The notes beneath the pieces were generated by a model. That model was not told the DNA's origin. It ran no database searches and worked only from the letters and a program-made list of their open reading frames with translations. From Paracoccaceae bacterium (GTDB lineage: Bacteria > Pseudomonadota > Alphaproteobacteria > Rhodobacterales > Rhodobacteraceae): a stretch of DNA of 64,000 bases. The stretch is taken from positions 1-64,000 of the forward strand of contig JALSJM010000017.1 in assembly GCA_026989355.1 (NCBI GenBank), written 5' to 3'. Of this stretch, positions 1 to 64,000 are shown piece after piece. Both the position numbers and the translations under genes were made by a program. Numbering within the stretch: the first letter of the stretch is position 1; each line of letters starts with the position of its first letter.

Positions 1-1
1 G

Positions 2-1147
2 GGCACGGCCGGAGTCAGGGTGAACACCCCGATCGCGGTGCTGCTGGAAGAGGGTGAAAGCGCCGATGACATCGCCGCCGCCCGGCCGCAGGGGCAGCCG
101 GACAACCCGCCGCAGCCCCCCGCGGCAGCCACGGCCCCGCCCGCGGCCCCCACCCCGGACACGCCGGCAGCATCCGCACCCGCCGCCACGCCGGTTGCAG
201 CGGCGCAAACCCGCGGCACCCGCATCTTCGCCTCACCCCTCGCCCGCCGGCTGGCGGCCGAAAAGGGCATCGATCTTGCCGGGCTCACGGGATCGGGGCC
301 GCGCGGGCGCATCGTCAGGGCCGATGTGGAAGCCGCTGCAGCACCCCCTGCGGCCGCCTCTGGCACAGCAGGCACCGTCCCTGCGTCCCCGGCAGCCCCG
401 CCGCCGCCACCCGCAGGGTCCGCCGCAGACCGGGTGGCCGGCCTCTACCAGGGCCGCGAATACCGGGAAATCCCGCTTGACGGCATGCGCCGGATCATCG
501 CCGAACGCCTGACCGAGGCCAAGCAGACGATCCCGCATTTCTATCTGCGCCGCGATATCCGCATCGATACCCTTCTGGCCCTGCGCAAGCAGATGAACAG
601 CGGGCTTCAGGCGCGCGGCATCAGGCTTTCGGTGAATGATTTCATCATCAAGGCCGCGGCGCTGGCGCTTCAGCGGGTACCCGAGGCCAATGCCGTCTGG
701 GCCGGAGACCGAATCCTGCAGCTGAAACCCTCTGACGTGGCGGTTGCCGTGGCTGTCGAAGGCGGACTGTTCACCCCGGTTCTGAAGGATGCCGAAAGAA
801 AAACCCTTTCGGAACTTTCCGCCGAAATGAAGGATCTTGCCGAACGCGCCCGCACCCGCCGCCTTGCCCCCGAAGAATATCAGGGCGGCAGTTTTGCAAT
901 CTCCAACCTCGGCATGTTCGGGATCGACAGTTTCGATGCGGTCATCAACCCGCCCCACGGTGCCATTCTGGCCGTTGGCGCGGGCCGCAAACGCCCGGTC
1001 GTGGGGGAAGACGATACCCTCGAAGCGGCAACGGTGATGTCCGTCACCCTGTCGGTGGATCACCGGGTGATCGACGGTGCGCTTGGCGCGCGGCTGCTCG
1101 ATGCGATCGTGCGCAATCTCGAAAACCCCGCTGCCATGCTTGCCTGA
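2..1147 (+). CDS. pdhC: Dihydrolipoamide acetyltransferase (E2) of pyruvate dehydrogenase, 5' truncated by the window edge
   Basis: E2 core of the pyruvate dehydrogenase complex, which moves the acetyl group from lipoyl-lysine to CoA. The frame is open from base 2. The first visible residues ([13 protein letters not shown]) are the end of a lipoyl domain, so the GTG at 20 is internal and the true start lies upstream. After an Ala/Pro-rich linker comes an E3/E1-binding domain ([16 protein letters not shown], about residues 75-112), a second Ala/Pro linker, and the acyltransferase domain (about 165-381) with the catalytic DHRVIDG motif near the C-terminus. pdhA and pdhB probably lie just outside the window. 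The lpd partner is not seen. A 2-oxoglutarate-type E2 is less likely given the linker and catalytic-domain sequence. Confidence 0.93.
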
Positions 1148-1297
1148 CAAGGCCGCCGCACCTTCATCCCGATCGGATACCCCCGGGGCCACATAGGGCA
1201 ACCGCCGCCCTCGCGGGCGCAACTTCCGGCAAAGGCGGCAACCGGCGGCGGCCTTCCGCTTCTCTGCCGCTCTCGCCCCTGCCGTCCGGCCTACATC

Positions 1298-2107
1298 CTA
1301 CATGCCGCCCAGAAGCTGATTCATGTTCACCGAAGGCTGGCTGCAGCCGGCTTCGCCCACCACCTTTGCCGGCACGCCGGCCACGGTGCTGCGCGGCGGC
1401 ACATCCCTGAGCACGACCGATCCCGAAGCAATGCGCGAGCATTTGCCCACCGTGATGTTGCCAAGCACCTTGGCCCCTGCCCCGATCAGCACGCCGTCGC
1501 CGATCTTGGGATGGCGGTCTCCCTCGCATTTGCCGGTGCCGCCAAGCGTCACCGCATGCAGGATGGAAACATTGTCGCCCACCACCGCAGTTTCACCGAT
1601 CACGATCGAATGGCCATGATCGATCATCAGCCCCTTGCCGATACGTGCGGCGGGGTGGATGTCGATGCCGAACATCTCGGAAACCCGCATCTGCAGGAAA
1701 TAGGCGAAATCCCGAAGCCCCTTCTGCCAGAGACGATGCGCGATACGATGCGCCTGAAGCGCCTGGAATCCCTTGAAATAGATCAGCGGTTCCAACTGGC
1801 GATGACAGGCGGGATCACGATCGTGAACCGCCACCAGATCGGCCCGCGCGGCGATTCCAAGCTCCGGATCCTCGGCATAGCACGTATCGGCAATCTCGCG
1901 CAGGATCTGTTCCGACATTTCGCCCGAGCCAAGCTTCAGCGCAATCCGATAGGCCAGCGCGCTTTCCAGCGTGCAGTGATGCAGGATGGTGCCGTGAAGA
2001 AGCCCGCCCAGAAGCGGCTCCTGCGCGATCGCCTCACGGGCCTCGTCGCGGATCTGCTGCCAGACCGGATCCAGCTCTTCCACATTATTGCTGCGCGTTT
2101 CTGCCAT
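1298..2107 (-). CDS. cysE: Serine O-acetyltransferase
   Basis: Makes O-acetylserine from serine and acetyl-CoA, the first step of cysteine synthesis in the cytoplasm. The 269-residue protein has the usual N-terminal helical SAT domain (LDPVWQQIRDEAREAI) followed by a left-handed beta-helix of hexapeptide repeats. The helix contains DIHPAARIGKGLMIDHGHS, which carries the active-site Asp and His residues. The Gly-rich C-terminus, where cysteine feedback normally acts, ends in NQLLGGM rather than the Ile seen in many homologues. It is convergent with pdhC and lies 167 bp after glmM on the same strand, so it may have its own promoter. Confidence 0.95.
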   Translation of the reverse strand: MAETRSNNVEELDPVWQQIRDEAREAIAQEPLLGGLLHGTILHHCTLESALAYRIALKLGSGEMSEQILREIADTCYAEDPELGIAARADLVAVHDRDPACHRQLEPLIYFKGFQALQAHRIAHRLWQKGLRDFAYFLQMRVSEMFGIDIHPAARIGKGLMIDHGHSIVIGETAVVGDNVSILHAVTLGGTGKCEGDRHPKIGDGVLIGAGAKVLGNITVGKCSRIASGSVVLRDVPPRSTVAGVPAKVVGEAGCSQPSVNMNQLLGGM

Positions 2108-2274
2108 GTCCTTTCCTCCGTATCCCCGCCATGATACACATGGAAACGTGGAAACATAAACCGCCGATCACGCGGATGTGCGCGATGCGCAGAGAGCGGC
2201 CCCGCCCCTGTGCCACCGGCACCGCGAAGAAACAGCGCGAGACACACGGCTGCCCCGCGCAGAGACCGCCGCGC

Positions 2275-3618
2275 TCAGGCCACGGCCTTCAGCGCGGTCA
2301 CGATCTCGCCGATCACCTCACGCAGCAGTGCCTCGTCCTCGCATTCGCCCATCACCCGGATCAGCGGCTCGGTGCCCGACTTGCGGATCAGCAGCCGCCC
2401 CTTGGCGCCAAGCCGCGCCTCGCCCGCCGCAATCACCGCCTGCACGGCTGCAGCCTGAAGCGGCGCGCGACCGGCTTCGAAACGCACGTTCTCCAGCACC
2501 TGCGGCACCGTATCGAACACCTGCGAAAGCGCACTGGCCGCGCGCCCGGTATCCACCATCGCCGCCAGAAACTGCAGCGCCGCCACAAGGCCGTCGCCGG
2601 TGGTGGCATAATCGGTCATCACGATATGGCCCGACTGCTCACCGCCCAGGTTGTAGCCCCGTTCGCGCATGACCTCGACCACATGACGATCGCCGACCGG
2701 CGTGCGCACCAGGGAAATTCCCTGCGCCTCCAGGTAACGCTCAAGCCCGAGGTTCGACATCACCGTGGCCACCAGCGCCCCGCCCCGCAAACGCCCTTCG
2801 CCGGCCCAGCGGGTGGCCAGAAGCGCCATGATCTGATCACCGTCGGCCACCTGTCCGGTTTCGTCGATGATCACCACCCTGTCGGCGTCGCCATCCAGCG
2901 CGATCCCGATATCGGCACCGTGGCGCACAACCGCCTCGGCCGCCGTTTCCGGGTGGGTCGAGCCGCAGTTGCGGTTGATATTGAAACCATCGGGCTGAAC
3001 GCCGACCCGGACCACTTCGGCGCCAAGTTCCCACAGCGCTTCGGGGGCGGCACGATAGGCCGCGCCATTGGCGCAATCCACCACCACCTTCAGCCCTGAA
3101 AGCCGCCGGCCGCCGGGGAAGGTTGTCTTCACATATTCCACATAGCGCCCCAGGCCATCATCGATGCGCCGGGCCCGGCCGATGTTCTCGGGGCGCGCCG
3201 GGGTGATCTCGCCGGCGAACAGCGCTTCGATCTCGCCCTGGGCCTCGTCGGAAAGCTTGTATCCGTCAGGCCCGAAGAACTTGATGCCGTTGTCATGGTG
3301 CGGGTTGTGGCTGGCCGAGATCATGATACCGAGATCGGCACGCATCGAGCGCGTCAGAAACCCCACCGCCGGGGTGGGCACCGGCCCCAGAAGCAGCACG
3401 TTCATGCCGGTGCTGGTGAGGCCCGCGGTCAGTGCGTTTTCCAGCATATAGCCCGAAAGCCGCGTATCCTTGCCGATCACCACCCGGTGACGGTTCAGCC
3501 CGTCGCGACGGAAATAGCGCCCCGCGGCGGCCCCCAGCTTCAGCGCCGCATCGGCCGTCATCGGCCAGCAGTTGGCGCGCCCGCGCACGCCATCGGTGCC
3601 GAAAAGCCTTTCTGCCAT
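2275..3618 (-). CDS. glmM: Phosphoglucosamine mutase
   Basis: Interconverts glucosamine-6-phosphate and glucosamine-1-phosphate on the way to UDP-GlcNAc for peptidoglycan and lipopolysaccharide. It is 447 residues, the usual length. It opens with [13 protein letters not shown], has the phosphoserine loop SASHNP at 101-106 (Ser103), the metal-binding DGDADR loop in the middle, and the C-terminal phosphate-binding [12 protein letters not shown]. It begins 7 bases after the folP stop, so it is the third gene of a folB-folP-glmM transcription unit, a common arrangement in alphaproteobacteria. Confidence 0.96.
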
Positions 3619-3625
3619 CTTGCCC

Positions 3626-4705
3626 TCATTCTTTATCGTTCTGCTGCATGCCCTGCGGCTGCCCGCCTGCTTCGCCGCTCGCCCCGATCAGCGCCCATGC
3701 AAGATCAAGCGCCTGCCGCGTTTGTGCAATATCATGAACCCGCAGGATCTGAACACCCTGCATCGCGGCCATCACGGCCAGAGCCACCGAGCCCGGCATC
3801 CGCGCCACCGGATCGTTCTTCGCCGCACCGCCACCGATCGCCCCGATGAAACGCTTGCGCGACACCCCCAGCAGGATCGCACAACCCAGCCCGTGGAACA
3901 CCGCGATATTGCGCAGCAGTTCCAGATTGTGGGCGATGGTCTTGCCGAAACCGATACCGGGATCCACGACGATCTGCTTGCGCGGAATTCCGGCAGCCTC
4001 CGCCATGGAAAGTTTTTCTTCAAGAAAATCATATACATCAAAGGTAACATTCGCGTATTTCGGGGCGTTCTGCATGGTCTCGGGCGTGCCGCGGGCATGC
4101 ATCAGGCAAAGCGGCACCCCGGCCCCGGCCACCACACCGGCCATCGCCGAATCGAACCCCATGGCCGAAACATCATTCACCATCTCCGCCCCTGCCGCCA
4201 GCGCCGCCTGCGCCACCACCGCCTTGCGGCTATCCACCGAAACCGGGCCCAGCCCGGCCTCTGACAGCGCCGCGATCACCGGCACCACCCGGGCGCTCTC
4301 TTCCTCTGCCGGTACCTCGGCCGCACCGGGGCGGGTGGATTCACCACCCACGTCCAGAATATCGGCCCCTGCTGCAACGAGCACACGGCCATGGGCAATG
4401 GCGGCCCCGGGGGCAAGGAAACGCCCGCCATCGGAAAAGCTGTCGGGCGTCACGTTCAGGATGCCCATCAGGCGCGGCTGTGAAAGGGAAATTCCCGCCA
4501 GGGCCGGGCGCGAAGCCGTGAAGCGCGCGCGCAGCGGCCCGGGAATTTCCGATGCAGCCAGGATTTCGCCACCACCGTTGCGGCACAGGCGCTCGGCATG
4601 GGTAAACCAGCCCCAGCCGCCGGCCAGCGGCAGCGCATCCGCCGGGCGCGCGCTCCCCACCTGCACCAGCGGTCGCCATCGGTATTTGCCGTCATCCCGT
4701 CCCAT
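3626..4705 (-). CDS. folP: Dihydropteroate synthase
   Basis: Condenses 6-hydroxymethyl-dihydropterin pyrophosphate with p-aminobenzoate, the sulfonamide-sensitive step of folate synthesis. The TIM-barrel signature [14 protein letters not shown] is present, as are [11 protein letters not shown], the NDVSAM strand and the C-terminal [11 protein letters not shown] start it at the ATG at 4705 ([10 protein letters not shown]), 10 bases after the folB stop. In-frame ATGs at 4744 and 4765 would overlap folB, and none of the three has a clear ribosome-binding site, so the start is the uncertain part. The roughly 90-residue stretch before the first motif looks like the N-terminal extension usual in this order. 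Confidence 0.93.
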
Positions 4706-4715
4706 GGCCCCGGTT

Positions 4716-5702
4716 TCAGGAATTTCCGTCGCCAGGGCAAGCATCCGTTTGCCGCCGACCGGCATTTTCCGGTGCCGCCGGCATGTCCGGCCCCTCCAGC
4801 GCATCCACTGCAATGCCCGGCTCTACCGGCGGAGACGGAGCCCCCACCGTCAGAAGCCGCGGCGCACCGGTGAGGGCAGCCAGCCAGGCGGCAAGCGCAG
4901 GGCCCTTCTCGGCTTCTTCCGGCAACGGGCGGGTCACCGCATCGCGCACGATCTTGTCGGGTGCCAGCACCACCATCTGATGGCGCGCCATGGCCCAGTC
5001 AAGCTCGGTACGGCTTTCCACCACGGCCACTTCCGGCAGGCGCGCCGCAACCGTCAGCGCCATCTGCCCCATGCCAAGCAACGCAATGCGCCGGCGCACA
5101 GCGGGATCCGCAGCCCCCGGCAGCAGGCCGGGGTCGGCCCCGACCGCGATCACGCAGGCCGGCGTTTCATCTGCAATCCGGGCCAGCAATGCCGGCAGTT
5201 GCGGGGCGTGCACGATCCCGGGTGCCAGCCAGACCACCCGCGCCGGGGTTGTGCCGGTGGCGCGAACCAGGCGCGCCATATCCCCCTTGTGACGCAGGAT
5301 CTCGATACCAAGCGCGCCGCTCACGCGGTCGAGCTTCTCGATACGCAGGATCACCTGCTCGGCCATCGGCGCCCGCAGCACCCGCGCCGCAATGCGTTCG
5401 GCGAGGGTTTCCAGCAGGTTGACCCGTTCGGCCGCCAGTTCGGCGGCAATCGCTTCGGTCAGCACGTCATAGGAAAGGATGCGGTCCACGTCATCCTCGA
5501 CCAGGGTTTCCGACGGCGGCAGATCGACCACCAGGTTGAAGCGCAGACGCTGGGTGCGACCGCGCTCCTGCTGAAAGGCTCCGATCTCGGCCTCGACCAC
5601 GTGATCACGCAGGGAGATGCGGTTTTTCGCGCCCCGGGCACGGCGCAGGCCGGGAGAGCCCAGAGCTTCGCGGATTTCGGCCTGTCTGTCGTCTTGTGCC
5701 AT
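4716..5702 (-). CDS. folB: Dihydroneopterin aldolase with a long extra C-terminal domain
   Basis: Cleaves 7,8-dihydroneopterin to 6-hydroxymethyl-dihydropterin for folate synthesis. Residues about 28-140 are a FolB domain: IGAFQQERGRTQ holds the pterin-binding Glu, and the end of the domain (ILRIEKLDRV, LGIEILRHKG) holds the catalytic Lys. Free-standing FolB is about 120 residues, but this protein is 328. The remaining 180 residues read as an alternating strand-helix fold (ARVVWLAPGIV, CVIAVGADPGLL, MVVLAPDKIV, PRLLTVGAP) that I cannot assign. The ATG at 5702 is chosen because AGGAAA sits correctly in front of it; more upstream codons look non-coding. First gene of folB-folP-glmM. Confidence 0.88.
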   Translation of the reverse strand: MAQDDRQAEIREALGSPGLRRARGAKNRISLRDHVVEAEIGAFQQERGRTQRLRFNLVVDLPPSETLVEDDVDRILSYDVLTEAIAAELAAERVNLLETLAERIAARVLRAPMAEQVILRIEKLDRVSGALGIEILRHKGDMARLVRATGTTPARVVWLAPGIVHAPQLPALLARIADETPACVIAVGADPGLLPGAADPAVRRRIALLGMGQMALTVAARLPEVAVVESRTELDWAMARHQMVVLAPDKIVRDAVTRPLPEEAEKGPALAAWLAALTGAPRLLTVGAPSPPVEPGIAVDALEGPDMPAAPENAGRRQTDACPGDGNS

Positions 5703-5911
5703 GAGCAGGTTTCCTGGCGGATGCGGCCGGAACGCCGGCCGGAAGCGGAGCGGCGGCAGGATGAAGGGGTGGCCGACCGGCAGGCAGGACCGCACACCGG
5801 CCCGCACCTGCGGACATAGCAGGAATACCCCCTGCCAGACCAGCCGAAAAACGGCACCCTGACGCCCATTGCGGCGGATCGGCGCCGCAATGGACGGCCG
5901 CCGGGCGTTAC

Positions 5912-6610
5912 TCAGCGCATGGAAAGGCGCACCGGCGGCTTGTAGAAGTAATGACTGTCAAGTTCGGCGGTGCGGGTGAATTTGCGGGCCCAGTGCGGAC
6001 GCACCTTTCGGGTGTGATAATAGGTGGCACCGTCAGTCAGCCGGCGCGGGGCGCCGTCAAGCAGCGCGCGCGCCACCTTGGCAACCCGCTCATAGGCACG
6101 CGGCTCGGTGATTTCTTCCTTCAGGCCATCGCAGTTGTAGGTGAACTGACACTGGAAACGCCGCCCGGTGCCCTGGCGGACCACCGCGCAGACCGAATCC
6201 GGGAATTTCGGAGAATCCACCCGGTTCAGGATCACCTCGCCAACCGCGAACTGCCCCTTCAGGCTTTCCCCGCGCGCCTCGAAATAAAGCGCCTCGGCCA
6301 GACAGAGAAACTGTTCGTCTCCGCTTGCCTTCGGCTGGCTGCGCAGCCAGGCATCATCATAGCCGAAACCGCCACTTGCGCCCGCCCCCGGGGGGAGCGA
6401 TGCCGCCGGGCGGATCAGTGTCTGCAGCCGCTCCTTGCCCGCCGAACGCAACCCCTCGCGCTCCAGCTCGAACAGGTTGCCCAGCTGCGCGCCCAGAACC
6501 GCAGGTGCCTCGTTCGACTTGCTCAGAACGGGCTCTGACTGCACGGCCCCCGGATTGAAAAGTGACAATATGAACGACAGCCCCCCGGCCATCATGAAGA
6601 ATGGTCGCAT
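5912..6610 (-). CDS. SleB-type cell wall hydrolase, exported
   Basis: Probable peptidoglycan hydrolase of the SleB/CwlJ (Hydrolase_2) family. The 232-residue protein starts with a short basic end and a hydrophobic signal segment (residues 4-22). The hydrolase domain follows a spacer and begins at about 100 with LCLAEALYFEARGE (conserved Glu residues). It continues through AVGEVILNRVDSPKFP and QFTYNCDG to the ATYYHTRKVRPHWA block near the end. In Gram-negative alphaproteobacteria this family acts in the periplasm in cell-wall turnover rather than in spore germination. It stands alone between ppdK and folB with spaces of about 180-210 bp on either side. Confidence 0.88.
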   Translation of the reverse strand: MRPFFMMAGGLSFILSLFNPGAVQSEPVLSKSNEAPAVLGAQLGNLFELEREGLRSAGKERLQTLIRPAASLPPGAGASGGFGYDDAWLRSQPKASGDEQFLCLAEALYFEARGESLKGQFAVGEVILNRVDSPKFPDSVCAVVRQGTGRRFQCQFTYNCDGLKEEITEPRAYERVAKVARALLDGAPRRLTDGATYYHTRKVRPHWARKFTRTAELDSHYFYKPPVRLSMR

Positions 6611-6786
6611 GTCTTCGCCCCCATCGTGGCTGCCTTCCGGCAGTGCCGCGCCCCCCAGCAGGATGCGACAGGCGAGCCTTCTAACGGAATCGCCAAGACC
6701 CGTCTACCCCCTGTCCGAAAGGGAAACGGTCGGGCATCCGAAAGGATCATCGTTCACCTTCCGGCAATAACCGGCACGGCCGGAAA

Positions 6787-9408
6787 TCAGCCCGGCGCCT
6801 TTCGGAAAACCCTTCTAAGCTTTTGCTTCAAATTGCCTTTTTCCACCTTCCGGGCATCCCGAAGGGCGAACTGCGCCGCCGCAAGGCGGGCAACCGGCAC
6901 CCGGAACGGCGAACATGAGACATAGTCGAATCCCGCCTGGCGGCAGAAATCTATTGATTCGGGATTGCCGCCATGCTCGCCGCAGACCGCAAGCACCACA
7001 TCCGGGCGCATCCGGCGGCCGCGTTCGGCACCGATCATCAGCAGTTCGCCCACCCCTTCGGTATCAAGGCGGTGAAACGGGTCCTCGGCAAATACCCCCT
7101 GCTGCACATAGTCCGACATGAAGCGCCCCGCATCGTCGCGCGAAAGCCCGTAGGCCATCTGCGTCAGGTCATTGGTGCCGAAGCTGAGGAACTCCACATT
7201 ACCGGCGATATCGCCGGCGCGGAGCGCGGCGCGGGGCGTTTCCACCATGACGCCCAGGCGATAGGTGAAATCCGCCCCGGTTTCGATACGCACGGCCGCC
7301 GCCACGCTGTCGATCCGGGTTTTCACGATTTCCACTTCGCGGCGAGCCGAAACAAGGGGAATCATGATCTCGGGCACCACCGTGGCACCCTGATGCCCGG
7401 TTTCCACCGTGGCCTCGAAAATGGCCCGGGCCTGCATTTCATAGATCTCGGGAATGGTGATCCCGAGCCGCACCCCGCGCATCCCCAGCATCGGGTTGAA
7501 TTCGCTGAGCGAATCAACCCGCCGGATAACATCGGAAAGCGGCAGGTCCAGTGCTTCGGCCAGTTCGCGCAACCCTTCGCGGGTGGCGGGCAGGAATTCG
7601 TGCAGGGGCGGATCGAACAGGCGGATGCAGACCGGCTGCCCGCGCATGATCCGGAACAGCTCGACGAAATCGGCGCGCTGCAGGGGCAGCAGGCGCTCAA
7701 GAACCGCCTGACGGTCTTCGGGGGTGTCGGCGAAGATCATCTCGCGCATGAGCGTCAGGCGATCTTCCTGAAAGAACATGTGTTCGGTGCGGCACAGCCC
7801 GATGCCCTCGGCGGCAAAGGTGCGGGCCATGCGGGCATCGTCGGGGGTATCGGCATTGGCGCGGATCGCGATATCGCACGCCGCGCCGGCCCATTCCATC
7901 AGCCGCTGGAAGGAATCATCGAGCTGCGGTTCCAGCAGATCGGCCGCGCCGGCCAGAACCTGACCACTGGTTCCATCTATGGTGACAACCTGGCCGGCGC
8001 GCAGGGTGCGGCCGTTTTCCAGGGTGATGGTTTCGCCGCGCAGATCCAGAGTCATGCCGCCCGCCCCCACGATACAGGGCACGCCAAGGCCGCGGGCGAT
8101 CACCGCGGCATGGCTGGTCATGCCACCCTTTTCGGTAAGCACACCGCGGGCCGCATGCATGCCGCGCACATCTTCGGGGGTGGTTTCACGGCGCACCAGG
8201 ATGGCGTTTTCGCCCTGGGCCTCGGCGGCCTGAGCCGCCTGCGCCGTGAACACGATGCGCCCGGTGGCCGCGCCCGGGCTGGCGCCAAGCCCGGCAAGCA
8301 GCACCTCGCGCCGGGCAGCGGGATCGACCTGGGGATGGAGAAGTTCGGTCAGCGCGTGGGGATCGATACGTCGGAGCGCCTCTTCGCGGGAAATGATGCC
8401 ATCTTCCGCCAGTGCCACCGCGCTGCGCAGAAGCGCCCGCGCGCTGCGGCGCAGACGCACCGCATCAAGCACATGAAGCGTGCCGTTCTCGATGGTGAAC
8501 TCGATCTGCATTTCCTCGCGCAGGCGAGTGCGGATGACCCTGCCGTATTCGACAAGCGCGGCAAAGCATTCGGGCGCGCGCTCTTCCAGCGAGGGGCCAC
8601 GCGGATCGCGGGTAAGGTAAAGCGTGCCCTCGTTCTTCAGCAGGGCATCACGCCCCTGGCTCTGCCCCAGGTAGCGCCCCTTGATGCGAGGGATGCCGGT
8701 GATTTCATCGATGAACTGTATCACCCCCGAGCCGCTTTCGCCCTGCCCCACGCCAAGCGCCATCCGCTGCACCACAAGGCCCAGCCCCGCATCGGGCGGT
8801 GCCCCGCGCGCCTGGCGCAGAAGCCGGGCGCTGGTGCCCTGCCAGGCCCGCGCCATCGAGCGCAGCACCTCGGCCAGTTGAACCGCCGGATCCTGGGGGA
8901 AAGGTTCGTCGGTCTCGGCCTCATAGGCCGCAAGAGCGGAGGCCAACGCCCTGTCTGCCCCCGCGCCCGTGTTGCCGCCATCATCGCCGGTCTGGTCGAA
9001 TATCTCGGCATCAAGGCGCGCCACATGCACCGCAAAGGCCTGAACGAAGCGCAGATAGAGCGCCGTGGCCGCATCCCGGCCGATGGTTTCCGAAAGCGCC
9101 GCATGGCGAAGCGCGTTCATGCCGATATTGAGGATCGCCCCGGGGCCGCCCCAGTCGGGATCCTGGGAAGAGGGGCGCACGCTCACGAGCGCGCCCTCGC
9201 CGAAGGGGGCCAGCAGGCGGGCGGCGTCGAGATATTCTCCGGCGGCAATCCCATGCACGGCACCGAAGGGCAGGGCAACGGTTTGCGGCACCGGCAGTCC
9301 GAGGCGGATCAGCCGTTGCAGGCATTTGGCCCGCCCGCCGTGGGTTTCGGCGGCGATCTTCGCCGTGGGCGTGATTTCGGTGAAGCTGACCTCTGGTGTA
9401 TTCTGCAC
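6787..9408 (-). CDS. ppdK: Pyruvate, phosphate dikinase
   Basis: Interconverts pyruvate, ATP and phosphate with phosphoenolpyruvate, AMP and pyrophosphate. The 873 residues are the normal bacterial length. An N-terminal ATP-grasp-like nucleotide domain starts with GGRAKCLQRL. The central swivelling domain has the phosphohistidine loop GGMTSHAAVIARGLGVP. The C-terminal PEP/pyruvate barrel contains LCRTEHMFF, the NPMLGMRGVRLG loop, SFGTNDLTQM and the active-site Cys in VCGEHGGNP. The gene runs alone, with a dispersed repeat and 112 bp between it and glyS upstream. It probably serves gluconeogenesis or anaplerotic carbon balance. Confidence 0.96.
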   Translation of the reverse strand: MQNTPEVSFTEITPTAKIAAETHGGRAKCLQRLIRLGLPVPQTVALPFGAVHGIAAGEYLDAARLLAPFGEGALVSVRPSSQDPDWGGPGAILNIGMNALRHAALSETIGRDAATALYLRFVQAFAVHVARLDAEIFDQTGDDGGNTGAGADRALASALAAYEAETDEPFPQDPAVQLAEVLRSMARAWQGTSARLLRQARGAPPDAGLGLVVQRMALGVGQGESGSGVIQFIDEITGIPRIKGRYLGQSQGRDALLKNEGTLYLTRDPRGPSLEERAPECFAALVEYGRVIRTRLREEMQIEFTIENGTLHVLDAVRLRRSARALLRSAVALAEDGIISREEALRRIDPHALTELLHPQVDPAARREVLLAGLGASPGAATGRIVFTAQAAQAAEAQGENAILVRRETTPEDVRGMHAARGVLTEKGGMTSHAAVIARGLGVPCIVGAGGMTLDLRGETITLENGRTLRAGQVVTIDGTSGQVLAGAADLLEPQLDDSFQRLMEWAGAACDIAIRANADTPDDARMARTFAAEGIGLCRTEHMFFQEDRLTLMREMIFADTPEDRQAVLERLLPLQRADFVELFRIMRGQPVCIRLFDPPLHEFLPATREGLRELAEALDLPLSDVIRRVDSLSEFNPMLGMRGVRLGITIPEIYEMQARAIFEATVETGHQGATVVPEIMIPLVSARREVEIVKTRIDSVAAAVRIETGADFTYRLGVMVETPRAALRAGDIAGNVEFLSFGTNDLTQMAYGLSRDDAGRFMSDYVQQGVFAEDPFHRLDTEGVGELLMIGAERGRRMRPDVVLAVCGEHGGNPESIDFCRQAGFDYVSCSPFRVPVARLAAAQFALRDARKVEKGNLKQKLRRVFRKAPG

Positions 9409-9470
9409 TGCGGCACCTGTTTTGCGTCATCGCAGCATAGCGCGCATCGGGGCGGGCGTGCAAAGATTTC

Positions 9471-9507
9471 ATGCCTCCGGCGGGCGTATTTCCGCCAGAA
9501 TGAAGGG
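9471..9507. repeat. Dispersed intergenic repeat, copy 1
   Basis: A 37-base stretch beginning ATGCCTCCGG and ending CCAGAATGAAGGG closely matches a second copy at 56191-56225; by eye the two agree at about four fifths of positions. It lies between glyS and ppdK. Its GGCGG and CCGCC segments can pair into a small stem. It resembles the short GC-rich repeats often found after gene ends in Rhodobacterales, which is recalled knowledge and not a search result. Confidence 0.6.
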
Positions 9508-9520
9508 TCAGATCCCGAGC

Positions 9521-11581
9521 CTAGCCCCCGATACGGGAAAGATCGGCCACGCCAAGGCAGATTTCACGGATGCGGTTCAGAAGGTTCAGGCGGTTGCGGC
9601 GGACGACAGCGTTGTCGGTATTGATCTGGACAGCCTCGAAGAAGGTGTCGATCGGGGCGCGCAGGCGGGCCATTTCGGCCATGGCGGCGGTGAAATCTTC
9701 GCCGTGCATGGCCCGCTCGATCCGGGGGCCGGCCGCATCGAGCGCCGCGAACAGTTCTTTTTCCGCGTCGGTTTCGGCGAATTTCGGATCGGGGCCGAAG
9801 GAATATTCGACACCGTCCCTTTCTTCGGCCTGGCGCAGGATGTTGTTGGCACGACGAAATCCCTGGATGAGATTCGCGCCCTCTTCGGTGGCAAGGAAGG
9901 CGGTCAGGGCCTCGGCGCGCCTGACCAGAAGCGTCAGATCATCATTGCCCGGCATCGCAAGCACGGCGTCGATCACGTCATGGCGGATGTTGCGCTCTTT
10001 CAGCCAGACCTTGAGGCGGTCGTGAAAGAAGGCGAGAAGATCATCCGCGTCGGCCTTGTGGGGCGTGGCGGCGAAGGCCTGGCGCAGGGGCAGGCGCAGA
10101 TCGTTTTCCAGCAGGATGCGGATCACCCCGAGGGCGGCGCGGCGCAGGGCGAAGGGATCCTTCGAGCCGGTGGGCTTTTCGCCGATGGCCCAGAAACCGG
10201 TGAGCATGTCGAGCTTGTCGGCCAGCGCCACGCTCACGGAGACCGGGGCCCGGGGCACCCGATCGGCCGGGCCGAGGGGGGCGTAATGCTCTTCGCAGGC
10301 GGCGGCCGCCTCGGGGGGCAGGCCGGCGGCCTCGGCATAATAGCGGCCCATGATGCCCTGAAGTTCCGGGAATTCATAAACCATCCCGCTGGCCAGATCG
10401 GCCTTTGCCACAGCTGCGGCTGTGGCAGCCAGCTCGGAATCGGCACCGGTGAAGGGGGTCAGCGCATGTGCCAGATCGCGGAGACGGGCGATGCGCTCGC
10501 CCTGGCTGCCAAGCCGGTTGTGAAAGGTGACGTTTTCAAGCGCCGCGATCCATGGCCGCATCTGCTCTTCGCGTGCCACGCGCAGATCGTTTTCCCAGAA
10601 GAAGCGGGCATCGGACAGGCGCGCCGCAAGCACCTTTCGGTTGCCCGCAAGGATGGTTGCCCCCTGATCCGGGGTTTCGATATTGGCAACGGTGACGAAT
10701 TTCTCGATCCGGCCGGTTTTCGCATTGCGCACAGAGAAGAACTTCTGGTGTGTGCGCATGCTTGTCTGCAGCACCTCGGGCGGCAGTGACAGGAACTCGG
10801 CGGCAATATCGCCCATCAGAACCACCGGCCATTCCACAAGCCCCGCAACCTCGGCCAGAAGGCCCCGGTCCTCCACCACTTCAAGCCCCCGGGCAAAGGC
10901 CAGATTGGCGGCATCGTGGCGAATGCGCTCGGCCCGCTCGGCCGCATCAAGCACCACCCGGGCCCGGGCCAGGTTTTCACGGTAATCCGCAAACGAGGTG
11001 ACCGCAAAGGTTTCGGGCGCCATGAAGCGATGCCCGCGGGTGGTATCGCCGCTGCGGATGCCGTCGATTTCAAGGGGCACCACCTCGGCGCCCCCGTCAT
11101 CCGAGAGGATGCAGAGGAGCGAATGCAGAGGCCGCACCCAGCGCAGGGCGCCGCTGCCCCAGCGCATGGATCTGGGCCAGGGGAAATTGCGGATGGTGGT
11201 TTCCAGAACCTCGGCCACGATTTCAGCCGCCGGTCGGCCGGGCTTCTCGACCACCGCGAACAGCACGTCGCCTTTCTTCGTGGAGCGGGTTTCCAGCTGA
11301 TCGCGCGACAGGCCGGTTGCCCGCAGGAATCCCGTGATCGCACGTTCGGGCGCATCGGCGCGGGGGCCCTTGCGCTCTTCGCGCGTATCGGGGCTTCGCG
11401 CCGGCAGTTCTTCGACCGTCAGCACCAGCCGGCGCGGCGTGGCGAAGGCACCGGCCGAAGCATAGGCAAGCCCCGCATCCACCAGACCGTCGGTGACAAG
11501 GCGCTTCAGGTCATCCGCCGCCCGCCCCTGCATGCGGGCGGGGATTTCCTCGCTGAACAGTTCAATCAGAAGATCTGGCAT
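9521..11581 (-). CDS. glyS: Glycine--tRNA ligase beta subunit
   Basis: Beta chain of the alpha2beta2 bacterial glycyl-tRNA synthetase; it binds and discriminates tRNA-Gly. The protein is 686 residues and begins [18 protein letters not shown], the family hallmark, which fixes the start at 11581 rather than an ATG 48 bases upstream. An HD-like middle segment (LGSQGERIARLRDLA), a KADLASGMVYEFPELQG block and a C-terminal anticodon-binding helical domain (FFHDRLKVWL onward) are visible. Its start lies inside the 3' end of the preceding DUF6446 gene by 20 bases, so the two are translationally coupled. Confidence 0.95.
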   Translation of the reverse strand: MPDLLIELFSEEIPARMQGRAADDLKRLVTDGLVDAGLAYASAGAFATPRRLVLTVEELPARSPDTREERKGPRADAPERAITGFLRATGLSRDQLETRSTKKGDVLFAVVEKPGRPAAEIVAEVLETTIRNFPWPRSMRWGSGALRWVRPLHSLLCILSDDGGAEVVPLEIDGIRSGDTTRGHRFMAPETFAVTSFADYRENLARARVVLDAAERAERIRHDAANLAFARGLEVVEDRGLLAEVAGLVEWPVVLMGDIAAEFLSLPPEVLQTSMRTHQKFFSVRNAKTGRIEKFVTVANIETPDQGATILAGNRKVLAARLSDARFFWENDLRVAREEQMRPWIAALENVTFHNRLGSQGERIARLRDLAHALTPFTGADSELAATAAAVAKADLASGMVYEFPELQGIMGRYYAEAAGLPPEAAAACEEHYAPLGPADRVPRAPVSVSVALADKLDMLTGFWAIGEKPTGSKDPFALRRAALGVIRILLENDLRLPLRQAFAATPHKADADDLLAFFHDRLKVWLKERNIRHDVIDAVLAMPGNDDLTLLVRRAEALTAFLATEEGANLIQGFRRANNILRQAEERDGVEYSFGPDPKFAETDAEKELFAALDAAGPRIERAMHGEDFTAAMAEMARLRAPIDTFFEAVQINTDNAVVRRNRLNLLNRIREICLGVADLSRIGG

Positions 11582-12086
11582 CGAAGGGTGCCTTTTTCTC
11601 GAATTTCTCGTTGAGCTGGTGCCAGGCATAGGCCCGGCCGTCGGGGAACACGGCGATCACCCGATCCACACCGTCGTGAATGTTGCGGCGCGAAAGAAAG
11701 GCCACCGCCCGGCCCTCTTCAAGCGCCTGCCCGATTGCCCGCGCATCGAAGCAGTCGAACCACGAAGGCCCGATCAGCGGCGTGGGGTTTTCGTGGATCT
11801 CGAAGGTTTCGCTCAGCATCGGCAGCGACATCGGCACCCGGAAACAGGCACGAAAGCGGATCGGCGCGTTGTCGGCATCGATGCCGCGGAAATCGTCCGC
11901 CGGGATGGCTTCGGGCACGCCGGAGGTCAGCGAAACCATCTCGATCACCACACCGCGCCGCTCACCATCGCCGGCGCCGGCCAGCTGCACCTCGCGGTAA
12001 TAGGCGTATTCCTGCAGGTAGTAGAGCGTGCTGCCCGCCAGCAGGGCGAGCGCCGCAAGCCCGATGCCGATCACCTTGCCGCTCAT
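11562..12086 (-). CDS. DUF6446-type membrane-anchored protein between glyQ and glyS
   Basis: A 174-residue protein of unknown function. Residues 4-24 are a single hydrophobic anchor ([20 protein letters not shown]). The rest is a predicted extracytoplasmic domain with [29 protein letters not shown] and a C-terminal [14 protein letters not shown] segment. Two Cys residues (in RACF and FDCFD) could pair. I recall this family as DUF6446, characteristic of Rhodobacterales and kept between glyQ and glyS. It overlaps the glyQ end by 4 bases (ATGA type) and the glyS start by 20 bases, so the three genes form one unit. A role in translation is not implied by the sequence. Confidence 0.8.
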
Positions 12087-13027
12087 GCCTCGCCCCCCCC
12101 GGCGGGTGTTTCAAGAAAGGCATCGGCGCACAGTTTCGCCAGTGCCCGCACCCGCCCGATATAGGCCTGGCGTTCGGTTGCCGAGATCACCCCGCGGGCG
12201 TCGAGCAGGTTGAAGATGTGACTGGCCTTGATGCACTGGTCATAGGCCGGGTGCGCCATGACGATCCTGCGCCCGGTCTTCGGATCGGGCTGGGGCGCTT
12301 CGAGGATGCGGCGGCATTCGGCCTCGGCCTCTTCGAAATGACGCAGCAGCATGTCGGTATCGGCCACGTCGAAATTGTAGCGCGAGTATTCCTCTTCCGT
12401 CTGGCGGAACACGTCGCCATAGGAAAGCGGGATCGGCGCGGCGGGATCATTGAAGGGCATCTCCATCACGTGATCGATCCCCAGCACATACATGGCAAGC
12501 CGCTCAAGGCCATAGGTCAGTTCGCCCGAGACGGGGCGGCAGTCATGCCCGCCTACCTGCTGGAAATAGGTGAACTGGCTTATCTCCATGCCGTCGCACC
12601 AGACTTCCCAGCCAAGCCCCCAGGCGCCGAGCGTGGGCGATTCCCAGTCGTCCTCGACAAAGCGGATGTCATGCATCTTCATGTCGATGCCGATCGCTTC
12701 GAGCGACCCCAGATAGAGATCCTGAAGGTTTTCGGGCGAAGGCTTGATGATGACCTGATACTGGTAATAGTGCTGCAGGCGGTTGGGGTTTTCGCCATAG
12801 CGCCCGTCGGTGGGGCGGCGCGAGGGCTGCACATAGGCCGCCGTCCAGGGCCGCGGCCCCAGCGCACGCAGGATGGTGGCCGGGTGAAAGGTGCCGGCGC
12901 CCACTTCCATGTCATAGGGCTGAAGCACGACGCAGCCCTGCCCCGCCCAATAGGACTGCAGGCGCAGGATCATTTCCTGAAAGCTTTTCGGCCGGGCGCT
13001 TCCGCGCGGCGTGTCTGCTTGCGGCAT
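12083..13027 (-). CDS. glyQ: Glycine--tRNA ligase alpha subunit
   Basis: Catalytic alpha chain of heterotetrameric glycyl-tRNA synthetase, forming glycyl-adenylate. The 314-residue protein has the family opening [18 protein letters not shown], motif 2 region ([18 protein letters not shown]), the [12 protein letters not shown] loop and a C-terminal [18 protein letters not shown] helix bundle. The ATG at 13027 is taken because homologues have only a short leader before SFQEM. An ATG at 13066 with AAGGG in front of it is an alternative that would add 13 residues. First gene of glyQ-DUF6446-glyS. Confidence 0.95.
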
Positions 13028-13256
13028 GATGTGTTGTCCGTCCCTCTGCAAAGGCCGGTCCTCCATAGGCAACCCTTGGGGAAGCGTCAATCGGCATCCG
13101 GCCCGGAACGCAGGAAGGGGGTGCAAATCGCGCAAACTCTGCTAAGCAGGGCGGGGCGCCGGGCGCCGGCCGGCAGAGCCGGCGGGCCCGGCGGCAGGTT
13201 CGGAAACGGATAGACGGCAAGACATGCGGAAGACTGACACGCGGAAGAACGATGCC

Positions 13257-15038
13257 ATGCGTATGACAACGGGCCTTCCTGCCCTGTTTCTGACGCTGGC
13301 AGCCCTGGCCGCGGCCATTGGCCCGGCACCGGCGGCGCGGGCGCAGGTGCTCGAATGGATCCAGATCGAGGCCCGCCCCAGCCTGCGCCAGGCACATGAA
13401 CGTGCCCGGGCCCATGCGGCACGTCTGACCGATGTGAACGGCTTTGCCATCGCGCGGGGATGGTATGCAATCGCCCTCGGCCCCTATCCGCGCGGCGACG
13501 CACTGCGGCTTCTCGGCCGGCTGAAGGCCGAAAAACGCATTCCCGCCGACAGTTTCGTGACCGACGGCGCCCATTTCCGCCAGCAGTTCTGGCCGATAGG
13601 CGTGCGGGAGCGGCCCGCCCGCCCCTCCTCCTCCCCGCCAGATGCGGCCCCCGCTCCTTCCGCCAACCCGGCGGGCGCCCCTGCGGCCTTGTTCCCGGAG
13701 CCCGATGAAACCCCGCGCGAAGCGCGCCGCGGCGAAGCCCGGCTTGATCGCGCCGAGCGCATGGAACTGCAGGAAGCCCTGCAATGGGAAGGCTTCTATG
13801 CCGGCGCCATCGACGGCGCCTTCGGCCGCGGCACACGGGCCGCGATGCGGGCCTGGCAAGGGGCACGGGGCTATCCGGTCACTGGCGTCCTGACCACTCG
13901 CCAGCGCGCCGAACTGCTGGCCGCCTGGCGTGCGGATCTGCAGACGATCGGCCTGAAACAGGTGCGCGACATCGGCACCGGAATCGAGATCATGCTGCCG
14001 TTGAAGCTGGTGGAATTCAACCGCTATGATCCGCCACTGGCCCATTACGACAGCCGCGACGACAGCGGCGTCAGGGTATTCCTGATCTCGCAGAAGGGCG
14101 ATGCCGGCACTTTGGCGGGCCTTTACGATGTCCTGCAAAGCCTGGCCATCATCCCGCCCGAGGGCGAACGCCGCCTGCACGCAAAAGGGTTCGAGATCAC
14201 CGGCCGGAACAAACGGCTGATCACCCATGCCGAGGCCCGCCTTGAAGAAGACAGGATCAAGGGATTCATCCTGGTCTGGCCCGCCGGGCAGCCGGATACC
14301 CGCCGCCATGCCCTGGTGCTTGATGCCATGCGCGAAAGCTTTGCCCCGTTCGGCAGCGCCACGCTTGACGATCTGGCGCTGAACGCCGGTTCCGATCAGC
14401 ATGTCGATCTGATCGCGGGGCTGGAAATCCGCAAGCCCCGCCTGTCGCGCAGCGGATTCTTCATTGATGCCGCCGGCACGGTTCTGACCACAGCCGAGGC
14501 GGTTGCGCAATGTGGCCGCATCACCATCGACAGGGAGCATCGGGCCGAAATTGCCGCCCTGGACGACAGGCGCGGCCTGGCCCTGCTGCGTCCGGCCACA
14601 CCCCTGGCCCCGGACCGCAGCGCCACCCTGCGCAAAACCACGCCCCGTCTCAATGCGGAAATCAGCATTGCCGGATATTCCTATGAGGGGCTGCTTGATG
14701 CGCCCACCCTGACCTTCGGAAAACTGGCCGATATCCGCGGCCTGCAGGGCGAAGACTGGCTGCTGCGCCTGTCTCTGGATGCCCGGCCCGGCGATGCCGG
14801 GGGGCCGGTGCTCGATTCCGGCGGCCATGTGCAGGCCATGCTGCTGCCGCGCCCGCAGGAGGGAGGGCGCCGCCTGCCCGAAGATGTGTGGTTCGCCGCA
14901 AGCGCCGACGCCCTGCGCGGCTTTCTGGAAGCCCACGGGGGCAGGCCGCAAACCGCCCCCCCCGGCAAGGCGCTCGCCCCCGAGGACCTGGCAACGATGG
15001 CCGAGGGAATGACGGTTCTGGTCAGCTGCTGGGAGTGA
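13257..15038 (+). CDS. Secreted peptidoglycan-binding protein with an inactive trypsin-like domain
   Basis: A 593-residue exported protein. A signal peptide (hydrophobic core then PAARAQ) is followed by a SPOR-like segment (about 30-110, GWYAIALGPYPRGDALRLL) and a PGRP_1-type peptidoglycan-binding domain (about 170-225, GFYAGAIDGAFGRGTRAAMR). A middle domain without clear assignment comes next, and then a chymotrypsin-like fold (about 395-570). That domain lines up with trypsin-like proteases, but the His box reads VLTTAEAV (Glu414 for His), the Asp box reads GLALL (Gly440 for Asp) and the Ser box reads GDAGGP (Ala514 for Ser). It is therefore probably a non-catalytic envelope protein. The ATG at 13224 is an alternative start. 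It is divergent from glyQ. Confidence 0.85.
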   Translation: MRMTTGLPALFLTLAALAAAIGPAPAARAQVLEWIQIEARPSLRQAHERARAHAARLTDVNGFAIARGWYAIALGPYPRGDALRLLGRLKAEKRIPADSFVTDGAHFRQQFWPIGVRERPARPSSSPPDAAPAPSANPAGAPAALFPEPDETPREARRGEARLDRAERMELQEALQWEGFYAGAIDGAFGRGTRAAMRAWQGARGYPVTGVLTTRQRAELLAAWRADLQTIGLKQVRDIGTGIEIMLPLKLVEFNRYDPPLAHYDSRDDSGVRVFLISQKGDAGTLAGLYDVLQSLAIIPPEGERRLHAKGFEITGRNKRLITHAEARLEEDRIKGFILVWPAGQPDTRRHALVLDAMRESFAPFGSATLDDLALNAGSDQHVDLIAGLEIRKPRLSRSGFFIDAAGTVLTTAEAVAQCGRITIDREHRAEIAALDDRRGLALLRPATPLAPDRSATLRKTTPRLNAEISIAGYSYEGLLDAPTLTFGKLADIRGLQGEDWLLRLSLDARPGDAGGPVLDSGGHVQAMLLPRPQEGGRRLPEDVWFAASADALRGFLEAHGGRPQTAPPGKALAPEDLATMAEGMTVLVSCWE

Positions 15039-15123
15039 CCACCACACCCGCGCGGCGCATCCGGGGCGGCGCATCCGACCTTGTCGTTTGCCCCTGCCAC
15101 GGCGCGGCGTGCGCAAGGGCCGG

Positions 15124-16641
15124 TCAGTTGCGCCAGAACAGCGGTGACATCAGGGCGAATACCGTCAGCATTTCGAGCCGGCCCATCAGCATGCCGGCAC
15201 ACAAAAGCCATTTCGCGGTATCGTTCAGCGGCGCGAAATTGCCGGCCGGGCCGATGATTTCGCCAAGACCGGGGCCTATGTTGGCCACCGCCGTGGCCGC
15301 CCCCGAAACCGATGTCACGAAATCGAGCCCCGTCATCCCCAGCAACACCGAAAGCACCCCCAGGGTCACGATGAACACCAGGAAGAACGCCATCACCGAG
15401 GAAAGCACATCCGGCCCCACCGGCTGCCCCTGATACCGCGGCACGAACACCCCGTGGGGCGAATGGATCCGGCGGATCTGGGTGCGGATCGAGGCGATCA
15501 GCAGCTGATAGCGGAAGATCTTGACCGAACAGCATGTCGATCCCGCACAGCCCCCCACCAGCCCCATCAGGAAGAAAAGCATCACCACGAAGGATCCCCA
15601 CAGCTGATAGTCCACCGAGGCATAGCCGGTTCCGGTCAGGATCGAGGCAATGTTGAACACCGCCTCGCGCAGGGCCGGTTCGAAGGGATCGCCGAAGGCA
15701 AGAAGGCGATAGAGTGTGATCATCACAACCAGCAGAACCGTCAGCTGCATGAAGGCGCGCACCTGGCTGTCGCGCAGCAGCGGCAGATGGTGCCCCGCCA
15801 TCAGCTGCACCAGACGCACAAAGGGCAGGCTGGCAATGATCATGAAGACTGCGGCCACATATTCGGGCGCCCCCTGGAATGCTCCGAAAGAGGCGTCCGA
15901 GGTGGAAAACCCGCCGGTGGAAACGGTGGTAAGCGCATGGTTGAGAGCCTGGAACCCGTCCATTCCCACCAGCAGATAGGCCAGGAAGCAGGCCAGGGTG
16001 ATCACCAGATAAACCACCGAGATGCGCGCCGCGATCTGCGCCGCGCGCGGCAGGATCTTGCCCTGCGTGTCGAAGGATTCGATACGGAAGATCTGCATGC
16101 CGCCCACCCTGAGTTCGGGCAGGAACACCATGCCCGTCACCACGATGCCCACACCACCGAACCATTGCAGCATGGAGCGCCACAGAAGCATCCCCCGCGG
16201 CAGGTTCTCAAGCCCCGTGAATACGGTCGAGCCGGTGGTGGTCAGCCCCGACATGCTTTCGAAGAAGGCATCGGTGAAGCCGGCCTCGGTTGCCCCGAAC
16301 ACGAAGGGAATCGCCGCAAAGACCGGCAGCACCACCCAGACCGAGGTGGTCATCAGGAAAATCTGCTGGATCGAAAGATCGTCGCGCGGAGAATTGGCCG
16401 TGGCCAGCGCCGTCAGCCCGCCCACCACCATGGTGATCAGGCCGCTTTCCAGAAAGGCTTGCCAGTGGCCGGTTCCGTCGATCAGGTCTGTCGCCAGCGG
16501 CAGGATCATGGTGCCGCCCAGCACAACCAGCAACAGGCCGATCACATGGGCGACGGGGCGCATGTCGAACGCCGGGGCCGGCCTGTCCCTGCCGGCCACC
16601 GCCGCCCCTGCCGGGCCACTGTCGTCATCCCTCTGCCACAT
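15124..16641 (-). CDS. trkH: TrkH-family potassium uptake channel subunit
   Basis: Membrane subunit of a Trk/Ktr potassium uptake system. About 505 residues with many hydrophobic segments and the four selectivity-filter turns of this family: SMSGLTTTGSTVF, ALTTVSTGGFSTS, LTGTGYAS and AVANIGPGLG. The start is uncertain. The ATG at 16641 has AAGGG a few bases upstream; ATGs at 16659 and 16563 are also possible, and the latter begins directly with the first membrane helix. The usual cytoplasmic regulator trkA is not in the window. It lies between the pseudoprotease gene (convergent) and folE2. Confidence 0.93.
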   Translation of the reverse strand: MWQRDDDSGPAGAAVAGRDRPAPAFDMRPVAHVIGLLLVVLGGTMILPLATDLIDGTGHWQAFLESGLITMVVGGLTALATANSPRDDLSIQQIFLMTTSVWVVLPVFAAIPFVFGATEAGFTDAFFESMSGLTTTGSTVFTGLENLPRGMLLWRSMLQWFGGVGIVVTGMVFLPELRVGGMQIFRIESFDTQGKILPRAAQIAARISVVYLVITLACFLAYLLVGMDGFQALNHALTTVSTGGFSTSDASFGAFQGAPEYVAAVFMIIASLPFVRLVQLMAGHHLPLLRDSQVRAFMQLTVLLVVMITLYRLLAFGDPFEPALREAVFNIASILTGTGYASVDYQLWGSFVVMLFFLMGLVGGCAGSTCCSVKIFRYQLLIASIRTQIRRIHSPHGVFVPRYQGQPVGPDVLSSVMAFFLVFIVTLGVLSVLLGMTGLDFVTSVSGAATAVANIGPGLGEIIGPAGNFAPLNDTAKWLLCAGMLMGRLEMLTVFALMSPLFWRN

Positions 16642-16664
16642 GCGCCCTTCGCTCTGCATGCAGC

Positions 16665-17768
16665 TCAGCCCACATGGAACAGCGTTGCAAACAGCTTCGG
16701 ATCCAGGCTCCGGCTCTCGAAGGTCTCGCCCTCGGTCAGGATGCTCACCGCATCATGGCTGTGCAGGCTTTCCTGGTGGCTGGCGATGATGCGGAAATCG
16801 CCGATCCGCGGATCTTTCTGCAGGGCCTCGTAGAACAGCCGCGCGGCATCCTCCACGAAGATCGGATTGGCGGCGTTCAGCTCGGCAAAGGCCTGCTCGT
16901 CCTCACGCTTGACCATCACCTGGGTTTCGGTGGGCACGGCCGCCCGGCAGATATCGATCAGATCCTCGAACCACAGCCGCGGGCCGGGCCGGAGTTCGAC
17001 CGAAATCCGCGCCACCGAGCGTTGCGAATGGGGCGTGGCCAGTTGCCCGCGGTGCTGGCGGGCATGTTCCGAAAGCTCGAGCGAACACGGGCAGGTCGAG
17101 GAATAGACATAGTCGAGATGCATGAACCTGGAAATCCTGCCGCGCTGCTCCACCAGTTCAAGCGCGATATCGTAATACTGATAGCCGCTGAGCCCCGAGC
17201 GCAGCGAAGGCAGCAGAGCTGGAAAGGAAAAACGCATCTGGATGCGGGCATCGAAGCTTTCGAGATCGGCCTTGTAATCCGCCAGCGCCGCCTCGATCAC
17301 ATCGATGCTGAAGGTCTTTTCCGCATGGGCATAGAAGCTGCGCATGATGCGCGACATGTTGATCCCCTTCTTGCCCGCCTCAAGGCTTACCGTGCCGGTC
17401 ACCGAGGTTTCCAGCCTGACCTCTCCGCCTCCCCGGGTGTGATAGCGCACCGGCAGGCGGAAATTCGAGATGCCCACATGCTGGATATGGCGCCTGGCGC
17501 CGCGGATCAGGCTTTCGGGGCCGTTCTGCAGATCGGGCAGCGAGGCGCGATAGGCCTCGTCCACGGAGAATTCCTCGGGATAGGCCCGCGCCAGCGCCGG
17601 ATAGTTCGAAACCTCCTGCCCCGGCACCAGCCGCGACACTACCGGATCGAGCGCCGCCGCCTCCAGCGCACTCACCGAACCGGCCCAGCGCCGCAGCAGC
17701 TCAAGTGCCGCCTCGGCCTCCTCCCGGCCCGGCCTTTCCTGCCCCGCTTTCGGTTTCTGGACATTCAT
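16665..17768 (-). CDS. folE2: GTP cyclohydrolase FolE2 (type IB)
   Basis: Converts GTP to 7,8-dihydroneopterin triphosphate at the head of folate (and often queuosine) synthesis. It belongs to the COG1469 family, which uses metals other than zinc and is structurally unlike the classic FolE. Of 367 residues, SNFRLPVRY and the EKTFSIDVIEA strand come first. The metal-site YSSTCPCSLELSEHA carries the conserved Cys, and FVEDAARLFYEAL and RIIASHQESLHSHDA follow. The ATG at 17768 is preceded by GGAGGACGAAAG, a strong ribosome-binding site. It shares the folate pathway with folB and folP, 12 kb away, and queuosine with tgt at the window end. Confidence 0.93.
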   Translation of the reverse strand: MNVQKPKAGQERPGREEAEAALELLRRWAGSVSALEAAALDPVVSRLVPGQEVSNYPALARAYPEEFSVDEAYRASLPDLQNGPESLIRGARRHIQHVGISNFRLPVRYHTRGGGEVRLETSVTGTVSLEAGKKGINMSRIMRSFYAHAEKTFSIDVIEAALADYKADLESFDARIQMRFSFPALLPSLRSGLSGYQYYDIALELVEQRGRISRFMHLDYVYSSTCPCSLELSEHARQHRGQLATPHSQRSVARISVELRPGPRLWFEDLIDICRAAVPTETQVMVKREDEQAFAELNAANPIFVEDAARLFYEALQKDPRIGDFRIIASHQESLHSHDAVSILTEGETFESRSLDPKLFATLFHVG

Positions 17769-17913
17769 CTTTCGTCCTCCGACAACCTGTTCGCGCCCCA
17801 CTCATACGCGATTTCCCGCGCCGAAACCAGCATCGGCAATCGCCACCGGACCGGCCTTTCAGCCCGACCGGAATGCTTCGGGCATGCGGGGGGCAGGCAA
17901 TCCCCGCATTTCC

Positions 17914-19095
17914 TCATACCGCCTTGAGCGCCTGCATCACATCCGCGATCAGATCGTCCGCATCCTCAAGCCCGAGGCTCATGCGCACCATCCCCGGCGT
18001 GATCCCGAGCCGGGCGCGCTCGTCTTCGCTCAGCCTCTGATGGGTGGTGGTGGCCGGATGCGTCACCAGGCTTTTCGCATCGCCCAGATTGTTGGTGATG
18101 GTAAACAGCCGCAACGCATCAAGAAAGCGGAACGCCCCTGCCTTGCCCCCGTTCACGTCAAGGGTCAGCATGGTGCCTCCATGCGCCATCTGGCGGGCCG
18201 CAAGGCCGGACTGCGGGAAACCGGGCAGTCCCGGCCAGATCACCCGCGCCAGCTTTTCGTGGCCGGCCAGCGCCCGGGCCAGCGCCCCGGCATTGGCGGC
18301 CTGGGCACGCACCCGCAGATCGAGCGTTTCAAGCCCCTTCAGCAGCACCCAGGCGCTGAACGGGCTCAGCGCCGCACCGGTGTGTTTCATGTAGGGCGCG
18401 ATCACGCTGCGGATGAATTCCCTGCCCCCCAGGATCACGCCGCCAAGGCAACGCCCCTGCCCGTCCACATGCTTGGTGGCGGAATAGATCACCGCATCGG
18501 CGCCCATCTCCAGCGGGCGGCTCAGAATGCCGGTGGCAAAGGTGTTGTCCACCACCACCAGCGCGCCCGCGGCATGGGCCAGGCGCGAAACGGCGGCAAT
18601 ATCCACCAGCTCCAGCGTCGGGTTGGCCAGGCTTTCGAAAAACACCAGATTCGCACCCGGTTTCAGAGCCGCGCGCCATCCGGCAATATCGGCACCGTCC
18701 ACCAGCACCACCTCGACCCCGAAACGCGCCAGCACATCCTGCAGGATGTAGAGGCACGAGCCGAACAGCGCACGCGCTGCCACCACCCGGTCACCCGCCC
18801 CGAGAGGTGCCGTCAGCGCGGCATTCACCGCCGCCATGCCCGAGGCGGTGGCAAAGGCATCCTCGGCCCCTTCGAGCGCAGCCATGCGCTCTTCGAACAT
18901 GCGCACGGTGGGGTTTCCGTAGCGGGCGTAGATGTATTCGTCATCGCCCTGCTGCACGAAACGCGCCTCGGCCGCTCCGGCACTTTCATAGGCAAAGCCC
19001 TGGGTCAGAAACAGCGCCTCGGACATCTCGCCATAGCCGCTGCGCCGGGTGCCTGCGTGCACCGCCCGGGTGGGCTGCTTCCAGTTGTCGCTCAT
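17914..19095 (-). CDS. metZ: O-succinylhomoserine sulfhydrylase
   Basis: PLP enzyme of direct sulfhydrylation, joining sulfide to O-succinylhomoserine to give homocysteine for methionine. The 393-residue Cys/Met-metabolism enzyme shows EYIYARYGNPTV, the PLP contact ASGMAAV, VVDNTF and the Schiff-base lysine in YSATKHVDGQGR (Lys208). The last motif, with the Q-G-R tail, favours MetZ over MetY or MetB. The start at 19095 has AAGGAG at ideal distance. A SAM-II aptamer and an intrinsic terminator lie in its leader (19115-19222), so SAM should repress it. It lies upstream of folE2 on the same strand. Confidence 0.92.
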   Translation of the reverse strand: MSDNWKQPTRAVHAGTRRSGYGEMSEALFLTQGFAYESAGAAEARFVQQGDDEYIYARYGNPTVRMFEERMAALEGAEDAFATASGMAAVNAALTAPLGAGDRVVAARALFGSCLYILQDVLARFGVEVVLVDGADIAGWRAALKPGANLVFFESLANPTLELVDIAAVSRLAHAAGALVVVDNTFATGILSRPLEMGADAVIYSATKHVDGQGRCLGGVILGGREFIRSVIAPYMKHTGAALSPFSAWVLLKGLETLDLRVRAQAANAGALARALAGHEKLARVIWPGLPGFPQSGLAARQMAHGGTMLTLDVNGGKAGAFRFLDALRLFTITNNLGDAKSLVTHPATTTHQRLSEDERARLGITPGMVRMSLGLEDADDLIADVMQALKAV

Positions 19096-19114
19096 GCCAT
19101 CTCCTTCGGGCACG

Positions 19115-19142
19115 AAAAAACCGCCACCGGATCAGGGGGCGG
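19115..19142 (-). terminator. Intrinsic terminator in the metZ leader
   Basis: Read on the minus strand, CCGCC and GGCGG enclose a 12-base middle that can partly pair, and six T residues follow. It sits between the SAM-II aptamer and the metZ start, 20 bases before the ATG. It looks like an expression platform for transcription attenuation; the short distance to the start codon also leaves room for effects on translation. Confidence 0.6.
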
Positions 19143-19167
19143 GCATCTGCTGTTTCGCGCTGCACGA

Positions 19168-19222
19168 CCTCTTTAGCGGCATTTTTCACGTGGCCCGCAA
19201 TCCGGCAACAAATCGCCACGGC
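19168..19222 (-). ncRNA. SAM-II riboswitch aptamer upstream of metZ
   Basis: On the minus strand the order of elements matches the SAM-II (SAM-alpha) consensus. A 5' stem strand CCGTGGC comes first, then the ATTTG segment, then the CCGGATTGC loop. The 3' stem strand GGCCACG pairs back with the first, followed by TGAAAAATG and finally the pseudoknot strand GCTAAAGAGG. SAM-II aptamers are typical of alphaproteobacterial methionine genes, which fits metZ 73 bases downstream. Family knowledge predicts repression when SAM binds. Confidence 0.82.
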
Positions 19223-19380
19223 AGGATCTGACTAGCCAAGCGCGCCGCACCCGTCAAGCACAACTCCCGCGCCCACCCGTCAACCCCCGCACACTCCCGT
19301 CTTTCCATCGGCCCCGTCCAGGCATATGATCGGCCATATTGGAACCGAAAGTCATTTCTTCAGACGGGAACCCGATTGCC

Positions 19381-21030
19381 ATGAAACTTGAATGTCATTG
19401 CCTTCCTGCCCTGCCGCCTCTTGCCTGGTTGTGCGAACTGCGGCACGGACAGGAGACCGCCTGCCTGCTGCACGGGCGCGACGTGGAATTCGGCGAGAGC
19501 TTCTTTCATGACGGCGCCTGGTGCGGCCCCTTTGCCGAGGGCGGTTTTGCCGATCTGCCGAATTTCGGCAGCGGCGCACGAACCGACGCGCGGGGCATCA
19601 CCTTCCATCCCCCCGATCATGTGCTCGAAGGGCTGTTTCTCATCACCGAGGAAACAGACGAAGGCCGGCGCCTGTGCATCTCCAATTCGCTTGCCTTCCT
19701 GCTGGCCCGCACCGGCAACGAGATCGACAGATCCCGGATCGACTACCTGCCGCTGTTCGCCCGTTCCCTTGCCGGAATCGGCCAGCATTCCCTGCCGCTG
19801 CCGATCGCCGGCGGAAAGACGGTAACGCATCACTTCTACCACGCGCTGCGCATCGCCCCGGATCTGATCCCCCATACAGTGATCAAGCACCGGCACGAGG
19901 ATTTTCACGACTACGAAAGCTTCATCGCCATGTATCGCCGCCATGCGAAGGCGCTCTTTGCCAATGCCGCCGATCCGGCCCGCAAGCGGTGCTACCGGCC
20001 GCTCTCGACCCTTTCCACCGGCTATGATTCCACAGCCCTGACGGCCATCGTTGCACCGGTGGGCTGCCGCCGTGCCTTCAGTTTCGGCGAAAGCCGTCCG
20101 CGCGGCGGCGTGGTCGAACATGACGGTGGCGAAGAAATCGGCCGGGCGATGGGAATCGAGGTGATCATGCTCGACCGCCTTGCCTATCGGGCCGCCGATG
20201 ACATGCCGGAACTGGAAACCATGGGGGTCGGGAACGAAATGTCGAGCGCCCGTCATCTGCTGCGTGGCAGCGTCTTCTTGAGCGGCTATTTCTCGGGGGC
20301 CCTGTGGGACATTCACTTTGCCGACATCAACGACGAGCTGCGTGCGGCCGATGGCGGCCATACCATGGGCGAAATGCGGCTGCACAACGGTTATGTTCAT
20401 GCGCCGTTCGGCTTTGTTGCCGGACGCCAGTTGCAGCAGCTGAACGAAATCGGCCTTTCGGAAGACATGAAGCCCTGGCGTCTGTTCACCGATTACGACC
20501 GCCCGATCAGCCGGCGCGTGGTGGAAGAGGCGGGCGTTCCGCGCACGGCCTTCGGCCAGAAGAAGAAGGCCGCCGGCGTATTCTACCGCTTCGAGGGGCT
20601 GCGGGAAACGATGGCGCCCCGCTCCTACGCCGACTACATGGCATTTCATGAAGCCCACGCCCCCGGGACCGGTGCCCTGGCGCGGCGCCTCAACGCGCTG
20701 CGCTACCGGCTGTGGGATCTGAACCATCGCGCGCAGGAAAAGCTGATGCGCATCACGCACAAGAAGTGGCCGTTCCGCGTAAGGATCCCGCTGCTGTTTC
20801 CCCAAGTGCCGCGGATTTCGGAAGCATCGCTGCTGTTTCCCTGGGCCGTCAGCCGGATGACGGAAAGATACCGTGCGCATCTTGCCGGATCCGGCTTGCT
20901 CCCGGCGGGCAAAAGGGCAAGCATGGCGGCATGTCCGGGACAGGAAAGGAAACCCCATGTCGCGTCAGTATCCGATAGATCTCTACTACTGGCCCACACC
21001 GAACGGCTGGAAGATTTCCATTGCACTTGA
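19381..21030 (+). CDS. Orphan asparagine-synthetase-like PP-loop protein
   Basis: A 549-residue protein with a PP-loop ATP-pyrophosphatase motif, LSTGYDSTAL at 211-220, close to the LSGGLDSS of asparagine synthetases. A later VFLSGYFSGALWD fits the second nucleotide-domain segment of that family. The N-terminus (MKLECHCLPALPP) is not a class II glutaminase: no Cys follows the initiator Met. So it may take nitrogen from another source, or it may adenylate a carboxylate for a different chemistry. The substrate is unknown. The true start could be the TTG at 19339, which adds 14 residues. The last 74 bases overlap the following GST gene in another frame, and that tail looks unlike the rest. No polysaccharide or peptide-synthesis genes adjoin it. 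Confidence 0.7.
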   Translation: MKLECHCLPALPPLAWLCELRHGQETACLLHGRDVEFGESFFHDGAWCGPFAEGGFADLPNFGSGARTDARGITFHPPDHVLEGLFLITEETDEGRRLCISNSLAFLLARTGNEIDRSRIDYLPLFARSLAGIGQHSLPLPIAGGKTVTHHFYHALRIAPDLIPHTVIKHRHEDFHDYESFIAMYRRHAKALFANAADPARKRCYRPLSTLSTGYDSTALTAIVAPVGCRRAFSFGESRPRGGVVEHDGGEEIGRAMGIEVIMLDRLAYRAADDMPELETMGVGNEMSSARHLLRGSVFLSGYFSGALWDIHFADINDELRAADGGHTMGEMRLHNGYVHAPFGFVAGRQLQQLNEIGLSEDMKPWRLFTDYDRPISRRVVEEAGVPRTAFGQKKKAAGVFYRFEGLRETMAPRSYADYMAFHEAHAPGTGALARRLNALRYRLWDLNHRAQEKLMRITHKKWPFRVRIPLLFPQVPRISEASLLFPWAVSRMTERYRAHLAGSGLLPAGKRASMAACPGQERKPHVASVSDRSLLLAHTERLEDFHCT

Positions 21031-21682
21031 GGAAATGGATCTGCCCTATGCGGTGAAGCTGGTCGATATCGGGGCGGGCGCGCAGTTCGCCCCGGAATTT
21101 CTGAAAATCGCACCCAACAACCGGATACCGGCCATCGTTGATCCGGAAGGCCCCGGCGGCACGCCGGTTGCGCTGTTCGAATCGGGGGCAATCCTGCTGT
21201 ATCTGGCGCGCAAGACAGGGCGCTTCCTTGGCCGGAACGAACGCGCAAGGATCAGCGTGGAGCAATGGTTGATGTGGCAGATGGGCGGGCTCGGACCGAT
21301 GGCGGGCCAGGCGCATCATTTTCTGAAATACGCGCCTGCGCTGGAACCGCCGCAGGATATCCCCTATGCCAAGGCGCGCTATCGCAACGAAACCGCGCGG
21401 CTTCTGGCGGTGCTTGACCGCCAGTTGGCGCGGGGCGAATATGTGGCCGGCGATTTCTATTCGATCGCCGACATGGCGATCTGGCCCTGGGCCAGCCTGT
21501 GGAAGGGGCAGGAACAGACGCTTGACGACAAACCCCATCTGGCGCGCTGGCTCGAAACCGTGGGGGCCCGGCCTGCGGTGCGGCGCGGACGTGCGCTGGC
21601 ACGCGATCGGCGCGGCGATCCGGGCGCTGACAGGCAGGCACAGAAGGTGCTGTTCGGCCGGCATTCCCCGAAGGGCGCCTGA
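20957..21682 (+). CDS. Glutathione S-transferase, YghU/YfcG-like
   Basis: Thioredoxin-fold N-terminal domain (IDLYYWPTPNGWKISIALEE; NNRIPAIVD; LFESGAILLYLA, with the Pro, Glu and Ser that hold glutathione) and an all-helical C-terminal domain (FYSIADMAIWPW). The TPNGWK active-site region and the length of 241 residues suit the Nu-class disulfide-bond oxidoreductases YfcG/YghU. The ATG at 20957 is chosen because AGGAAAGG stands before it. It starts inside the end of the PP-loop gene, so the two may be coupled. The last 40 or so residues are rich in Arg and may not be conserved. Confidence 0.87.
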   Translation: MSRQYPIDLYYWPTPNGWKISIALEEMDLPYAVKLVDIGAGAQFAPEFLKIAPNNRIPAIVDPEGPGGTPVALFESGAILLYLARKTGRFLGRNERARISVEQWLMWQMGGLGPMAGQAHHFLKYAPALEPPQDIPYAKARYRNETARLLAVLDRQLARGEYVAGDFYSIADMAIWPWASLWKGQEQTLDDKPHLARWLETVGARPAVRRGRALARDRRGDPGADRQAQKVLFGRHSPKGA

Positions 21683-21874
21683 CGGCGCGGCCAGACGCCG
21701 GACCGCGATCCCGGATGAGCGGATGCGGCCGGCCGGGCCGGCGGCACCCCCGCCGACATGGGGAAGCATCATCCCTGCAGGCCGCTCACAACCGGCGGCC
21801 TGTCCGCTGTTCTGATGTTTGCCGGTTCTGATGTTTGCCGGTGTTTGCCGGCGCGCAGCGCTTCCGGCCCTGTC

Positions 21875-22627
21875 TCAGACCACGGCTTCCAGTTTTCCCG
21901 CAGCCTGACTTTCCAGGGATTGCCTCCGAAGCGCATCCTTCTGCCGCTTGCGCAGGGCGCTCATGCCCAGGATATCGCGCGCCAGGCGGTCGCGCAGCAT
22001 GATCAGCGCCTCTTCCGGAGCCCGCGCCACCTCGATGATCTGGGCGGTATCGCGATAGCGCAGCAGAAGCACCTTGTTGTGATCGGGCAGGCCCGAAGTG
22101 CGATCGATGAACACGCTGCCGATTCGGGAAAACGGCACCCGGCTCAGCACGCGCGCCTGCCCTTTCCGGTTGCGCACCGCTTCGCGCAACTCTCCCCTGA
22201 CGATATCAACCTGAACTTCATAGCAATGCCCCTGCGAGCCGAACCACAGCAGCAGCACACCCAGTCCCGCCAGCACGATCGACAGACCGTACTTGAACCC
22301 CACGATATCTTCGCCGAAGCTTGATCCGGGCATGATCCAGAGGCTGCTTGCGGCCACCACCAGGCTGAATCCGGTCAGCCCCGAGATCCACTGGCTGAAC
22401 ACCGAGGAGGAACGCGGCCGGGCGCCCGAGCGCACGATATAGCCCCAGGGGGTTTCCAGCCCATGGGCGCAATCGCATTCGCGCACCGTCCTGGCCAGGG
22501 CCCTGTTGCTCATCATCCCGACCGGACGCTGCTGCAGGATCTGCCCGCCCTGCACCGCCTTCGCCGCCTGTCCGGCCATCGGTTCTTCGACCATCGGCTT
22601 TTCGGTATGCTTCGTCTGTGCGCCCAT
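21875..22627 (-). CDS. Conserved-looking membrane protein of unknown function
   Basis: A 250-residue protein with two close membrane segments (about 79-99 and 112-130). Both sides are soluble: an N-terminal tail with CDCAHG, and a C-terminal domain (135-250) of alternating beta strands (EVQVDIVRGELREAV, SRIGSVFIDRTSG, NKVLLLRYRD) ending in a charged helix. The layout of two helices followed by a PH-like beta domain resembles small envelope proteins of unknown role. The start at 22627 is favoured by GGAG 8 bases upstream; the ATG at 22633 is nearly equal. It is transcribed away from the ribosomal operon. Confidence 0.65.
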   Translation of the reverse strand: MGAQTKHTEKPMVEEPMAGQAAKAVQGGQILQQRPVGMMSNRALARTVRECDCAHGLETPWGYIVRSGARPRSSSVFSQWISGLTGFSLVVAASSLWIMPGSSFGEDIVGFKYGLSIVLAGLGVLLLWFGSQGHCYEVQVDIVRGELREAVRNRKGQARVLSRVPFSRIGSVFIDRTSGLPDHNKVLLLRYRDTAQIIEVARAPEEALIMLRDRLARDILGMSALRKRQKDALRRQSLESQAAGKLEAVV

Positions 22628-22862
22628 CTGCATGTCTCCACCGTATTGTCGTTGTCCCCGAGGCGCTTCTTCGGATATCCGGCCGCATCTGCCGGCTTCC
22701 CGGCGCCCCTCACCTTTGCGATGATTTTCAACCTGAAGAAGATATTTGACCGAATTTGGGCAGGAACGGTTCTTTTGACAGCCCCTCCGCCCAAATCCCG
22801 CCATGTTCTGCCGATCCGCCCACGGCATGGATTTCATCGCGGCGTGACGGCATTTCCCCCCC

Positions 22863-22890
22863 TTGAAACCTTGCGCCACGGGTGTATAAG
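22863..22890 (+). promoter_or_regulatory. Sigma-70 promoter of rpsF-rpsR-rplI
   Basis: TTGAAA at 22863-22868 and TATAAG at 22885-22890 are 16 bases apart, a good vegetative promoter. It is 108 bases before the rpsF ATG, with no other gene between. Confidence 0.65.
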
Positions 22891-22898
22891 GCAGCCTT

Positions 22899-22953
22899 CC
22901 TTCCGCGTTACGAACGCCAATCGCGCAACCTCTCGTGGGTGGGCCGCGGAAGG
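22899..22953 (+). promoter_or_regulatory. Structured 5' leader of the rpsF operon, possible S6:S18 autoregulatory site
   Basis: CCTTCCGCG at 22899-22907 is exactly complementary to CGCGGAAGG at 22945-22953, closing a 37-base internal region just after the predicted promoter and 45 bases before rpsF. Many bacteria regulate this operon by S6:S18 binding to a leader hairpin that mimics their rRNA site. I see the stem but cannot confirm the binding motif. Confidence 0.4.
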
Positions 22954-22997
22954 CGATGCCCGCCCTTTGAAGTGCGCCAGACAGAAACGGAGTCAGC

Positions 22998-23351
22998 ATG
23001 CCCCTTTACGAGCATGTATTCATCGCGCGCCAGGATCTTTCCGGCGCCCAGGCCGAAGGGCTGATCGAACATTTCGGCAGCATTCTCGCAGACAACGGCG
23101 GCAAGGTCGTTCACAGCGAATACTGGGGCCTGAAGACCATGGCCTACAAGATCAACAAGAACCGCAAGGGCCACTATGCCTACATGCGCACCGATGCGCC
23201 CGCATCGGCCGTGCAGGAAATGGAGCGCCTGATGCGCCTGCATGACGACGTGATGCGCGCCCTCACCGTGAAGGTGGACGCCCATGAAGAAGGACCTTCG
23301 GTCCAGATGCAGAAACGCGAAGAACGCGGCGATCGCCGCGAGCACCGCTGA
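22998..23351 (+). CDS. rpsF: 30S ribosomal protein S6
   Basis: S6 sits on the 30S platform and pairs with S18. The protein is 117 residues and begins MPLYEHVFIARQDLS. It contains GLKTMAYKINKNRKGHY, a conserved beta-strand block, and ends in a charged Glu/Arg tail. It is the first gene of the rpsF-rpsR-rplI operon, 30 bases ahead of rpsR. A good promoter and a structured leader lie upstream. Confidence 0.97.
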   Translation: MPLYEHVFIARQDLSGAQAEGLIEHFGSILADNGGKVVHSEYWGLKTMAYKINKNRKGHYAYMRTDAPASAVQEMERLMRLHDDVMRALTVKVDAHEEGPSVQMQKREERGDRREHR

Positions 23352-23381
23352 ACGAAAAACATCAGGAAAGGACCGTAAGCC

Positions 23382-23609
23382 ATGGCCATGAAACCATTTT
23401 TCCGCCGCCGCAAGGTTTGCCCCTTCTCGGGCGACAACGCGCCCAGGATCGATTACAAGGATACCCGCCTGCTGCAGCGCTACATTTCCGAGCGCGGCAA
23501 GATCGTGCCGTCGCGCATCACCGCCGTATCGGCCAAGAAGCAGCGTGAACTGGCCCGCGCCATCAAGCGCGCGCGCTTTCTCGCCCTGCTGCCCTATGTC
23601 GTGAAATAA
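23382..23609 (+). CDS. rpsR: 30S ribosomal protein S18
   Basis: A 75-residue S18, partner of S6 on the 30S platform. It shows the conserved [37 protein letters not shown] and the C-terminal [14 protein letters not shown]-type end (read here as [16 protein letters not shown]). An AGGAAAGG ribosome-binding site precedes the ATG. Middle gene of rpsF-rpsR-rplI. Confidence 0.97.
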
Positions 23610-23621
23610 GGAGCCAGGCAC

Positions 23622-24293
23622 ATGCAAGTCATTCTTCTGGAACGCGTGGCCAAGCTTGGCCAGATGGGCGATGTGGTCACCGTCAGGGACGGCTTCGCGC
23701 GCAATTTCCTGCTTCCTCAGGGCAAGGCGCTGCGTGCGTCCGAGGAGAACATCAGGCGCTTCGAGGCCGAAAAGGCCCAGCTCGAGGCGCGCAACCTCGA
23801 AACCCGCAAGGAGGCCGAGGCACTGGCCGGGAAGCTTGACGGCAAGCAGTTCGTGGTGATTCGCTCGGCCTCGGAAATGGGCGCGCTCTATGGCTCCGTT
23901 TCCACCCGAGATGCGGCCGAAGCAGCCACTGCCGAGGGGTTCTCGGTCGATCGCAAGCAGATCGTTCTGCAGGCCCCGATCAAGGAACTGGGTCTGCACG
24001 AGGTGATCGTGCGCCTTCACCCCGAGGTGGAAGCAACCATTGTTCTGAACGTGGCGCGCTCCGAGGAAGAGGCCGGGCTTCAGGCCTCGGGCAAGTCGAT
24101 CCAGGAACTGGCGGCCGAGGCCGAGGCCGAGGCCGAGTTCGAAATCGCCGAACTGTTCGAGGACATCGGCGCCGCTGCGGCCGAGGACGAAGAGCTTCTG
24201 GGCACCGCACCGGCCGAAGACGCGGGCGAAGCCGGAACTGCAGATACCGAAGAAGACGGCAGCCCCGCAGAGGCGGACAGCAAGGAAGGCTGA
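23622..24293 (+). CDS. rplI: 50S ribosomal protein L9 with long acidic tail
   Basis: L9 spans the L1 stalk base through two globular domains joined by a long helix. The N-domain ([33 protein letters not shown]) and the C-domain ([35 protein letters not shown]) are both normal. At 223 residues it is about 70 longer than Escherichia coli L9. The extra C-terminus from about 160 is rich in Glu, Ala and Asp and looks disordered. Such acidic tails occur in alphaproteobacteria. Last gene of the operon, followed by an intrinsic terminator. Confidence 0.96.
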
Positions 24294-24347
24294 CCGCTCC
24301 GGCCATCCGCCCCCCGGGGGGGCCGCCCGGGCCGGAAACACGAACGA

Positions 24348-24383
24348 AAGGGGCTGCGTGAATGCCGCGCGGCCCCTTCTTCA
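24348..24383 (+). terminator. Intrinsic terminator after rplI
   Basis: AAGGGGC at 24348-24354 pairs with GCCCCTT at 24372-24378, with further partial pairing of TGCG and CGCG inside, and is followed by CTTC. It is 55 bases past the rplI stop. Confidence 0.7.
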
Positions 24384-24558
24384 TTGCGCCCGCCCCGCCC
24401 TTCAGCGCGTCTGCCCCCGCTTCGAAACCCGCTGGTTTCCCCCCTTCACCCACGCGGACCACCCGATGTCAAAAGGGCAAAAGGGCGAAAAGGGGGCGGC
24501 CCGCAGGCAGCCCCCTTCCCTTCGCGCGGCGCTCGCCCTCCGGTTTTTCCCGGAGGAG

Positions 24559-25893
24559 TCAGTCTTCTTCGAGCTTCGAAAGCGCCTTCTCCAGCGCTTC
24601 CTTGCTCACTTCCTTTTCGCTCACCCTGGCAAGCTCGGTGATGTAATCGATCACCTTGTCCTCGAAGATCGGCGCGCGCAGCTGCTGCTGGACCTGCGGA
24701 TTCTTCTGCACGAACTCGAAGAACTGGCGCTCCTGACCCGGATAGTTGCGGGCCTGGTTCATGATTGCCTGGGTCATTTCGCTGTCGCTCACCTCGATTT
24801 CGGCCTTGCGCCCGAGTTCGGCCAGCAGCAGGCCAAGGCGCACCCGGCGCTCGGCCAGTCTGCGGTGCTCGTCGGTGGGTTCGATCTCGGGGTGATCGTG
24901 GCCCTTCACCTCGGGGTTTTCCTCGTGCCACAGCTGATGGGCAATCTGCTTTGCCTCCTGCTCCACCAGCGAGGGCGGCAGATCGAACTTCACCATCTCG
25001 TCAAGCTGATCGAGCACGCTGCGTTTCATGATCGCGCGCGCGGCGCCCTTGTATTCCTCTTCCAGCCGCTCGGCGATCTGCGCCTTCAGCGCCTCCAGGT
25101 TTTCGGCACCGAACTGCCCGGCCAGATCATCGTTGATCTCGGCCGCCTTCGGCGCCTTGACGGCCTTTACCGCCACGTCGAACACCGCTTCCTTGCCGGC
25201 CAGATGCGCGGCCTGGTATTCCTCGGGGAACGTCACCCTGACAGCCACATCATCGCCCGCCCTCACGCCGATCAGCTGCTCCTCGAAACCGGGGATGAAG
25301 CTGCCCGAGCCCAGCACCAGCGGATAATCCTCGGCCGCGCCCCCGTCGAAGGGTTCGCCATCCACCTTGCCGACGAAATCGATCACCACCTGATCGCCCT
25401 CTTTCGCCTTGGCGCCCTTCTTGCGCTCTTCGAAGGACTGGGCCGTTTCGGCCAGGTTCTTCAGCGCCTCCTCGATCTCACTCTCGCCGGCCTTCACCAC
25501 CAGGCGTTCGAGCTTCAGCTTCTTCAGATCGGGCTCGGGGATATCGGGCAGCGCCTCATAGGACATCTCGACATCGAGATCCTGACCTTCCTTCCACTCG
25601 GCCTCGTTGGCGATCCTGATTTCGGGCTGCTGCGCGGGGCGCTCGCCGCTCGTCTCGAAATGGGTGCTCACGGTCCTGTCGATGGCTTCCTGCAGCGCCT
25701 CGCCCAGCATCCGCTGGCCAAACTGCTTCTTCAGCAGGGCCATCGGCACCTTGCCCTTGCGAAAACCCTTCATCTCGATTCCGGGCCGGGCCTCCTTCAG
25801 CTTTTCCTCTACCTTCTCGTCCAGCTCCTTCGCGGTAACCTTGAAGGTATAGGCACGCTTCAGACCTTCGTTCAGGGTCTCCTTGACCGTCAT
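24559..25893 (-). CDS. tig: Trigger factor
   Basis: Ribosome-associated chaperone and prolyl isomerase. The 444-residue protein has the N-terminal ribosome-binding domain with the signature [18 protein letters not shown] central FKBP-type domain follows ([39 protein letters not shown]), then a helical C-terminal chaperone domain ending in acidic residues. The start at 25893 is set by GAGGAA before the ATG. It is followed convergently by the rplI terminator. The tRNA-Leu gene lies upstream on the same strand. Confidence 0.96.
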
Positions 25894-26101
25894 CGGGCAT
25901 TCCTCATAAGTAATGGCCGCGCAGGGGCGCGGCGGGCATGAATTCAAGCGCCCTTCTAGTGGCGCCCCCGCCCGTGCGCAAGGAAAATCAGGCGTTTTCC
26001 CCACCCCGGCAGAACCCGCGGCAGACAGGCGGGGCCGGGCGATTGCCCAGACGCAAGGCATGGGCCGGCGCCAGCTCTTTCCGCAGGAGAGTCCATGTTC
26101 C

Positions 26102-26186
26102 TGGTGCGGGTGGAGGGACTTGAACCCCCACGCCTTGCGGCGCCAGAACCTAAATCTGGTGCGTCTGCCAATTCCGCCACACCCGC
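26102..26186 (-). tRNA. tRNA-Leu (anticodon TAG)
   Basis: On the minus strand the 5' acceptor arm GCGGGTG pairs with CACCCGC. The D-arm segment is GGCGGAATTGGCAGACGC. The anticodon stem CCAGA/TCTGG encloses TTTAGGT, giving anticodon TAG. A class II long variable arm GCGCCGCAAGGCGT is present, as is the T-loop GGTTCAAGTCC. CCA is encoded (26102-26104). The long variable arm and anticodon both indicate leucine. Confidence 0.96.
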
Positions 26187-26410
26187 ATCCGGATTCGCCT
26201 GCCTGCCCCGGCCCCGGTGCAGGGTGCACACCCCGGCACAGGCGAACGGGGCTTCAATAGCAAGGCGCGCGCCCCGAAACCAGCAGAAATCGGCTCAGCA
26301 CTCCGCAGGCGGTCGGCGCCCCCCGTTCCGCCCCGGAAATTGTCCATCGGTGCCCCCTTCGCGCCCCATTTGTCTGCCATTCACAGGATGACCGTATCAG
26401 AGGTATCAAC

Positions 26411-26902
26411 ATGCCATTGGACAAGCCGGAAACCGTTTCGCAAACCGATACAATCGGAGCGGCGCATGCCCTGCCCGCCGGGATCGCCCCCGGCACGGCG
26501 GTGATGACGCTTGACGGCCTTCTGCCGGTAGAGCACCTGCTGCCCGGAGACCGGGTGATCACCCGGTGCGGAATTGCGATTCTGCAGGATATCCGCGTGC
26601 ATGAGGATCCCGGCCCCTGCCTTGCCGTGAGCAATACCGGGCCTGGCCGCCCCCGGGATTCCGTTGCCTTCGGAGCCGGTCAGACGATCCTGCTGCGCGA
26701 CTGGCGCGCCAGGGCCATGTTCGGCCGGGCAAGCGCCGTTGTGGCGCTGTCGCGGCTTGCCGATGGCGAGGCGGTCGCGCCGGCCGCAACGGCACCGGCC
26801 CGCCTGATCGAGCCCGTCTTCGCCACACCGCAGGTGATCTATGCCGGCGGGCTTGAAGTCCTCTGTCCCGGCCTCGAGGCGGAACCGGCCCGCGCGGCCT
26901 GA
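26411..26902 (+). CDS. Small Hint-like domain protein lacking the nucleophilic cysteine
   Basis: A 163-residue protein whose centre reads GIAPGTAVMTLDGLLPVEHL and then PGDRVITRCGIAILQDI. This is the block pattern of the Hint_2 (hedgehog/intein) domains common in secreted Rhodobacterales proteins. In self-splicing relatives the block begins with Cys, but here that position is Ala/Pro, so autoprocessing is unlikely. There is no signal peptide and no large partner domain; the Ala-rich tail ends soon after the fold. AGAGGT stands 6 bases before the ATG. It is a single gene between tRNA-Leu and nnrD (convergent). The family call is by pattern only. Confidence 0.6.
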   Translation: MPLDKPETVSQTDTIGAAHALPAGIAPGTAVMTLDGLLPVEHLLPGDRVITRCGIAILQDIRVHEDPGPCLAVSNTGPGRPRDSVAFGAGQTILLRDWRARAMFGRASAVVALSRLADGEAVAPAATAPARLIEPVFATPQVIYAGGLEVLCPGLEAEPARAA

Positions 26903-27017
26903 GCCTGCCGCCCGCGCGCCCGGCCCCCCGGCCTGTTGCAGCAGCCCTGCGCCTCTCCTGCCCTTCCGCCCTTTCCGCCTTGCAGCGCATGCTCTGCTGC
27001 CGGGTGCGCAACCCTTC

Positions 27018-29152
<2,135 letters not shown>

Positions 29153-29234
29153 GCCCCGCACCGATCATGCCGGAGGCCCGCGGTGGCCGGCTGTCTTTCC
29201 AATCCTTCAAATCCCAATCAGAAAAGAGGGTCAC

Positions 29235-30641
29235 ATGAGCAAGGCTGACGTTCTCAAGACAATCAAGGATGAAGACGTTGAATACGTCGATATCCGCTTT
29301 ACCGATCCGCGCGGCAAGCTGCAGCACGTGACAGTGCTTGCCGATCAGGTGGACGAGGATTTCCTCGAAGACGGCTTCATGTTCGACGGTTCCTCGATCG
29401 CCGGCTGGAAATCGATCGACGAATCCGACATGAAACTGATGCCCGATACCGAAAGTGCCTATCTTGATCCGTTCTATGCGGAAAAGACGCTTTGCCTGCA
29501 TTGCTCGATCCTCGAACCCGATACCGGCGAACCCTATTCGCGCGACCCGCGCGGCACTGCCGAAAAGGCCGAAGCCTATCTCAAGGCCTCCGGCATCGGC
29601 GATACCGCCTATTTCGGCCCCGAAGCGGAATTCTTCCTGTTCGACGACGTGCGCTTTGCCGTTGAAATGAACAAGGTCTCCTTCCAGATCGACGCGGTCG
29701 ATGCCTCGTGGAACACCGATACCGAATACGAGATGGGCAACATGGGCCACCGCCCCGGCATCAAGGGCGGCTATTTCCCCGTGAACCCGGTAGACCACGG
29801 TCAGGACATCCGCTCGGAAATGCTTTCGACCATGAAGCGCATGGGCATGAAGGTTGACAAGCACCACCACGAGGTGGCGTCGTGCCAGCACGAACTGGGC
29901 CTGATCTTCAATTCGCTGGTCCGCCAGGCCGACGAACTGCAGAAATACAAATACGTGATCCACAACGTGGCCGACGCCTATGGCAAAACGGCCACCTTCA
30001 TGCCCAAGCCGATCGCCGGTGACAACGGCACCGGCATGCATGTGAACATGTCGATCTGGAAGGGTGGCAAGCCGCTGTTCGCGGGCGACAAATACGCCGA
30101 CCTCAGCCAGGAGGCGCTGTGGTATATCGGCGGCATCCTGAAGCACGCGAAAACGCTGAATGCCTTCACCAACCCCTCGACCAACAGTTACAAGCGCCTC
30201 ATTCCCGGCTTCGAGGCCCCGGTGCTGCGCGCCTATTCGGCCCGCAACCGCAGTGGCTGCGTGCGCATCCCCTGGGCCGAAAGCCCCAAGGCCAAGCGCG
30301 TCGAGGCCCGCTTCCCCGACCCGGCCGCCAACCCCTATCTTGCCTTCTCGGCACTGCTGATGGCCGGCCTCGACGGGATCCGCAACAAGATCGATCCGGG
30401 AGAGCCCTCCGACAAGGATCTTTACGATCTGCCGCCGGAAGAGCTTGAAGGCATCCCCACCGTCTGCGCCAGCCTGCGCGAGGCGCTGGAAAGCCTCGAG
30501 GCCGATCACGACTTCCTGCTGGCGGGCGACGTGTTCACCAGGGACCAGATCGACGGCTATCTCGAACTGAAATGGGAAGAGGTCTACGCCTTCGAACACA
30601 CGCCGCATCCCGTGGAATACAAGATGTATTACAGCTGCTGA
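29235..30641 (+). CDS. glnA: Glutamine synthetase type I
   Basis: ATP-dependent condensation of glutamate and ammonia. At 468 residues it is a type I-beta enzyme. The beta-grasp domain has [18 protein letters not shown]. The catalytic core contains FFLFDDVRF, the ammonia/metal block [15 protein letters not shown] and [19 protein letters not shown]. Tyr397 in [10 protein letters not shown] is the adenylylation site used by GlnE, so the enzyme should be under GlnB/GlnE control. Second gene of glnB-glnA, followed by a strong terminator. Confidence 0.97.
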
Positions 30642-30666
30642 CAGGCCGCAGCAGCGCACAATCCCG

Positions 30667-30697
30667 AAAGGGGCGCCGTTCCTGGCGCCCCTTTCTG
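30667..30697 (+). terminator. Intrinsic terminator after glnA
   Basis: AAAGGGGCGCC at 30667-30677 is perfectly complementary to GGCGCCCCTTT at 30684-30694, with a 6-base loop. It lies 26 bases after the glnA stop. The symmetric A and T ends mean it could also stop minus-strand transcription from the sox operon, which ends at 30833. Confidence 0.85.
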
Positions 30698-30832
30698 CGT
30701 CGTGCTGCTGTCATGCGCGGCGCCCCCCCTTCGTCATGGCCCCGCTCCTTCATTCCTTCATCCCGGACGAAACACCCCGGGGCCGCTGCGGCAGCGCCCC
30801 GCAACACCCCGCAGCGGCCCGTCCCCGGCCAC

Positions 30833-31375
30833 TCAGGTTCCGGGTGCGAAAAATCCCGCCTCCGGCCCCGCCGCGGCATTTTCCAGAAGCGCACGGGCAT
30901 GTTCGGCCACCGACCGGAACACCATCACCGTGAAGGCACCTTCGCCCCAGTGCCAGATACCTGCCGGAATCTGCGCCAGCCGCGTGCGGCGCATCTCGCC
31001 CGGCCCGAGCGCCCCCATGTCGGCGGGGGAAAGGCGCGCCAGCACCTCGCGTGCATGGGGGCCGGCAACCGTGAACAGCACCCGCGCGTCCGACACATCG
31101 GCCACCAAGCCGGAGCCCTTTCCGAAAGCCTTGCGCGCCGCCGCCAGCGCCGCCGCCACATCCCCGCGCGGCATGAAAAGCATCACCTCGTCAGGGGCCA
31201 TCCAGGCCACGACCCTTTCCCCTTCCCGCAGCATGGCCCGGCGCCCGGGCAGCGAAAGCCCCACGGCCGCCTTCACCGCCCGCCGCAGCCCCGCTCTGCC
31301 CGGATCCCCCTTCAGCGTGACCATGCCGCAGGGCGGTGCCGGGGCCAGTCGCGCGATCGGCTGATGGTCATGCAT
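30833..31375 (-). CDS. soxG: Sarcosine oxidase gamma subunit
   Basis: Smallest-but-one subunit of heterotetrameric sarcosine oxidase, which oxidatively demethylates sarcosine (N-methylglycine) to glycine. The 180-residue protein starts MHDHQPIARLAP. It contains a GcvT-like strand pattern (EVMLFMPRGD, VADVSDARVLFTVAGPHAREVLARL) and the late HWGEGAFTVMVFRSVAEHAR block. The start at 31375 has GGGAGAG upstream and overlaps the end of soxA by 8 bases. Last gene of soxB-soxD-soxA-soxG, and the least conserved one. Confidence 0.9.
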   Translation of the reverse strand: MHDHQPIARLAPAPPCGMVTLKGDPGRAGLRRAVKAAVGLSLPGRRAMLREGERVVAWMAPDEVMLFMPRGDVAAALAAARKAFGKGSGLVADVSDARVLFTVAGPHAREVLARLSPADMGALGPGEMRRTRLAQIPAGIWHWGEGAFTVMVFRSVAEHARALLENAAAGPEAGFFAPGT

Positions 31376-34300
31376 GCTGACGCTCTCCCTGCGGATCAAG
31401 AAATACCGGATCGGTGATACGCGCCTTCACCGGCGCTCCGCCCCGGTTCGAGAATTCCAGCACCTCGCCCATGCGTTCGGGGCCGCGCGCGATCAGCCCA
31501 AGGGCGATGCCGCGCCCGAGCGTGGGCGAGAAATAGGTTGATGTCACCCGTCCCTGGGTAGCGCGCCGGCCATATGCGTTGGTGCCCTCGGCCAATGCAT
31601 AGGCACCCTCGGGCAGCACCGAGCCATCCGGCGTTTCCAGCCCCACAAGGCGCCAGCGTTCCGGATCATGAAACAGCGGGCGCGCCAGCCCCCGCTTGCC
31701 GATGAAATCGGCCTTCTTCTTCGAAACCGCCCAGGACAGCCCCAGATCAAGCGGCGTCACCGTGCCGTCGGTTTCATCGCCGATCATGATATAGCCCTTC
31801 TCGGCACGCATCACATGCAGCGCCTCGGTGCCATAGGGCGTGGCAGAGAATTCGGCCCCCGCCTCCAGCAGCGCCTGCCACAGCGCCAGCCCCTGCCCCG
31901 CCGGCACCGCGATCTCGAAAGACAGTTCGCCCGAGAAGCTGATACGGAAGATCCGCGCATCGAAACCCCCAAGCCGCCCCTCGCTCCAGTGCATGAAGGG
32001 CAGGGCCGCGCGGCTCACGTCAATTCCTCCGAGCCTTTCCAGAACGCTGCGCGCATTCGGACCCACCACCGCGATCTGGGCGTATTGCTCGGTCAGATTG
32101 AGCGTGTGCACATCGAGATCCCACCATTCGCACTGCAGCCAGTCCTCCATATGGGCATGCACATGCTCGGCCCCGCCGGTGGTGGTGTGGCAAAGGAAGC
32201 TCTGCTCGTCGAGCCGCGCCACCACGCCGTCATCCATCAGAAAACCGTTTTCGTTGCACATCAGCCCATAGCGGCAGCGGCCCACCGGCAGGGTGCTGAT
32301 CATGTTGGTATAGACGAGATCCAGAAACTTCCCCGCATCGGGACCGCAGACCAGGATCTTGCCCAGTGTCGAGGCATCGAGCAGGCCAAGGCTTTCACGC
32401 GTGGTCCGCACTTCGCGCTGCACCGCATCGGCACGGGTTTCGCCCCCGCGGCGATAGCAATAGGGCCGCCGCCACTGGCCCACGGGTTCGAAATCGGCGC
32501 CGTTTTCCTCATGCCATCCCTGAAGCGGGGTGCGGCGCAGGGGCTGGAACAGCTCGCCACGCGCCTCGCCCGTGACGGCGCCGAAGGAAAGCGGCGTGTA
32601 GGGCGGGCGAAAGGTGGTGGTTCCGGTTTGCGGAACGGGCCGGCCCAGGGTATCGGAAAGCACCGCGATTCCGTTGATATTACTCAACTTTCCCTGATCG
32701 TTCGCCATGCCCAGCGTGGTATAGCGCTTGGTATGCTCGACGCTTTCGTAGCCCTCCCCCGCCGCCTGGACGATATCTGACAGTTTCACGTCATTCTGGA
32801 AATCGATCCACATCTTCATGCGCGCCTTCGCTCCGGCCCGAGCGGGCATCTGCCATACCGGCAGAAGTGGCGCTTCGTCGCACTCCTGCGCCCCGGGCAC
32901 ACGCTTGCGAGGGGGGCGAAAACCCGTTTCCCTTGCCGCCCTCCTCCCGGCACTGTCGGCATCTTCCAGCACCGCCTGCGTCTGCATCCGGCCGTTGGCC
33001 GTGCCCGCCGCAATCACGAAACCCGCGCCATCGGCGCCGCGCGGCGGGCGCGCCGGATCGGGGCGGAAGAAGGCCCCGTCGGCATCCCACAGCAGCTTTC
33101 CGGCGCAATGCGACCACAGATGCACCACCGGCGACCACCCCCCCGACATGGCAAGGCAGTCGCAGGCGATTTCCTCGCCCGCGCCGCCGGCCCCCTCCTG
33201 CAGCCCCACGATGACGGAGCGCAGGCGCCTTCCGCCCTTCGTGGCCACGATGGCACGCCCCTCAAGCACCGGGATCCCGGCCTCGCGAACCGCCTGCGGC
33301 AGGGCGCCGGTAACAGCGGAGCGGGCATCGACCACGGCCGCAACCGTTCCTCCTCCGGCCGCGCGGACCGCCAGCGCCGTGCGATAGGCATTGTCGTTGT
33401 TGGTCACGATTACCACGCGCCGGCCGGCCATCACCCCCCAGTTTTCAAGGTAATCGCGCACCGCGCTGGCCAGCATCACCCCGGGTCGGTCATTGCCGGG
33501 AAAGGCCAGCGGGCGTTCGATGGCGCCGGTGGCGGTGATGATGCGGCGCGCCCGGATGCGCCACAGGCGGTGGCGCGGGCCGCGGGCCTCTTCGGGGGGC
33601 AGGTGATCGGCCAGGCGCTCGCAGGCCAGCGCATAGCCATGATCATGAACCCCGGCTAACGAGCACCGCCTTCTAAGAACGACATTTTCCATGTTTTCAA
33701 GCTCATGGAGAACACCATTGATCCACCTTTCCGCCGGCATCCCGGCGATTTCCGCCCCATCCACCGGCGCCCGGCCGCCCCAGTGCGGGGTTTGCTCCAC
33801 AAGCAGCACCCGCGCCCCCGCACGTCCGGCGGCAAGCGCCGCCTGCAGCCCGGCGATGCCGCCACCGGCCACCAGCACATCCACATGAACATGGAAATGT
33901 TCGTATCGGTCGGGATCGCGGGCCCCCGGATCGGGTGCGCGCCCAAGGCCGGCGGCACGCCGGATCAGGGGTTCGAACAGATGCTTCCAGGCGGGGGCTG
34001 GAAACATGAATGTCTTGTAATAGAAACCTGCCGAAAGGAAGCGGGCGAAAAGGCCATTGATGGCCCCGATATCGAAACCGAGACCGGGCCAGTGATTCTG
34101 GCTGCGGGCAACAAGACCCTCGAACAGTTCGATGCCGGTGGCGCGGCGATCGGGCTCGAAGCGGTCATCCGTGCCGATTTCCATCAGGGCATTGGGCTCT
34201 TCCGCGCCCGATGCCAGCAGACCGCGGGGGCGATGATACTTGAAGCTGCGGCCCAGCAGCACCCGATCATTGGCCAGAAGCGCCGAAGCCAGAGTATCGC

Positions 34301-34394
34301 CCGCATAACCCCCCAGAACCTGACCGTTGAAACGGAAGGCAAGCGGGCGGCTGCGATCGAGGAACCGGCCTCTGCCGGAAATGCGGTGGCTCAT
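31368..34394 (-). CDS. soxA: Sarcosine oxidase alpha subunit
   Basis: Large subunit carrying NAD+ and the folate site of the heterotetrameric enzyme; tetrahydrofolate accepts the formaldehyde. It is 1008 residues. An N-terminal 2Fe-2S-ferredoxin-like segment (FRFNGQVLGGYAGDTLASAL) comes first, then a dinucleotide fold with VLVAGGGIAGLQAALAAGRA. A second nucleotide segment (VIVTNNDNAYRTALAVRAAGG) follows, and then a C-terminal aminomethyltransferase (GcvT-like) domain from about 620 with STLGKILVCGPDA and EKGYIMIGDETDGTVTPLDL. The ATG at 34394 overlaps the soxD stop as ATGA, with GGGAGGGG in front. Confidence 0.95.
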   Translation of the reverse strand: MSHRISGRGRFLDRSRPLAFRFNGQVLGGYAGDTLASALLANDRVLLGRSFKYHRPRGLLASGAEEPNALMEIGTDDRFEPDRRATGIELFEGLVARSQNHWPGLGFDIGAINGLFARFLSAGFYYKTFMFPAPAWKHLFEPLIRRAAGLGRAPDPGARDPDRYEHFHVHVDVLVAGGGIAGLQAALAAGRAGARVLLVEQTPHWGGRAPVDGAEIAGMPAERWINGVLHELENMENVVLRRRCSLAGVHDHGYALACERLADHLPPEEARGPRHRLWRIRARRIITATGAIERPLAFPGNDRPGVMLASAVRDYLENWGVMAGRRVVIVTNNDNAYRTALAVRAAGGGTVAAVVDARSAVTGALPQAVREAGIPVLEGRAIVATKGGRRLRSVIVGLQEGAGGAGEEIACDCLAMSGGWSPVVHLWSHCAGKLLWDADGAFFRPDPARPPRGADGAGFVIAAGTANGRMQTQAVLEDADSAGRRAARETGFRPPRKRVPGAQECDEAPLLPVWQMPARAGAKARMKMWIDFQNDVKLSDIVQAAGEGYESVEHTKRYTTLGMANDQGKLSNINGIAVLSDTLGRPVPQTGTTTFRPPYTPLSFGAVTGEARGELFQPLRRTPLQGWHEENGADFEPVGQWRRPYCYRRGGETRADAVQREVRTTRESLGLLDASTLGKILVCGPDAGKFLDLVYTNMISTLPVGRCRYGLMCNENGFLMDDGVVARLDEQSFLCHTTTGGAEHVHAHMEDWLQCEWWDLDVHTLNLTEQYAQIAVVGPNARSVLERLGGIDVSRAALPFMHWSEGRLGGFDARIFRISFSGELSFEIAVPAGQGLALWQALLEAGAEFSATPYGTEALHVMRAEKGYIMIGDETDGTVTPLDLGLSWAVSKKKADFIGKRGLARPLFHDPERWRLVGLETPDGSVLPEGAYALAEGTNAYGRRATQGRVTSTYFSPTLGRGIALGLIARGPERMGEVLEFSNRGGAPVKARITDPVFLDPQGERQHA

Positions 34395-34714
34395 GGCAGC
34401 CCCTCCCATTCGGGACGTTTCCGGCGGATCCGGCGGACAAGATCCGCCGGCGGCGCCTCTGTCCGGGCGGGATAGGTTCCGAAGACTTCAAGCGTGTCCG
34501 TGGCGCGCGCGGCAATGAACCACTTGCCGCAGCCCATGGCATGGCGCCAGCGCTCGAAATGAACGCCCAGAGGGTTCCTGCGGGCAAACATGTAGGCTTC
34601 GAATTCCACGTCCGAGGCTTCGGGGCCGGCACGTTTCAGGTGGGCTTCGCCGCCCGGCGCCAGCTCGGTTTCATCGGCGGCGATGCCGCAATGGGGACAG
34701 GTGAGGATCAGCAT
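34391..34714 (-). CDS. soxD: Sarcosine oxidase delta subunit
   Basis: Small zinc-binding subunit of the heterotetrameric sarcosine oxidase. The 107-residue protein begins MLILTCPHCGIAADETEL; the CPHC pair with a later His and Cys (HAMGCGKWF) is the zinc site of the family. The EFEAYMFARRNPLGVHFERW block is typical. It overlaps soxA by 4 bases and follows soxB after a 100-base gap containing a strong inverted repeat. Confidence 0.94.
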   Translation of the reverse strand: MLILTCPHCGIAADETELAPGGEAHLKRAGPEASDVEFEAYMFARRNPLGVHFERWRHAMGCGKWFIAARATDTLEVFGTYPARTEAPPADLVRRIRRKRPEWEGLP

Positions 34715-34737
34715 CGGGGAATGTTCCTGCCGGGGCC

Positions 34738-34770
34738 GGTGCGGCGGGGGCTGTCTGCCTCCGCCGCACC
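34738..34770. repeat. Inverted repeat between soxB and soxD
   Basis: GGTGCGGCGG at 34738-34747 and CCGCCGCACC at 34761-34770 are perfectly complementary with a 13-base loop. GGAAT(A/G)TTCC segments outside the arms (34718-34726 and 34772-34781) are themselves palindromic and extend the symmetry. No T-run follows on the minus strand, so it is more likely an mRNA-stability or processing hairpin inside the sox operon than a terminator. Confidence 0.6.
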
Positions 34771-34814
34771 GGGAATATTCCGTTCTGGATAAAGGGAAAC
34801 GGCTGCCGTCTGCA

Positions 34815-36062
34815 TCAGTGGGCTACCCCCGCGGCAACGCTTTCATCGATGAACCGGCCCTCGCGGAACCGCGACAGGGAAAAGGGCGCGGCCAGGGGGC
34901 CGGGGGCATCGTTGGCTACAAGCTCGGCCATGGCCCAGCCCGAGCCGGGAATGGCCTTGAAGCCGCCGGTGCCCCAGCCACAGTTGACATAGCAGCCGGC
35001 AAGCGGGGTTTTCGACAGGATCGGAGAGCGGTCACCCGTCATGTCGACGATGCCGCCCCACTGGCGCATCATGCGCAGGCGGCCGATGGCCGGGAAGGTT
35101 TCGCACAAGGCACGCACGGTTTCCTCGATGTGGTGAAAGGAACCGCGCTGCGTGTAGTTGTTGAAACCGTCGGCGCCGCCGCCGATCACCAGTTCACCCT
35201 TGTCGGATTGCGAAATGTAACCGTGCACGGTGTTGGCCATCACCACCACGTCAAGCATCGGCTTCACGGGTTCGCTGACCAGCGCCTGAAGGGCCACGCT
35301 TTCGATCGGCAGGCGGAAGCCCGCCATTTCCGCGAGACGCCCCGAATGCCCCGCGACCACCAGCGCAAGCCTGTTGCAGCGGATCGTGCCGCGGCTGGTA
35401 TTGACAGCGCTGACACGCCCGCCCCGGCTTTCGATTCCGGTCACCTCGCATTGCTGGATGACGTGCATGCCCATTCCCGAGCAGGCGCGCGCATAGGCCC
35501 AGGCCACCGCATCGTGGCGGGCGGTGCCGCCACGGGGCTGCCAGAGCGCGCCCAGAACCGGATAGCGGGGGCCATGGATATTGATCATCGGCACCAGTTC
35601 CCTGACCCTTCGGGGAGAGATGAATTCGGTGCTCACCCCCTGCAGAGCGTTGGCCTCGGCAATGCGCAGATAGCCGCGTTTCTCGTGTTCGGTCTGGGCC
35701 AGCATCATCACGCCGCGGGGGCTGAACATCACATTCATGTTCAGATCGCGGCTCATGGTTTCATAGAGCGAGCGGGCCTTTTCGTAGATGGCGGCTGAGG
35801 GATCCTGAAGATAGTTCGAGCGGATGATGGTGGTATTGCGACCGGTATTGCCGCCCCCGAGCCAGCCCTTTTCCAGCACCGCCACATCGGTGATGCCGTG
35901 GTTCTTTCCAAGGTAATAGGCGGTAGCAAGGCCATGCCCTCCCGCGCCCACGATCACCACGTCATAAGCTGCCCTGGTCTCGGGGTTTTCCCATACCCGC
36001 GGCCAGCCACGATGCAGGCGCAGCCCTTCGCGCAAGATTGCCCAGGCGCTGTAGCGTCTCAT
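34815..36062 (-). CDS. soxB: Sarcosine oxidase beta subunit
   Basis: Catalytic flavin subunit (FAD, with covalent FMN at the subunit interface), where sarcosine is oxidised. The 415-residue protein has YDVVIVGAGGHGLATAYYLG for FAD binding, the WLGGGNTGRNTTIIRSNY block that binds the flavins, and a C-terminal CGWGTGGFKAIPGSG loop. The ATG at 36062 (MRRYSAWAILREG) is chosen from AAAGGA upstream and from family starts. First gene of soxBDAG. A serine hydroxymethyltransferase gene, often nearby in other genomes, is not seen. Confidence 0.95.
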   Translation of the reverse strand: MRRYSAWAILREGLRLHRGWPRVWENPETRAAYDVVIVGAGGHGLATAYYLGKNHGITDVAVLEKGWLGGGNTGRNTTIIRSNYLQDPSAAIYEKARSLYETMSRDLNMNVMFSPRGVMMLAQTEHEKRGYLRIAEANALQGVSTEFISPRRVRELVPMINIHGPRYPVLGALWQPRGGTARHDAVAWAYARACSGMGMHVIQQCEVTGIESRGGRVSAVNTSRGTIRCNRLALVVAGHSGRLAEMAGFRLPIESVALQALVSEPVKPMLDVVVMANTVHGYISQSDKGELVIGGGADGFNNYTQRGSFHHIEETVRALCETFPAIGRLRMMRQWGGIVDMTGDRSPILSKTPLAGCYVNCGWGTGGFKAIPGSGWAMAELVANDAPGPLAAPFSLSRFREGRFIDESVAAGVAH

Positions 36063-36280
36063 GGCGATCCTTTCCCGCTTCCGGCCGAAGCCGCAACATG
36101 CCACGCTTCCCTTGTGAAGCAGGGTCAAGTCTGGGCCATGACGGGAAGCGGCACAATGGGGAAAAATGCGACACCCGCCCCGGCGGCACTGACACAGGCG
36201 TGATCGGCTGCGGCGCTATCCCCTCTTTCACCCGGTATCGATAGGCGCTAGATGACGGGGCAGAAGACAGGAGAACCCGC

Positions 36281-37528
36281 ATGACGTTCTGGCCCTATGC
36301 CGTTGCCCTCGCCGCCCTGGTTGCGCTGCTGATGCTGCTTGCGCTTCTGCGCAGACAGGCCGATGCGCAGAACGACGCGCAAAGCAGCGTCGAGATCTAC
36401 CGCGAACAGCTGCGGACCATAGACCGCGACGTGGCGCGCGGTGCGCTCGGCCCTGAAGAGGCAGAGCGCGTGCGCCGGGAAGTTTCGCGCCGCCTGCTGG
36501 CCGCCGACAAGGAAGCCCGTCAGGCACGGACGGCCGCCGTTGTTCCGCGCGGTGTCAGCCTTGTTGCGGCCCTTGCCCTGGTCGCGCTGGTGCTCGGGGG
36601 ATCGGCCTTCCTCTACAGCCGGCTCGGCGCGCCCGCCTACCCCGACCTGCCGCTTGCCAAGCGCCTCGAGATCGCCGATCAGATCTACCGGAACCGCCCC
36701 TCGCAGGCCGAGGCCGAAAAGCGGATCGGGCGGCAGGAGCCATTGCCACCGCCACCTGATGCCGATCCGAAATATCTTGAACTGATGGAAAGGCTGCGCA
36801 CCGTGATCAGGCAGAACCCCGATGATCTGCGGGGGCTGAAGCTGCTGGCGCGCAACGAAGCCGCGCTTGGGAATTTCCGCGCCGCCTATGAGGCCCAGAG
36901 CCGGATTGTCGAAATCACGGGGCCGGAAGCCACCGCCAACGATCACGCCGAACTGGCCGAACTGATGATTCTTGCCACCAATGGCTATGTCTCGCCCGAG
37001 GCCGAGCAGCAGTTGCGCACGGCCCTGAACCGCGATCCCCAACACGGGCTTGCACTCTACTATTCCGGGTTGATGTTCGCCCAGAACGAACGCCAGGACA
37101 TCGCCTTCCGGATCTGGCGTCAGCTGCTCGAAAAAAGCCCCCCCGATGCCCGCTGGATCCCCCAGATCCGGGCCCAGATCATGGAAATGGCGGAAATTGC
37201 CGGGGTAAATTATCAACTGCCGCCACAACCCGGCGCCGGCCCCGGCATTGCCGGCCCGAGCCGCGAAGATATCGAGAACGCCGCCGGGATGAGCCCCGAG
37301 GAACGTCAGCAGATGATTCGCGGCATGGTCGGCCGGCTGGCGGAAACCCTTGCCACCGAAGGCGGCCCGCCCGAGAAATGGGCACAGCTGATCGGTGCCT
37401 ATGGCGTGCTTGGCGAAACCGGGCGCGCGGCGGAAATCTGGGCCGAAGCCCGGGAACGCTTTGCCGATCAGCCCGAGGGTCTGGCCCTGATCCGCACCGC
37501 CGCCCGACAGGCCGGGGTAGCCGAGTGA
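36281..37528 (+). CDS. ccmI: Cytochrome c biogenesis protein CcmI
   Basis: Part of the heme-ligation complex of system I cytochrome c maturation, holding apocytochrome c for CcmF/H. The 415-residue protein has two membrane segments (about 3-22 and 88-112) enclosing a cytoplasmic leucine-zipper-like loop (VEIYREQLRTIDRDVARGAL). A periplasmic TPR domain follows (about 160-310: DDLRGLKLLARNEAALGNFRAA and similar). It ends with a Pro-rich tail. It is not next to other ccm genes here, as is usual in Rhodobacter relatives. Its stop overlaps the GTG of ruvX. Confidence 0.92.
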   Translation: MTFWPYAVALAALVALLMLLALLRRQADAQNDAQSSVEIYREQLRTIDRDVARGALGPEEAERVRREVSRRLLAADKEARQARTAAVVPRGVSLVAALALVALVLGGSAFLYSRLGAPAYPDLPLAKRLEIADQIYRNRPSQAEAEKRIGRQEPLPPPPDADPKYLELMERLRTVIRQNPDDLRGLKLLARNEAALGNFRAAYEAQSRIVEITGPEATANDHAELAELMILATNGYVSPEAEQQLRTALNRDPQHGLALYYSGLMFAQNERQDIAFRIWRQLLEKSPPDARWIPQIRAQIMEMAEIAGVNYQLPPQPGAGPGIAGPSREDIENAAGMSPEERQQMIRGMVGRLAETLATEGGPPEKWAQLIGAYGVLGETGRAAEIWAEARERFADQPEGLALIRTAARQAGVAE

Positions 37529-38004
37529 CCTTTGACGAGATCGGCAGATTTGCCGACGCCCTGCCCCCGGCAGGCCCGCTGATCGGACTCGATCTGGGGG
37601 AAAGAACGATCGGCATCGCCATATCCGACGGCCTGCGCAGCACCGCCACCCCGCTTGAAACCATCCGCCGGCGCAAGTTCTCGGGAGATGCCGCGCGGTT
37701 GCTGGAAATTGCCGCCGGACGGGACGCGGGGGGCATCGTGCTGGGTCTGCCGCGCAACATGGACGGCTCGGAAGGACCGCGCTGCCAGTCCACCCGCGCC
37801 TTCGCGCGCAACCTTTCGCGCCTCACCGATCTGCCGATCACATTCTGGGACGAGCGTCTTTCCACCGTGGCCGCCGAACGCGCCCTGCTCGAAGCCGATA
37901 CCTCGCGCCGCCGCCGTGCCGAGGTGATCGACCATGTGGCTGCCGCCTATATCCTGCAGGGCGCGCTTGATCGCCTGGCCAATCTGAAAGGCACTTCCCG
38001 ATGA
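37525..38004 (+). CDS. ruvX: Putative Holliday junction resolvase RuvX / YqgF
   Basis: RNase H-like nuclease family active in pre-16S rRNA maturation and possibly in recombination. The protein is 159 residues, with IGLDLGERTIGIAISDG containing the first catalytic Asp, then GIVLGLPRNMDGSEG, FWDERLSTVAAERALLE and the late DHVAAAYILQ. The GTG at 37525 overlaps the ccmI stop (GTGA), pointing to translational coupling; no ATG in this frame makes sense. It overlaps the DUF1289 gene by 4 bases as well. Confidence 0.92.
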   Translation: MTFDEIGRFADALPPAGPLIGLDLGERTIGIAISDGLRSTATPLETIRRRKFSGDAARLLEIAAGRDAGGIVLGLPRNMDGSEGPRCQSTRAFARNLSRLTDLPITFWDERLSTVAAERALLEADTSRRRRAEVIDHVAAAYILQGALDRLANLKGTSR

Positions 38005-38246
38005 GCGACGACGGCAATGACGCCATCTGGCAGCGCGCAGAGCCCGACAGCCCCTGTGTGCGCATCTGCCTGCTGCATCCCGAAGCGGGAATCTGCACGG
38101 GCTGCTACCGCACCGGCGATGAAATCGCCGCCTGGCCCCACCTTGCTCCCGAAGCCCGCCGCGCCCTGCTGGCCGAACTGCCTGCCCGCGCGGCCCGCCT
38201 GCGCCGGCGGCGCGGCAGGCGCAGGCCCGCTCCGCCGGAAAGCTGA
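38001..38246 (+). CDS. DUF1289 Cys-rich small protein
   Basis: An 81-residue protein with the DUF1289 pattern SPCVRICLLHPEAGICTGCYRTGDEIAAW. Four Cys residues in a C-x3-C-x8-C-x2-C spacing probably hold a metal ion, and an Arg/Pro-rich tail follows. The family is widespread, often beside genes for iron-sulfur or heme functions, but its role is unknown. It is coupled to ruvX by an ATGA overlap, making ccmI-ruvX-DUF1289 one unit. Confidence 0.88.
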   Translation: MSDDGNDAIWQRAEPDSPCVRICLLHPEAGICTGCYRTGDEIAAWPHLAPEARRALLAELPARAARLRRRRGRRRPAPPES

Positions 38247-38312
38247 GCGCCCCCACCCCCACAAGCACCACGCGGCCCTTCGGACGCACCCCGGGCCGCC
38301 GCAGCCCGCGCC

Positions 38313-39134
38313 TCAGTAGCCAAGCGCACGGCGCAGCATGTTGCCCGCCACCAGGATCAGGAATACCGCGAACACCCGCTTGAGCGGCTTCGGATCAAGC
38401 CGGTGCGCAAGCCGCACGCCAAGCGGGGCCGTGATCAGCGTCATCATCACCACCACCATGAAGGCGGCCAGGTTGACCGCCCCCACCGTAAGCGGCGGAC
38501 GCGCCTCGGGCGGGATGTCCACAAGCAGGAAACCGATCACCGAGGGCACGGCGATCAGCCCGCCGAACCCGGCCGCGGTGGCCACCGCCTTGTGAATTGG
38601 CTTGCCGTGCAGCACCATCAGCGGCACCCCGAATGACCCCCCGCCGATCCCCATCAGGGTGCTGAGAAACCCCACCACCACCGACAGCCCCAGCCGCAGG
38701 GCGCCTTTCGGCATCTCGCCGGCGATGCTGCGTTCGATGCGGCCGAACCCCATCCACAGCCCGATCAGCATGCCAAGCACGCCAAAGATCGCCTGCAGCG
38801 CCGGGGTGCGCAGCGCCGCCACTGCCAGCACTCCCAGAACCGCACCAACCGCAATTCCCGGCGCCCATGTGCGCAATACGCTCCAGTCCACCGCGCCGCG
38901 GCGGCCATGGCTCAGCACCGAGCGCGCCGAGGTAACGATGATCGTCGCCAGCGAGGTGGCAAGGCAGATCTGCATCAGATAGGGGCTGTCATGGCCCAAA
39001 GCCGAAAAGACATGATAGAAGGCCGGCACCAGCACGATCCCGCCCCCCACGCCCAGCAGCCCCGCCAGCACCCCGGCAACGCCTCCGACAACTGCCAGCA
39101 CCGCAATCAGCGGCAGAAGTTCCGCGATTTCCAT
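38313..39134 (-). CDS. TauE/SafE-family anion exporter
   Basis: A 273-residue membrane protein with about eight hydrophobic segments and the two family repeats (GVLAGLLGVGGGIVLVPAF and GFLSTLMGIGGGSFGVPLM). Members export sulfite, sulfoacetate or related organosulfur anions. It starts one base after the dusA stop with AAGGAATGAC before the ATG, so it is co-transcribed with dusA. The sulfide-oxidation cluster lies just upstream on the same strand (40.3-46.8 kb), which makes a sulfite-export role attractive, but that link is inference. Confidence 0.9.
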   Translation of the reverse strand: MEIAELLPLIAVLAVVGGVAGVLAGLLGVGGGIVLVPAFYHVFSALGHDSPYLMQICLATSLATIIVTSARSVLSHGRRGAVDWSVLRTWAPGIAVGAVLGVLAVAALRTPALQAIFGVLGMLIGLWMGFGRIERSIAGEMPKGALRLGLSVVVGFLSTLMGIGGGSFGVPLMVLHGKPIHKAVATAAGFGGLIAVPSVIGFLLVDIPPEARPPLTVGAVNLAAFMVVVMMTLITAPLGVRLAHRLDPKPLKRVFAVFLILVAGNMLRRALGY

Positions 39135-39135
39135 G

Positions 39136-40215
39136 TCATTCCTTTCCCGCCATCCCGGCCCGCCCGTCGTCTTGCCCCGGCGACAGAGATGTCACCGCCT
39201 CCAGCGCCGCGTCCAGCACCTCGAGCCCCGCCCCCGGGCGCCGCGCGCCCTCGCTCAGCAGCCGCCGCCAGCTGCGTGCGCCGGGGCGACCGGCGAACAG
39301 ACCCAGCATGTGGCGGGTAATATCGTGCAACCGCCCGCCTGCTGCCAGGTGGCGCGCAATATGGGGGCGCATTTCCTGTGCAATGTCCACGGGGGTCCGC
39401 GCCGTTACCGGCTGGCCGAAAACCGCATGATCCGCCCCAAGCAGGATATCGGCCGGCCGCTCGTAGGCCGCGCGCCCGATCATCACCCCGTCAAGCCCGG
39501 CCTCAAGAAAGCCGCATGCCTGTTCCAGCCCGCCGATGCCGCCGTTGATGGCAACATGCAGATGTGGAAAAGCGCGCTTCATCTCGAGCACCAGGCCATG
39601 ATCAAGTGGCGGAACGGTGCGGTTTTCCTTCGGAGAAAGCCCCCTGAGCCAGGCCTTGCGCGCATGGATCTGAAAACGCGACACCCCCGCTTCCGAAACC
39701 CGGGCCAGAAAATCCGGCAGAATCGCACGCGGCTCCTGCTCATCCACGCCGATGCGGCATTTCACGGTGACCTCGATGCCTTCCGCCGCCCCGATCATTG
39801 CCGCCACGCATTCGGCCACCAGCCCGGGCTCCTTCATCAGCACCGCACCGAAGGCACCCGACTGCACCCGATCGGACGGGCAGCCGACATTGAGGTTGAC
39901 TTCGCAATAACCCGCCCCGGCCGCCAGCCGTGCCGCCGCGGCCAGTTCCTCTGGATCGCTGCCGCCAAGCTGCACCGCCACCGGCTGTTCGGCCGGGTCG
40001 AAATCAAGCAGGTGCAGTGCCCTTCCCCGCACCAGCGCCGGGGCCGTCACCATTTCGGTGTAAAGCAGCGTGCGCGCGCTCATCAGCCGGTGGAAATAGC
40101 GGCAGTGGCGGTCGGTCCAGTCCATCATCGGCGCCACCGAAAGACGCGCCGCCGCCCTCACCGCCTGCCGGTCCGGAACCTGCCCTGCCATTGCCGATCG
40201 CCCGCCTTCTGCCAT
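39136..40215 (-). CDS. dusA: tRNA-dihydrouridine(20/20a) synthase
   Basis: FMN enzyme reducing U20/U20a in the D-loop of tRNA. The 359-residue protein has LSVAPMMDWTDRHCRYFHRL, EVNLNVGCPSDRVQSGAFGA with the active-site Cys, and VKCRIGVDE. IHARKAWLRGLSPKENR, a mark of DusA over DusB/C, is also present, as is the FMN-binding NGGIGGL. The ATG at 40215 has GGGAGGG in front; an ATG at 40191 is the alternative. It is 1 base before tauE-like. Confidence 0.95.
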   Translation of the reverse strand: MAEGGRSAMAGQVPDRQAVRAAARLSVAPMMDWTDRHCRYFHRLMSARTLLYTEMVTAPALVRGRALHLLDFDPAEQPVAVQLGGSDPEELAAAARLAAGAGYCEVNLNVGCPSDRVQSGAFGAVLMKEPGLVAECVAAMIGAAEGIEVTVKCRIGVDEQEPRAILPDFLARVSEAGVSRFQIHARKAWLRGLSPKENRTVPPLDHGLVLEMKRAFPHLHVAINGGIGGLEQACGFLEAGLDGVMIGRAAYERPADILLGADHAVFGQPVTARTPVDIAQEMRPHIARHLAAGGRLHDITRHMLGLFAGRPGARSWRRLLSEGARRPGAGLEVLDAALEAVTSLSPGQDDGRAGMAGKE

Positions 40216-40303
40216 TCCCGCGCCCTCCCGAGGCGCGTTATGGCGAAAAAAACGCCCGGGGAAAAGCCGGCTCGCGATCGGCCCGGAGCGCGGACCGGCG
40301 CGA

Positions 40304-42172
40304 TCAGGCAGCAGGGGTGGCTTCAGGCCCCGGCCCCGCGGCCCCCCCTTGTCTGCCGCTGCAGGCCTTTCCCCCCTTTCCGGCACCGGCGGCCATTGTC
40401 TCCGCGCCGGACTGCCCGGAGGCAGCGCCCCCCGCGCCGCCCTCGGCCGTCAGCGCCTCGACCGCCTGATGCTGGGACAGGAACACCCGCCCCGAGAGCG
40501 CCTCAAGGAAGTGGGTGCGTTCGAGGCGATCCATCACCGGGCCCTTCACCTCGCTCAGATGCAGCTTCACGCCAAGGCTTTTCAGCCGCTCGTTGATCGC
40601 TTCAAGGGATTCAAGCGCGCTCATGTCGATCTCGTTTACCGCGGGGCACATCAGCACCACATGCCTGAGCGCCTTGTTGCCGACCACGCGATCGTAGATG
40701 TAATCCTCCAGAAACCGCGCATTGGCGAAATAGAGGCTTTCATCCACCCGGATGGTCAGGATTTCCGGAGTGGTTTCCACCCTGTGGCGCAGAACATTGC
40801 GGAAATGCTCGGTGCCCGGCACCCGGCCCACCTCGGCGATATGGGGGCGGGATGTCTTGTAGAGATAGAGCAGGATCGAGATCAGAACCCCGGCCGAAAC
40901 CCCGGCCTCCACGCCAAAACCGAGCGTGATCAGGATGGTGGCCGCCACGGCGGCGAAATCGGCCCTGGAATAGGCCCAGGTGCGCTTCAGGATCGAGAAA
41001 TCCACCAGCGAAAGCACCGCCACGATGATGGTGGCGGCCAGGGTCGCCTTGGGCAGGAAATACAGCAGCGGGGTGAGGAACAGCGCCGCCAGCAGGATGC
41101 CGGCAGCGGTGAAGGCACCGGCGGCCGGGGTTTCGGCCCCGGCGTCGAAATTCACCACCGATCGGGCGAAGCCGCCGGTAACCGGATAGCCGCCCGACCC
41201 CCCGGCGGCAATATTGGCGGCACCAAGCGCGATCAGCTCCTGGTCGGGGTTGATACGCTGGCGGCGCTTGGCAGCCAGCGTCTGCGCCACCGAGATCGAT
41301 TCGACAAATCCGATGACCGAGATCAGCACCGCCGAGCCTGCAAGGCTGGCCCACAGATCAAGGTCGAAGGACGGCAGGCCGAGAGGCGGCAGGCCGCTCG
41401 GGATATCGCCCACGATCGCCACGCCGGCGCTGTCCAGACCGAAACCCGCAGTGATCAGCGTGGTTGCCACCACTGCCCCCACCGGCCCGGCCTTGGTCAG
41501 GATGTCGGCCGTGCGCGGCCTTGCTCCACGCGCCAGCAGCACCGGCTTCAGCCCCTTCCTGATCCAGAACAGGAAGGCCGTGGCCGACACCCCGATCAGC
41601 AGTGTGGGCCAGTTCACCTCGGGCAGATGGGCCCAGAGCGAAACCACCAGCTGATAGAGATTGTGGCCATGCGCCTTCACCCCGAGAATGTGTTTCAGCT
41701 GGCTGGTGGCAATGATCAGCCCGGAAGCGGTGATGAAACCGGCAATTACCGGATGGCTCAGGAAATTGGCAAGGAAACCCAGCCTGAATATCCCCATCAG
41801 CAAGAGGAAAAGCCCCGAAAGGAACGCCAGCGCCATGGCCGCAGCGGCATAGGCGGCCGGATCATCAAGCCCCAGGTTGCCGATCGCGGCTGCCGTCATC
41901 AGCGAAACCACTGCTACCGGCCCCACCGCCAGCACCCGGCTTGTGCCGAACACCGCATAGGCCACCAGCGGCAGGATCGAGGCATAGAGCCCCGCCTCGG
42001 CCGGCAGCCCCGCCAGCAGCGCATAGGCCAGCGACTGCGGAATCAGCATGATGGTGACAATCACCGCGGCAACCGCATCGTTGGTGAAAGTATCGCGGTT
42101 GTATGTGGCCCCCCATTCGAGAATGGGGAAGTAGCGGCGCAGACTTGCGGGAACGCGCAGGGTGGGTTTCAT
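40304..42172 (-). CDS. SulP-family anion transporter with STAS domain
   Basis: A 622-residue SLC26/SulP transporter. The membrane part (about 20-440) has the family marks TIMLIPQSLAYALLAGLP, FGTSRVLAVGPVAVVSLM and GGYPVTGGFARSVVNFDAGAE. The cytoplasmic STAS domain (about 450-570) includes ILTIRVDESLYFANA and EIDMSALESLEAINERL. The last 50 residues are Gly/Ala-rich and low complexity. SulP proteins carry sulfate, bicarbonate or other anions. Being 51 bases after the sulfide:quinone oxidoreductase, this one probably moves sulfate or sulfite made by the cluster. ATG at 42172; the GTG at 42175 is equally possible. Confidence 0.9.
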   Translation of the reverse strand: MKPTLRVPASLRRYFPILEWGATYNRDTFTNDAVAAVIVTIMLIPQSLAYALLAGLPAEAGLYASILPLVAYAVFGTSRVLAVGPVAVVSLMTAAAIGNLGLDDPAAYAAAAMALAFLSGLFLLLMGIFRLGFLANFLSHPVIAGFITASGLIIATSQLKHILGVKAHGHNLYQLVVSLWAHLPEVNWPTLLIGVSATAFLFWIRKGLKPVLLARGARPRTADILTKAGPVGAVVATTLITAGFGLDSAGVAIVGDIPSGLPPLGLPSFDLDLWASLAGSAVLISVIGFVESISVAQTLAAKRRQRINPDQELIALGAANIAAGGSGGYPVTGGFARSVVNFDAGAETPAAGAFTAAGILLAALFLTPLLYFLPKATLAATIIVAVLSLVDFSILKRTWAYSRADFAAVAATILITLGFGVEAGVSAGVLISILLYLYKTSRPHIAEVGRVPGTEHFRNVLRHRVETTPEILTIRVDESLYFANARFLEDYIYDRVVGNKALRHVVLMCPAVNEIDMSALESLEAINERLKSLGVKLHLSEVKGPVMDRLERTHFLEALSGRVFLSQHQAVEALTAEGGAGGAASGQSGAETMAAGAGKGGKACSGRQGGAAGPGPEATPAA

Positions 42173-42223
42173 CACATGTTCTTCTGTTCTGTTTCGAAAG
42201 GGGCATCCGGCCGGGCCGGTGCT

Positions 42224-43906
42224 TCAGCCCTGTTCCTTCACCGTAATCCTGTCGGGGCGTGCCAGCCATTCCCTGCCCCGCAGCATTGCCTTCCAGTAGA
42301 TCGGCGGCAGTATCCTTTCCTTCAGGAGCCACGCCGCGCGGCTTGGTTTCTGGCCATTGATCACGAATTTCGGAAAGCTTGGCAGCAATTTGCCGCCATA
42401 ACCGAACTCGGCCAGCACGATCTTGCCGCGCTCCACGGTAAGGGGGCACGAGCCATAGCCGTCATAGGCGCTGGTTGCCGGGCGGCCGGCGATGGCGGCC
42501 ACCAGGTTGTCGGCCACCACGGGAGCCTGCTTGCGCGCGGCGGCCGCCGTCTTGGCATTGGGGGCATTCATCACGTCACCAAGCGACCAGATGTTGTCGT
42601 ATTGCGTATGGCGCAGGGTTTCCTTGTCCACATCCACCCAGCCGGCGGCATCGGCCAGTGGCGAAACCCGGATGAAATCCGGCGCCACCTGCGGCGGGCA
42701 GACATGAATCACGTCGAATTCGATTTCCACGCGCTCCTTGTCGCTGTCGGGCTGCGTCACTTCGAAGGTGGCCTTTTTCGCCGCCCCGTCGATGGCCACG
42801 AGATTGTTGAAGAAACTGAGCCGCGCGTCGTAGCGCTCGATGTATTGCATCAGTGCCGGTACATATGCCTCGACCCCGAACAGCACCCCGCCGGCATTGC
42901 GGAAATCCACCTCTATATCCTTCAGAACTCCGGTGCGCTGCCAGTGATCGGCCGAAAGATACAGCGCCTTCTGCGGCGCGCCGGCGCATTTGATCGGCAT
43001 CGGCGGCTGGGTGAATACCGCCCGGCCCTGCCTGAGCCCCTGCACGAGCTTCCAGGTGTAAGGGGCCAGATCGTAACGGTAATTCGATGTCACGCCGTTC
43101 TGGCCAAGCGTTTCGGCAAGCCCCTCGACCGCATCCCAGTCAAGCTTCAGGCCCGGGGTAACGACAAGATGATCGTATTTCACCACCCGGCAGCCATCAA
43201 GGATCACCGCGTCATTCTGCGGCTCGAAGGCGGCTACGGCCGACTTGATCCAGTGCACGCCCGGCGGAATCAGCGAAGCCATGGTGCGCGCGGTTACCTC
43301 CGGATCGAACACCCCTGCCCCCACCAGCGTGAAACCCGGCTGATAGTAATGCACATCGGCCGGGTCGATCAGTGCGATCTCAAGGTCGGGCTTGCGGGCG
43401 CGCAGGCTGGAAGCCACGGCAATACCGCCGGCGCCGGCGCCCACGATCACCACGTCAAACCGGGCATCACCCGTATCGGTAGGAGTCTTGCCGCCATTGA
43501 GGATACGGCGCACCACGCCGCCCATGTCATAGCCCGCCGCCTTGGTGGTGGCGAGGATCTCGGTCGGTTTCATGCGCCCCGCCTGCGCCAGCGACCACAG
43601 GGTAGTGGTGCGGGTGCCGGTGCGGCAATAGCCGAAGATCGGCTTGGGCAGTTCCAGAAGCGCCTTGCGGAAGGCCTCTACGTCCTCGTCCGAGACCATC
43701 CCGCCGCGGATCGGGATCCAGCGGGTTTCCAGCCCTTCCTGCCTGGCAACCTTTTCGATCTCGTCGAAATTGGGCTGATCGGGGGCCTCTCCGTCGGGGC
43801 GGTTGCAGATGATCGCACGGAATCCCGCCTCCTTGATGGCTTTCACATCCCCGGGCGTGATCTGCGGGGCTACGGAAATCTCCTCACTGATCCTGCGAAT
43901 ATCCAT
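42224..43906 (-). CDS. DUF442 phosphatase-like domain fused to sulfide:quinone oxidoreductase
   Basis: A 560-residue fusion. Residues 1-110 are a DUF442 (TIGR01244-type) domain with a phosphatase-like loop FGYCRTGTRTT (Cys94). Residues 150-560 are a type II SQR flavoprotein: FAD motif VVIVGAGAGGIA, KCAGAPQKALYLS with Cys307, FGVEAYVPALMQYIE and GYGSCPLTVERGKIVLAEF. SQR oxidises sulfide to persulfide and passes electrons to quinone. The human enzyme uses a second Cys in a GDCTN segment; here the matching segment is GDVMNAPNAKTA (Val445), so the chemistry or sulfur acceptor may differ. It lies between the persulfide dioxygenase and the SulP gene. Confidence 0.9.
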   Translation of the reverse strand: MDIRRISEEISVAPQITPGDVKAIKEAGFRAIICNRPDGEAPDQPNFDEIEKVARQEGLETRWIPIRGGMVSDEDVEAFRKALLELPKPIFGYCRTGTRTTTLWSLAQAGRMKPTEILATTKAAGYDMGGVVRRILNGGKTPTDTGDARFDVVIVGAGAGGIAVASSLRARKPDLEIALIDPADVHYYQPGFTLVGAGVFDPEVTARTMASLIPPGVHWIKSAVAAFEPQNDAVILDGCRVVKYDHLVVTPGLKLDWDAVEGLAETLGQNGVTSNYRYDLAPYTWKLVQGLRQGRAVFTQPPMPIKCAGAPQKALYLSADHWQRTGVLKDIEVDFRNAGGVLFGVEAYVPALMQYIERYDARLSFFNNLVAIDGAAKKATFEVTQPDSDKERVEIEFDVIHVCPPQVAPDFIRVSPLADAAGWVDVDKETLRHTQYDNIWSLGDVMNAPNAKTAAAARKQAPVVADNLVAAIAGRPATSAYDGYGSCPLTVERGKIVLAEFGYGGKLLPSFPKFVINGQKPSRAAWLLKERILPPIYWKAMLRGREWLARPDRITVKEQG

Positions 43907-43994
43907 GCGCGCGTTCCCTCTTCTTGCATGTCCTTCTGCATGACTGAAATGGCCGGGGGCACCTGTCTGCCCCCGGCCTTCCCCCGTGCGGGGA

Positions 43995-44894
43995 TCAGAG
44001 CTTGTTGACCGGCACCTTCAGGAACACGTCGCCCTGTTCGTCCGGCGGCGGGAATTCACCCGCCCGCATGTTGACCTGAAGCGACGGAATGATCAGGCGC
44101 GGCATGGCAAGCTGGGCGTCACGCTCCTGGCGCATCCTCACGAATTCCTCTTTCGTGGTGCCCTTTCCGAAGTGGATGTTATGCTCCTTTTCCTCCTTCA
44201 CTGTGGTTTCCCACATGATCTCGCGCCCGCCGGGGGCGTAATCGTGGCACATGAAAAGGCGCATCTCGTCGGGCAGAGCCAGGATCTTCTGGACGCTGTC
44301 GTAAAGCTGGCCGGCATCGCCACCGGGAAAATCGGCCCGTGCCGAGCCGCCGTCGGGCATGAACAGCGTATCCCCCACGAAGCAGGCATCGCCGATCACA
44401 TGGGTCATGCAGGCGGGCGTGTGGCCCGGGGTATGCATGGCAAAGCCCTTCAGGGAGCCGATCTCGTAGGTATCGCCGTCTTCGAACAGAATGTCGAACT
44501 GGCTGCCGTCACGCTGGAATTCGGTGCCTTCGTTGAACACCTTGCCGAACACGTCCTGCACGATGGTAATGTTCTTGCCGATGGCTATCTTGCCGCCCAG
44601 CTTTTCCTGGATATAGGGCGCGGCCGACAGGTGATCGGCGTGCACGTGGGTCTCGATCTGGATCACCAGTTCAAGATCGTTCCTGCGAATGAAATCAATG
44701 ATCTTGTCGGCCTGCTCATAGGCGGTGCGACCGGCCGCATAATCAAGATCGAGCACCGAATCCACCACCGCGCAGGCATTGGAATCGGGATCCTTCACCA
44801 CATAGGAAATGGTGTTGGTGTCTTCGTCAAAGAAACCGGTGACTTCGGGCTTGATGCTCATGTCAACCGGATATGTTCTGGCTGTGTCCTTCAT
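43995..44894 (-). CDS. Persulfide dioxygenase, ETHE1/Blh-type metallo-beta-lactamase-fold protein
   Basis: Oxidises glutathione persulfide to sulfite with molecular oxygen. The 299-residue protein has the MBL metal motif THVHADH (82-88), HTPGHTP (154-160) and GDTLF (174-178) with the Asp, and CHDYAPGGRE (216-225). The mononuclear-iron arrangement of ETHE1 is consistent with these. It is longer at the C-terminus than ETHE1, as in the Blh proteins that accompany BigR/SqrR regulons. AAGGAGG before the ATG at 44894 fixes the start; the ATG at 44951 is not credible. It sits between the pmpAB pair and the SQR fusion. Confidence 0.92.
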   Translation of the reverse strand: MKDTARTYPVDMSIKPEVTGFFDEDTNTISYVVKDPDSNACAVVDSVLDLDYAAGRTAYEQADKIIDFIRRNDLELVIQIETHVHADHLSAAPYIQEKLGGKIAIGKNITIVQDVFGKVFNEGTEFQRDGSQFDILFEDGDTYEIGSLKGFAMHTPGHTPACMTHVIGDACFVGDTLFMPDGGSARADFPGGDAGQLYDSVQKILALPDEMRLFMCHDYAPGGREIMWETTVKEEKEHNIHFGKGTTKEEFVRMRQERDAQLAMPRLIIPSLQVNMRAGEFPPPDEQGDVFLKVPVNKL

Positions 44895-44940
44895 TCTTGT
44901 GTCCTCCTTCTCGGATACTGTCGGGCCGGGCCGGAGCCGG

Positions 44941-45384
44941 TCAGGGCGCAATCCGGGCGGCCATGGTCTGTTCGCGGCGTTTCAGGATCAGGCGGGCAAC
45001 CAGAATGCCCGCCAGAAGCGAAGCGACAAAGATCAGCACATCGGCATTCAGCGTACCGATCACCGGCAGGGCTCCGCCGGGACAGAAACCGCTGATGCCC
45101 CAGCCGATACCGAAGATCGCCGCGCCGCCCAACAGTCGGGCGTCGATCACCCTGCTGGTCGGCAGATAGAAGCGATCTCCCAGCAACGGGCGCGGGCGCC
45201 CCAGCACCAGCCGGTAGCCGATGAAGGTGATCGCCAGAGCCCCCGCCATCACGAAGGCCAGGCTTGGATCCCATACCCCTGCCACATCGAAGAAGTTGAC
45301 CACCTTCGCCGGGTTGCCCATGCCCGATATGGCGATCCCGAGACCGAATACAAGGCCGATCACGTAAGCGGCAATCAGACGCAT
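44941..45384 (-). CDS. YeeE/YedE-family half-transporter B (DUF6691/PmpB-like)
   Basis: A 147-residue protein with four hydrophobic segments, beginning RLIAAYVIGLVFGLGIAISG and carrying WGISGFCPGGALP, where the Cys in CPGG is the transporter motif. Paired YeeE/YedE halves import thiosulfate or sulfenated/persulfidated small molecules. It is the second of a pair, 3 bases after the stop of the first half. Gene symbols pmpB and yedE are both used for such proteins; no exact name is justified. Confidence 0.88.
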   Translation of the reverse strand: MRLIAAYVIGLVFGLGIAISGMGNPAKVVNFFDVAGVWDPSLAFVMAGALAITFIGYRLVLGRPRPLLGDRFYLPTSRVIDARLLGGAAIFGIGWGISGFCPGGALPVIGTLNADVLIFVASLLAGILVARLILKRREQTMAARIAP

Positions 45385-45387
45385 TCC

Positions 45388-45828
45388 TCAGCCCCCCAGT
45401 ACATGGCGCATCACGTAAACCGTAAGCGCGGTTGTCGCCATGAAGGTCAGCGTGGCGGCTATCGAACGGCGCGAAAGCCGTGCCATCCCGCAGACCCCGT
45501 GGCCCGAGGTGCAGCCCGACCCGACCGTTACACCGATCCCCACCAGAAAGCCGCCGAGCACCTGCCAGGGCACGTTCGCCACCGACTGGATCGGCGGCAT
45601 CTGCCCGGCAAGCAGGAAATAGAATGCCGGCGCACTGATCATTCCGAGCAGGATCATCACCCGCCAGCCCCAGTCGCGCGCGCCAGCCGGAAACAGCACC
45701 CCCGCCAGAATGCCGGTGGCCCCCATGATACGGCCGTGAAACAGCATCAGCGCCACCGAGGCAAGCCCGATCAGCACGCCGCCCAGAAGGGCCGCGTAGG
45801 GGGTGAATGCGGTGGTCATGTCGCTCAT
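45388..45828 (-). CDS. YeeE/YedE-family half-transporter A (PmpA-like)
   Basis: A 146-residue membrane protein with four hydrophobic segments. It contains [21 protein letters not shown], the [12 protein letters not shown] motif of YeeE/YedE proteins with its two conserved Cys. The start at 45828 overlaps the stop of the upstream small ORF as ATGA. With the B half it should form one sulfur-compound channel feeding persulfide or thiosulfate to the downstream oxidation enzymes. Confidence 0.9.
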
Positions 45829-46013
45829 GTCCGCCCCCCTTCTGCCATGCGCCGCTCATTGCTCCGCCACTCCGTCCGCCATGCGGCCCTTGCCGTTGCC
45901 GTATTGCCTGATCCTGCCAGAACCGCCGGCAGGAATGCGCTTGTTCCCCCCGTGCACGGAAGGAACAACGCCGCCCCCCCCGCCGCACAGGCCCAGATGA
46001 TGATCTCGGGCAT
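45825..46013 (-). CDS. 62-residue membrane protein ORF at the head of the sulfur cluster
   Basis: Small ORF starting MPEIIIWACAAGGAALFLPCTGG: a single hydrophobic segment with two Cys, then an Arg/Ala-rich cytoplasmic-looking tail. AAGGAAA stands 9 bases before the ATG, and the stop overlaps the PmpA start as ATGA, both good signs of real translation. It could be a leader peptide that couples translation of the transporter, or a small accessory subunit. I do not recognise a family, and a chance ORF is possible. Confidence 0.5.
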   Translation of the reverse strand: MPEIIIWACAAGGAALFLPCTGGTSAFLPAVLAGSGNTATARAAWRTEWRSNERRMAEGGRT

Positions 46014-46062
46014 GATTTGCGTTTCCTTGCATTTTCGAATCCGTTCGCCAGGCCATTATATA

Positions 46063-46098
46063 TGCAAAAAAATGAATTTGTCATGCTTTTTTTGTGCA
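46063..46098. promoter_or_regulatory. AT-rich imperfect inverted repeat, candidate operator of the sulfur cluster
   Basis: TGCAAAAAAATGA (46063-46075), a 5-base centre, and TCATGCTTTTTTTGTGCA (46081-46098) make an imperfect palindrome. It lies between the regulator stop and the first gene of the cluster. The AT content is striking against the GC-rich surroundings. It is 50 bases upstream of the small ORF on the minus strand, where an operator or promoter is expected. Confidence 0.5.
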
Positions 46099-46162
46099 AC
46101 CCCGTGCCCGGCCCCGCCGGGCCTCCGGACCGCGCGCCCACAACCGTCCGTTCAGACGGGTT

Positions 46163-46831
46163 TCAGGCCGATCTTGCCAGCTTCTCCAGTTCGCAGCGGG
46201 CAATGATCCGCACCTCGCCACGCGCGGCCTCGATCCAGCCGCGCCGGCGGAATTCCTGCAATTGGCGCGAGATCACCTCGCGTGCGGTGCCCAGTTCTGC
46301 CGCAAGATCATGATGGGTGGCGCGAACCGTGCTGGTCTCGTCGGCCAGGCTCAGCAGCCGCTGTGAAAGCCGGCTGTCCACCCTGCGAAAGGCAACATCC
46401 CTGACCACGGAACCAAGCTGCACCAGACGCAGGGAATAGGTATCGATGACAAATCTCCGGAACGGGGCGCTTTCCCCCATCAGCTGGTCGCACAATACGG
46501 GCGGAACGGCCGCAACCTGCACCGGCGTTTCGGCAATGCCTTCGATCACGCCTTCCGCGGTATTGCTTCCGTGCGGCACCTGATAGGTCGAGGGCATCAC
46601 GCAGGCCTCTCCCGCGTGAACCCGGAACAGAACGATCCTGTGTCCGCAGCCGACCGATTGCAGAACACGCATGTCGCCCCTGATGATGAACAGCAGGTTT
46701 CCGACTGCCCTTTCGGCGTCGAACACCTTTTCGCCCGGATCGACATTCATCACCCGCGTGCCGGCCAGCAACCGGTTTCGCACATCGTCATCAAGCCCGG
46801 AAAGGGCCCGGAAATTCTCAGTCCACTGCAT
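46163..46831 (-). CDS. Crp/Fnr-family transcriptional regulator
   Basis: A 222-residue protein with an N-terminal cyclic-nucleotide-type beta barrel (about 20-110, VGNLLFIIRGDMRVLQSV) and a C-terminal winged helix (HDLAAELGTAREVISRQLQEF, about 174-194). It has Cys at 62, 77, 114 and 213, but not the N-terminal Cys cluster that holds the iron-sulfur centre in FNR. The typical cAMP-binding loop is also absent. It is encoded just before the sulfide/persulfide genes on the same strand with a likely operator between, so it may sense a reactive sulfur species. Most known persulfide sensors are ArsR, CsoR or sigma-54 activators, making this type less usual. Confidence 0.85.
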   Translation of the reverse strand: MQWTENFRALSGLDDDVRNRLLAGTRVMNVDPGEKVFDAERAVGNLLFIIRGDMRVLQSVGCGHRIVLFRVHAGEACVMPSTYQVPHGSNTAEGVIEGIAETPVQVAAVPPVLCDQLMGESAPFRRFVIDTYSLRLVQLGSVVRDVAFRRVDSRLSQRLLSLADETSTVRATHHDLAAELGTAREVISRQLQEFRRRGWIEAARGEVRIIARCELEKLARSA

Positions 46832-46948
46832 CCTGCTCTACTTTCGGACCTGACAGTTTCCGCGCGCTTCCAGATCCCGCTGGGGGCGTTGTAATCAATC
46901 ATCAGCACCAACTCTATGCGGCATCTTGGCAAGGCGCCGGAATGCCCG

Positions 46949-48199
46949 TCAGCCGGTTCGGATCAGCACCTGAAGATCCGCCACATTGGTTCCTGTCGCT
47001 CCGGTGATCAGCAGGTCGCCCGAGGCTTTCAGCGCGCGATAGCTGTCATGCGCGGCCAGAAGCGCCCCGGGGTCGATTCCCGCCGCGCGCATCCGCGCAG
47101 GGCTTGTGCCATCGACCAGCCCGCCGGCAGCGTCTGTCGGACCATCGCGCCCGTCGGTGCCCCCCGACAGGAAGACGTAATCGCCCAGGCCCCGTCTTTC
47201 GGCCAGAAGCGCCACCCGCAGCGCCAGTTCCTGATTGCGCCCGCCCCTGCCACCCCCACCGCCGCCAGCCGGCAGGCGCACCGTGGTTTCGCCGCCGAAC
47301 AGCCAGATACCGGGGCCGGTGGCGAAATCCAGGATGTACCGGGCGGCTTCGGCCACATCGCCCACAAGCGGCATCGGGCAGGAATGCGCCGCATCGCCCG
47401 CCGCCGCCTTCATGGCAGCAAGAGAAAGGGCATTCGAGCCGATGATCCGGTTTTCGGCGGCCGGAAGCGGCGCAGCGATCCGGCCCGAGGCAGACAGGTG
47501 GCGGCGCACCGAGGGCGGCAGCGCCTCCCATATGCCCAGCTGTCGCGCCAGCGCCCGCGCCTCGGCCCGGCTGCCCAGCGGCGGCGCAGCAAGGCCGCTG
47601 GCGATCACCCGCGGATCGTCTCCCACCACATCCGACAGCAGCAGCGCGTGCACCGGGGCCGGCGCGGCAAGCGCCGCGAACCCTCCGCCCTTCAGCCGCG
47701 AAAGCTGCTGGCGCAGCAGGTTCATGGCGCGGATATCGGCCCCCGAGGCCAGCAGCAGACGGTTGACCTCGGCCTTGTCGGCAAGGCTCAGCCCCGCGGC
47801 CGGGGCCGGCAGCATGGCCGACCCCCCGCCGCTGATCAGCGCCAGCACCCGATCATCCGCACCGGCCGCCGTCAGCCGCGCCATGACGGATTCCGCCGCC
47901 CGCAGACCGCCTTCGTCGGGCACCGGGTGGCCGGCTGTCAGCACCTCGGCCCCGGCCAGCGGACGGGCGTTTTCGCGATTGGTGACAACCAGTGCCGAGA
48001 CCGGCCCCGAAAGCGCGCCGAGCGCCGCTTCGGCCATCGCCCGCGCGGCCTTGCCAACGGCAATCACATGGGTAACGCCCCCCGCCGGCGGCACCGCAGC
48101 GGAGCGCTGAGAAAGCGCCAGGCGCACCGCCCGGCCCGGTTCGGCCGCGGCCACCCCGGCCCGAAACAGGCGCAGGGCCCGCTGGCGCATGTCGTGCAT
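46949..48199 (-). CDS. Glycerate 2-kinase (MOFRL family; TtuD-like)
   Basis: A 416-residue MOFRL-family protein phosphorylating glycerate at C2, in serine-cycle, tartrate or glyoxylate metabolism. Older literature calls relatives hydroxypyruvate reductase (TtuD). Visible: VIAVGKAARAMAEAAL, VTNRENARPL, AGHPVPDEGGLRAAE, LISGGGSAMLPAP and, in the C-terminal MOFRL domain, FLSGGTDGRDGPTDAAGG and TGTNVADLQVL. The ATG at 48199 has AGGAGG in front. A short Gly-rich insert (residues about 325-335) is low complexity. It stands alone between the sulfur and copper clusters. Confidence 0.9.
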   Translation of the reverse strand: MHDMRQRALRLFRAGVAAAEPGRAVRLALSQRSAAVPPAGGVTHVIAVGKAARAMAEAALGALSGPVSALVVTNRENARPLAGAEVLTAGHPVPDEGGLRAAESVMARLTAAGADDRVLALISGGGSAMLPAPAAGLSLADKAEVNRLLLASGADIRAMNLLRQQLSRLKGGGFAALAAPAPVHALLLSDVVGDDPRVIASGLAAPPLGSRAEARALARQLGIWEALPPSVRRHLSASGRIAAPLPAAENRIIGSNALSLAAMKAAAGDAAHSCPMPLVGDVAEAARYILDFATGPGIWLFGGETTVRLPAGGGGGGRGGRNQELALRVALLAERRGLGDYVFLSGGTDGRDGPTDAAGGLVDGTSPARMRAAGIDPGALLAAHDSYRALKASGDLLITGATGTNVADLQVLIRTG

Positions 48200-48377
48200 T
48201 GCGCAACACCTCCTGCCCGCCCTTTTCCCCTGTTTTTCCGCCACGGTCCAGCCCGACTCTCTGCTGCCGCGCATCCGGCACCGCAATCCGGCCGCCCGCC
48301 CCTGCCCATGCCCCGACGAAAAGGAGCCGGCCAGGGGAAACAGCCGGTGAACATCTGGTGATGATGCGCTTCTTCCC

Positions 48378-48408
48378 TTGACCTTCCCGTAACTGGAAGC
48401 CCCAAATC
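48378..48408 (+). promoter_or_regulatory. CueR-type promoter and operator of the copper operon
   Basis: TTGACC at 48378-48383 and a weak -10 CAAATC at 48403-48408 are 19 bases apart, the long spacer used by MerR-family activators. The spacer and edge contain the CueR-like dyad ACCTTCC...GGAAGCC (48381-48401). It is 38 bases upstream of copA, and cueR is the second gene, so the operon should be copper-induced and autoregulated. Confidence 0.78.
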
Positions 48409-48445
48409 AGACGGAAGCCGCAGATATCCGAAGCGGATTTTTCCG

Positions 48446-51193
48446 ATGGAGAACACCATGAAGAATACCGGCAAGAAGGAAACAGGCAGGGCGGGCACGG
48501 ACCCCGCTGTGCAGGGCACGCACTCCTGCTGCCCTGCACAGCGGCAGGATCAGCGGCAGGCGGAAGTTCCCGGCACATGCGGCAAGAGCTCCGAAAGCAG
48601 CGTGTCGGAACATGCGGCACCGGCAAGCCCTGCCCCGGATCGCGCAGAGGGCCGGGGCAAGGGCGTCACGATCCGGATCGAAGGCATGTCCTGCGCCTCC
48701 TGCGCCGGGCGGGTTGAAGGCGCGCTGAGGGAACTGCCGGGCGTAACGGAAGCCACCGTGAACCTGGCCTCGGAAAGCGTGCGGGTGACACACACTGCGC
48801 AAACGCCCCTGCCCGCGATCACTGCCGCGCTTGCTCGGGCCGGTTATCCGGCGGTGACCGAAAGCGTGACGCTCGAGATCGAAGGCATGTCCTGCGCCTC
48901 ATGCGTGGGGCGGATCGAACAGGCGCTGAAACGGGTGGAAGGGGTGGTGCAGGCAACCGTGAACCTGGCCACCGAAAGCGCCAGGATAGACTATCTGGCC
49001 AGCGCCATCACCCCCGAAGAACTTGCCCGGATCGTGACCGATTCCGGCTACCCCGCCCGGATAAAGGCCGCCGCAACCCCGGACAAGGCCCGTGCAACCC
49101 GCAAGGAGGAGGAAGCCCGCGCGCTGGCCCGCAAGACGCTGATTGCCGCCCTTCTTACCCTGCCGGTATTCCTTGCAGAGATGGGGGGGCACGTGATTCC
49201 GGGGCTGCGCCAATGGATCGAGGGCAGCATCGGCCGGCAGACCCTGTGGCTGATCGAATTCGTTCTTGCCACCGCGGTGCTGATCGGACCCGGCCGGCAG
49301 TTCTATGCAAAGGGCTTTCCGGCACTGGCGAAGGGCACGCCCGACATGAATTCGCTGGTGGCACTCGGCACCTCCGCCGCCTGGACATATTCGGTGGTGG
49401 CCACCTTTGTCCCCGCGCTGCTGCCTGCACAGGCGGTGAATGTCTATTACGAAGCCGCGGCAGTGATCGTGGTGCTGATCCTGCTGGGCCGCACGCTCGA
49501 AGCCCGCGCCAAGGGGCGCACCGGGCAGGCGATCCGCAAGCTGGTGGGCCTTCAGCCGAAAGAGGCGCGGGTGGAGCGCGACGGTGAAATCCGCCAGCTG
49601 CCGATTGCCGAAATCCGCCCCGGAGACGTGATCCACGTGCGTCCGGGCGAACGCATCCCGGTGGATGGCGAAGTGATTTCGGGCCACTCCTTCGTGGATG
49701 AAAGCATGATCACCGGCGAGCCGGTTCCCGTGGAAAAGAGCGAAGGCGCCGAGGTAGTGGGCGGCACGGTCAACACCACCGGTGCGCTTGGCTTCCGGGC
49801 CACCCGCGTGGGTGGCGATACGCTGCTTGCCCAGATCATCCGCATGGTGGAAGAGGCCCAGGGAACCAGACTGCCGATCCAGGGGCTGGTCGATCGCATC
49901 ACCGGCGTCTTCGTGCCCGTGGTGATGGCAATCGCGGCACTTGCGATACTGGCCTGGCTGATCTTCGGTCCGGCGCCGGCACTTTCGTTTGCACTGGTGG
50001 CAGGGGTGTCGGTTCTGATCATCGCCTGCCCCTGCGCCATGGGGCTGGCCACGCCCACCTCGATCATGGTGGGCACGGGGCGTGCGGCCGAAATGGGCGT
50101 GCTGTTTCGCAAGGGCGATGCGCTGCAGCGGTTGCAGGCGGTGAAGGTGCTTGCGCTCGACAAGACCGGCACCCTTACCGAAGGGCATCCGGTGCTGACC
50201 GATCTGGCCATCGCCGATGAGCTTCCCGAAGGCATGCAGGAAGACGACGTGCTGCGCCTTGCCGCCGCGGTGGAGGCAAAAAGCGAACATCCGATCGCCC
50301 GCGCCATCGTGGACGCCGCCCGCAAGCGGGGCCTTGCCCTGCCCGATGTGCGGGATTTCGCCTCGCACACGGGGCTTGGTGTCGGAGCGCGGGCCGATGG
50401 CCACCGGATCCTGATCGGAGCCGACCGGCTGATGAATGACGAAGGGATCGCCCCTGGAAACCTGAAGATCTCAGGAGAGGCCCTTGCAAAAGAGGGGAAA
50501 ACACCCCTGTATGCCGCGATCGACGGAAAGGCGGCAGCAGTGCTTGCAGTGGCCGATCCGATCAAGAAGGGCAGCCCTGAAGCGATTGCCGCGCTGCATG
50601 AAGCAGGCCTTGAGGTGGCCATGATCACCGGCGACAACCGCGCCACCGCCCAGGCTATCGCCCAACAGCTCGGCATTGACAAGGTGGTGGCCGAAGTTCT
50701 GCCCGACGGCAAGGTGGAGGCCGTGAAGGCCCTGCGTGCGCGCCACGGCACCATCGCCTTTGTGGGCGATGGCATCAACGATGCTCCGGCACTGGCCGCC
50801 GCCGATGTGGGCATTGCCATCGGCACCGGCACCGACGTGGCGATCGAGGCGGCCGATGTGGTGCTGATCTCGGGTGATCTGCGGGGCGTTGTCAACGCTT
50901 TCGAGATCAGCCGCCGCACCATGCGCAACATCCACCAGAACCTGTTCTGGGCCTTCGGCTACAACGTGCTGCTGATCCCGGTGGCTGCGGGTGTTTTCTA
51001 TCCTGTCTTCGGCATGCTGCTCTCGCCCGCGCTGGCCGCCGGAGCGATGGCTCTTTCCAGCGTCTTCGTGCTGACGAACGCCCTGCGCCTGCGCCGGGCA
51101 AGGCCGGTACTCGGCGAAGATGCCACTCCCCGCGGCGGAGAGGGAAACAGCCCTCCGGTCTCCGCCACGGCAGCCGCAATCGCCACACGATGA
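48446..51193 (+). CDS. copA: Copper-exporting P1B-type ATPase
   Basis: Pumps Cu(I) from the cytoplasm. The 915-residue protein has a His/Cys-bearing N-terminal tail (HSCCPAQ, TCGK), two HMA domains with MSCASC at 81-86 and 148-153, about eight membrane segments, and the metal gate CPC at 528-530. The phosphorylated Asp572 lies in DKTGTLTEG, and the nucleotide-binding EHPIA and the [10 protein letters not shown] hinge are present. Start at 48446; an ATG 12 bases later is possible. It is controlled by a CueR-type promoter and followed by cueR 25 bases later. Tail residues before HMA1 exceed the family norm. Confidence 0.96.
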
Positions 51194-51218
51194 ACGGAAT
51201 CAACAGAAGGAACGTGTC

Positions 51219-51635
51219 ATGAACATCGGAGAAGTTGCCGCGCGCTCGGGCCTGCCGGCCAAGACCATCCGATATTACGAGGAAATCGGCCTGATCACCC
51301 CCCTGCGCGACGTGAACGGATATCGCGCCTTCCGCGAAAGCGATCTGCACAAGCTGGCCTTCATCGCCCGCGCCCGTGCATTGGGCTTCACCATAGAAGA
51401 CTGCCGCGCCCTGCTTGCCCTTTACCAGGACGAACATCGCGAAAGCCGCGACGTGAAGCGCCTGGCACAAAGGCATCTGGACAAGATCGCAGAAAAGATC
51501 CGCACCCTTGAATCCATGCGCGAAACGCTGTCCGAACTGATCGAGGCCTGCGCCGGCGATCATCGCCCCGACTGCCCGATCCTGAAGGGGCTTTGCGAAG
51601 AAAGCGGCAAGGCCCCCGGCAAGGGCGTGGCCTGA
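51219..51635 (+). CDS. cueR: CueR-like MerR-family copper regulator
   Basis: Senses Cu(I) and activates the copA promoter by distorting its long spacer. The 138-residue protein has the winged helix MNIGEVAARSGLPAKTIRYY, a dimerisation helix and a C-terminal metal loop CAGDHRPDC (Cys111 and Cys119, 7 residues apart) with Cys126 behind. Ser76 matches the Ser that marks +1-metal sensors. AGAAGGAACG precedes the ATG at 51219. It overlaps the downstream mini-CDF gene as TGATG. Confidence 0.93.
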   Translation: MNIGEVAARSGLPAKTIRYYEEIGLITPLRDVNGYRAFRESDLHKLAFIARARALGFTIEDCRALLALYQDEHRESRDVKRLAQRHLDKIAEKIRTLESMRETLSELIEACAGDHRPDCPILKGLCEESGKAPGKGVA

Positions 51636-52267
51636 TGGCCGCCGGAACGGGCCCGCATGAAGCCCCCCATGACCGCCCTCCCGAAGCCGGAGGGTTTGCC
51701 TCTGCGCCTTCCGGGCCGGCCCTTGCCGGCGGTCACGCCGGCCATCTGCCCGCACGCGGGCGGGCGCTGGCAGTATCGGCCTGGCTTACCGGCATCTATT
51801 TCCTGATCGAACTGGCCGTGGGGCTGTGGACGGGCTCGGTGGCGGTGATCTCCGACACCTTTCACACGTTCCCGGCAGTGGGAGGCGTGCTGATCGCCCT
51901 GCTGGCCGCGCGCATTGCCCGCCGCCCGGCGGATCATGAAAGAAGCTTTGGCTGGCGTCGGGCCCAACTGATCGGTGCGCCCGGAAAAATCCCCGGGATC
52001 GGGAACGTGCACCATGTTCATGCCTGGGCGCTGACCTCGGGCCATCACCTGTTCGCCGCCCATCTGCGCCCTGCCCCCGGCCACGCCGGGGAAGCCCCTG
52101 CCATCCTGCGCACGGCACATGACATCCTGCGCCGCCGCTTCGGCTTTCGCCTTGTCACGCTGCAGATCGAAACCGGATGTCTTGACGAAAGCGGCGCCGA
52201 GGATATCGGATATCATCCGTCCCCTCATCCCGACCTCACCCCATGGAAAACCGGAGCACACCCATGA
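51635..52267 (+). CDS. CDF-family cation transporter lacking membrane segments 3-6
   Basis: A 210-residue CDF protein that has an intact frame but not an intact family architecture. Residues 44-64 and 68-93 are TM1 and TM2, including the metal-site region SDTFHTFPAVGG. Then GWRRAQLIGA, which normally leads into TM3, is joined directly to PGKIPGIGNVHHVHAW (117-131), the cytoplasmic metal-binding domain. About 110-120 residues holding TM3-TM6, with the HxxxD site of TM5, are absent without any stop or shift. It probably cannot transport as a normal CDF. It is coupled to cueR (TGATG) and to the oxidase gene (ATGA), so its reading frame is being kept. Confidence 0.8.
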   Translation: MAAGTGPHEAPHDRPPEAGGFASAPSGPALAGGHAGHLPARGRALAVSAWLTGIYFLIELAVGLWTGSVAVISDTFHTFPAVGGVLIALLAARIARRPADHERSFGWRRAQLIGAPGKIPGIGNVHHVHAWALTSGHHLFAAHLRPAPGHAGEAPAILRTAHDILRRRFGFRLVTLQIETGCLDESGAEDIGYHPSPHPDLTPWKTGAHP

Positions 52268-53772
52268 ATGACAGCCGCCGCCACTTCCTTGCCGGCCTTG
52301 CCGCCACTGCCGCAACCACTGCCGCGGCCACCCTTCCGGCCCTGCCGCACGCGGCCCGCGCCCAGGGCTACAGGCGTCCGCCACTGGCCATGCCGCCGCT
52401 TCTGGATGCCACCGGCAGCGGCCGTTTCAACCTTTCCGCGCAGGCCGGGCAAAGCGATTTCTGGGGCAGTGGAAAATCTCTCTCGTCCACCTGGGGCTTC
52501 AATCAGCCCTACCTGGGCCCCACCCTGCGCCTGCCCGCCAGGGGCGAGGTGTCCGCACGGGTGGAAAACACCCTGCCCGAGGAAATCAGCGCTCACTGGC
52601 ACGGGCTGATCGTGCCCGGCGAGGTGGACGGCGGCCCCCACCAGCCGATCGCACCGGGCACGGCATGGGAACCCATCTTGCCACTTGACCAGATGCCCGC
52701 AACCGTCTGGTATCACTCGCATATCCACGGAAAGACGGCACCGCAGGTCTATCGCGGTCTGGCCGGGGTCATCCATCTGACCGACGGTCGTGACGATGCC
52801 CGCGGCCTGCCCTCGGCCTACGGGGCCGACGATCTGACCCTGGTGATCCAGGACCGCCGTTTCGATCGTCGCGGACAGATGATCTATGACCCTGCCATGC
52901 CCGACATCATGATGGGTTTCCAGGGAAACGTGCTCATGATCAACGGACAGATCGCCCCCGTCGCCCGGGTGCCGAAGGGAATCGTTCGCCTGCGCCTGCT
53001 CAATGCCTGCAATGGCCGTGTGCTGACCCTGCACATGGCAGAAGGCCGCCCCCTGCATCTGATCAGCACCGACAGCGGCCTTCTGCCCGCCCCCGAGGCG
53101 CTTGAAACCCTGGTTCTTGCGCCGGCCGAGCGGGCCGAGGTGCTGCTGGATTTCTCGGACGGAACCCAGGGCCTGCTGGCCACCGGCCCCAACCCCAACA
53201 GGGGCATGATGGGCGGGGGCGGCATGATGGGCCGCCGACGGGGCGGCATGACAGGCGGGGGCAACGGGGGCTTCGAAATCCTGCCGATCTCGGTGGATCC
53301 CGCCCTGCCCGCGCGCATCACCCGCCTGCCCGAAAACATCGGCGGCTCTCTGCCCGCCCATGATCCGGCCGAGGTCGTGCTCACCCGCCGGATCAGCCTG
53401 GACATGGGCATGGGCCCCGGCATGATGATGCGCCCCAGCGGTGCGCGGTTTGCGATCAACGGCCAGCCCTTCCGCATGAATCGCCTGAATTTCGCCGCCC
53501 GCACGGATCAGCTGGAACATTGGGTGATCCGCGGCCACATGATGGCGCATCCCCTTCACGTGCATGGCTGCGCCTTCCAGATCCTGCGCGAAAACGGCAG
53601 CCCCCCCCTGCCGCAGAACCGGGGCTGGAAGGATACCGTGCTGGTTAACGGTCAGGCCGAGATCCTGGTGCGCTTCCCCCATGCCGCGCCCTCCGAACTT
53701 CCCTACATGTTCCACTGCCATATCCTGGAACACGAGGACGGCGGCATGATGGGGCAGTTTTCCGTGGGCTGA
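52264..53772 (+). CDS. Tat-exported multicopper oxidase, CueO-like
   Basis: Periplasmic oxidase of Cu(I). The 502-residue protein starts with a Tat signal (SRRHFLAGLAATAA). It has three cupredoxin domains with copper ligands in HWHG (111-114), YHSHIHG (His151, His153), HPLHVHG (from His429) and HCHILEHEDGGMMG (His484, Cys485, His486). Met-rich stretches (GMMGGGGMMG and MDMGMGPGMMM) are like the copper-catching loop of CueO. The ATG at 52264 is chosen because it starts the Tat signal; the ATG at 52243 adds 7 residues. Last gene of the copper operon. Confidence 0.93.
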   Translation: MNDSRRHFLAGLAATAATTAAATLPALPHAARAQGYRRPPLAMPPLLDATGSGRFNLSAQAGQSDFWGSGKSLSSTWGFNQPYLGPTLRLPARGEVSARVENTLPEEISAHWHGLIVPGEVDGGPHQPIAPGTAWEPILPLDQMPATVWYHSHIHGKTAPQVYRGLAGVIHLTDGRDDARGLPSAYGADDLTLVIQDRRFDRRGQMIYDPAMPDIMMGFQGNVLMINGQIAPVARVPKGIVRLRLLNACNGRVLTLHMAEGRPLHLISTDSGLLPAPEALETLVLAPAERAEVLLDFSDGTQGLLATGPNPNRGMMGGGGMMGRRRGGMTGGGNGGFEILPISVDPALPARITRLPENIGGSLPAHDPAEVVLTRRISLDMGMGPGMMMRPSGARFAINGQPFRMNRLNFAARTDQLEHWVIRGHMMAHPLHVHGCAFQILRENGSPPLPQNRGWKDTVLVNGQAEILVRFPHAAPSELPYMFHCHILEHEDGGMMGQFSVG

Positions 53773-53812
53773 CCGGCGGTGATCCGCCCCCCCTTGCGCC
53801 CGGCGCAAAACT

Positions 53813-53828
53813 GGGCAAACCTTTGCCC
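53813..53828. promoter_or_regulatory. Perfect short palindrome before the AhpD-like gene
   Basis: GGGCAAACCTTTGCCC has seven-base arms around CC, 36 bases upstream of the AhpD-like ATG. The two-base centre is too short for an RNA hairpin, so a protein-binding operator is the more likely meaning; no regulator is identified. Confidence 0.35.
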
Positions 53829-53863
53829 GGAACGGTGCTGCTCACGCGCCGGAAGGAGGACCC

Positions 53864-54277
53864 ATGCCCGCACTGGAACCACCTGCAAACCCCGAGGAAA
53901 ACCCCCGCGTAAAAGCCGTGTTCGATGATATCCGCGCCACCCGCGAAAGCGATTTCATCAACAACATCTGGCGCTTCCTTGCCACCGACCCGGACCTTCT
54001 GGAGCGCACCTGGGCCGAAGTGAAGGAAGTGATGGCCACGCCGTCCAGCCTTGATCCGCTGACCAAGGAGCTGATCTATCTCGCAGTCTCGATCATCAAC
54101 AACTGCCACTACTGCATCCATTCCCATTCCGCCGCCGCCCGCGCCAGGGGGATGACTCCCGAACAGCATGCCGAGGTGCTGAAGATCGTGGCGCTGGCCG
54201 CCAAGACGAATCACCTTGCCAATGCCATGCAGGTGCCGGTGGACGATGCATTCGTGGTCGGCAGCAGGGAGGGCTGA
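53864..54277 (+). CDS. AhpD-like carboxymuconolactone decarboxylase family protein
   Basis: A 137-residue helical protein with the alkylhydroperoxidase-D motif ISIINNCHYCIHSHS-like (here VSIINNCHYCIHSH): the CxxC pair plus His is the redox centre. Such proteins reduce peroxides or act as thiol oxidoreductases. GGAAGGAGG stands before the ATG. It lies 3 bases ahead of the quinone oxidoreductase gene, so the two are co-translated or at least in one operon. The substrate cannot be told from sequence. Confidence 0.88.
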   Translation: MPALEPPANPEENPRVKAVFDDIRATRESDFINNIWRFLATDPDLLERTWAEVKEVMATPSSLDPLTKELIYLAVSIINNCHYCIHSHSAAARARGMTPEQHAEVLKIVALAAKTNHLANAMQVPVDDAFVVGSREG

Positions 54278-54280
54278 GAC

Positions 54281-55255
54281 ATGGTGCTTGCAATCGCCGC
54301 CGAAAGGACGGGCGGCCCCGAGGTTCTGCGTGTCCGCGATCTGCCCCTGCCCGAGCCGGGAGCGGGCGAAGCGCTGGTGCGCCACCGCGCGATCGGTGTC
54401 AACTTCATCGACACCTATTTCCGCAACGGCCTCTATCCCTGGCCGGTCGAACGCGATCTGGTGCTCGGCAGCGAAGCCGCCGGCGTGATCGAGGCGCTCG
54501 GCCCCGGAGTGGATGATCTGGAGGTGGGCCAGCGCGTGGCCTATACCATCCCGAACGGCGCCTATGCCGAGGCCCGCGTTCTGGAAGCCCGCCATCTGGT
54601 GCCACTGCCCGATGCGATCAGCGACGAGGTGGCCGCCGCCGCCATGCTCAAGGGCCTGACGGCCCGCTACCTGCTGCACGATACCCACCCGGTGCAGAAG
54701 GGCGATACCGTGCTTTTCCACGCAGCCGCCGGCGGCGTGGGTCTGATCGCCGGACAATGGCTGGCGAGCATGGGTGTGCAGGCGATCGGCACCGCGGGCG
54801 GCCCCGAGAAATGCGCCCTGGCGCGGGCGCATGGCTATGCCCATGTGATCGACTACAGATCCGAGGATTTCGTGGCCCGGGTGCGCGAGATCACCGGCGC
54901 AAGGGGCGTGTCGGCCACCTATGACAGCGTGGGGCGCGATACCTATCCGGGATCACTCGAAGTGCTGCAGACCTTCGGTCATTTCATCAGCTTCGGACAA
55001 TCATCGGGGCCGGCCTCCGGTTTCAGCCTTGCCGATCTCGCCAGGGGATCGCTCAGTGCAACCCGGCCGGTGCTGTTCCATTACACCGACAACCGCGCCT
55101 GGCTGCTGAAAGCCGCCGATGATCTGTTTGCGATGATCGGCAGCGGAAAGATCCGGATCGCCATCAACCAGCGCTTTCCCCTGGCCGATGCGGCCGAAGC
55201 ACACCGCGCGCTTGAAGCGCGCAAGACAACCGGATCAACCGTTCTGATCCCCTGA
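54281..55255 (+). CDS. NADPH:quinone reductase, zeta-crystallin type
   Basis: A 324-residue zinc-free medium-chain dehydrogenase/reductase. NFIDTYFRNGLYPWP is the typical QorA substrate-side block, GSEAAGVIEALG the core, and LFHAAAGGVGLIAGQWL the NADPH-binding AAxGGVG motif. The usual zinc-ligand Cys/His set of alcohol dehydrogenases is missing. It reduces quinones by one-electron steps in studied relatives. It follows the AhpD-like gene by 3 bases and precedes the aminotransferase by 19. Confidence 0.92.
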   Translation: MVLAIAAERTGGPEVLRVRDLPLPEPGAGEALVRHRAIGVNFIDTYFRNGLYPWPVERDLVLGSEAAGVIEALGPGVDDLEVGQRVAYTIPNGAYAEARVLEARHLVPLPDAISDEVAAAAMLKGLTARYLLHDTHPVQKGDTVLFHAAAGGVGLIAGQWLASMGVQAIGTAGGPEKCALARAHGYAHVIDYRSEDFVARVREITGARGVSATYDSVGRDTYPGSLEVLQTFGHFISFGQSSGPASGFSLADLARGSLSATRPVLFHYTDNRAWLLKAADDLFAMIGSGKIRIAINQRFPLADAAEAHRALEARKTTGSTVLIP

Positions 55256-55274
55256 CACAGCGAAGGAAATCCTC

Positions 55275-56138
55275 ATGGCAGTCGGAAAGATCATCCACAC
55301 ATGGTTCGAAGGCGATTGGCACGAAGGCAACCCGGCCGTGATGCGTGCTGCCGATCACGGCACCTGGCTGGGCACGCTGGTGTTCGATGGCGCGCGCGCC
55401 TTCGATGGCCTTGTACCGGATCTTGTTCCCCACATGGAACGGGTCAACAACTCGGCCCGCGTGATGGGGCTTGAGCCGACAAGAACCACCGAAGAGCTTT
55501 GCACGCTGGTGCATGAGGGGCTCGGGCGCTTTGCGCCCGGCGCGGCGGTCTATATCCGGCCGATGTACTGGTCAACCGAAGGGGGCGCGGGGGTGATCAT
55601 CGCCGATCCGGAATCAACCGCCTTCTGTCTCTGCCTCGAGGAAATCCCGATGCCCCCGCCCGATGCCACCCAGACGCTGTGCCGCACCCGATATGTCCGC
55701 CCCCTGCTGGCAACCGCGCCGGTCAACGCCAAGGCCGCCTGCCTTTACCCCAACAACGCCCGCATGATCGGCGAGGCCCAGGCACGGGGCTATTCCAATG
55801 CGCTGGTGGCCGACATGCTGGGCAACGTGGCCGAAACCGCCACAGCCAACATCTTCATGGTGAAGGACGGGCACGTGCGCACCCCGATCCCGAACGGCAC
55901 CTTCCTGAACGGGATCACCCGCCAGCGCATCATCGCCCTGCTGCGCGCCGATGGCACCGAAGTGGAGGAATGCACCCTGACCTTTGACGATTTCCTCGCT
56001 GCCGACGAAGTGTTCATGACCGGCAACCTTTCCAAGGTAACGCCGGTGGTGAAATTCGAAGACCGCGAATACCCTGTCGGCCCGGTGGCAAAACGCGCGC
56101 GAACCCTTTACTGGGACTGGGCAAAAAGCGGAAGTTGA
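55275..56138 (+). CDS. Class IV aminotransferase, branched-chain type
   Basis: A 287-residue PLP enzyme of fold type IV. The opening MRAADHGTWLGTLVFDGARAF is typical of the family. The PLP lysine is in APVNAKAACLYPNNARM, and the cofactor-phosphate loop is GITRQRIIALL with MTGNLSKVTPV. Rhodobacterales versions are usually named branched-chain aminotransferase, but the same fold serves D-amino acid transaminase and aminodeoxychorismate lyase, so the substrate is not certain. It follows the quinone reductase closely. A strong hairpin lies 23 bases after the stop. Confidence 0.85.
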   Translation: MAVGKIIHTWFEGDWHEGNPAVMRAADHGTWLGTLVFDGARAFDGLVPDLVPHMERVNNSARVMGLEPTRTTEELCTLVHEGLGRFAPGAAVYIRPMYWSTEGGAGVIIADPESTAFCLCLEEIPMPPPDATQTLCRTRYVRPLLATAPVNAKAACLYPNNARMIGEAQARGYSNALVADMLGNVAETATANIFMVKDGHVRTPIPNGTFLNGITRQRIIALLRADGTEVEECTLTFDDFLAADEVFMTGNLSKVTPVVKFEDREYPVGPVAKRARTLYWDWAKSGS

Positions 56139-56161
56139 GCGCCGCTTTCATCGCTGCTCCC

Positions 56162-56225
56162 GGAATGTTCCCCGGAGGCAGGAAACCTCAATGCCTCCGG
56201 GGGAGCATTCCGGCCAGAATGAAGG
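56162..56225 (+). repeat. Terminator-like hairpin carrying dispersed repeat copy 2
   Basis: GGAATGTTCCCCGGAGGCA (56162-56180) pairs with TGCCTCCGG...GGAGCATTCC (56192-56211) apart from one mismatch and a one-base bulge. The right arm and following CCAGAATGAAGG are the second copy of the repeat at 9471-9507. Placed between converging genes, it probably ends transcription of the aminotransferase operon, although there is no T-run. Confidence 0.6.
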
Positions 56226-56235
56226 CACACGTGCT

Positions 56236-57057
56236 TCAGACCAGCGCGAAGATTCTGGCCGGCCCGCCCGAGCCGCCGCGGTGCTTGGGCGCACCGATCA
56301 CCAGTGTGGCACCGGCCGCCGGCACGCGATCGAGATTGGCGAGATTCTCGATTCCGAAGCGCCCCGAGGGCAGCCAGGCGTAATGGGTCACGAAATCCTT
56401 CGACGGCCCGTGATCGAGCGACAGCGTATCGACCGCCATCGAGGTGGCACCGGTTTCCTCCATCAGCATCTTCGCCGCCTCGACGTGAAAACCGGGGAAA
56501 TGCATCACCCCGTCGCCATCGGCATTGCGGAACCTGTCGGTGGCCACATGTGCCGCCCAGCCCGAATTCATCGCCACGCAGGCGTTCGGCGGAATATCGC
56601 CATTGGCGGCGATCCAGGCCTTGATGTCGTCAGGAGTGACCTGCGCATCGGGATTTTCGGCGGCGCGGGCGCGGATATCGATCACGCAAAGCGGCGCCAC
56701 CAGATTTTCGACCGGAATCGCATCGACCGAATTGCCGTCGGCCGAGAAGTGCAGCGGCGCATCGATATGGGTGCCCGTATGTTCGTTCAGCGACAGCTGG
56801 AACAGATTGAAACCGTTGTCGGCAAAATTGAACTTCTGCTCGATGCTGATGCCGGGCTGGCCGAAATAGGTAGGAAATTCGGCATCATAGGTGTGGGTCA
56901 TGTCCTCGACCTTCTGATGACCGCCGGCAAGTGCCGGAGCAGCGCCGAGGGTGCTGCCGGCTGCCAGCGCCGCTCCGCCCGCAGCTGCCGCCCTGAAGAA
57001 CGCGCGGCGCGAAAGCATCCGCTTCTTCACCGCATTCATCACGCAGATATCGCACAT
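56236..57057 (-). CDS. Tat-exported cyclase-family hydrolase
   Basis: A 273-residue protein of the Cyclase/kynurenine-formamidase-like family (PF04199). It starts MCDICVMNAVKKRMLSRRAF: a CxxC pair comes first, then a Tat motif (RR at 17-18) and a hydrophobic Ala-rich signal. The metal-binding signature HTGTHIDAPLHF is intact, as is the later HFPGFH and LDHGPS. So it should be an active metallohydrolase in the periplasm, on amide or lactone-like substrates that are not identifiable. A Cys pair before the Tat twin-Arg is unusual. It is convergent with the aminotransferase. Confidence 0.88.
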   Translation of the reverse strand: MCDICVMNAVKKRMLSRRAFFRAAAAGGAALAAGSTLGAAPALAGGHQKVEDMTHTYDAEFPTYFGQPGISIEQKFNFADNGFNLFQLSLNEHTGTHIDAPLHFSADGNSVDAIPVENLVAPLCVIDIRARAAENPDAQVTPDDIKAWIAANGDIPPNACVAMNSGWAAHVATDRFRNADGDGVMHFPGFHVEAAKMLMEETGATSMAVDTLSLDHGPSKDFVTHYAWLPSGRFGIENLANLDRVPAAGATLVIGAPKHRGGSGGPARIFALV

Positions 57058-57197
57058 GGTATCTTCCTCCCTTGCTGATCTGGTCGCGGGTCAGCGCCGC
57101 CCGACCTTGCGGCAAGATTAGCGTGCGATTGCGGGAATGGAAGATTTTTTTACCGGCCGATCAGACAGCCGCCGGCGGCAGTGCATGCGGGAAAGGG

Positions 57198-57273
<76 letters not shown>

Positions 57274-57385
57274 GCCGGGGGCTGCTTATCCAAGCCCGGG
57301 CGTCTGCGCAAGGGTTTTCGCACGGCCGGCGCCTCGGGACAGCATGCGGGCAAAGCGGCCGTTCTGGGCCGATGGGATGGCAGGA

Positions 57386-57460
57386 TGGTGGGTGATGAGA
57401 GATTCGAACTCCCGACATCTTCGATGTGAACGAAGCGCTCTACCACTGAGCTAATCACCC
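57386..57460 (-). tRNA. tRNA-Val (anticodon CAC)
   Basis: Cloverleaf on the minus strand with the same arms as its neighbour; the anticodon loop is TTCACAT, giving CAC. It differs from the TAC gene at four places: one T fewer in the D-loop, the wobble base, loop position 38 and one T-loop base (GTTCGAATC). CCA is encoded. It was probably made by tandem duplication. Confidence 0.97.
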
Positions 57461-57469
57461 TTCGCCGGG

Positions 57470-57991
57470 CTATTTAATCTGCCCGCCCTGCCCTTGCAAG
57501 GGGGTTCGGGAAGACCCCGCGCGGTTTTTCGGCTGGCGGATGCGGCAGGTCAGGATACGGGCGTTTCCGTTTTCCTTCTCGCGCTTGACGACAAGCTTTC
57601 CGAAAGGCGGCAGGTTCAGATCCTCGCCCGCCGCAAGAGCCTCGCCCAGAACCGCGAGCATGGCTTCCACCACCGGTTTGACATCGCGCTTCCTGTGCCC
57701 CGAGCGCTCGACGACCCGATCCAGAATATCCTTCTTGCCCAGCCTGACGCGCGGCGCCGCGTGAAGCGGCATTCCGGCAAGACCATCCGCCCCCCGGGGC
57801 GAAGCTGATGACGAAGACGCAGAAGCGGGGGCTGAGGCGGCGGAGATATCAGGGCCGGCGACCGGTGGCTTTCCCTTTGCCGGGTTTCTGTCTGGCGATG
57901 CGGCCTTCTTCCCTGCCCTGGCCGTGGCAGCGCTGACCCTTGCCTTGGAAGATGTCCGTTTGCGGGTGGATCTCTTGCGCGTGGTTGCCAT
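57470..57991 (-). CDS. HU-family DNA-binding protein with basic N-terminal tail
   Basis: A 173-residue nucleoid-type protein. The N-terminal 35 residues are Lys/Arg/Ser-rich (ATTRKRSTRKRTSSKAR), followed by an Ala/Ser/Pro linker. The HU core then runs from about 92 to 165 (RLGKKDILDRVVERSG, VVEAMLAVLGEALAAGEDLN, LPPFGKLVVKREKE), with a short tail. Normal HU has only about 90 residues. The core also lacks the usual GFG/RNPR tip in full. The extension resembles histone-like tails. AAAGGG precedes the ATG at 57991. It is just upstream of the two tRNA-Val genes on the same strand. Confidence 0.82.
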   Translation of the reverse strand: MATTRKRSTRKRTSSKARVSAATARAGKKAASPDRNPAKGKPPVAGPDISAASAPASASSSSASPRGADGLAGMPLHAAPRVRLGKKDILDRVVERSGHRKRDVKPVVEAMLAVLGEALAAGEDLNLPPFGKLVVKREKENGNARILTCRIRQPKNRAGSSRTPLQGQGGQIK

Positions 57992-58077
57992 GATGTCGTG
58001 CCCTTTCTGTTCCGCCGGCGGAAAGACCGGCACTGTGACGCCTTTGCCAGGCAAAGACAAGAACGCCCGCCACATTT

Positions 58078-58521
58078 TCAGGCGCGCTCGTCCTTGGGTG
58101 ATCCCATGACCACATAGGTCTGCAACGAACGCACCTGCGGCAGAACCCCCAGGATATCGGTGTGGAAATGTTTGTAGGCCGCCATGTCGGCGGTTTCGAC
58201 CCGCAGAAGATATTCCACATTGCCGGTGATGTTGTGGCATTCGCGCACCTCCGGGACATGTGCCAGAGCGCGCTCGAAATCCACCTGCGCCTTCCTGGTG
58301 TGCTCGACCAGCCCCACTGCCACATAGGCCACGAAGCCAACTCCGCGCGCAGCCGGATCAAGCACCGCGCGATAGCCGCGGATCATGCCGCTGTGCTCAA
58401 GCTCCTTCACCCGGCGCGAACAGGCCGAGGGCGACAGGCCGACGCGCGCGGCCAGTTCGGTGTTGGTCAGGCGGCCGCCCTCTGACAGGGCCTGCAATAT
58501 CTTTTCCGAAATTCCGTCCAT
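58078..58521 (-). CDS. Lrp/AsnC-family transcriptional regulator
   Basis: A 147-residue protein with a winged helix (KILQALSEGGRLTNTELAARVGLSPSACSRRVKELE) and a C-terminal RAM domain with the NITGNVEYLLRVETADMAAY block that binds amino acids. It is divergent from a LysE-type exporter with an 82-base gap containing an inverted repeat (58571-58596). It should therefore control that exporter in response to an amino acid. ATG at 58521. Confidence 0.92.
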   Translation of the reverse strand: MDGISEKILQALSEGGRLTNTELAARVGLSPSACSRRVKELEHSGMIRGYRAVLDPAARGVGFVAYVAVGLVEHTRKAQVDFERALAHVPEVRECHNITGNVEYLLRVETADMAAYKHFHTDILGVLPQVRSLQTYVVMGSPKDERA

Positions 58522-58570
58522 GATGCTTGTTCCGTGCACGATCCATGCATTACAGAACAACATTGCACGG

Positions 58571-58596
58571 ATATTGCGCGAAATACAGCGTAATAT
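58571..58596. promoter_or_regulatory. Inverted repeat between the Lrp and LysE genes, likely operator
   Basis: ATATTGCGC (58571-58579) and GCGTAATAT (58588-58596) match as an inverted repeat at 8 of 9 positions with an 8-base centre. It is AT-rich and ends 7 bases before the LysE ATG. Lrp-type proteins bind such spaced dyads. No ribosome-binding site is evident for the exporter. Confidence 0.5.
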
Positions 58597-58603
58597 TGCA
58601 TTC

Positions 58604-59218
58604 ATGACGCAGGAAATGATGCTTTCCCTCGCCGCCTTTGCTGCAGCCGCTTCGATCACGCCGGGGCCCAACAACCTTATGCTGCTGGCCTCGGGCGCCA
58701 ATTTCGGCCTGCGCCGGACGCTGCCGCATATGATCGGGGTCACGCTGGGGCACATGGCGATGATCCTGATTCTGGGGGCGGGGCTGGCAGAGGCGTTCGC
58801 GCTCTGGCCGCGCCTTCAACTGCTGCTGAAGATCGCCTTCGCAGGCTTCATGCTGCCTCTTGCCTGGCGGATCGCCAATGCCGCCCCGCCCCCCGGGCAC
58901 GGCAGACAGGCCACCGGGCAGCCGCTCACCCTTCTGCAGGCGGCGTTGTTCCAGTGGGTGAATCCCAAGGCCTGGGCCATGGCGCTCGGGGCGCTGGCCG
59001 TCTATGCGCCCGCGGGCAGCGGAATGGCCGGGGTGAGCATCGTGGCCGGGACATTCACACTGGTGAACCTGCCCTCGGTTACCTGCTGGGTGGTGATTGG
59101 CACGCAGATCAGGGGGCTGCTGGACGTGCCCTGGAAGCGGCGTCTGTTCAATGGCATGGCAGCACTGCTGTTGCTGGGATCGCTCTGGCCGATCCTTGCC
59201 GGCGCACCCCCGAACTGA
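58604..59218 (+). CDS. LysE-family amino acid exporter
   Basis: A 204-residue membrane protein with about six hydrophobic segments. It begins with the family motif SITPGPNNLMLLASGANFG and continues QWVNPKAWAMALGALAVY. LysE/RhtB proteins export basic or neutral amino acids to avoid overload. The Lrp-family gene opposite, with a shared 82-base control region, fits the common lysE-lrp pairing. The substrate is unknown. ATG at 58604, with no clear ribosome-binding site. Confidence 0.92.
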   Translation: MTQEMMLSLAAFAAAASITPGPNNLMLLASGANFGLRRTLPHMIGVTLGHMAMILILGAGLAEAFALWPRLQLLLKIAFAGFMLPLAWRIANAAPPPGHGRQATGQPLTLLQAALFQWVNPKAWAMALGALAVYAPAGSGMAGVSIVAGTFTLVNLPSVTCWVVIGTQIRGLLDVPWKRRLFNGMAALLLLGSLWPILAGAPPN

Positions 59219-59318
59219 GGGCCGGGCGGCATCGATTGCCGGCCTCCCGCCATCAGACAATCCCGGGGGCGATGGCCCATGCCCCCAAGCCCCGGGGCCA
59301 CTCTCGGGCGCATGCGAA

Positions 59319-59341
59319 AGGGCGCCCGCGAAGGGCGCCCT
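59319..59341. terminator. Strong hairpin between lysE and lon
   Basis: AGGGCGCCC at 59319-59327 pairs perfectly with GGGCGCCCT at 59333-59341, with a 5-base loop, and TTTCGC follows on the minus strand. It lies 101 bases after lysE and 107 bases after the lon stop, so it may end both converging transcripts. Confidence 0.6.
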
Positions 59342-59447
59342 GACCGTTTCGGCCGTTTCACCGTTGCATGGCCGTTGCCGCGGCCTCTCCCAGCCCTGGC
59401 TCGGTCAGCCGCCGACACAGGCAGCCGGCCGACGGGAATGCTCCGGC

Positions 59448-61859
59448 TCAGTGCGCGGCCTTTCCCGTGGCCTCGACCGCGCGGGCGGCCAGAGCGGCCT
59501 GGGCAGCGGCTTCCTCGGCCGCCTCGTCCCATTCGATCGGCTCGGGGCGCTCCGTCAGCGCATGTTCGAGCACCTCGCGCACATGGCTGACGGGGATGAT
59601 CTTCAGCCCTTCCTTCACGTTATCGGGAATTTCGGGCAGATCCTTGGTGTTTTCCTCGGGAATCAGCACCGTCTTCACCCCGGCACGCAGGGCCGCAAGC
59701 AGTTTTTCCTTCAGCCCCCCGATCTGCAGCACGTTGCCCCGCAGGGTGACTTCGCCGGTCATCGCCACATCCTTGCGCACGGGAATGCCGGTCAGCACCG
59801 AAACGATCGAGGTAACCATCGCGATGCCGGCCGAAGGGCCATCCTTGGGAGTGGCGCCCTCGGGCACGTGCACATGGATGTCGATCTTTTCGAACACCGG
59901 GGGTTTCACCCCGATCTCGGGCGCGATCGAGCGCACGAAGGAGCTTGCCGCATCGATCGATTCCTTCATCACGTCGCCAAGCTTTCCGGTGGTCTTCATG
60001 CGGCCCTTGCCGGGCAGCTTCAGCGCCTCGATCGACAGGATCTCGCCACCGACGCTCGTCCAGGCCAGGCCGGTGACAACACCAACCTGATCTTCCTTCT
60101 CGGCCATGCCATAGCGGAATTTCCTGGCCCCCAGCAGTTCCTCAAGCATTTCGGACGTGACATGCAGCGCCTCGGCCTCGTTGCGGACGATCTTCGTGAC
60201 CGCCTTGCGGGCCAGCCGCGCGATCTCGCGCTCGAGGTTGCGCACCCCGGCTTCGCGGGTGTAGGTGCGGATGATGTCGAGCAGCGCATCGTCCGAAAGC
60301 GAGAACTCGCCCTCTTTCAGGCCGTGATCCTTCATCTGCTTGGGAATCAGGTGCTGGCGGGCAATCTCGGCCTTCTCGTCCTCGGTATAGCCGGCCAGCG
60401 GGATCACCTCCATCCGGTCAAGCAGCGGCCCCGGCATGTTGTAGGTATTGGCCGTGGTCAGGAACATCACGTTCGACAGATCGTATTCCACCTCGAGGTA
60501 GTGATCCACGAAGGTGGCGTTCTGCTCGGGATCGAGCACCTCGAGCATGGCGCTGGCCGGATCGCCGCGGAAATCCTGGCCCATCTTGTCGATCTCGTCG
60601 AGCAGGATCAGCGGATTGGTGGTTTTCGCCTTCTTCAGCGCCTGGATGATCTTGCCCGGCATCGAGCCGATATAGGTGCGTCGGTGGCCGCGGATCTCGG
60701 ATTCGTCGCGCACCCCGCCAAGGCTGATGCGGATGAACTCGCGCCCGGTGGCCCGCGCCACCGACTTGCCAAGGCTTGTCTTGCCCACCCCCGGCGGGCC
60801 GACGAGACACAGGATCGGCCCCTTCAGCTTTTTCGAACGCTGCTGCACCGCCAGATATTCGACAATGCGTTCCTTCACCTTTTCCAGACCATAGTGATCC
60901 CGGTCCAGGATCTTCTGGGCACGGCCGAGATCCTTCTTGACGCGGCTCTTCACGCCCCAGGGCAGGGCCAGCAGCCAGTCAAGATAGTTGCGCACGACAG
61001 TTGCCTCGGCGCTCATCGGGCTCATGCTCTTCAGCTTCTTCAGCTCGGCCTCGGCCTTTTCGCGCGCCTCCTTCGAAAGCTTCGTGGCGGCGATCCTTTC
61101 TTCAAGCTCGGCGATCTCGCCCGCGCCGTCCTCGCCTTCGCCCAGTTCCTTCTGGATCGCCTTCATCTGTTCGTTGAGGTAATATTCGCGCTGCGTGCGC
61201 TCCATCTGGCTTTTCACCCGGGTCTTGATCTTCTTCTCGACCTTGAGCACGCTCATCTCGCCCTGCATCAGGCCATAGATCTTTTCAAGCCGATCGGCGA
61301 TGTCGAGGGTTTCCAGAAGCTCCTGCTTCTGCGCCACCTCGACCCCCAGATGCCCGGCCACCATATCGGCCAGACGGGCGGGATCACGGGTTTCCGAAAT
61401 TGCCGCCAGGGCTTCCTCGGGGATGTTCTTCCTGATGCGGGCGTATTGCTCGAATTCCTCACCGATCGAACGCACCAGCGCCTCGATCACCGCCGGATCG
61501 CCTTCGGTTTCCTCAAGCCTTTCGGCATGCGCCTCGAAGAAATCGGCGGTGTCGAGATAATCGAGGATGCGCACCCGCTCCTGCCCCTCGACCAGCACTT
61601 TCACGGTGCCGTCGGGCAGTTTCAGAAGCTGCAGCACGTTGGCCAGCACTCCGACACGGTAGATGCCCTCGGAATCGGGATCATCGGCGGCCGGGTCGAT
61701 CTGGCTGGCCAGCAGGATCGGCTTGTCGTCGCGCATTACCTCTTCGAGGGCGCGCACCGATTTTTCCCGCCCCACGAAGAGCGGCACGATCATGTGCGGA
61801 AATACCACGATATCGCGCAGCGGAAGGACAGGATAGGATTGTATCAGTTTGTCGCTCAT
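59448..61859 (-). CDS. lon: ATP-dependent protease Lon
   Basis: Degrades misfolded and regulatory proteins. At 803 residues it is normal. An N-terminal LAN domain ([20 protein letters not shown]) and a coiled-coil middle (about 190-290) come first. The AAA+ domain has Walker [16 protein letters not shown] and Walker [14 protein letters not shown]. The C-terminal protease domain has the catalytic Ser in [12 protein letters not shown] and a Lys in the later [19 protein letters not shown] block. Its upstream gap contains a possible heat-shock promoter. It is convergent with lysE. Confidence 0.97.
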
Positions 61860-62335
61860 CTAGGCTTCCTCGTAGGCTTCCCTGGCTCGCGGCAAGTGCC
61901 GTTTCCGCCGCAGGATGCCGGGGTTGATCTCATGTTCTGGCGCAGACCCTTCTGCCCTGTTGCCGTATCTTTTCCGCATCTGCCATACCGGATTCGGCCG
62001 GTCCTGCCATTGTTGCGGGTGTTTCGTGAAAGAATGCCCAACAGGGCCGAACGGGGCAAGGGCGTAATGCCCGATCAGGCCGGTTTGCCCCCGTATTCGG
62101 GAAGAAACCGGCAGTCACCCCCCGAGATGGGAAGCATGGCAGGCAGAATCAAGGCTTGCGCGGCATGTTTGTTTTTCCGTTACGTCATCAACAAGGCGGA
62201 AACGGCGGAATTGTCAATGAAACGCCCCGGCGCGAAGCGGCCCTTCAGCCAGGGCCAGGTGCCCCGGCCCGGCTTCTAGAGCCTGTCGCACATGATCGGA
62301 TTCGGCGCGGCAAGTGCGATCTGACGCGACATGCA
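61860..62335. other. 476-base gap between lon and tgt
   Basis: No gene is supported. It contains a candidate sigma-32 promoter for lon (62125-62153) and most of a palindromic repeat whose right end reaches into the tgt stop codon (62275-62341). The rest shows no clear structure. Confidence 0.6.
62125..62153 (-). promoter_or_regulatory. Candidate heat-shock (sigma-32) promoter upstream of lon
   Basis: On the minus strand CTTGATT (62153-62147), a 15-base spacer and CCCATCT (62131-62125) resemble the sigma-32 consensus CTTGAAA and CCCCATNT. It points at lon but is about 265 bases from its ATG, giving a long untranslated leader. Confidence 0.4.
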
Positions 62336-62341
62336 CTAGAG
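62275..62341. repeat. CTAGAG-type imperfect palindromic repeat overlapping the tgt stop
   Basis: TCTAGAGCCTGTCGC (62275-62289) and GCGACATGCACTAGAG (62326-62341) are inverted, matching at 13 of 16 positions, around a 36-base centre. It resembles the CTAGAGCATGTCGC palindromic repeats scattered through rhizobial and rhodobacterial chromosomes (recalled, not searched). The right arm contains the tgt stop codon (CTA at 62336-62338 is TAG on the minus strand). Confidence 0.6.
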
Positions 62342-63466
62342 CGGCGCGATATCGCCCGGGGCCCTTCGTGCGTGAAAGGCGGCTTCCCATTCGGCGAATT
62401 TTCCTTCGCCGATGGCGGCACGCATGGCGGCCATCAGATCCTGGTAATACTGCAGGTTGTGCCATGTCAGCAGCATGGAACTGATGATTTCGCGGGCGCG
62501 GAACACATGATGCAGATAGGCCCGGCTGTAGCCGCGGCAGGCGGGGCAGCTGCAGTCCTCGTCCAGCGGGCGCGGATCGTCCGCATGGCGGGCGTTCTTG
62601 ATGTTGACCACCCCGCGGCGGGTGAAGGCCTGCCCGGTGCGCCCCGAGCGGGTGGGCAGCACGCAATCCATCATGTCGATGCCGCGGGCCACCGCGCCGA
62701 CGATATCCTCGGGCTTGCCCACCCCCATCAGATAGCGCGGGCGATCCTCGGGCAGCACGGGGGCGGCGAAATCGAGCGTGGCGAACATGGCCTGCTGCCC
62801 CTCGCCCACCGCCAGCCCGCCGATGGCGTAGCCGTCGAAACCGATCCGCTTCAGCGCCTCGGCCGATTCCTCGCGCAGATCGCGCTCCAGCCCGCCCTGC
62901 TGGATGCCGAACAGCGCGTGGCCGGGGCGATCGCCGAAGGCCGCGCGCGAGCGCTCCGCCCAGCGCATGGACAGGCGCATCGATTCGGCAATCCGCTCGC
63001 GCGGGGCGGGCAGCGCGGGGCATTCGTCGAAGGCCATCACGATGTCGGAGCCCAGCAGGCGCTGGATCTCCATCGAGCGCTCCGGCGTCAGTTCGTGGCG
63101 CGAGCCGTCAACATGGCTGCGAAAGGTCACGCCGCGTTCGCTCAGCCTGCGCAGTTCGGCCAGGCTCATCACCTGGAAGCCGCCCGAATCGGTCAGGATC
63201 GGGCGCTCCCAGTTCATGAAGCGGTGCAGCCCGCCCAGGCGGGCGATGCGCTCGGCCGTGGGGCGCAGCATCAGGTGATAGGTATTGCCCAGGATGATGT
63301 CGGCGCCGGTGGCGCGCACGTTTCCAGGCAGCATCGCCTTGACCGTGGCGGCGGTGCCCACGGGCATGAAGGCCGGCGTGCGGATCTCGCCGCGCGGGGT
63401 GCGGATCAGCCCTTGCCGCGCCCTGCCGTCGGTGGCGGTCAGTTCGAACGAAAAACTCGCACTCAT
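62336..63466 (-). CDS. tgt: Queuine tRNA-ribosyltransferase
   Basis: Exchanges guanine-34 for the queuosine precursor in tRNAs with GUN anticodons. The 376-residue TIM barrel has [18 protein letters not shown] with the catalytic Asp region, [21 protein letters not shown], and the zinc site [17 protein letters not shown] (three Cys then His). The start at 63466 ([14 protein letters not shown]) has GGGGCGAG upstream; the upstream ATG at 63550 is unlikely. queA, often adjacent, is not in the window. Its last codons fall inside a palindromic repeat. Confidence 0.96.
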
Positions 63467-63618
63467 GCTCGCCCCGATACCCGCTTTCGCCCCGAATGCA
63501 AAGCATGATGCGACATGGCACAGGCAGACCGCTCCGGCACATGATGCCACGCGTTGCCCCTTTACCCTGTCAGCCGGATAACCTATATCTTTAGTCAGGT
63601 AATATGCACGAGGCAGTC

Positions 63619-63996
63619 ATGACCGCCGAAACAGGCACCGGACCCGAGGAACATCTGGAAGGCACCCCGCTGATCAAGCCCTCCAGCACCGATCATCCGC
63701 TGTACGATGCGATCGTGGAGGCCTGCCGGAGCGTCTATGATCCGGAGATCCCGGTCAATATCCATGATCTGGGGCTGATCTATACCATCGAAATCAGCGA
63801 AGAGGGCGATGTCACGGTGCTGATGACACTCACCGCGCCGGGCTGCCCGGTGGCGGGCGAGATGCCGGGCTGGGTGGCCGATGCCGTTCTGTCCGTGCCC
63901 GGGGTCAAGACGGTGGATGTGCGCCTGGTGTGGGAACCGCCCTGGGGCATGGACATGATGAGCGACGAAGCACGCCTGGAACTGGGCTTCATGTAG
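63619..63996 (+). CDS. sufT: SufT / DUF59 iron-sulfur assembly protein
   Basis: A 125-residue MIP18-family protein with the core VYDPEIPVNIHDLGLIYTIEI, the Cys in LTAPGCPVAGEMP and the late VRLVWEPPWGMDMMSDEARLELG. SufT helps mature iron-sulfur proteins. The ATG at 63619 is chosen because GAGG sits 6 bases upstream; an ATG at 63604 with AGG before it is also possible. It is divergent from tgt. Other suf genes probably lie just outside the window on the left or right, but only this one is seen. Confidence 0.88.
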   Translation: MTAETGTGPEEHLEGTPLIKPSSTDHPLYDAIVEACRSVYDPEIPVNIHDLGLIYTIEISEEGDVTVLMTLTAPGCPVAGEMPGWVADAVLSVPGVKTVDVRLVWEPPWGMDMMSDEARLELGFM

Positions 63997-64000
63997 GCTC

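Follow-up and report, generated by a model that had tools for sequence, protein, structure and literature searches.

We propose that a widespread clade of Crp/Fnr-type activators senses sulfane sulfur through a conserved cysteine, Cys77, and that this circuit has changed in the lineage examined here, a reading to which comparison of sequences gives about even odds (roughly 0.5). The window, a 64,000-nucleotide stretch of contig JALSJM010000017.1 from a Paracoccaceae bacterium, carries the regulator gene and a sulfide/persulfide oxidation cluster at 40304-46831. As the first-pass annotation stated, all named genes share one strand (here the minus strand) and the gaps between them are short; Pfam/NCBIfam matches support their families (Table 1). 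The SQR-like part of the DUF442 fusion matched NF049943 with a score under that model's own cut-off. Position 44894 is most likely the PDO start codon, and SulP may start at 42175 (GTG) or 42172 (ATG). A 62-aa ORF had been called a small membrane ORF; it had no Pfam/NCBIfam match at 1e-3, and its body was divergent by eye in three congeners. The operon would oxidise sulfide and persulfide, with sulfite and thiosulfate as products, and move the anions.

Table 1. Genes and promoter-region elements of the cluster, in window coordinates.
Feature	Position	Strand	Basis or remark
TauE/SafE-like exporter (predicted)	38313..39134	(-)	PF01925; neighbour beyond dusA
dusA	39136-40191		DusA match (Pfam/NCBIfam); between sulP and tauE-like gene
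SulP-family anion transporter with STAS domain	40304..42175	(-)	PF00916, PF01740, TIGR00815
DUF442 sulfurtransferase fused to sulfide:quinone reductase-like protein	42224..43906	(-)	PF04273 (BLH_phosphatase), TIGR01244, NF049943
Persulfide dioxygenase (PDO), metallo-beta-lactamase fold	43995..44894	(-)	PF00753 (Lactamase_B), dioxygenase half of NF040641 (Blh), HVHADH motif
pmpB, DUF6691 half transporter	44941..45384	(-)	PF20398
pmpA, YeeE/YedE half transporter	45388..45828	(-)	PF04143 (Sulf_transp)
62-aa ORF, doubtful gene	45825..46013	(-)	at site of relatives' YgaP-like TM gene
Core promoter-like ATGACA-N18-TATAAT ahead of operon	46055..46084	(-)	11/12 consensus; 1 found vs shuffle mean 0.4
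Weak dyad ATGACAAATTCAT	46072..46084	(-)	3 mismatches to family operator; centre near -30; overlaps -35-like hexamer
Place of GTGACAAGATCAC in congeners L010 and L011	46085..46097	(-)	promoter alignment; dyad gone in window
Crp/Fnr-type regulator, 222 aa	46163..46831	(-)	HTH_Crp_2; orthologs; conserved Cys77

The regulator matched HTH_Crp_2 (PF13545) with 50.6 bits against a cut-off of 27. PF00027 was not reached at 1e-3 in the Pfam search, and no ArsR family match appeared at 1e-3 in Pfam/NCBIfam, which sets the protein apart from the ArsR fold of SqrR/BigR. Two AlphaFold predictions from 6-row alignments both gave a CRP fold, and the predicted model matched CRP-family structures, the best being 3dv8 (E 3.1e-16, TM 0.56-0.58); confidence was low in the cassette loop (pLDDT <50 at residues 82-93). 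The regulator thus resembles FNR and cAMP-CRP in fold and HTH. Its recognition-helix residues R, E and R also have their equivalents in E. coli CRP, but Glu72 and Arg82 of the CRP phosphate-binding cassette have no counterpart in the alignment. Since no cysteine precedes residue 62, the FNR-type N-terminal cluster is absent; residues 1-61 likewise hold no cysteine column in 39 family members. This bears out the initial description of a Crp/Fnr protein without the FNR cluster, and judged by its sequence the regulator is a Crp/Fnr-type protein of neither the FNR Fe-S nor the cAMP-responsive kind.

The choice of cysteines had to be revised. Cys62, Cys77 and Cys114, named by the first-pass annotation, are present, together with Cys213, which it omitted. 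Among 39 family sequences, Cys114 is confined to the window and congener L009 and Cys62 to the window alone, and we rejected these two as a sensor pair because neither is conserved. Cys77, in contrast, is cysteine in 109/109 aligned homologs, a set made up mostly of the better matches among Crp/Fnr relatives; in L014, a distant protein at 26% identity, Phe takes its place. The usual second cysteine is Cys83, found in 80/109 aligned homologs and 34/39 family members, with Tyr at this position in the window and in L009/L091. The position of Cys77 is that of the former cyclic-nucleotide pocket, and Cys83 lies six residues further. A solved structure of a Eubacterium rectale Crp/Fnr protein, 3dv8, which was the best profile match (E 8e-40) as well as the best fold match, has C-x5-C at the Cys77 and Cys83 positions. 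Its source belongs to the Bacillota, and we know of no ligand or role for it.

Orthologs of the regulator (at least 150 bits) were found in 37/149 family genomes, the window genome included. A PDO-type gene lies within 7 kb downstream of the regulator in 28/38 family loci; the other 10 have none downstream, 8 of them none within 7 kb either way, with some contigs short. The order regulator, pmpA, pmpB, PDO, SQR442, SulP was kept among the genes present in all 38 loci, and the whole set occurs in 13. In the family, a YgaP-like TM gene was detected by tblastn within 1.3 kb downstream in 24/38 loci, the assignment being confirmed as PF11127 on three examples; among 20 class-wide loci it lies within 1.3 kb downstream in 14 and within 3 kb in 19. 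With this gene counted, tblastn identified a sulfur-related partner in 38/38 family, 20/20 class-wide, 18/20 phylum-wide and 7/10 plasmid loci. A non-FNR, non-cAMP regulator thus stands beside the operon in many Rhodobacteraceae and beyond, so that the earlier proposal of another kind of persulfide sensor is a fair inference; the cysteines and the operator differ from those it named. Similar clusters had also been said to be usually under ArsR-type BigR/SqrR, CstR or FisR. ArsR-type control is one alternative: where the genome lacks the ortholog, an ArsR-type gene was adjacent in 4 of the 20 PDO operons.

A shared operator candidate provided further evidence for the clade. The dyad GTGACNNNGTCAC occurs at no more than one mismatch in 30/38 regulator-linked family loci against 0.9% of mononucleotide-shuffled sequences, counted on the same set in which it was discovered; 8/38 have no good copy. 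In genomes that lack the ortholog, a search reaching as far as 2.5 kb upstream of the PDO operon gave it at this stringency in 1/20 (Fisher P ~4e-8 for 30/38 vs 1/20, relatedness ignored). The dyad recurs in 10/20 class-wide, 4/20 phylum-wide, 4/10 plasmid and 8/21 paralog-group loci. Ruegeria sp. TM1040, like Paracoccus aminophilus an ordinary clade member, combines regulator and operon with a dyad at one mismatch. Its spacing, GTGA-N5-TCAC, is one base short of the usual Crp/Fnr N6, and E. coli CRP reads TGTGA. At a fixed 22-nt offset from the dyad, the T and A of a -10-like element are present in 22/30 and 25/30 loci, which places the dyad centre near -41 relative to this conserved TA. Such a location is an activator's place, unlike that of the SqrR/BigR repressors. 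Upstream of the regulator itself, where a dyad would suggest autoregulation, 5/39 regions had one at no more than two mismatches, one of them perfect (L073). At two mismatches a search of the window's own genome was uninformative (711 places per strand vs 814 for the reversed pattern), and the window held 17 matches vs 17.7 expected. One perfect match was found in this genome, at C13:8708 (L093).

From these observations we infer the following circuit. SQR would make persulfide or polysulfide, and the regulator would sense such sulfane sulfur by Cys77 chemistry, with Cys83 taking part in most clade members. The modified protein would bind GTGACNNNGTCAC centred near -41 and activate some or all of the genes downstream, namely those for the YgaP-like TM protein, the PmpAB importer, PDO, DUF442/SQR and SulP. 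The lineage formed by the window and L009 (MAG L009/G149) would have a changed circuit.

Several features set this lineage apart. The window and L009 have both lost Cys83 and the -41 dyad, carry a 4-residue insertion in the pocket loop, have gained Cys114 and share a near-consensus promoter. No perfect GTGACNNNGTCAC was found in the window, and the best match between regulator and operon has three mismatches. The first-pass annotation had offered 46063-46098 as the regulator's site. These bases form an imperfect A/T-rich inverted repeat with 8-nt arms 100% complementary, but they cover the likely core promoter, and the relatives' operator is a different sequence; a role as operator is therefore unsupported. 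Loss of Cys83 as a general cause of operator loss was also rejected, because L051, L060 and L069 lack Cys83 and retain the dyad at no more than one mismatch. Regulator branches within the genus measured 0.96 for the window and 0.93 for L091 against 0.19 and 0.21 for two congeners, with no such speed-up in the enzymes. Distances from the family node were 1.44 and 1.40, among the longest (median 0.85); L077, L113 and L118 are equally long, so the window is not alone in evolving fast. The window regulator is best read as a rewired or relaxed member of the Cys77-type clade. In this lineage expression of the operon probably owes little to the regulator, unless the regulator now acts at the displaced weak dyad.

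It is also conceivable, if somewhat unlikely, that the regulator of the window genome has lost control of the operon, expression being constitutive or governed in trans, for instance by an ArsR-type protein, and that its gene is relaxing or being repurposed. Loss of the -41 dyad beside a near-consensus promoter would fit, as would the length of the regulator branch, 4-5 times that of two congeners, with ordinary enzymes. The genome has 6 HTH_5 (ArsR-type) matches, perhaps not all ArsR, and the ArsR-type neighbours in ortholog-free relatives adjoin this same operon. However, the regulator has an unbroken reading frame that still encodes Cys77 and the recognition helix, the gene still adjoins the operon, and no inverted ATTC-N8-GAAT-type SqrR site was evident by eye in the promoter.

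A paralog group qualifies what Cys77 can tell us. It keeps Cys77 in 19/21 members, with Gly at position 83, and has the YgaP-like TM gene, but 14/21 loci lie downstream of an mmsB homolog on the same strand; Cys77 alone is therefore no proof of a PDO role. This would suit a clade of general thiol-redox or reactive-oxygen/nitrogen sensors acting via Cys77 (sulfenic acid, disulfide, nitrosothiol), with the sulfur genes as one target set, and CprK and Lactobacillus FLP are Crp/Fnr proteins that switch by disulfide. We consider such a general role distinctly unlikely: with the paralog group set aside, tblastn detected a sulfur-related partner at most loci, the YgaP-like TM gene being counted as one, and the PF11127 TM domain is named for YgaP, the E. 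coli membrane rhodanese.

Alternatively, the protein of the window lineage might now act as a persulfide-released repressor, with ATGACAAATTC[A/G]T across the -35 region as its site. The window and L009 agree at 32/33 bases of the block that contains this dyad, a closer match than in the flanking bases, and the dyad sits one helical turn closer to the -10 than the relatives' site. The same bases form the -35 hexamer, though, and could be conserved for that alone, and they have three (window) or four (L009) mismatches to the family operator, which makes repression an improbable outcome. A heme protein is very improbable: Cys77 would then be a ligand like Cys75 of CooA, a Crp/Fnr protein with this functional cysteine in the same cassette together with heme and a histidine ligand, and would sense CO, NO or heme redox state, but although CooA (1ft9) is among the profile (E 3.5e-10) and fold matches, 29 aligned members show no invariant histidine and no conserved pocket histidine (H173, the sole near-invariant one, lies in the DNA-binding half), and no CO or NO genes were seen in ten annotated regions.

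The proposed sulfane-sulfur activator differs from the persulfide switches named in passages of a review, which are ArsR-type (SqrR, BigR), CsoR-type (CstR) and Fis-type (FisR) (PMC9774590). SqrR, BigR and YgaV are ArsR-type persulfide repressors of SQR and sulfurtransferase/PDO genes. They sense sulfane sulfur with two cysteines, SqrR through a Cys41-Cys107 tetrasulfide (PMC9774590). They resemble the proposed sensor in signal and target genes, and ArsR-type genes occur beside the same operon in the ortholog-free loci noted above, but they differ in fold and in being repressors, whereas here the fold is that of Crp/Fnr proteins and the candidate operator lies where an activator would bind. 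FisR, an activator, and CstR, a repressor, exert sulfane-sulfur control of sulfide-oxidation genes (PMC9774590) and belong to families unrelated to the Crp/Fnr regulator. FisR works with sigma-54, to go by the title of a reference cited there (PMC9774590); the -10-like element here suggests a sigma-70-type factor instead. Among the titles and passages listed in searches of literature other than subscription papers and preprints, none described a Crp/Fnr persulfide sensor.

If the proposal is correct, a Crp/Fnr activator that carries its cysteine where cAMP would bind is a separate solution to persulfide switching, and could explain control of sulfide oxidation in many Rhodobacteraceae. More broadly, and at slightly less than even odds, a further class of bacterial persulfide sensor may have arisen on the Crp/Fnr scaffold: an activator whose pocket cysteine takes sulfane sulfur in place of cAMP and which reads an odd-spaced GTGAC-N3-GTCAC near -41, present in Alpha- and Gammaproteobacteria, probably with relatives among Bacteroidota and Bacillota too, and with regulator and promoter rewired together in the window genus while the enzymes stayed unchanged. 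A clear test of the proposal involves a single residue (Cys77), a single operator and a single operon, and 3dv8 already contains the cysteine pair. Beyond dusA, the tauE-like gene that the first-pass annotation put forward as a possible sulfite exporter is indeed present, and the sulP-dusA-tauE order recurs in another genome (L217).

The sequence and Pfam/NCBIfam models bore out the gene order proposed in the first-pass annotation. All genes of the cluster are encoded on the minus strand, between 46831 and 40304. The regulator passed a Crp HTH model in a domain-model search and gave no match to the cyclic-nucleotide-binding model at 1e-3. Its four cysteines are residues 62, 77, 114 and 213; its N-terminal part, the region of the FNR-type cysteine cluster, holds none.

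Features of the sulfide/persulfide oxidation cluster and its flanks
Feature	Place	Coordinates	Strand	Length
Long ORF, reads like P-type metal ATPase, two GMSCASC metal-binding motifs	transcribed divergently from the glycerate-kinase-like gene	48446-51193	+	
Glycerate-kinase-like gene	ahead of the regulator			
Crp/Fnr regulator	first in cluster	46163-46831	-	222 aa
Doubtful ORF	between regulator and pmpA		-	62 aa
pmpA, then pmpB	after the 62-aa ORF		-	
Persulfide dioxygenase (PDO)	after pmpB		-	
DUF442-SQR fusion (SQR442)	after PDO		-	
SulP transporter with STAS domain	last of cluster	to 40304	-	
DusA, TauE-like exporter	beyond SulP		-	

The regulator was matched in 69 of 149 family genomes. 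In 37 of these, including that of the window, the match reached at least 150 bits (orthologs), and the remainder formed a lower-scoring paralog group (76-120 bits). We read the DNA around 38 family loci, from the 36 other ortholog-bearing genomes and two congeners found later. Among the genes present, the order regulator, pmpA, pmpB, PDO, SQR442, SulP was kept in all 38, with the whole set in 13 and a partial set in most others. A PDO-type gene lay within 7 kb downstream of the regulator in 28 loci; some of the ten lacking one are on short contigs. Other downstream partners were sulP (25 loci), pmpA or pmpB (23) and SQR442 (21, DUF442-only genes included); outside annotated regions partners were recognised by tblastn with a small query set, absence meaning missed by that set. 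Since PDO is near universal in the family (136/149 genomes at 1e-60), the regulator is an option for the operon rather than a need.

The control set consisted of 20 PDO operons whose genomes lack an ortholog, mostly the next-best PDO matches with four such genomes passed over; several of these genomes carry the paralog and some are incomplete. An ArsR-type gene adjoins four of the 20. At locus L236, from a genome without an ortholog, an Rrf2-like ORF, recognised by eye, lies directly upstream of pmpA and is perhaps a third type of regulator beside this operon. Locus L217 (genome G003) repeats the window's neighbourhood in the order glyK, PDO, SQR442, sulP, dusA, tauE, and there neither a regulator ortholog nor a pmpAB match was found.

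A search that presupposed no motif ranked GTGA-N5-TCAC first among dyads in the stretch separating regulator and operon: it occurs in 30 of 39 sequences. The runner-up unrelated to it was present in 12, and across three shuffled sets no dyad exceeded 5. In the form GTGACNNNGTCAC, it was perfect in 19 and within one mismatch in 30 of the 38 family loci, the dyad having been found and counted in one and the same family set. Mononucleotide shuffles gave it at one mismatch or fewer in 0.9%. The PDO operons without an ortholog provided a stricter control: up to 2.5 kb upstream, one of 20 had the dyad at this threshold (30/38 vs 1/20, Fisher P ~4e-8, kinship ignored). That one operon (L230) has only about 160 bases of contig ahead of PDO; its regulator gene may simply be missing from the assembly. 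No good dyad was found in family loci L009/L091, L052, L058, L062, L064, L067, L070 and L080, although L062 and L070 have PDO downstream. In the window's own genome, the only perfect GTGACNNNGTCAC among the matches listed is at contig C13:8708-8720 (L093).

In 30 aligned sites a TA follows 22 bases past the dyad (T in 22, A in 25). If this TA starts a -10 element, the fixed offset places the dyad centre near -41. Class II activators of the Crp/Fnr family bind at -41.5.

The first-pass annotation had singled out Cys62, Cys77 and Cys114 as possible sensing residues. Among 39 sequences, Cys62 was unique to the window, and Cys114 was shared by the window and congener L009 alone. Cys77 fared differently: aligned on the ortholog profile, all 109 homologs have Cys at this position, and 80 of the 109 also have Cys at position 83. 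Alignment with E. coli CRP places Cys77 beside residues 69-70, just ahead of Gly71-Glu72 of the cAMP pocket, matches the nearly invariant Arg135 with CRP Arg123, and indicates that the Arg-Glu-Arg recognition residues are kept. The predicted structure of the regulator is weak in the cassette loop that matters. In 3dv8, a protein of solved structure, a C-x5-C motif occupies the places of Cys77 and Cys83. As controls, one other Crp/Fnr protein from the window's genome (L003) has Ala at the Cys77 place, and the distant L014, outside the 109, has Phe; L003 was the sole such control from this genome to align over the pocket, where its further loci failed to align.

In the paralog group (21 loci read), 19 members combine Cys77 with Gly at 83; therefore one cysteine must suffice for their role. 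A YgaP-like transmembrane (TM) gene lies within 1.3 kb downstream in 20 of the 21, and mmsB upstream in 14. The window's own genome holds such a paralog (L081, contig C16:2957-3625), with Cys77 kept and Gly at the Cys83 place; it comes after mmsB and acyl-CoA genes, and behind it is a YgaP-like TM match.

From the linkage, conservation, operator and spacing read in these sequences, we infer a signal, a chemistry at Cys77, dyad binding and a sign of regulation as follows. SQR most likely turns sulfide into persulfide, which would modify Cys77 inside the former nucleotide pocket; Cys83, where present, would join Cys77, perhaps as a polysulfide bridge. The modified dimer would then bind the dyad and recruit RNA polymerase at -41, and PDO, DUF442 and the transporters would clear persulfide and its products.

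The literature matches listed included no description of a Crp/Fnr protein sensing persulfide; subscription papers and preprints were outside this scope, so an earlier description is possible. A review of persulfide regulators (PMC9774590) names CstR, SqrR, BigR and FisR; a term search found no 'fnr' in it and 'crp' in the reference list only. Neither term was found in PMC9995734, on SqrR of R. capsulatus, and passages of PMC8014003 and PMC6710368 yielded nothing on this regulator. PMC11582611 proposes that PmpA and PmpB jointly act like a YeeE-type transporter, and reports that pmpAB of Hyphomicrobium denitrificans showed no thiosulfate response and was not counted with sulfur oxidation.

The genus of the window has four genomes in the collection searched. 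The dyad and Cys83 are both present in congeners L010 and L011 and both absent from the window and L009; L009 and L091 (from G149) are taken as one congener. The window and L009 also share Cys114 and four extra residues inserted into the cassette loop. A promoter block with ATGACA-N18-TATAAT is identical at 32 of 33 positions between window and L009, and no such -35 hexamer was seen by eye in the dyad-bearing congeners. In the regulator tree (genus clade support 0.998), the window and L091 lie at branch lengths of 0.96 and 0.93 from the genus node, vs 0.19 and 0.21 for the other two. The enzymes of the genus display no comparable acceleration (PDO identity 93% for window-L091, 83% for L092-L045). 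In the whole-family tree, the regulators of L077, L113 and L118 are as distant from the family node as the window's. The L091 enzymes are closest to those of L092 (PDO 96%, SQR 97.5%; range for PDO, SQR442 and SulP 96-98%), whereas its regulator and promoter cluster with those of the window (46055-46831). The two elements seem to change, travel, be exchanged or be rewired as a unit. The window lineage has a near-consensus core promoter where relatives carry an upstream candidate activator site, and we would expect its operon to show either high basal expression with little dependence on the regulator, or a switch to repression at the displaced dyad. Because the window is an odd member, the gel shift and cysteine variants suggested in the first-pass annotation would, in this species, probe an atypical case.

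At a cut-off of 1e-12, the window protein had matches in 22 of 289 genomes across the class, including three from the family. Across the phylum, 121 of 348 matched a 29-row profile at 1e-15 or better, a figure including weaker relatives left out of locus reading. The class-wide set comprised 20 new loci, one (L147) from the family. The TM gene, identified by tblastn with PF11127 checked on three examples, was within 3 kb of the regulator in 19, in 14 of these within 1.3 kb downstream; a PDO-type gene was within 7 kb in nine. Twenty phylum-wide loci sampled from the better matches, two of the same class as the window, had the TM gene in 14 and a PDO-type gene on either side in six. The dyad, at one mismatch or fewer, was present in 10/20 class-wide, 4/20 phylum-wide, 4/10 plasmid and 8/21 paralog-group loci.

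Plasmid records matching the regulator numbered 33, and ten regions were read. Among regions from this search, those of Thioclava, Paracoccus aminophilus, Ruegeria TM1040 and Chelativorans have the operon, complete or incomplete, in their annotation, while Azospirillum and the gammaproteobacterium Thiothrix have regulator and TM gene. Spirosoma (Bacteroidota) has genes for TauE, a PDO-rhodanese fusion and two YeeE proteins behind that of a distant Crp/Fnr protein. No partner gene was found by tblastn in the Paenibacillus, Persicobacter and Pusillibacter regions; an MBL-fold gene and a peroxiredoxin are annotated nearby in Paenibacillus. On P. aminophilus pAMI8 (L112, 4493-6748), genes for DsrE, OsmC and an FAD oxidoreductase are divergent from the regulator, with a similar set in L062, and the intergenic region of L112 between them and the regulator could be a shared target.
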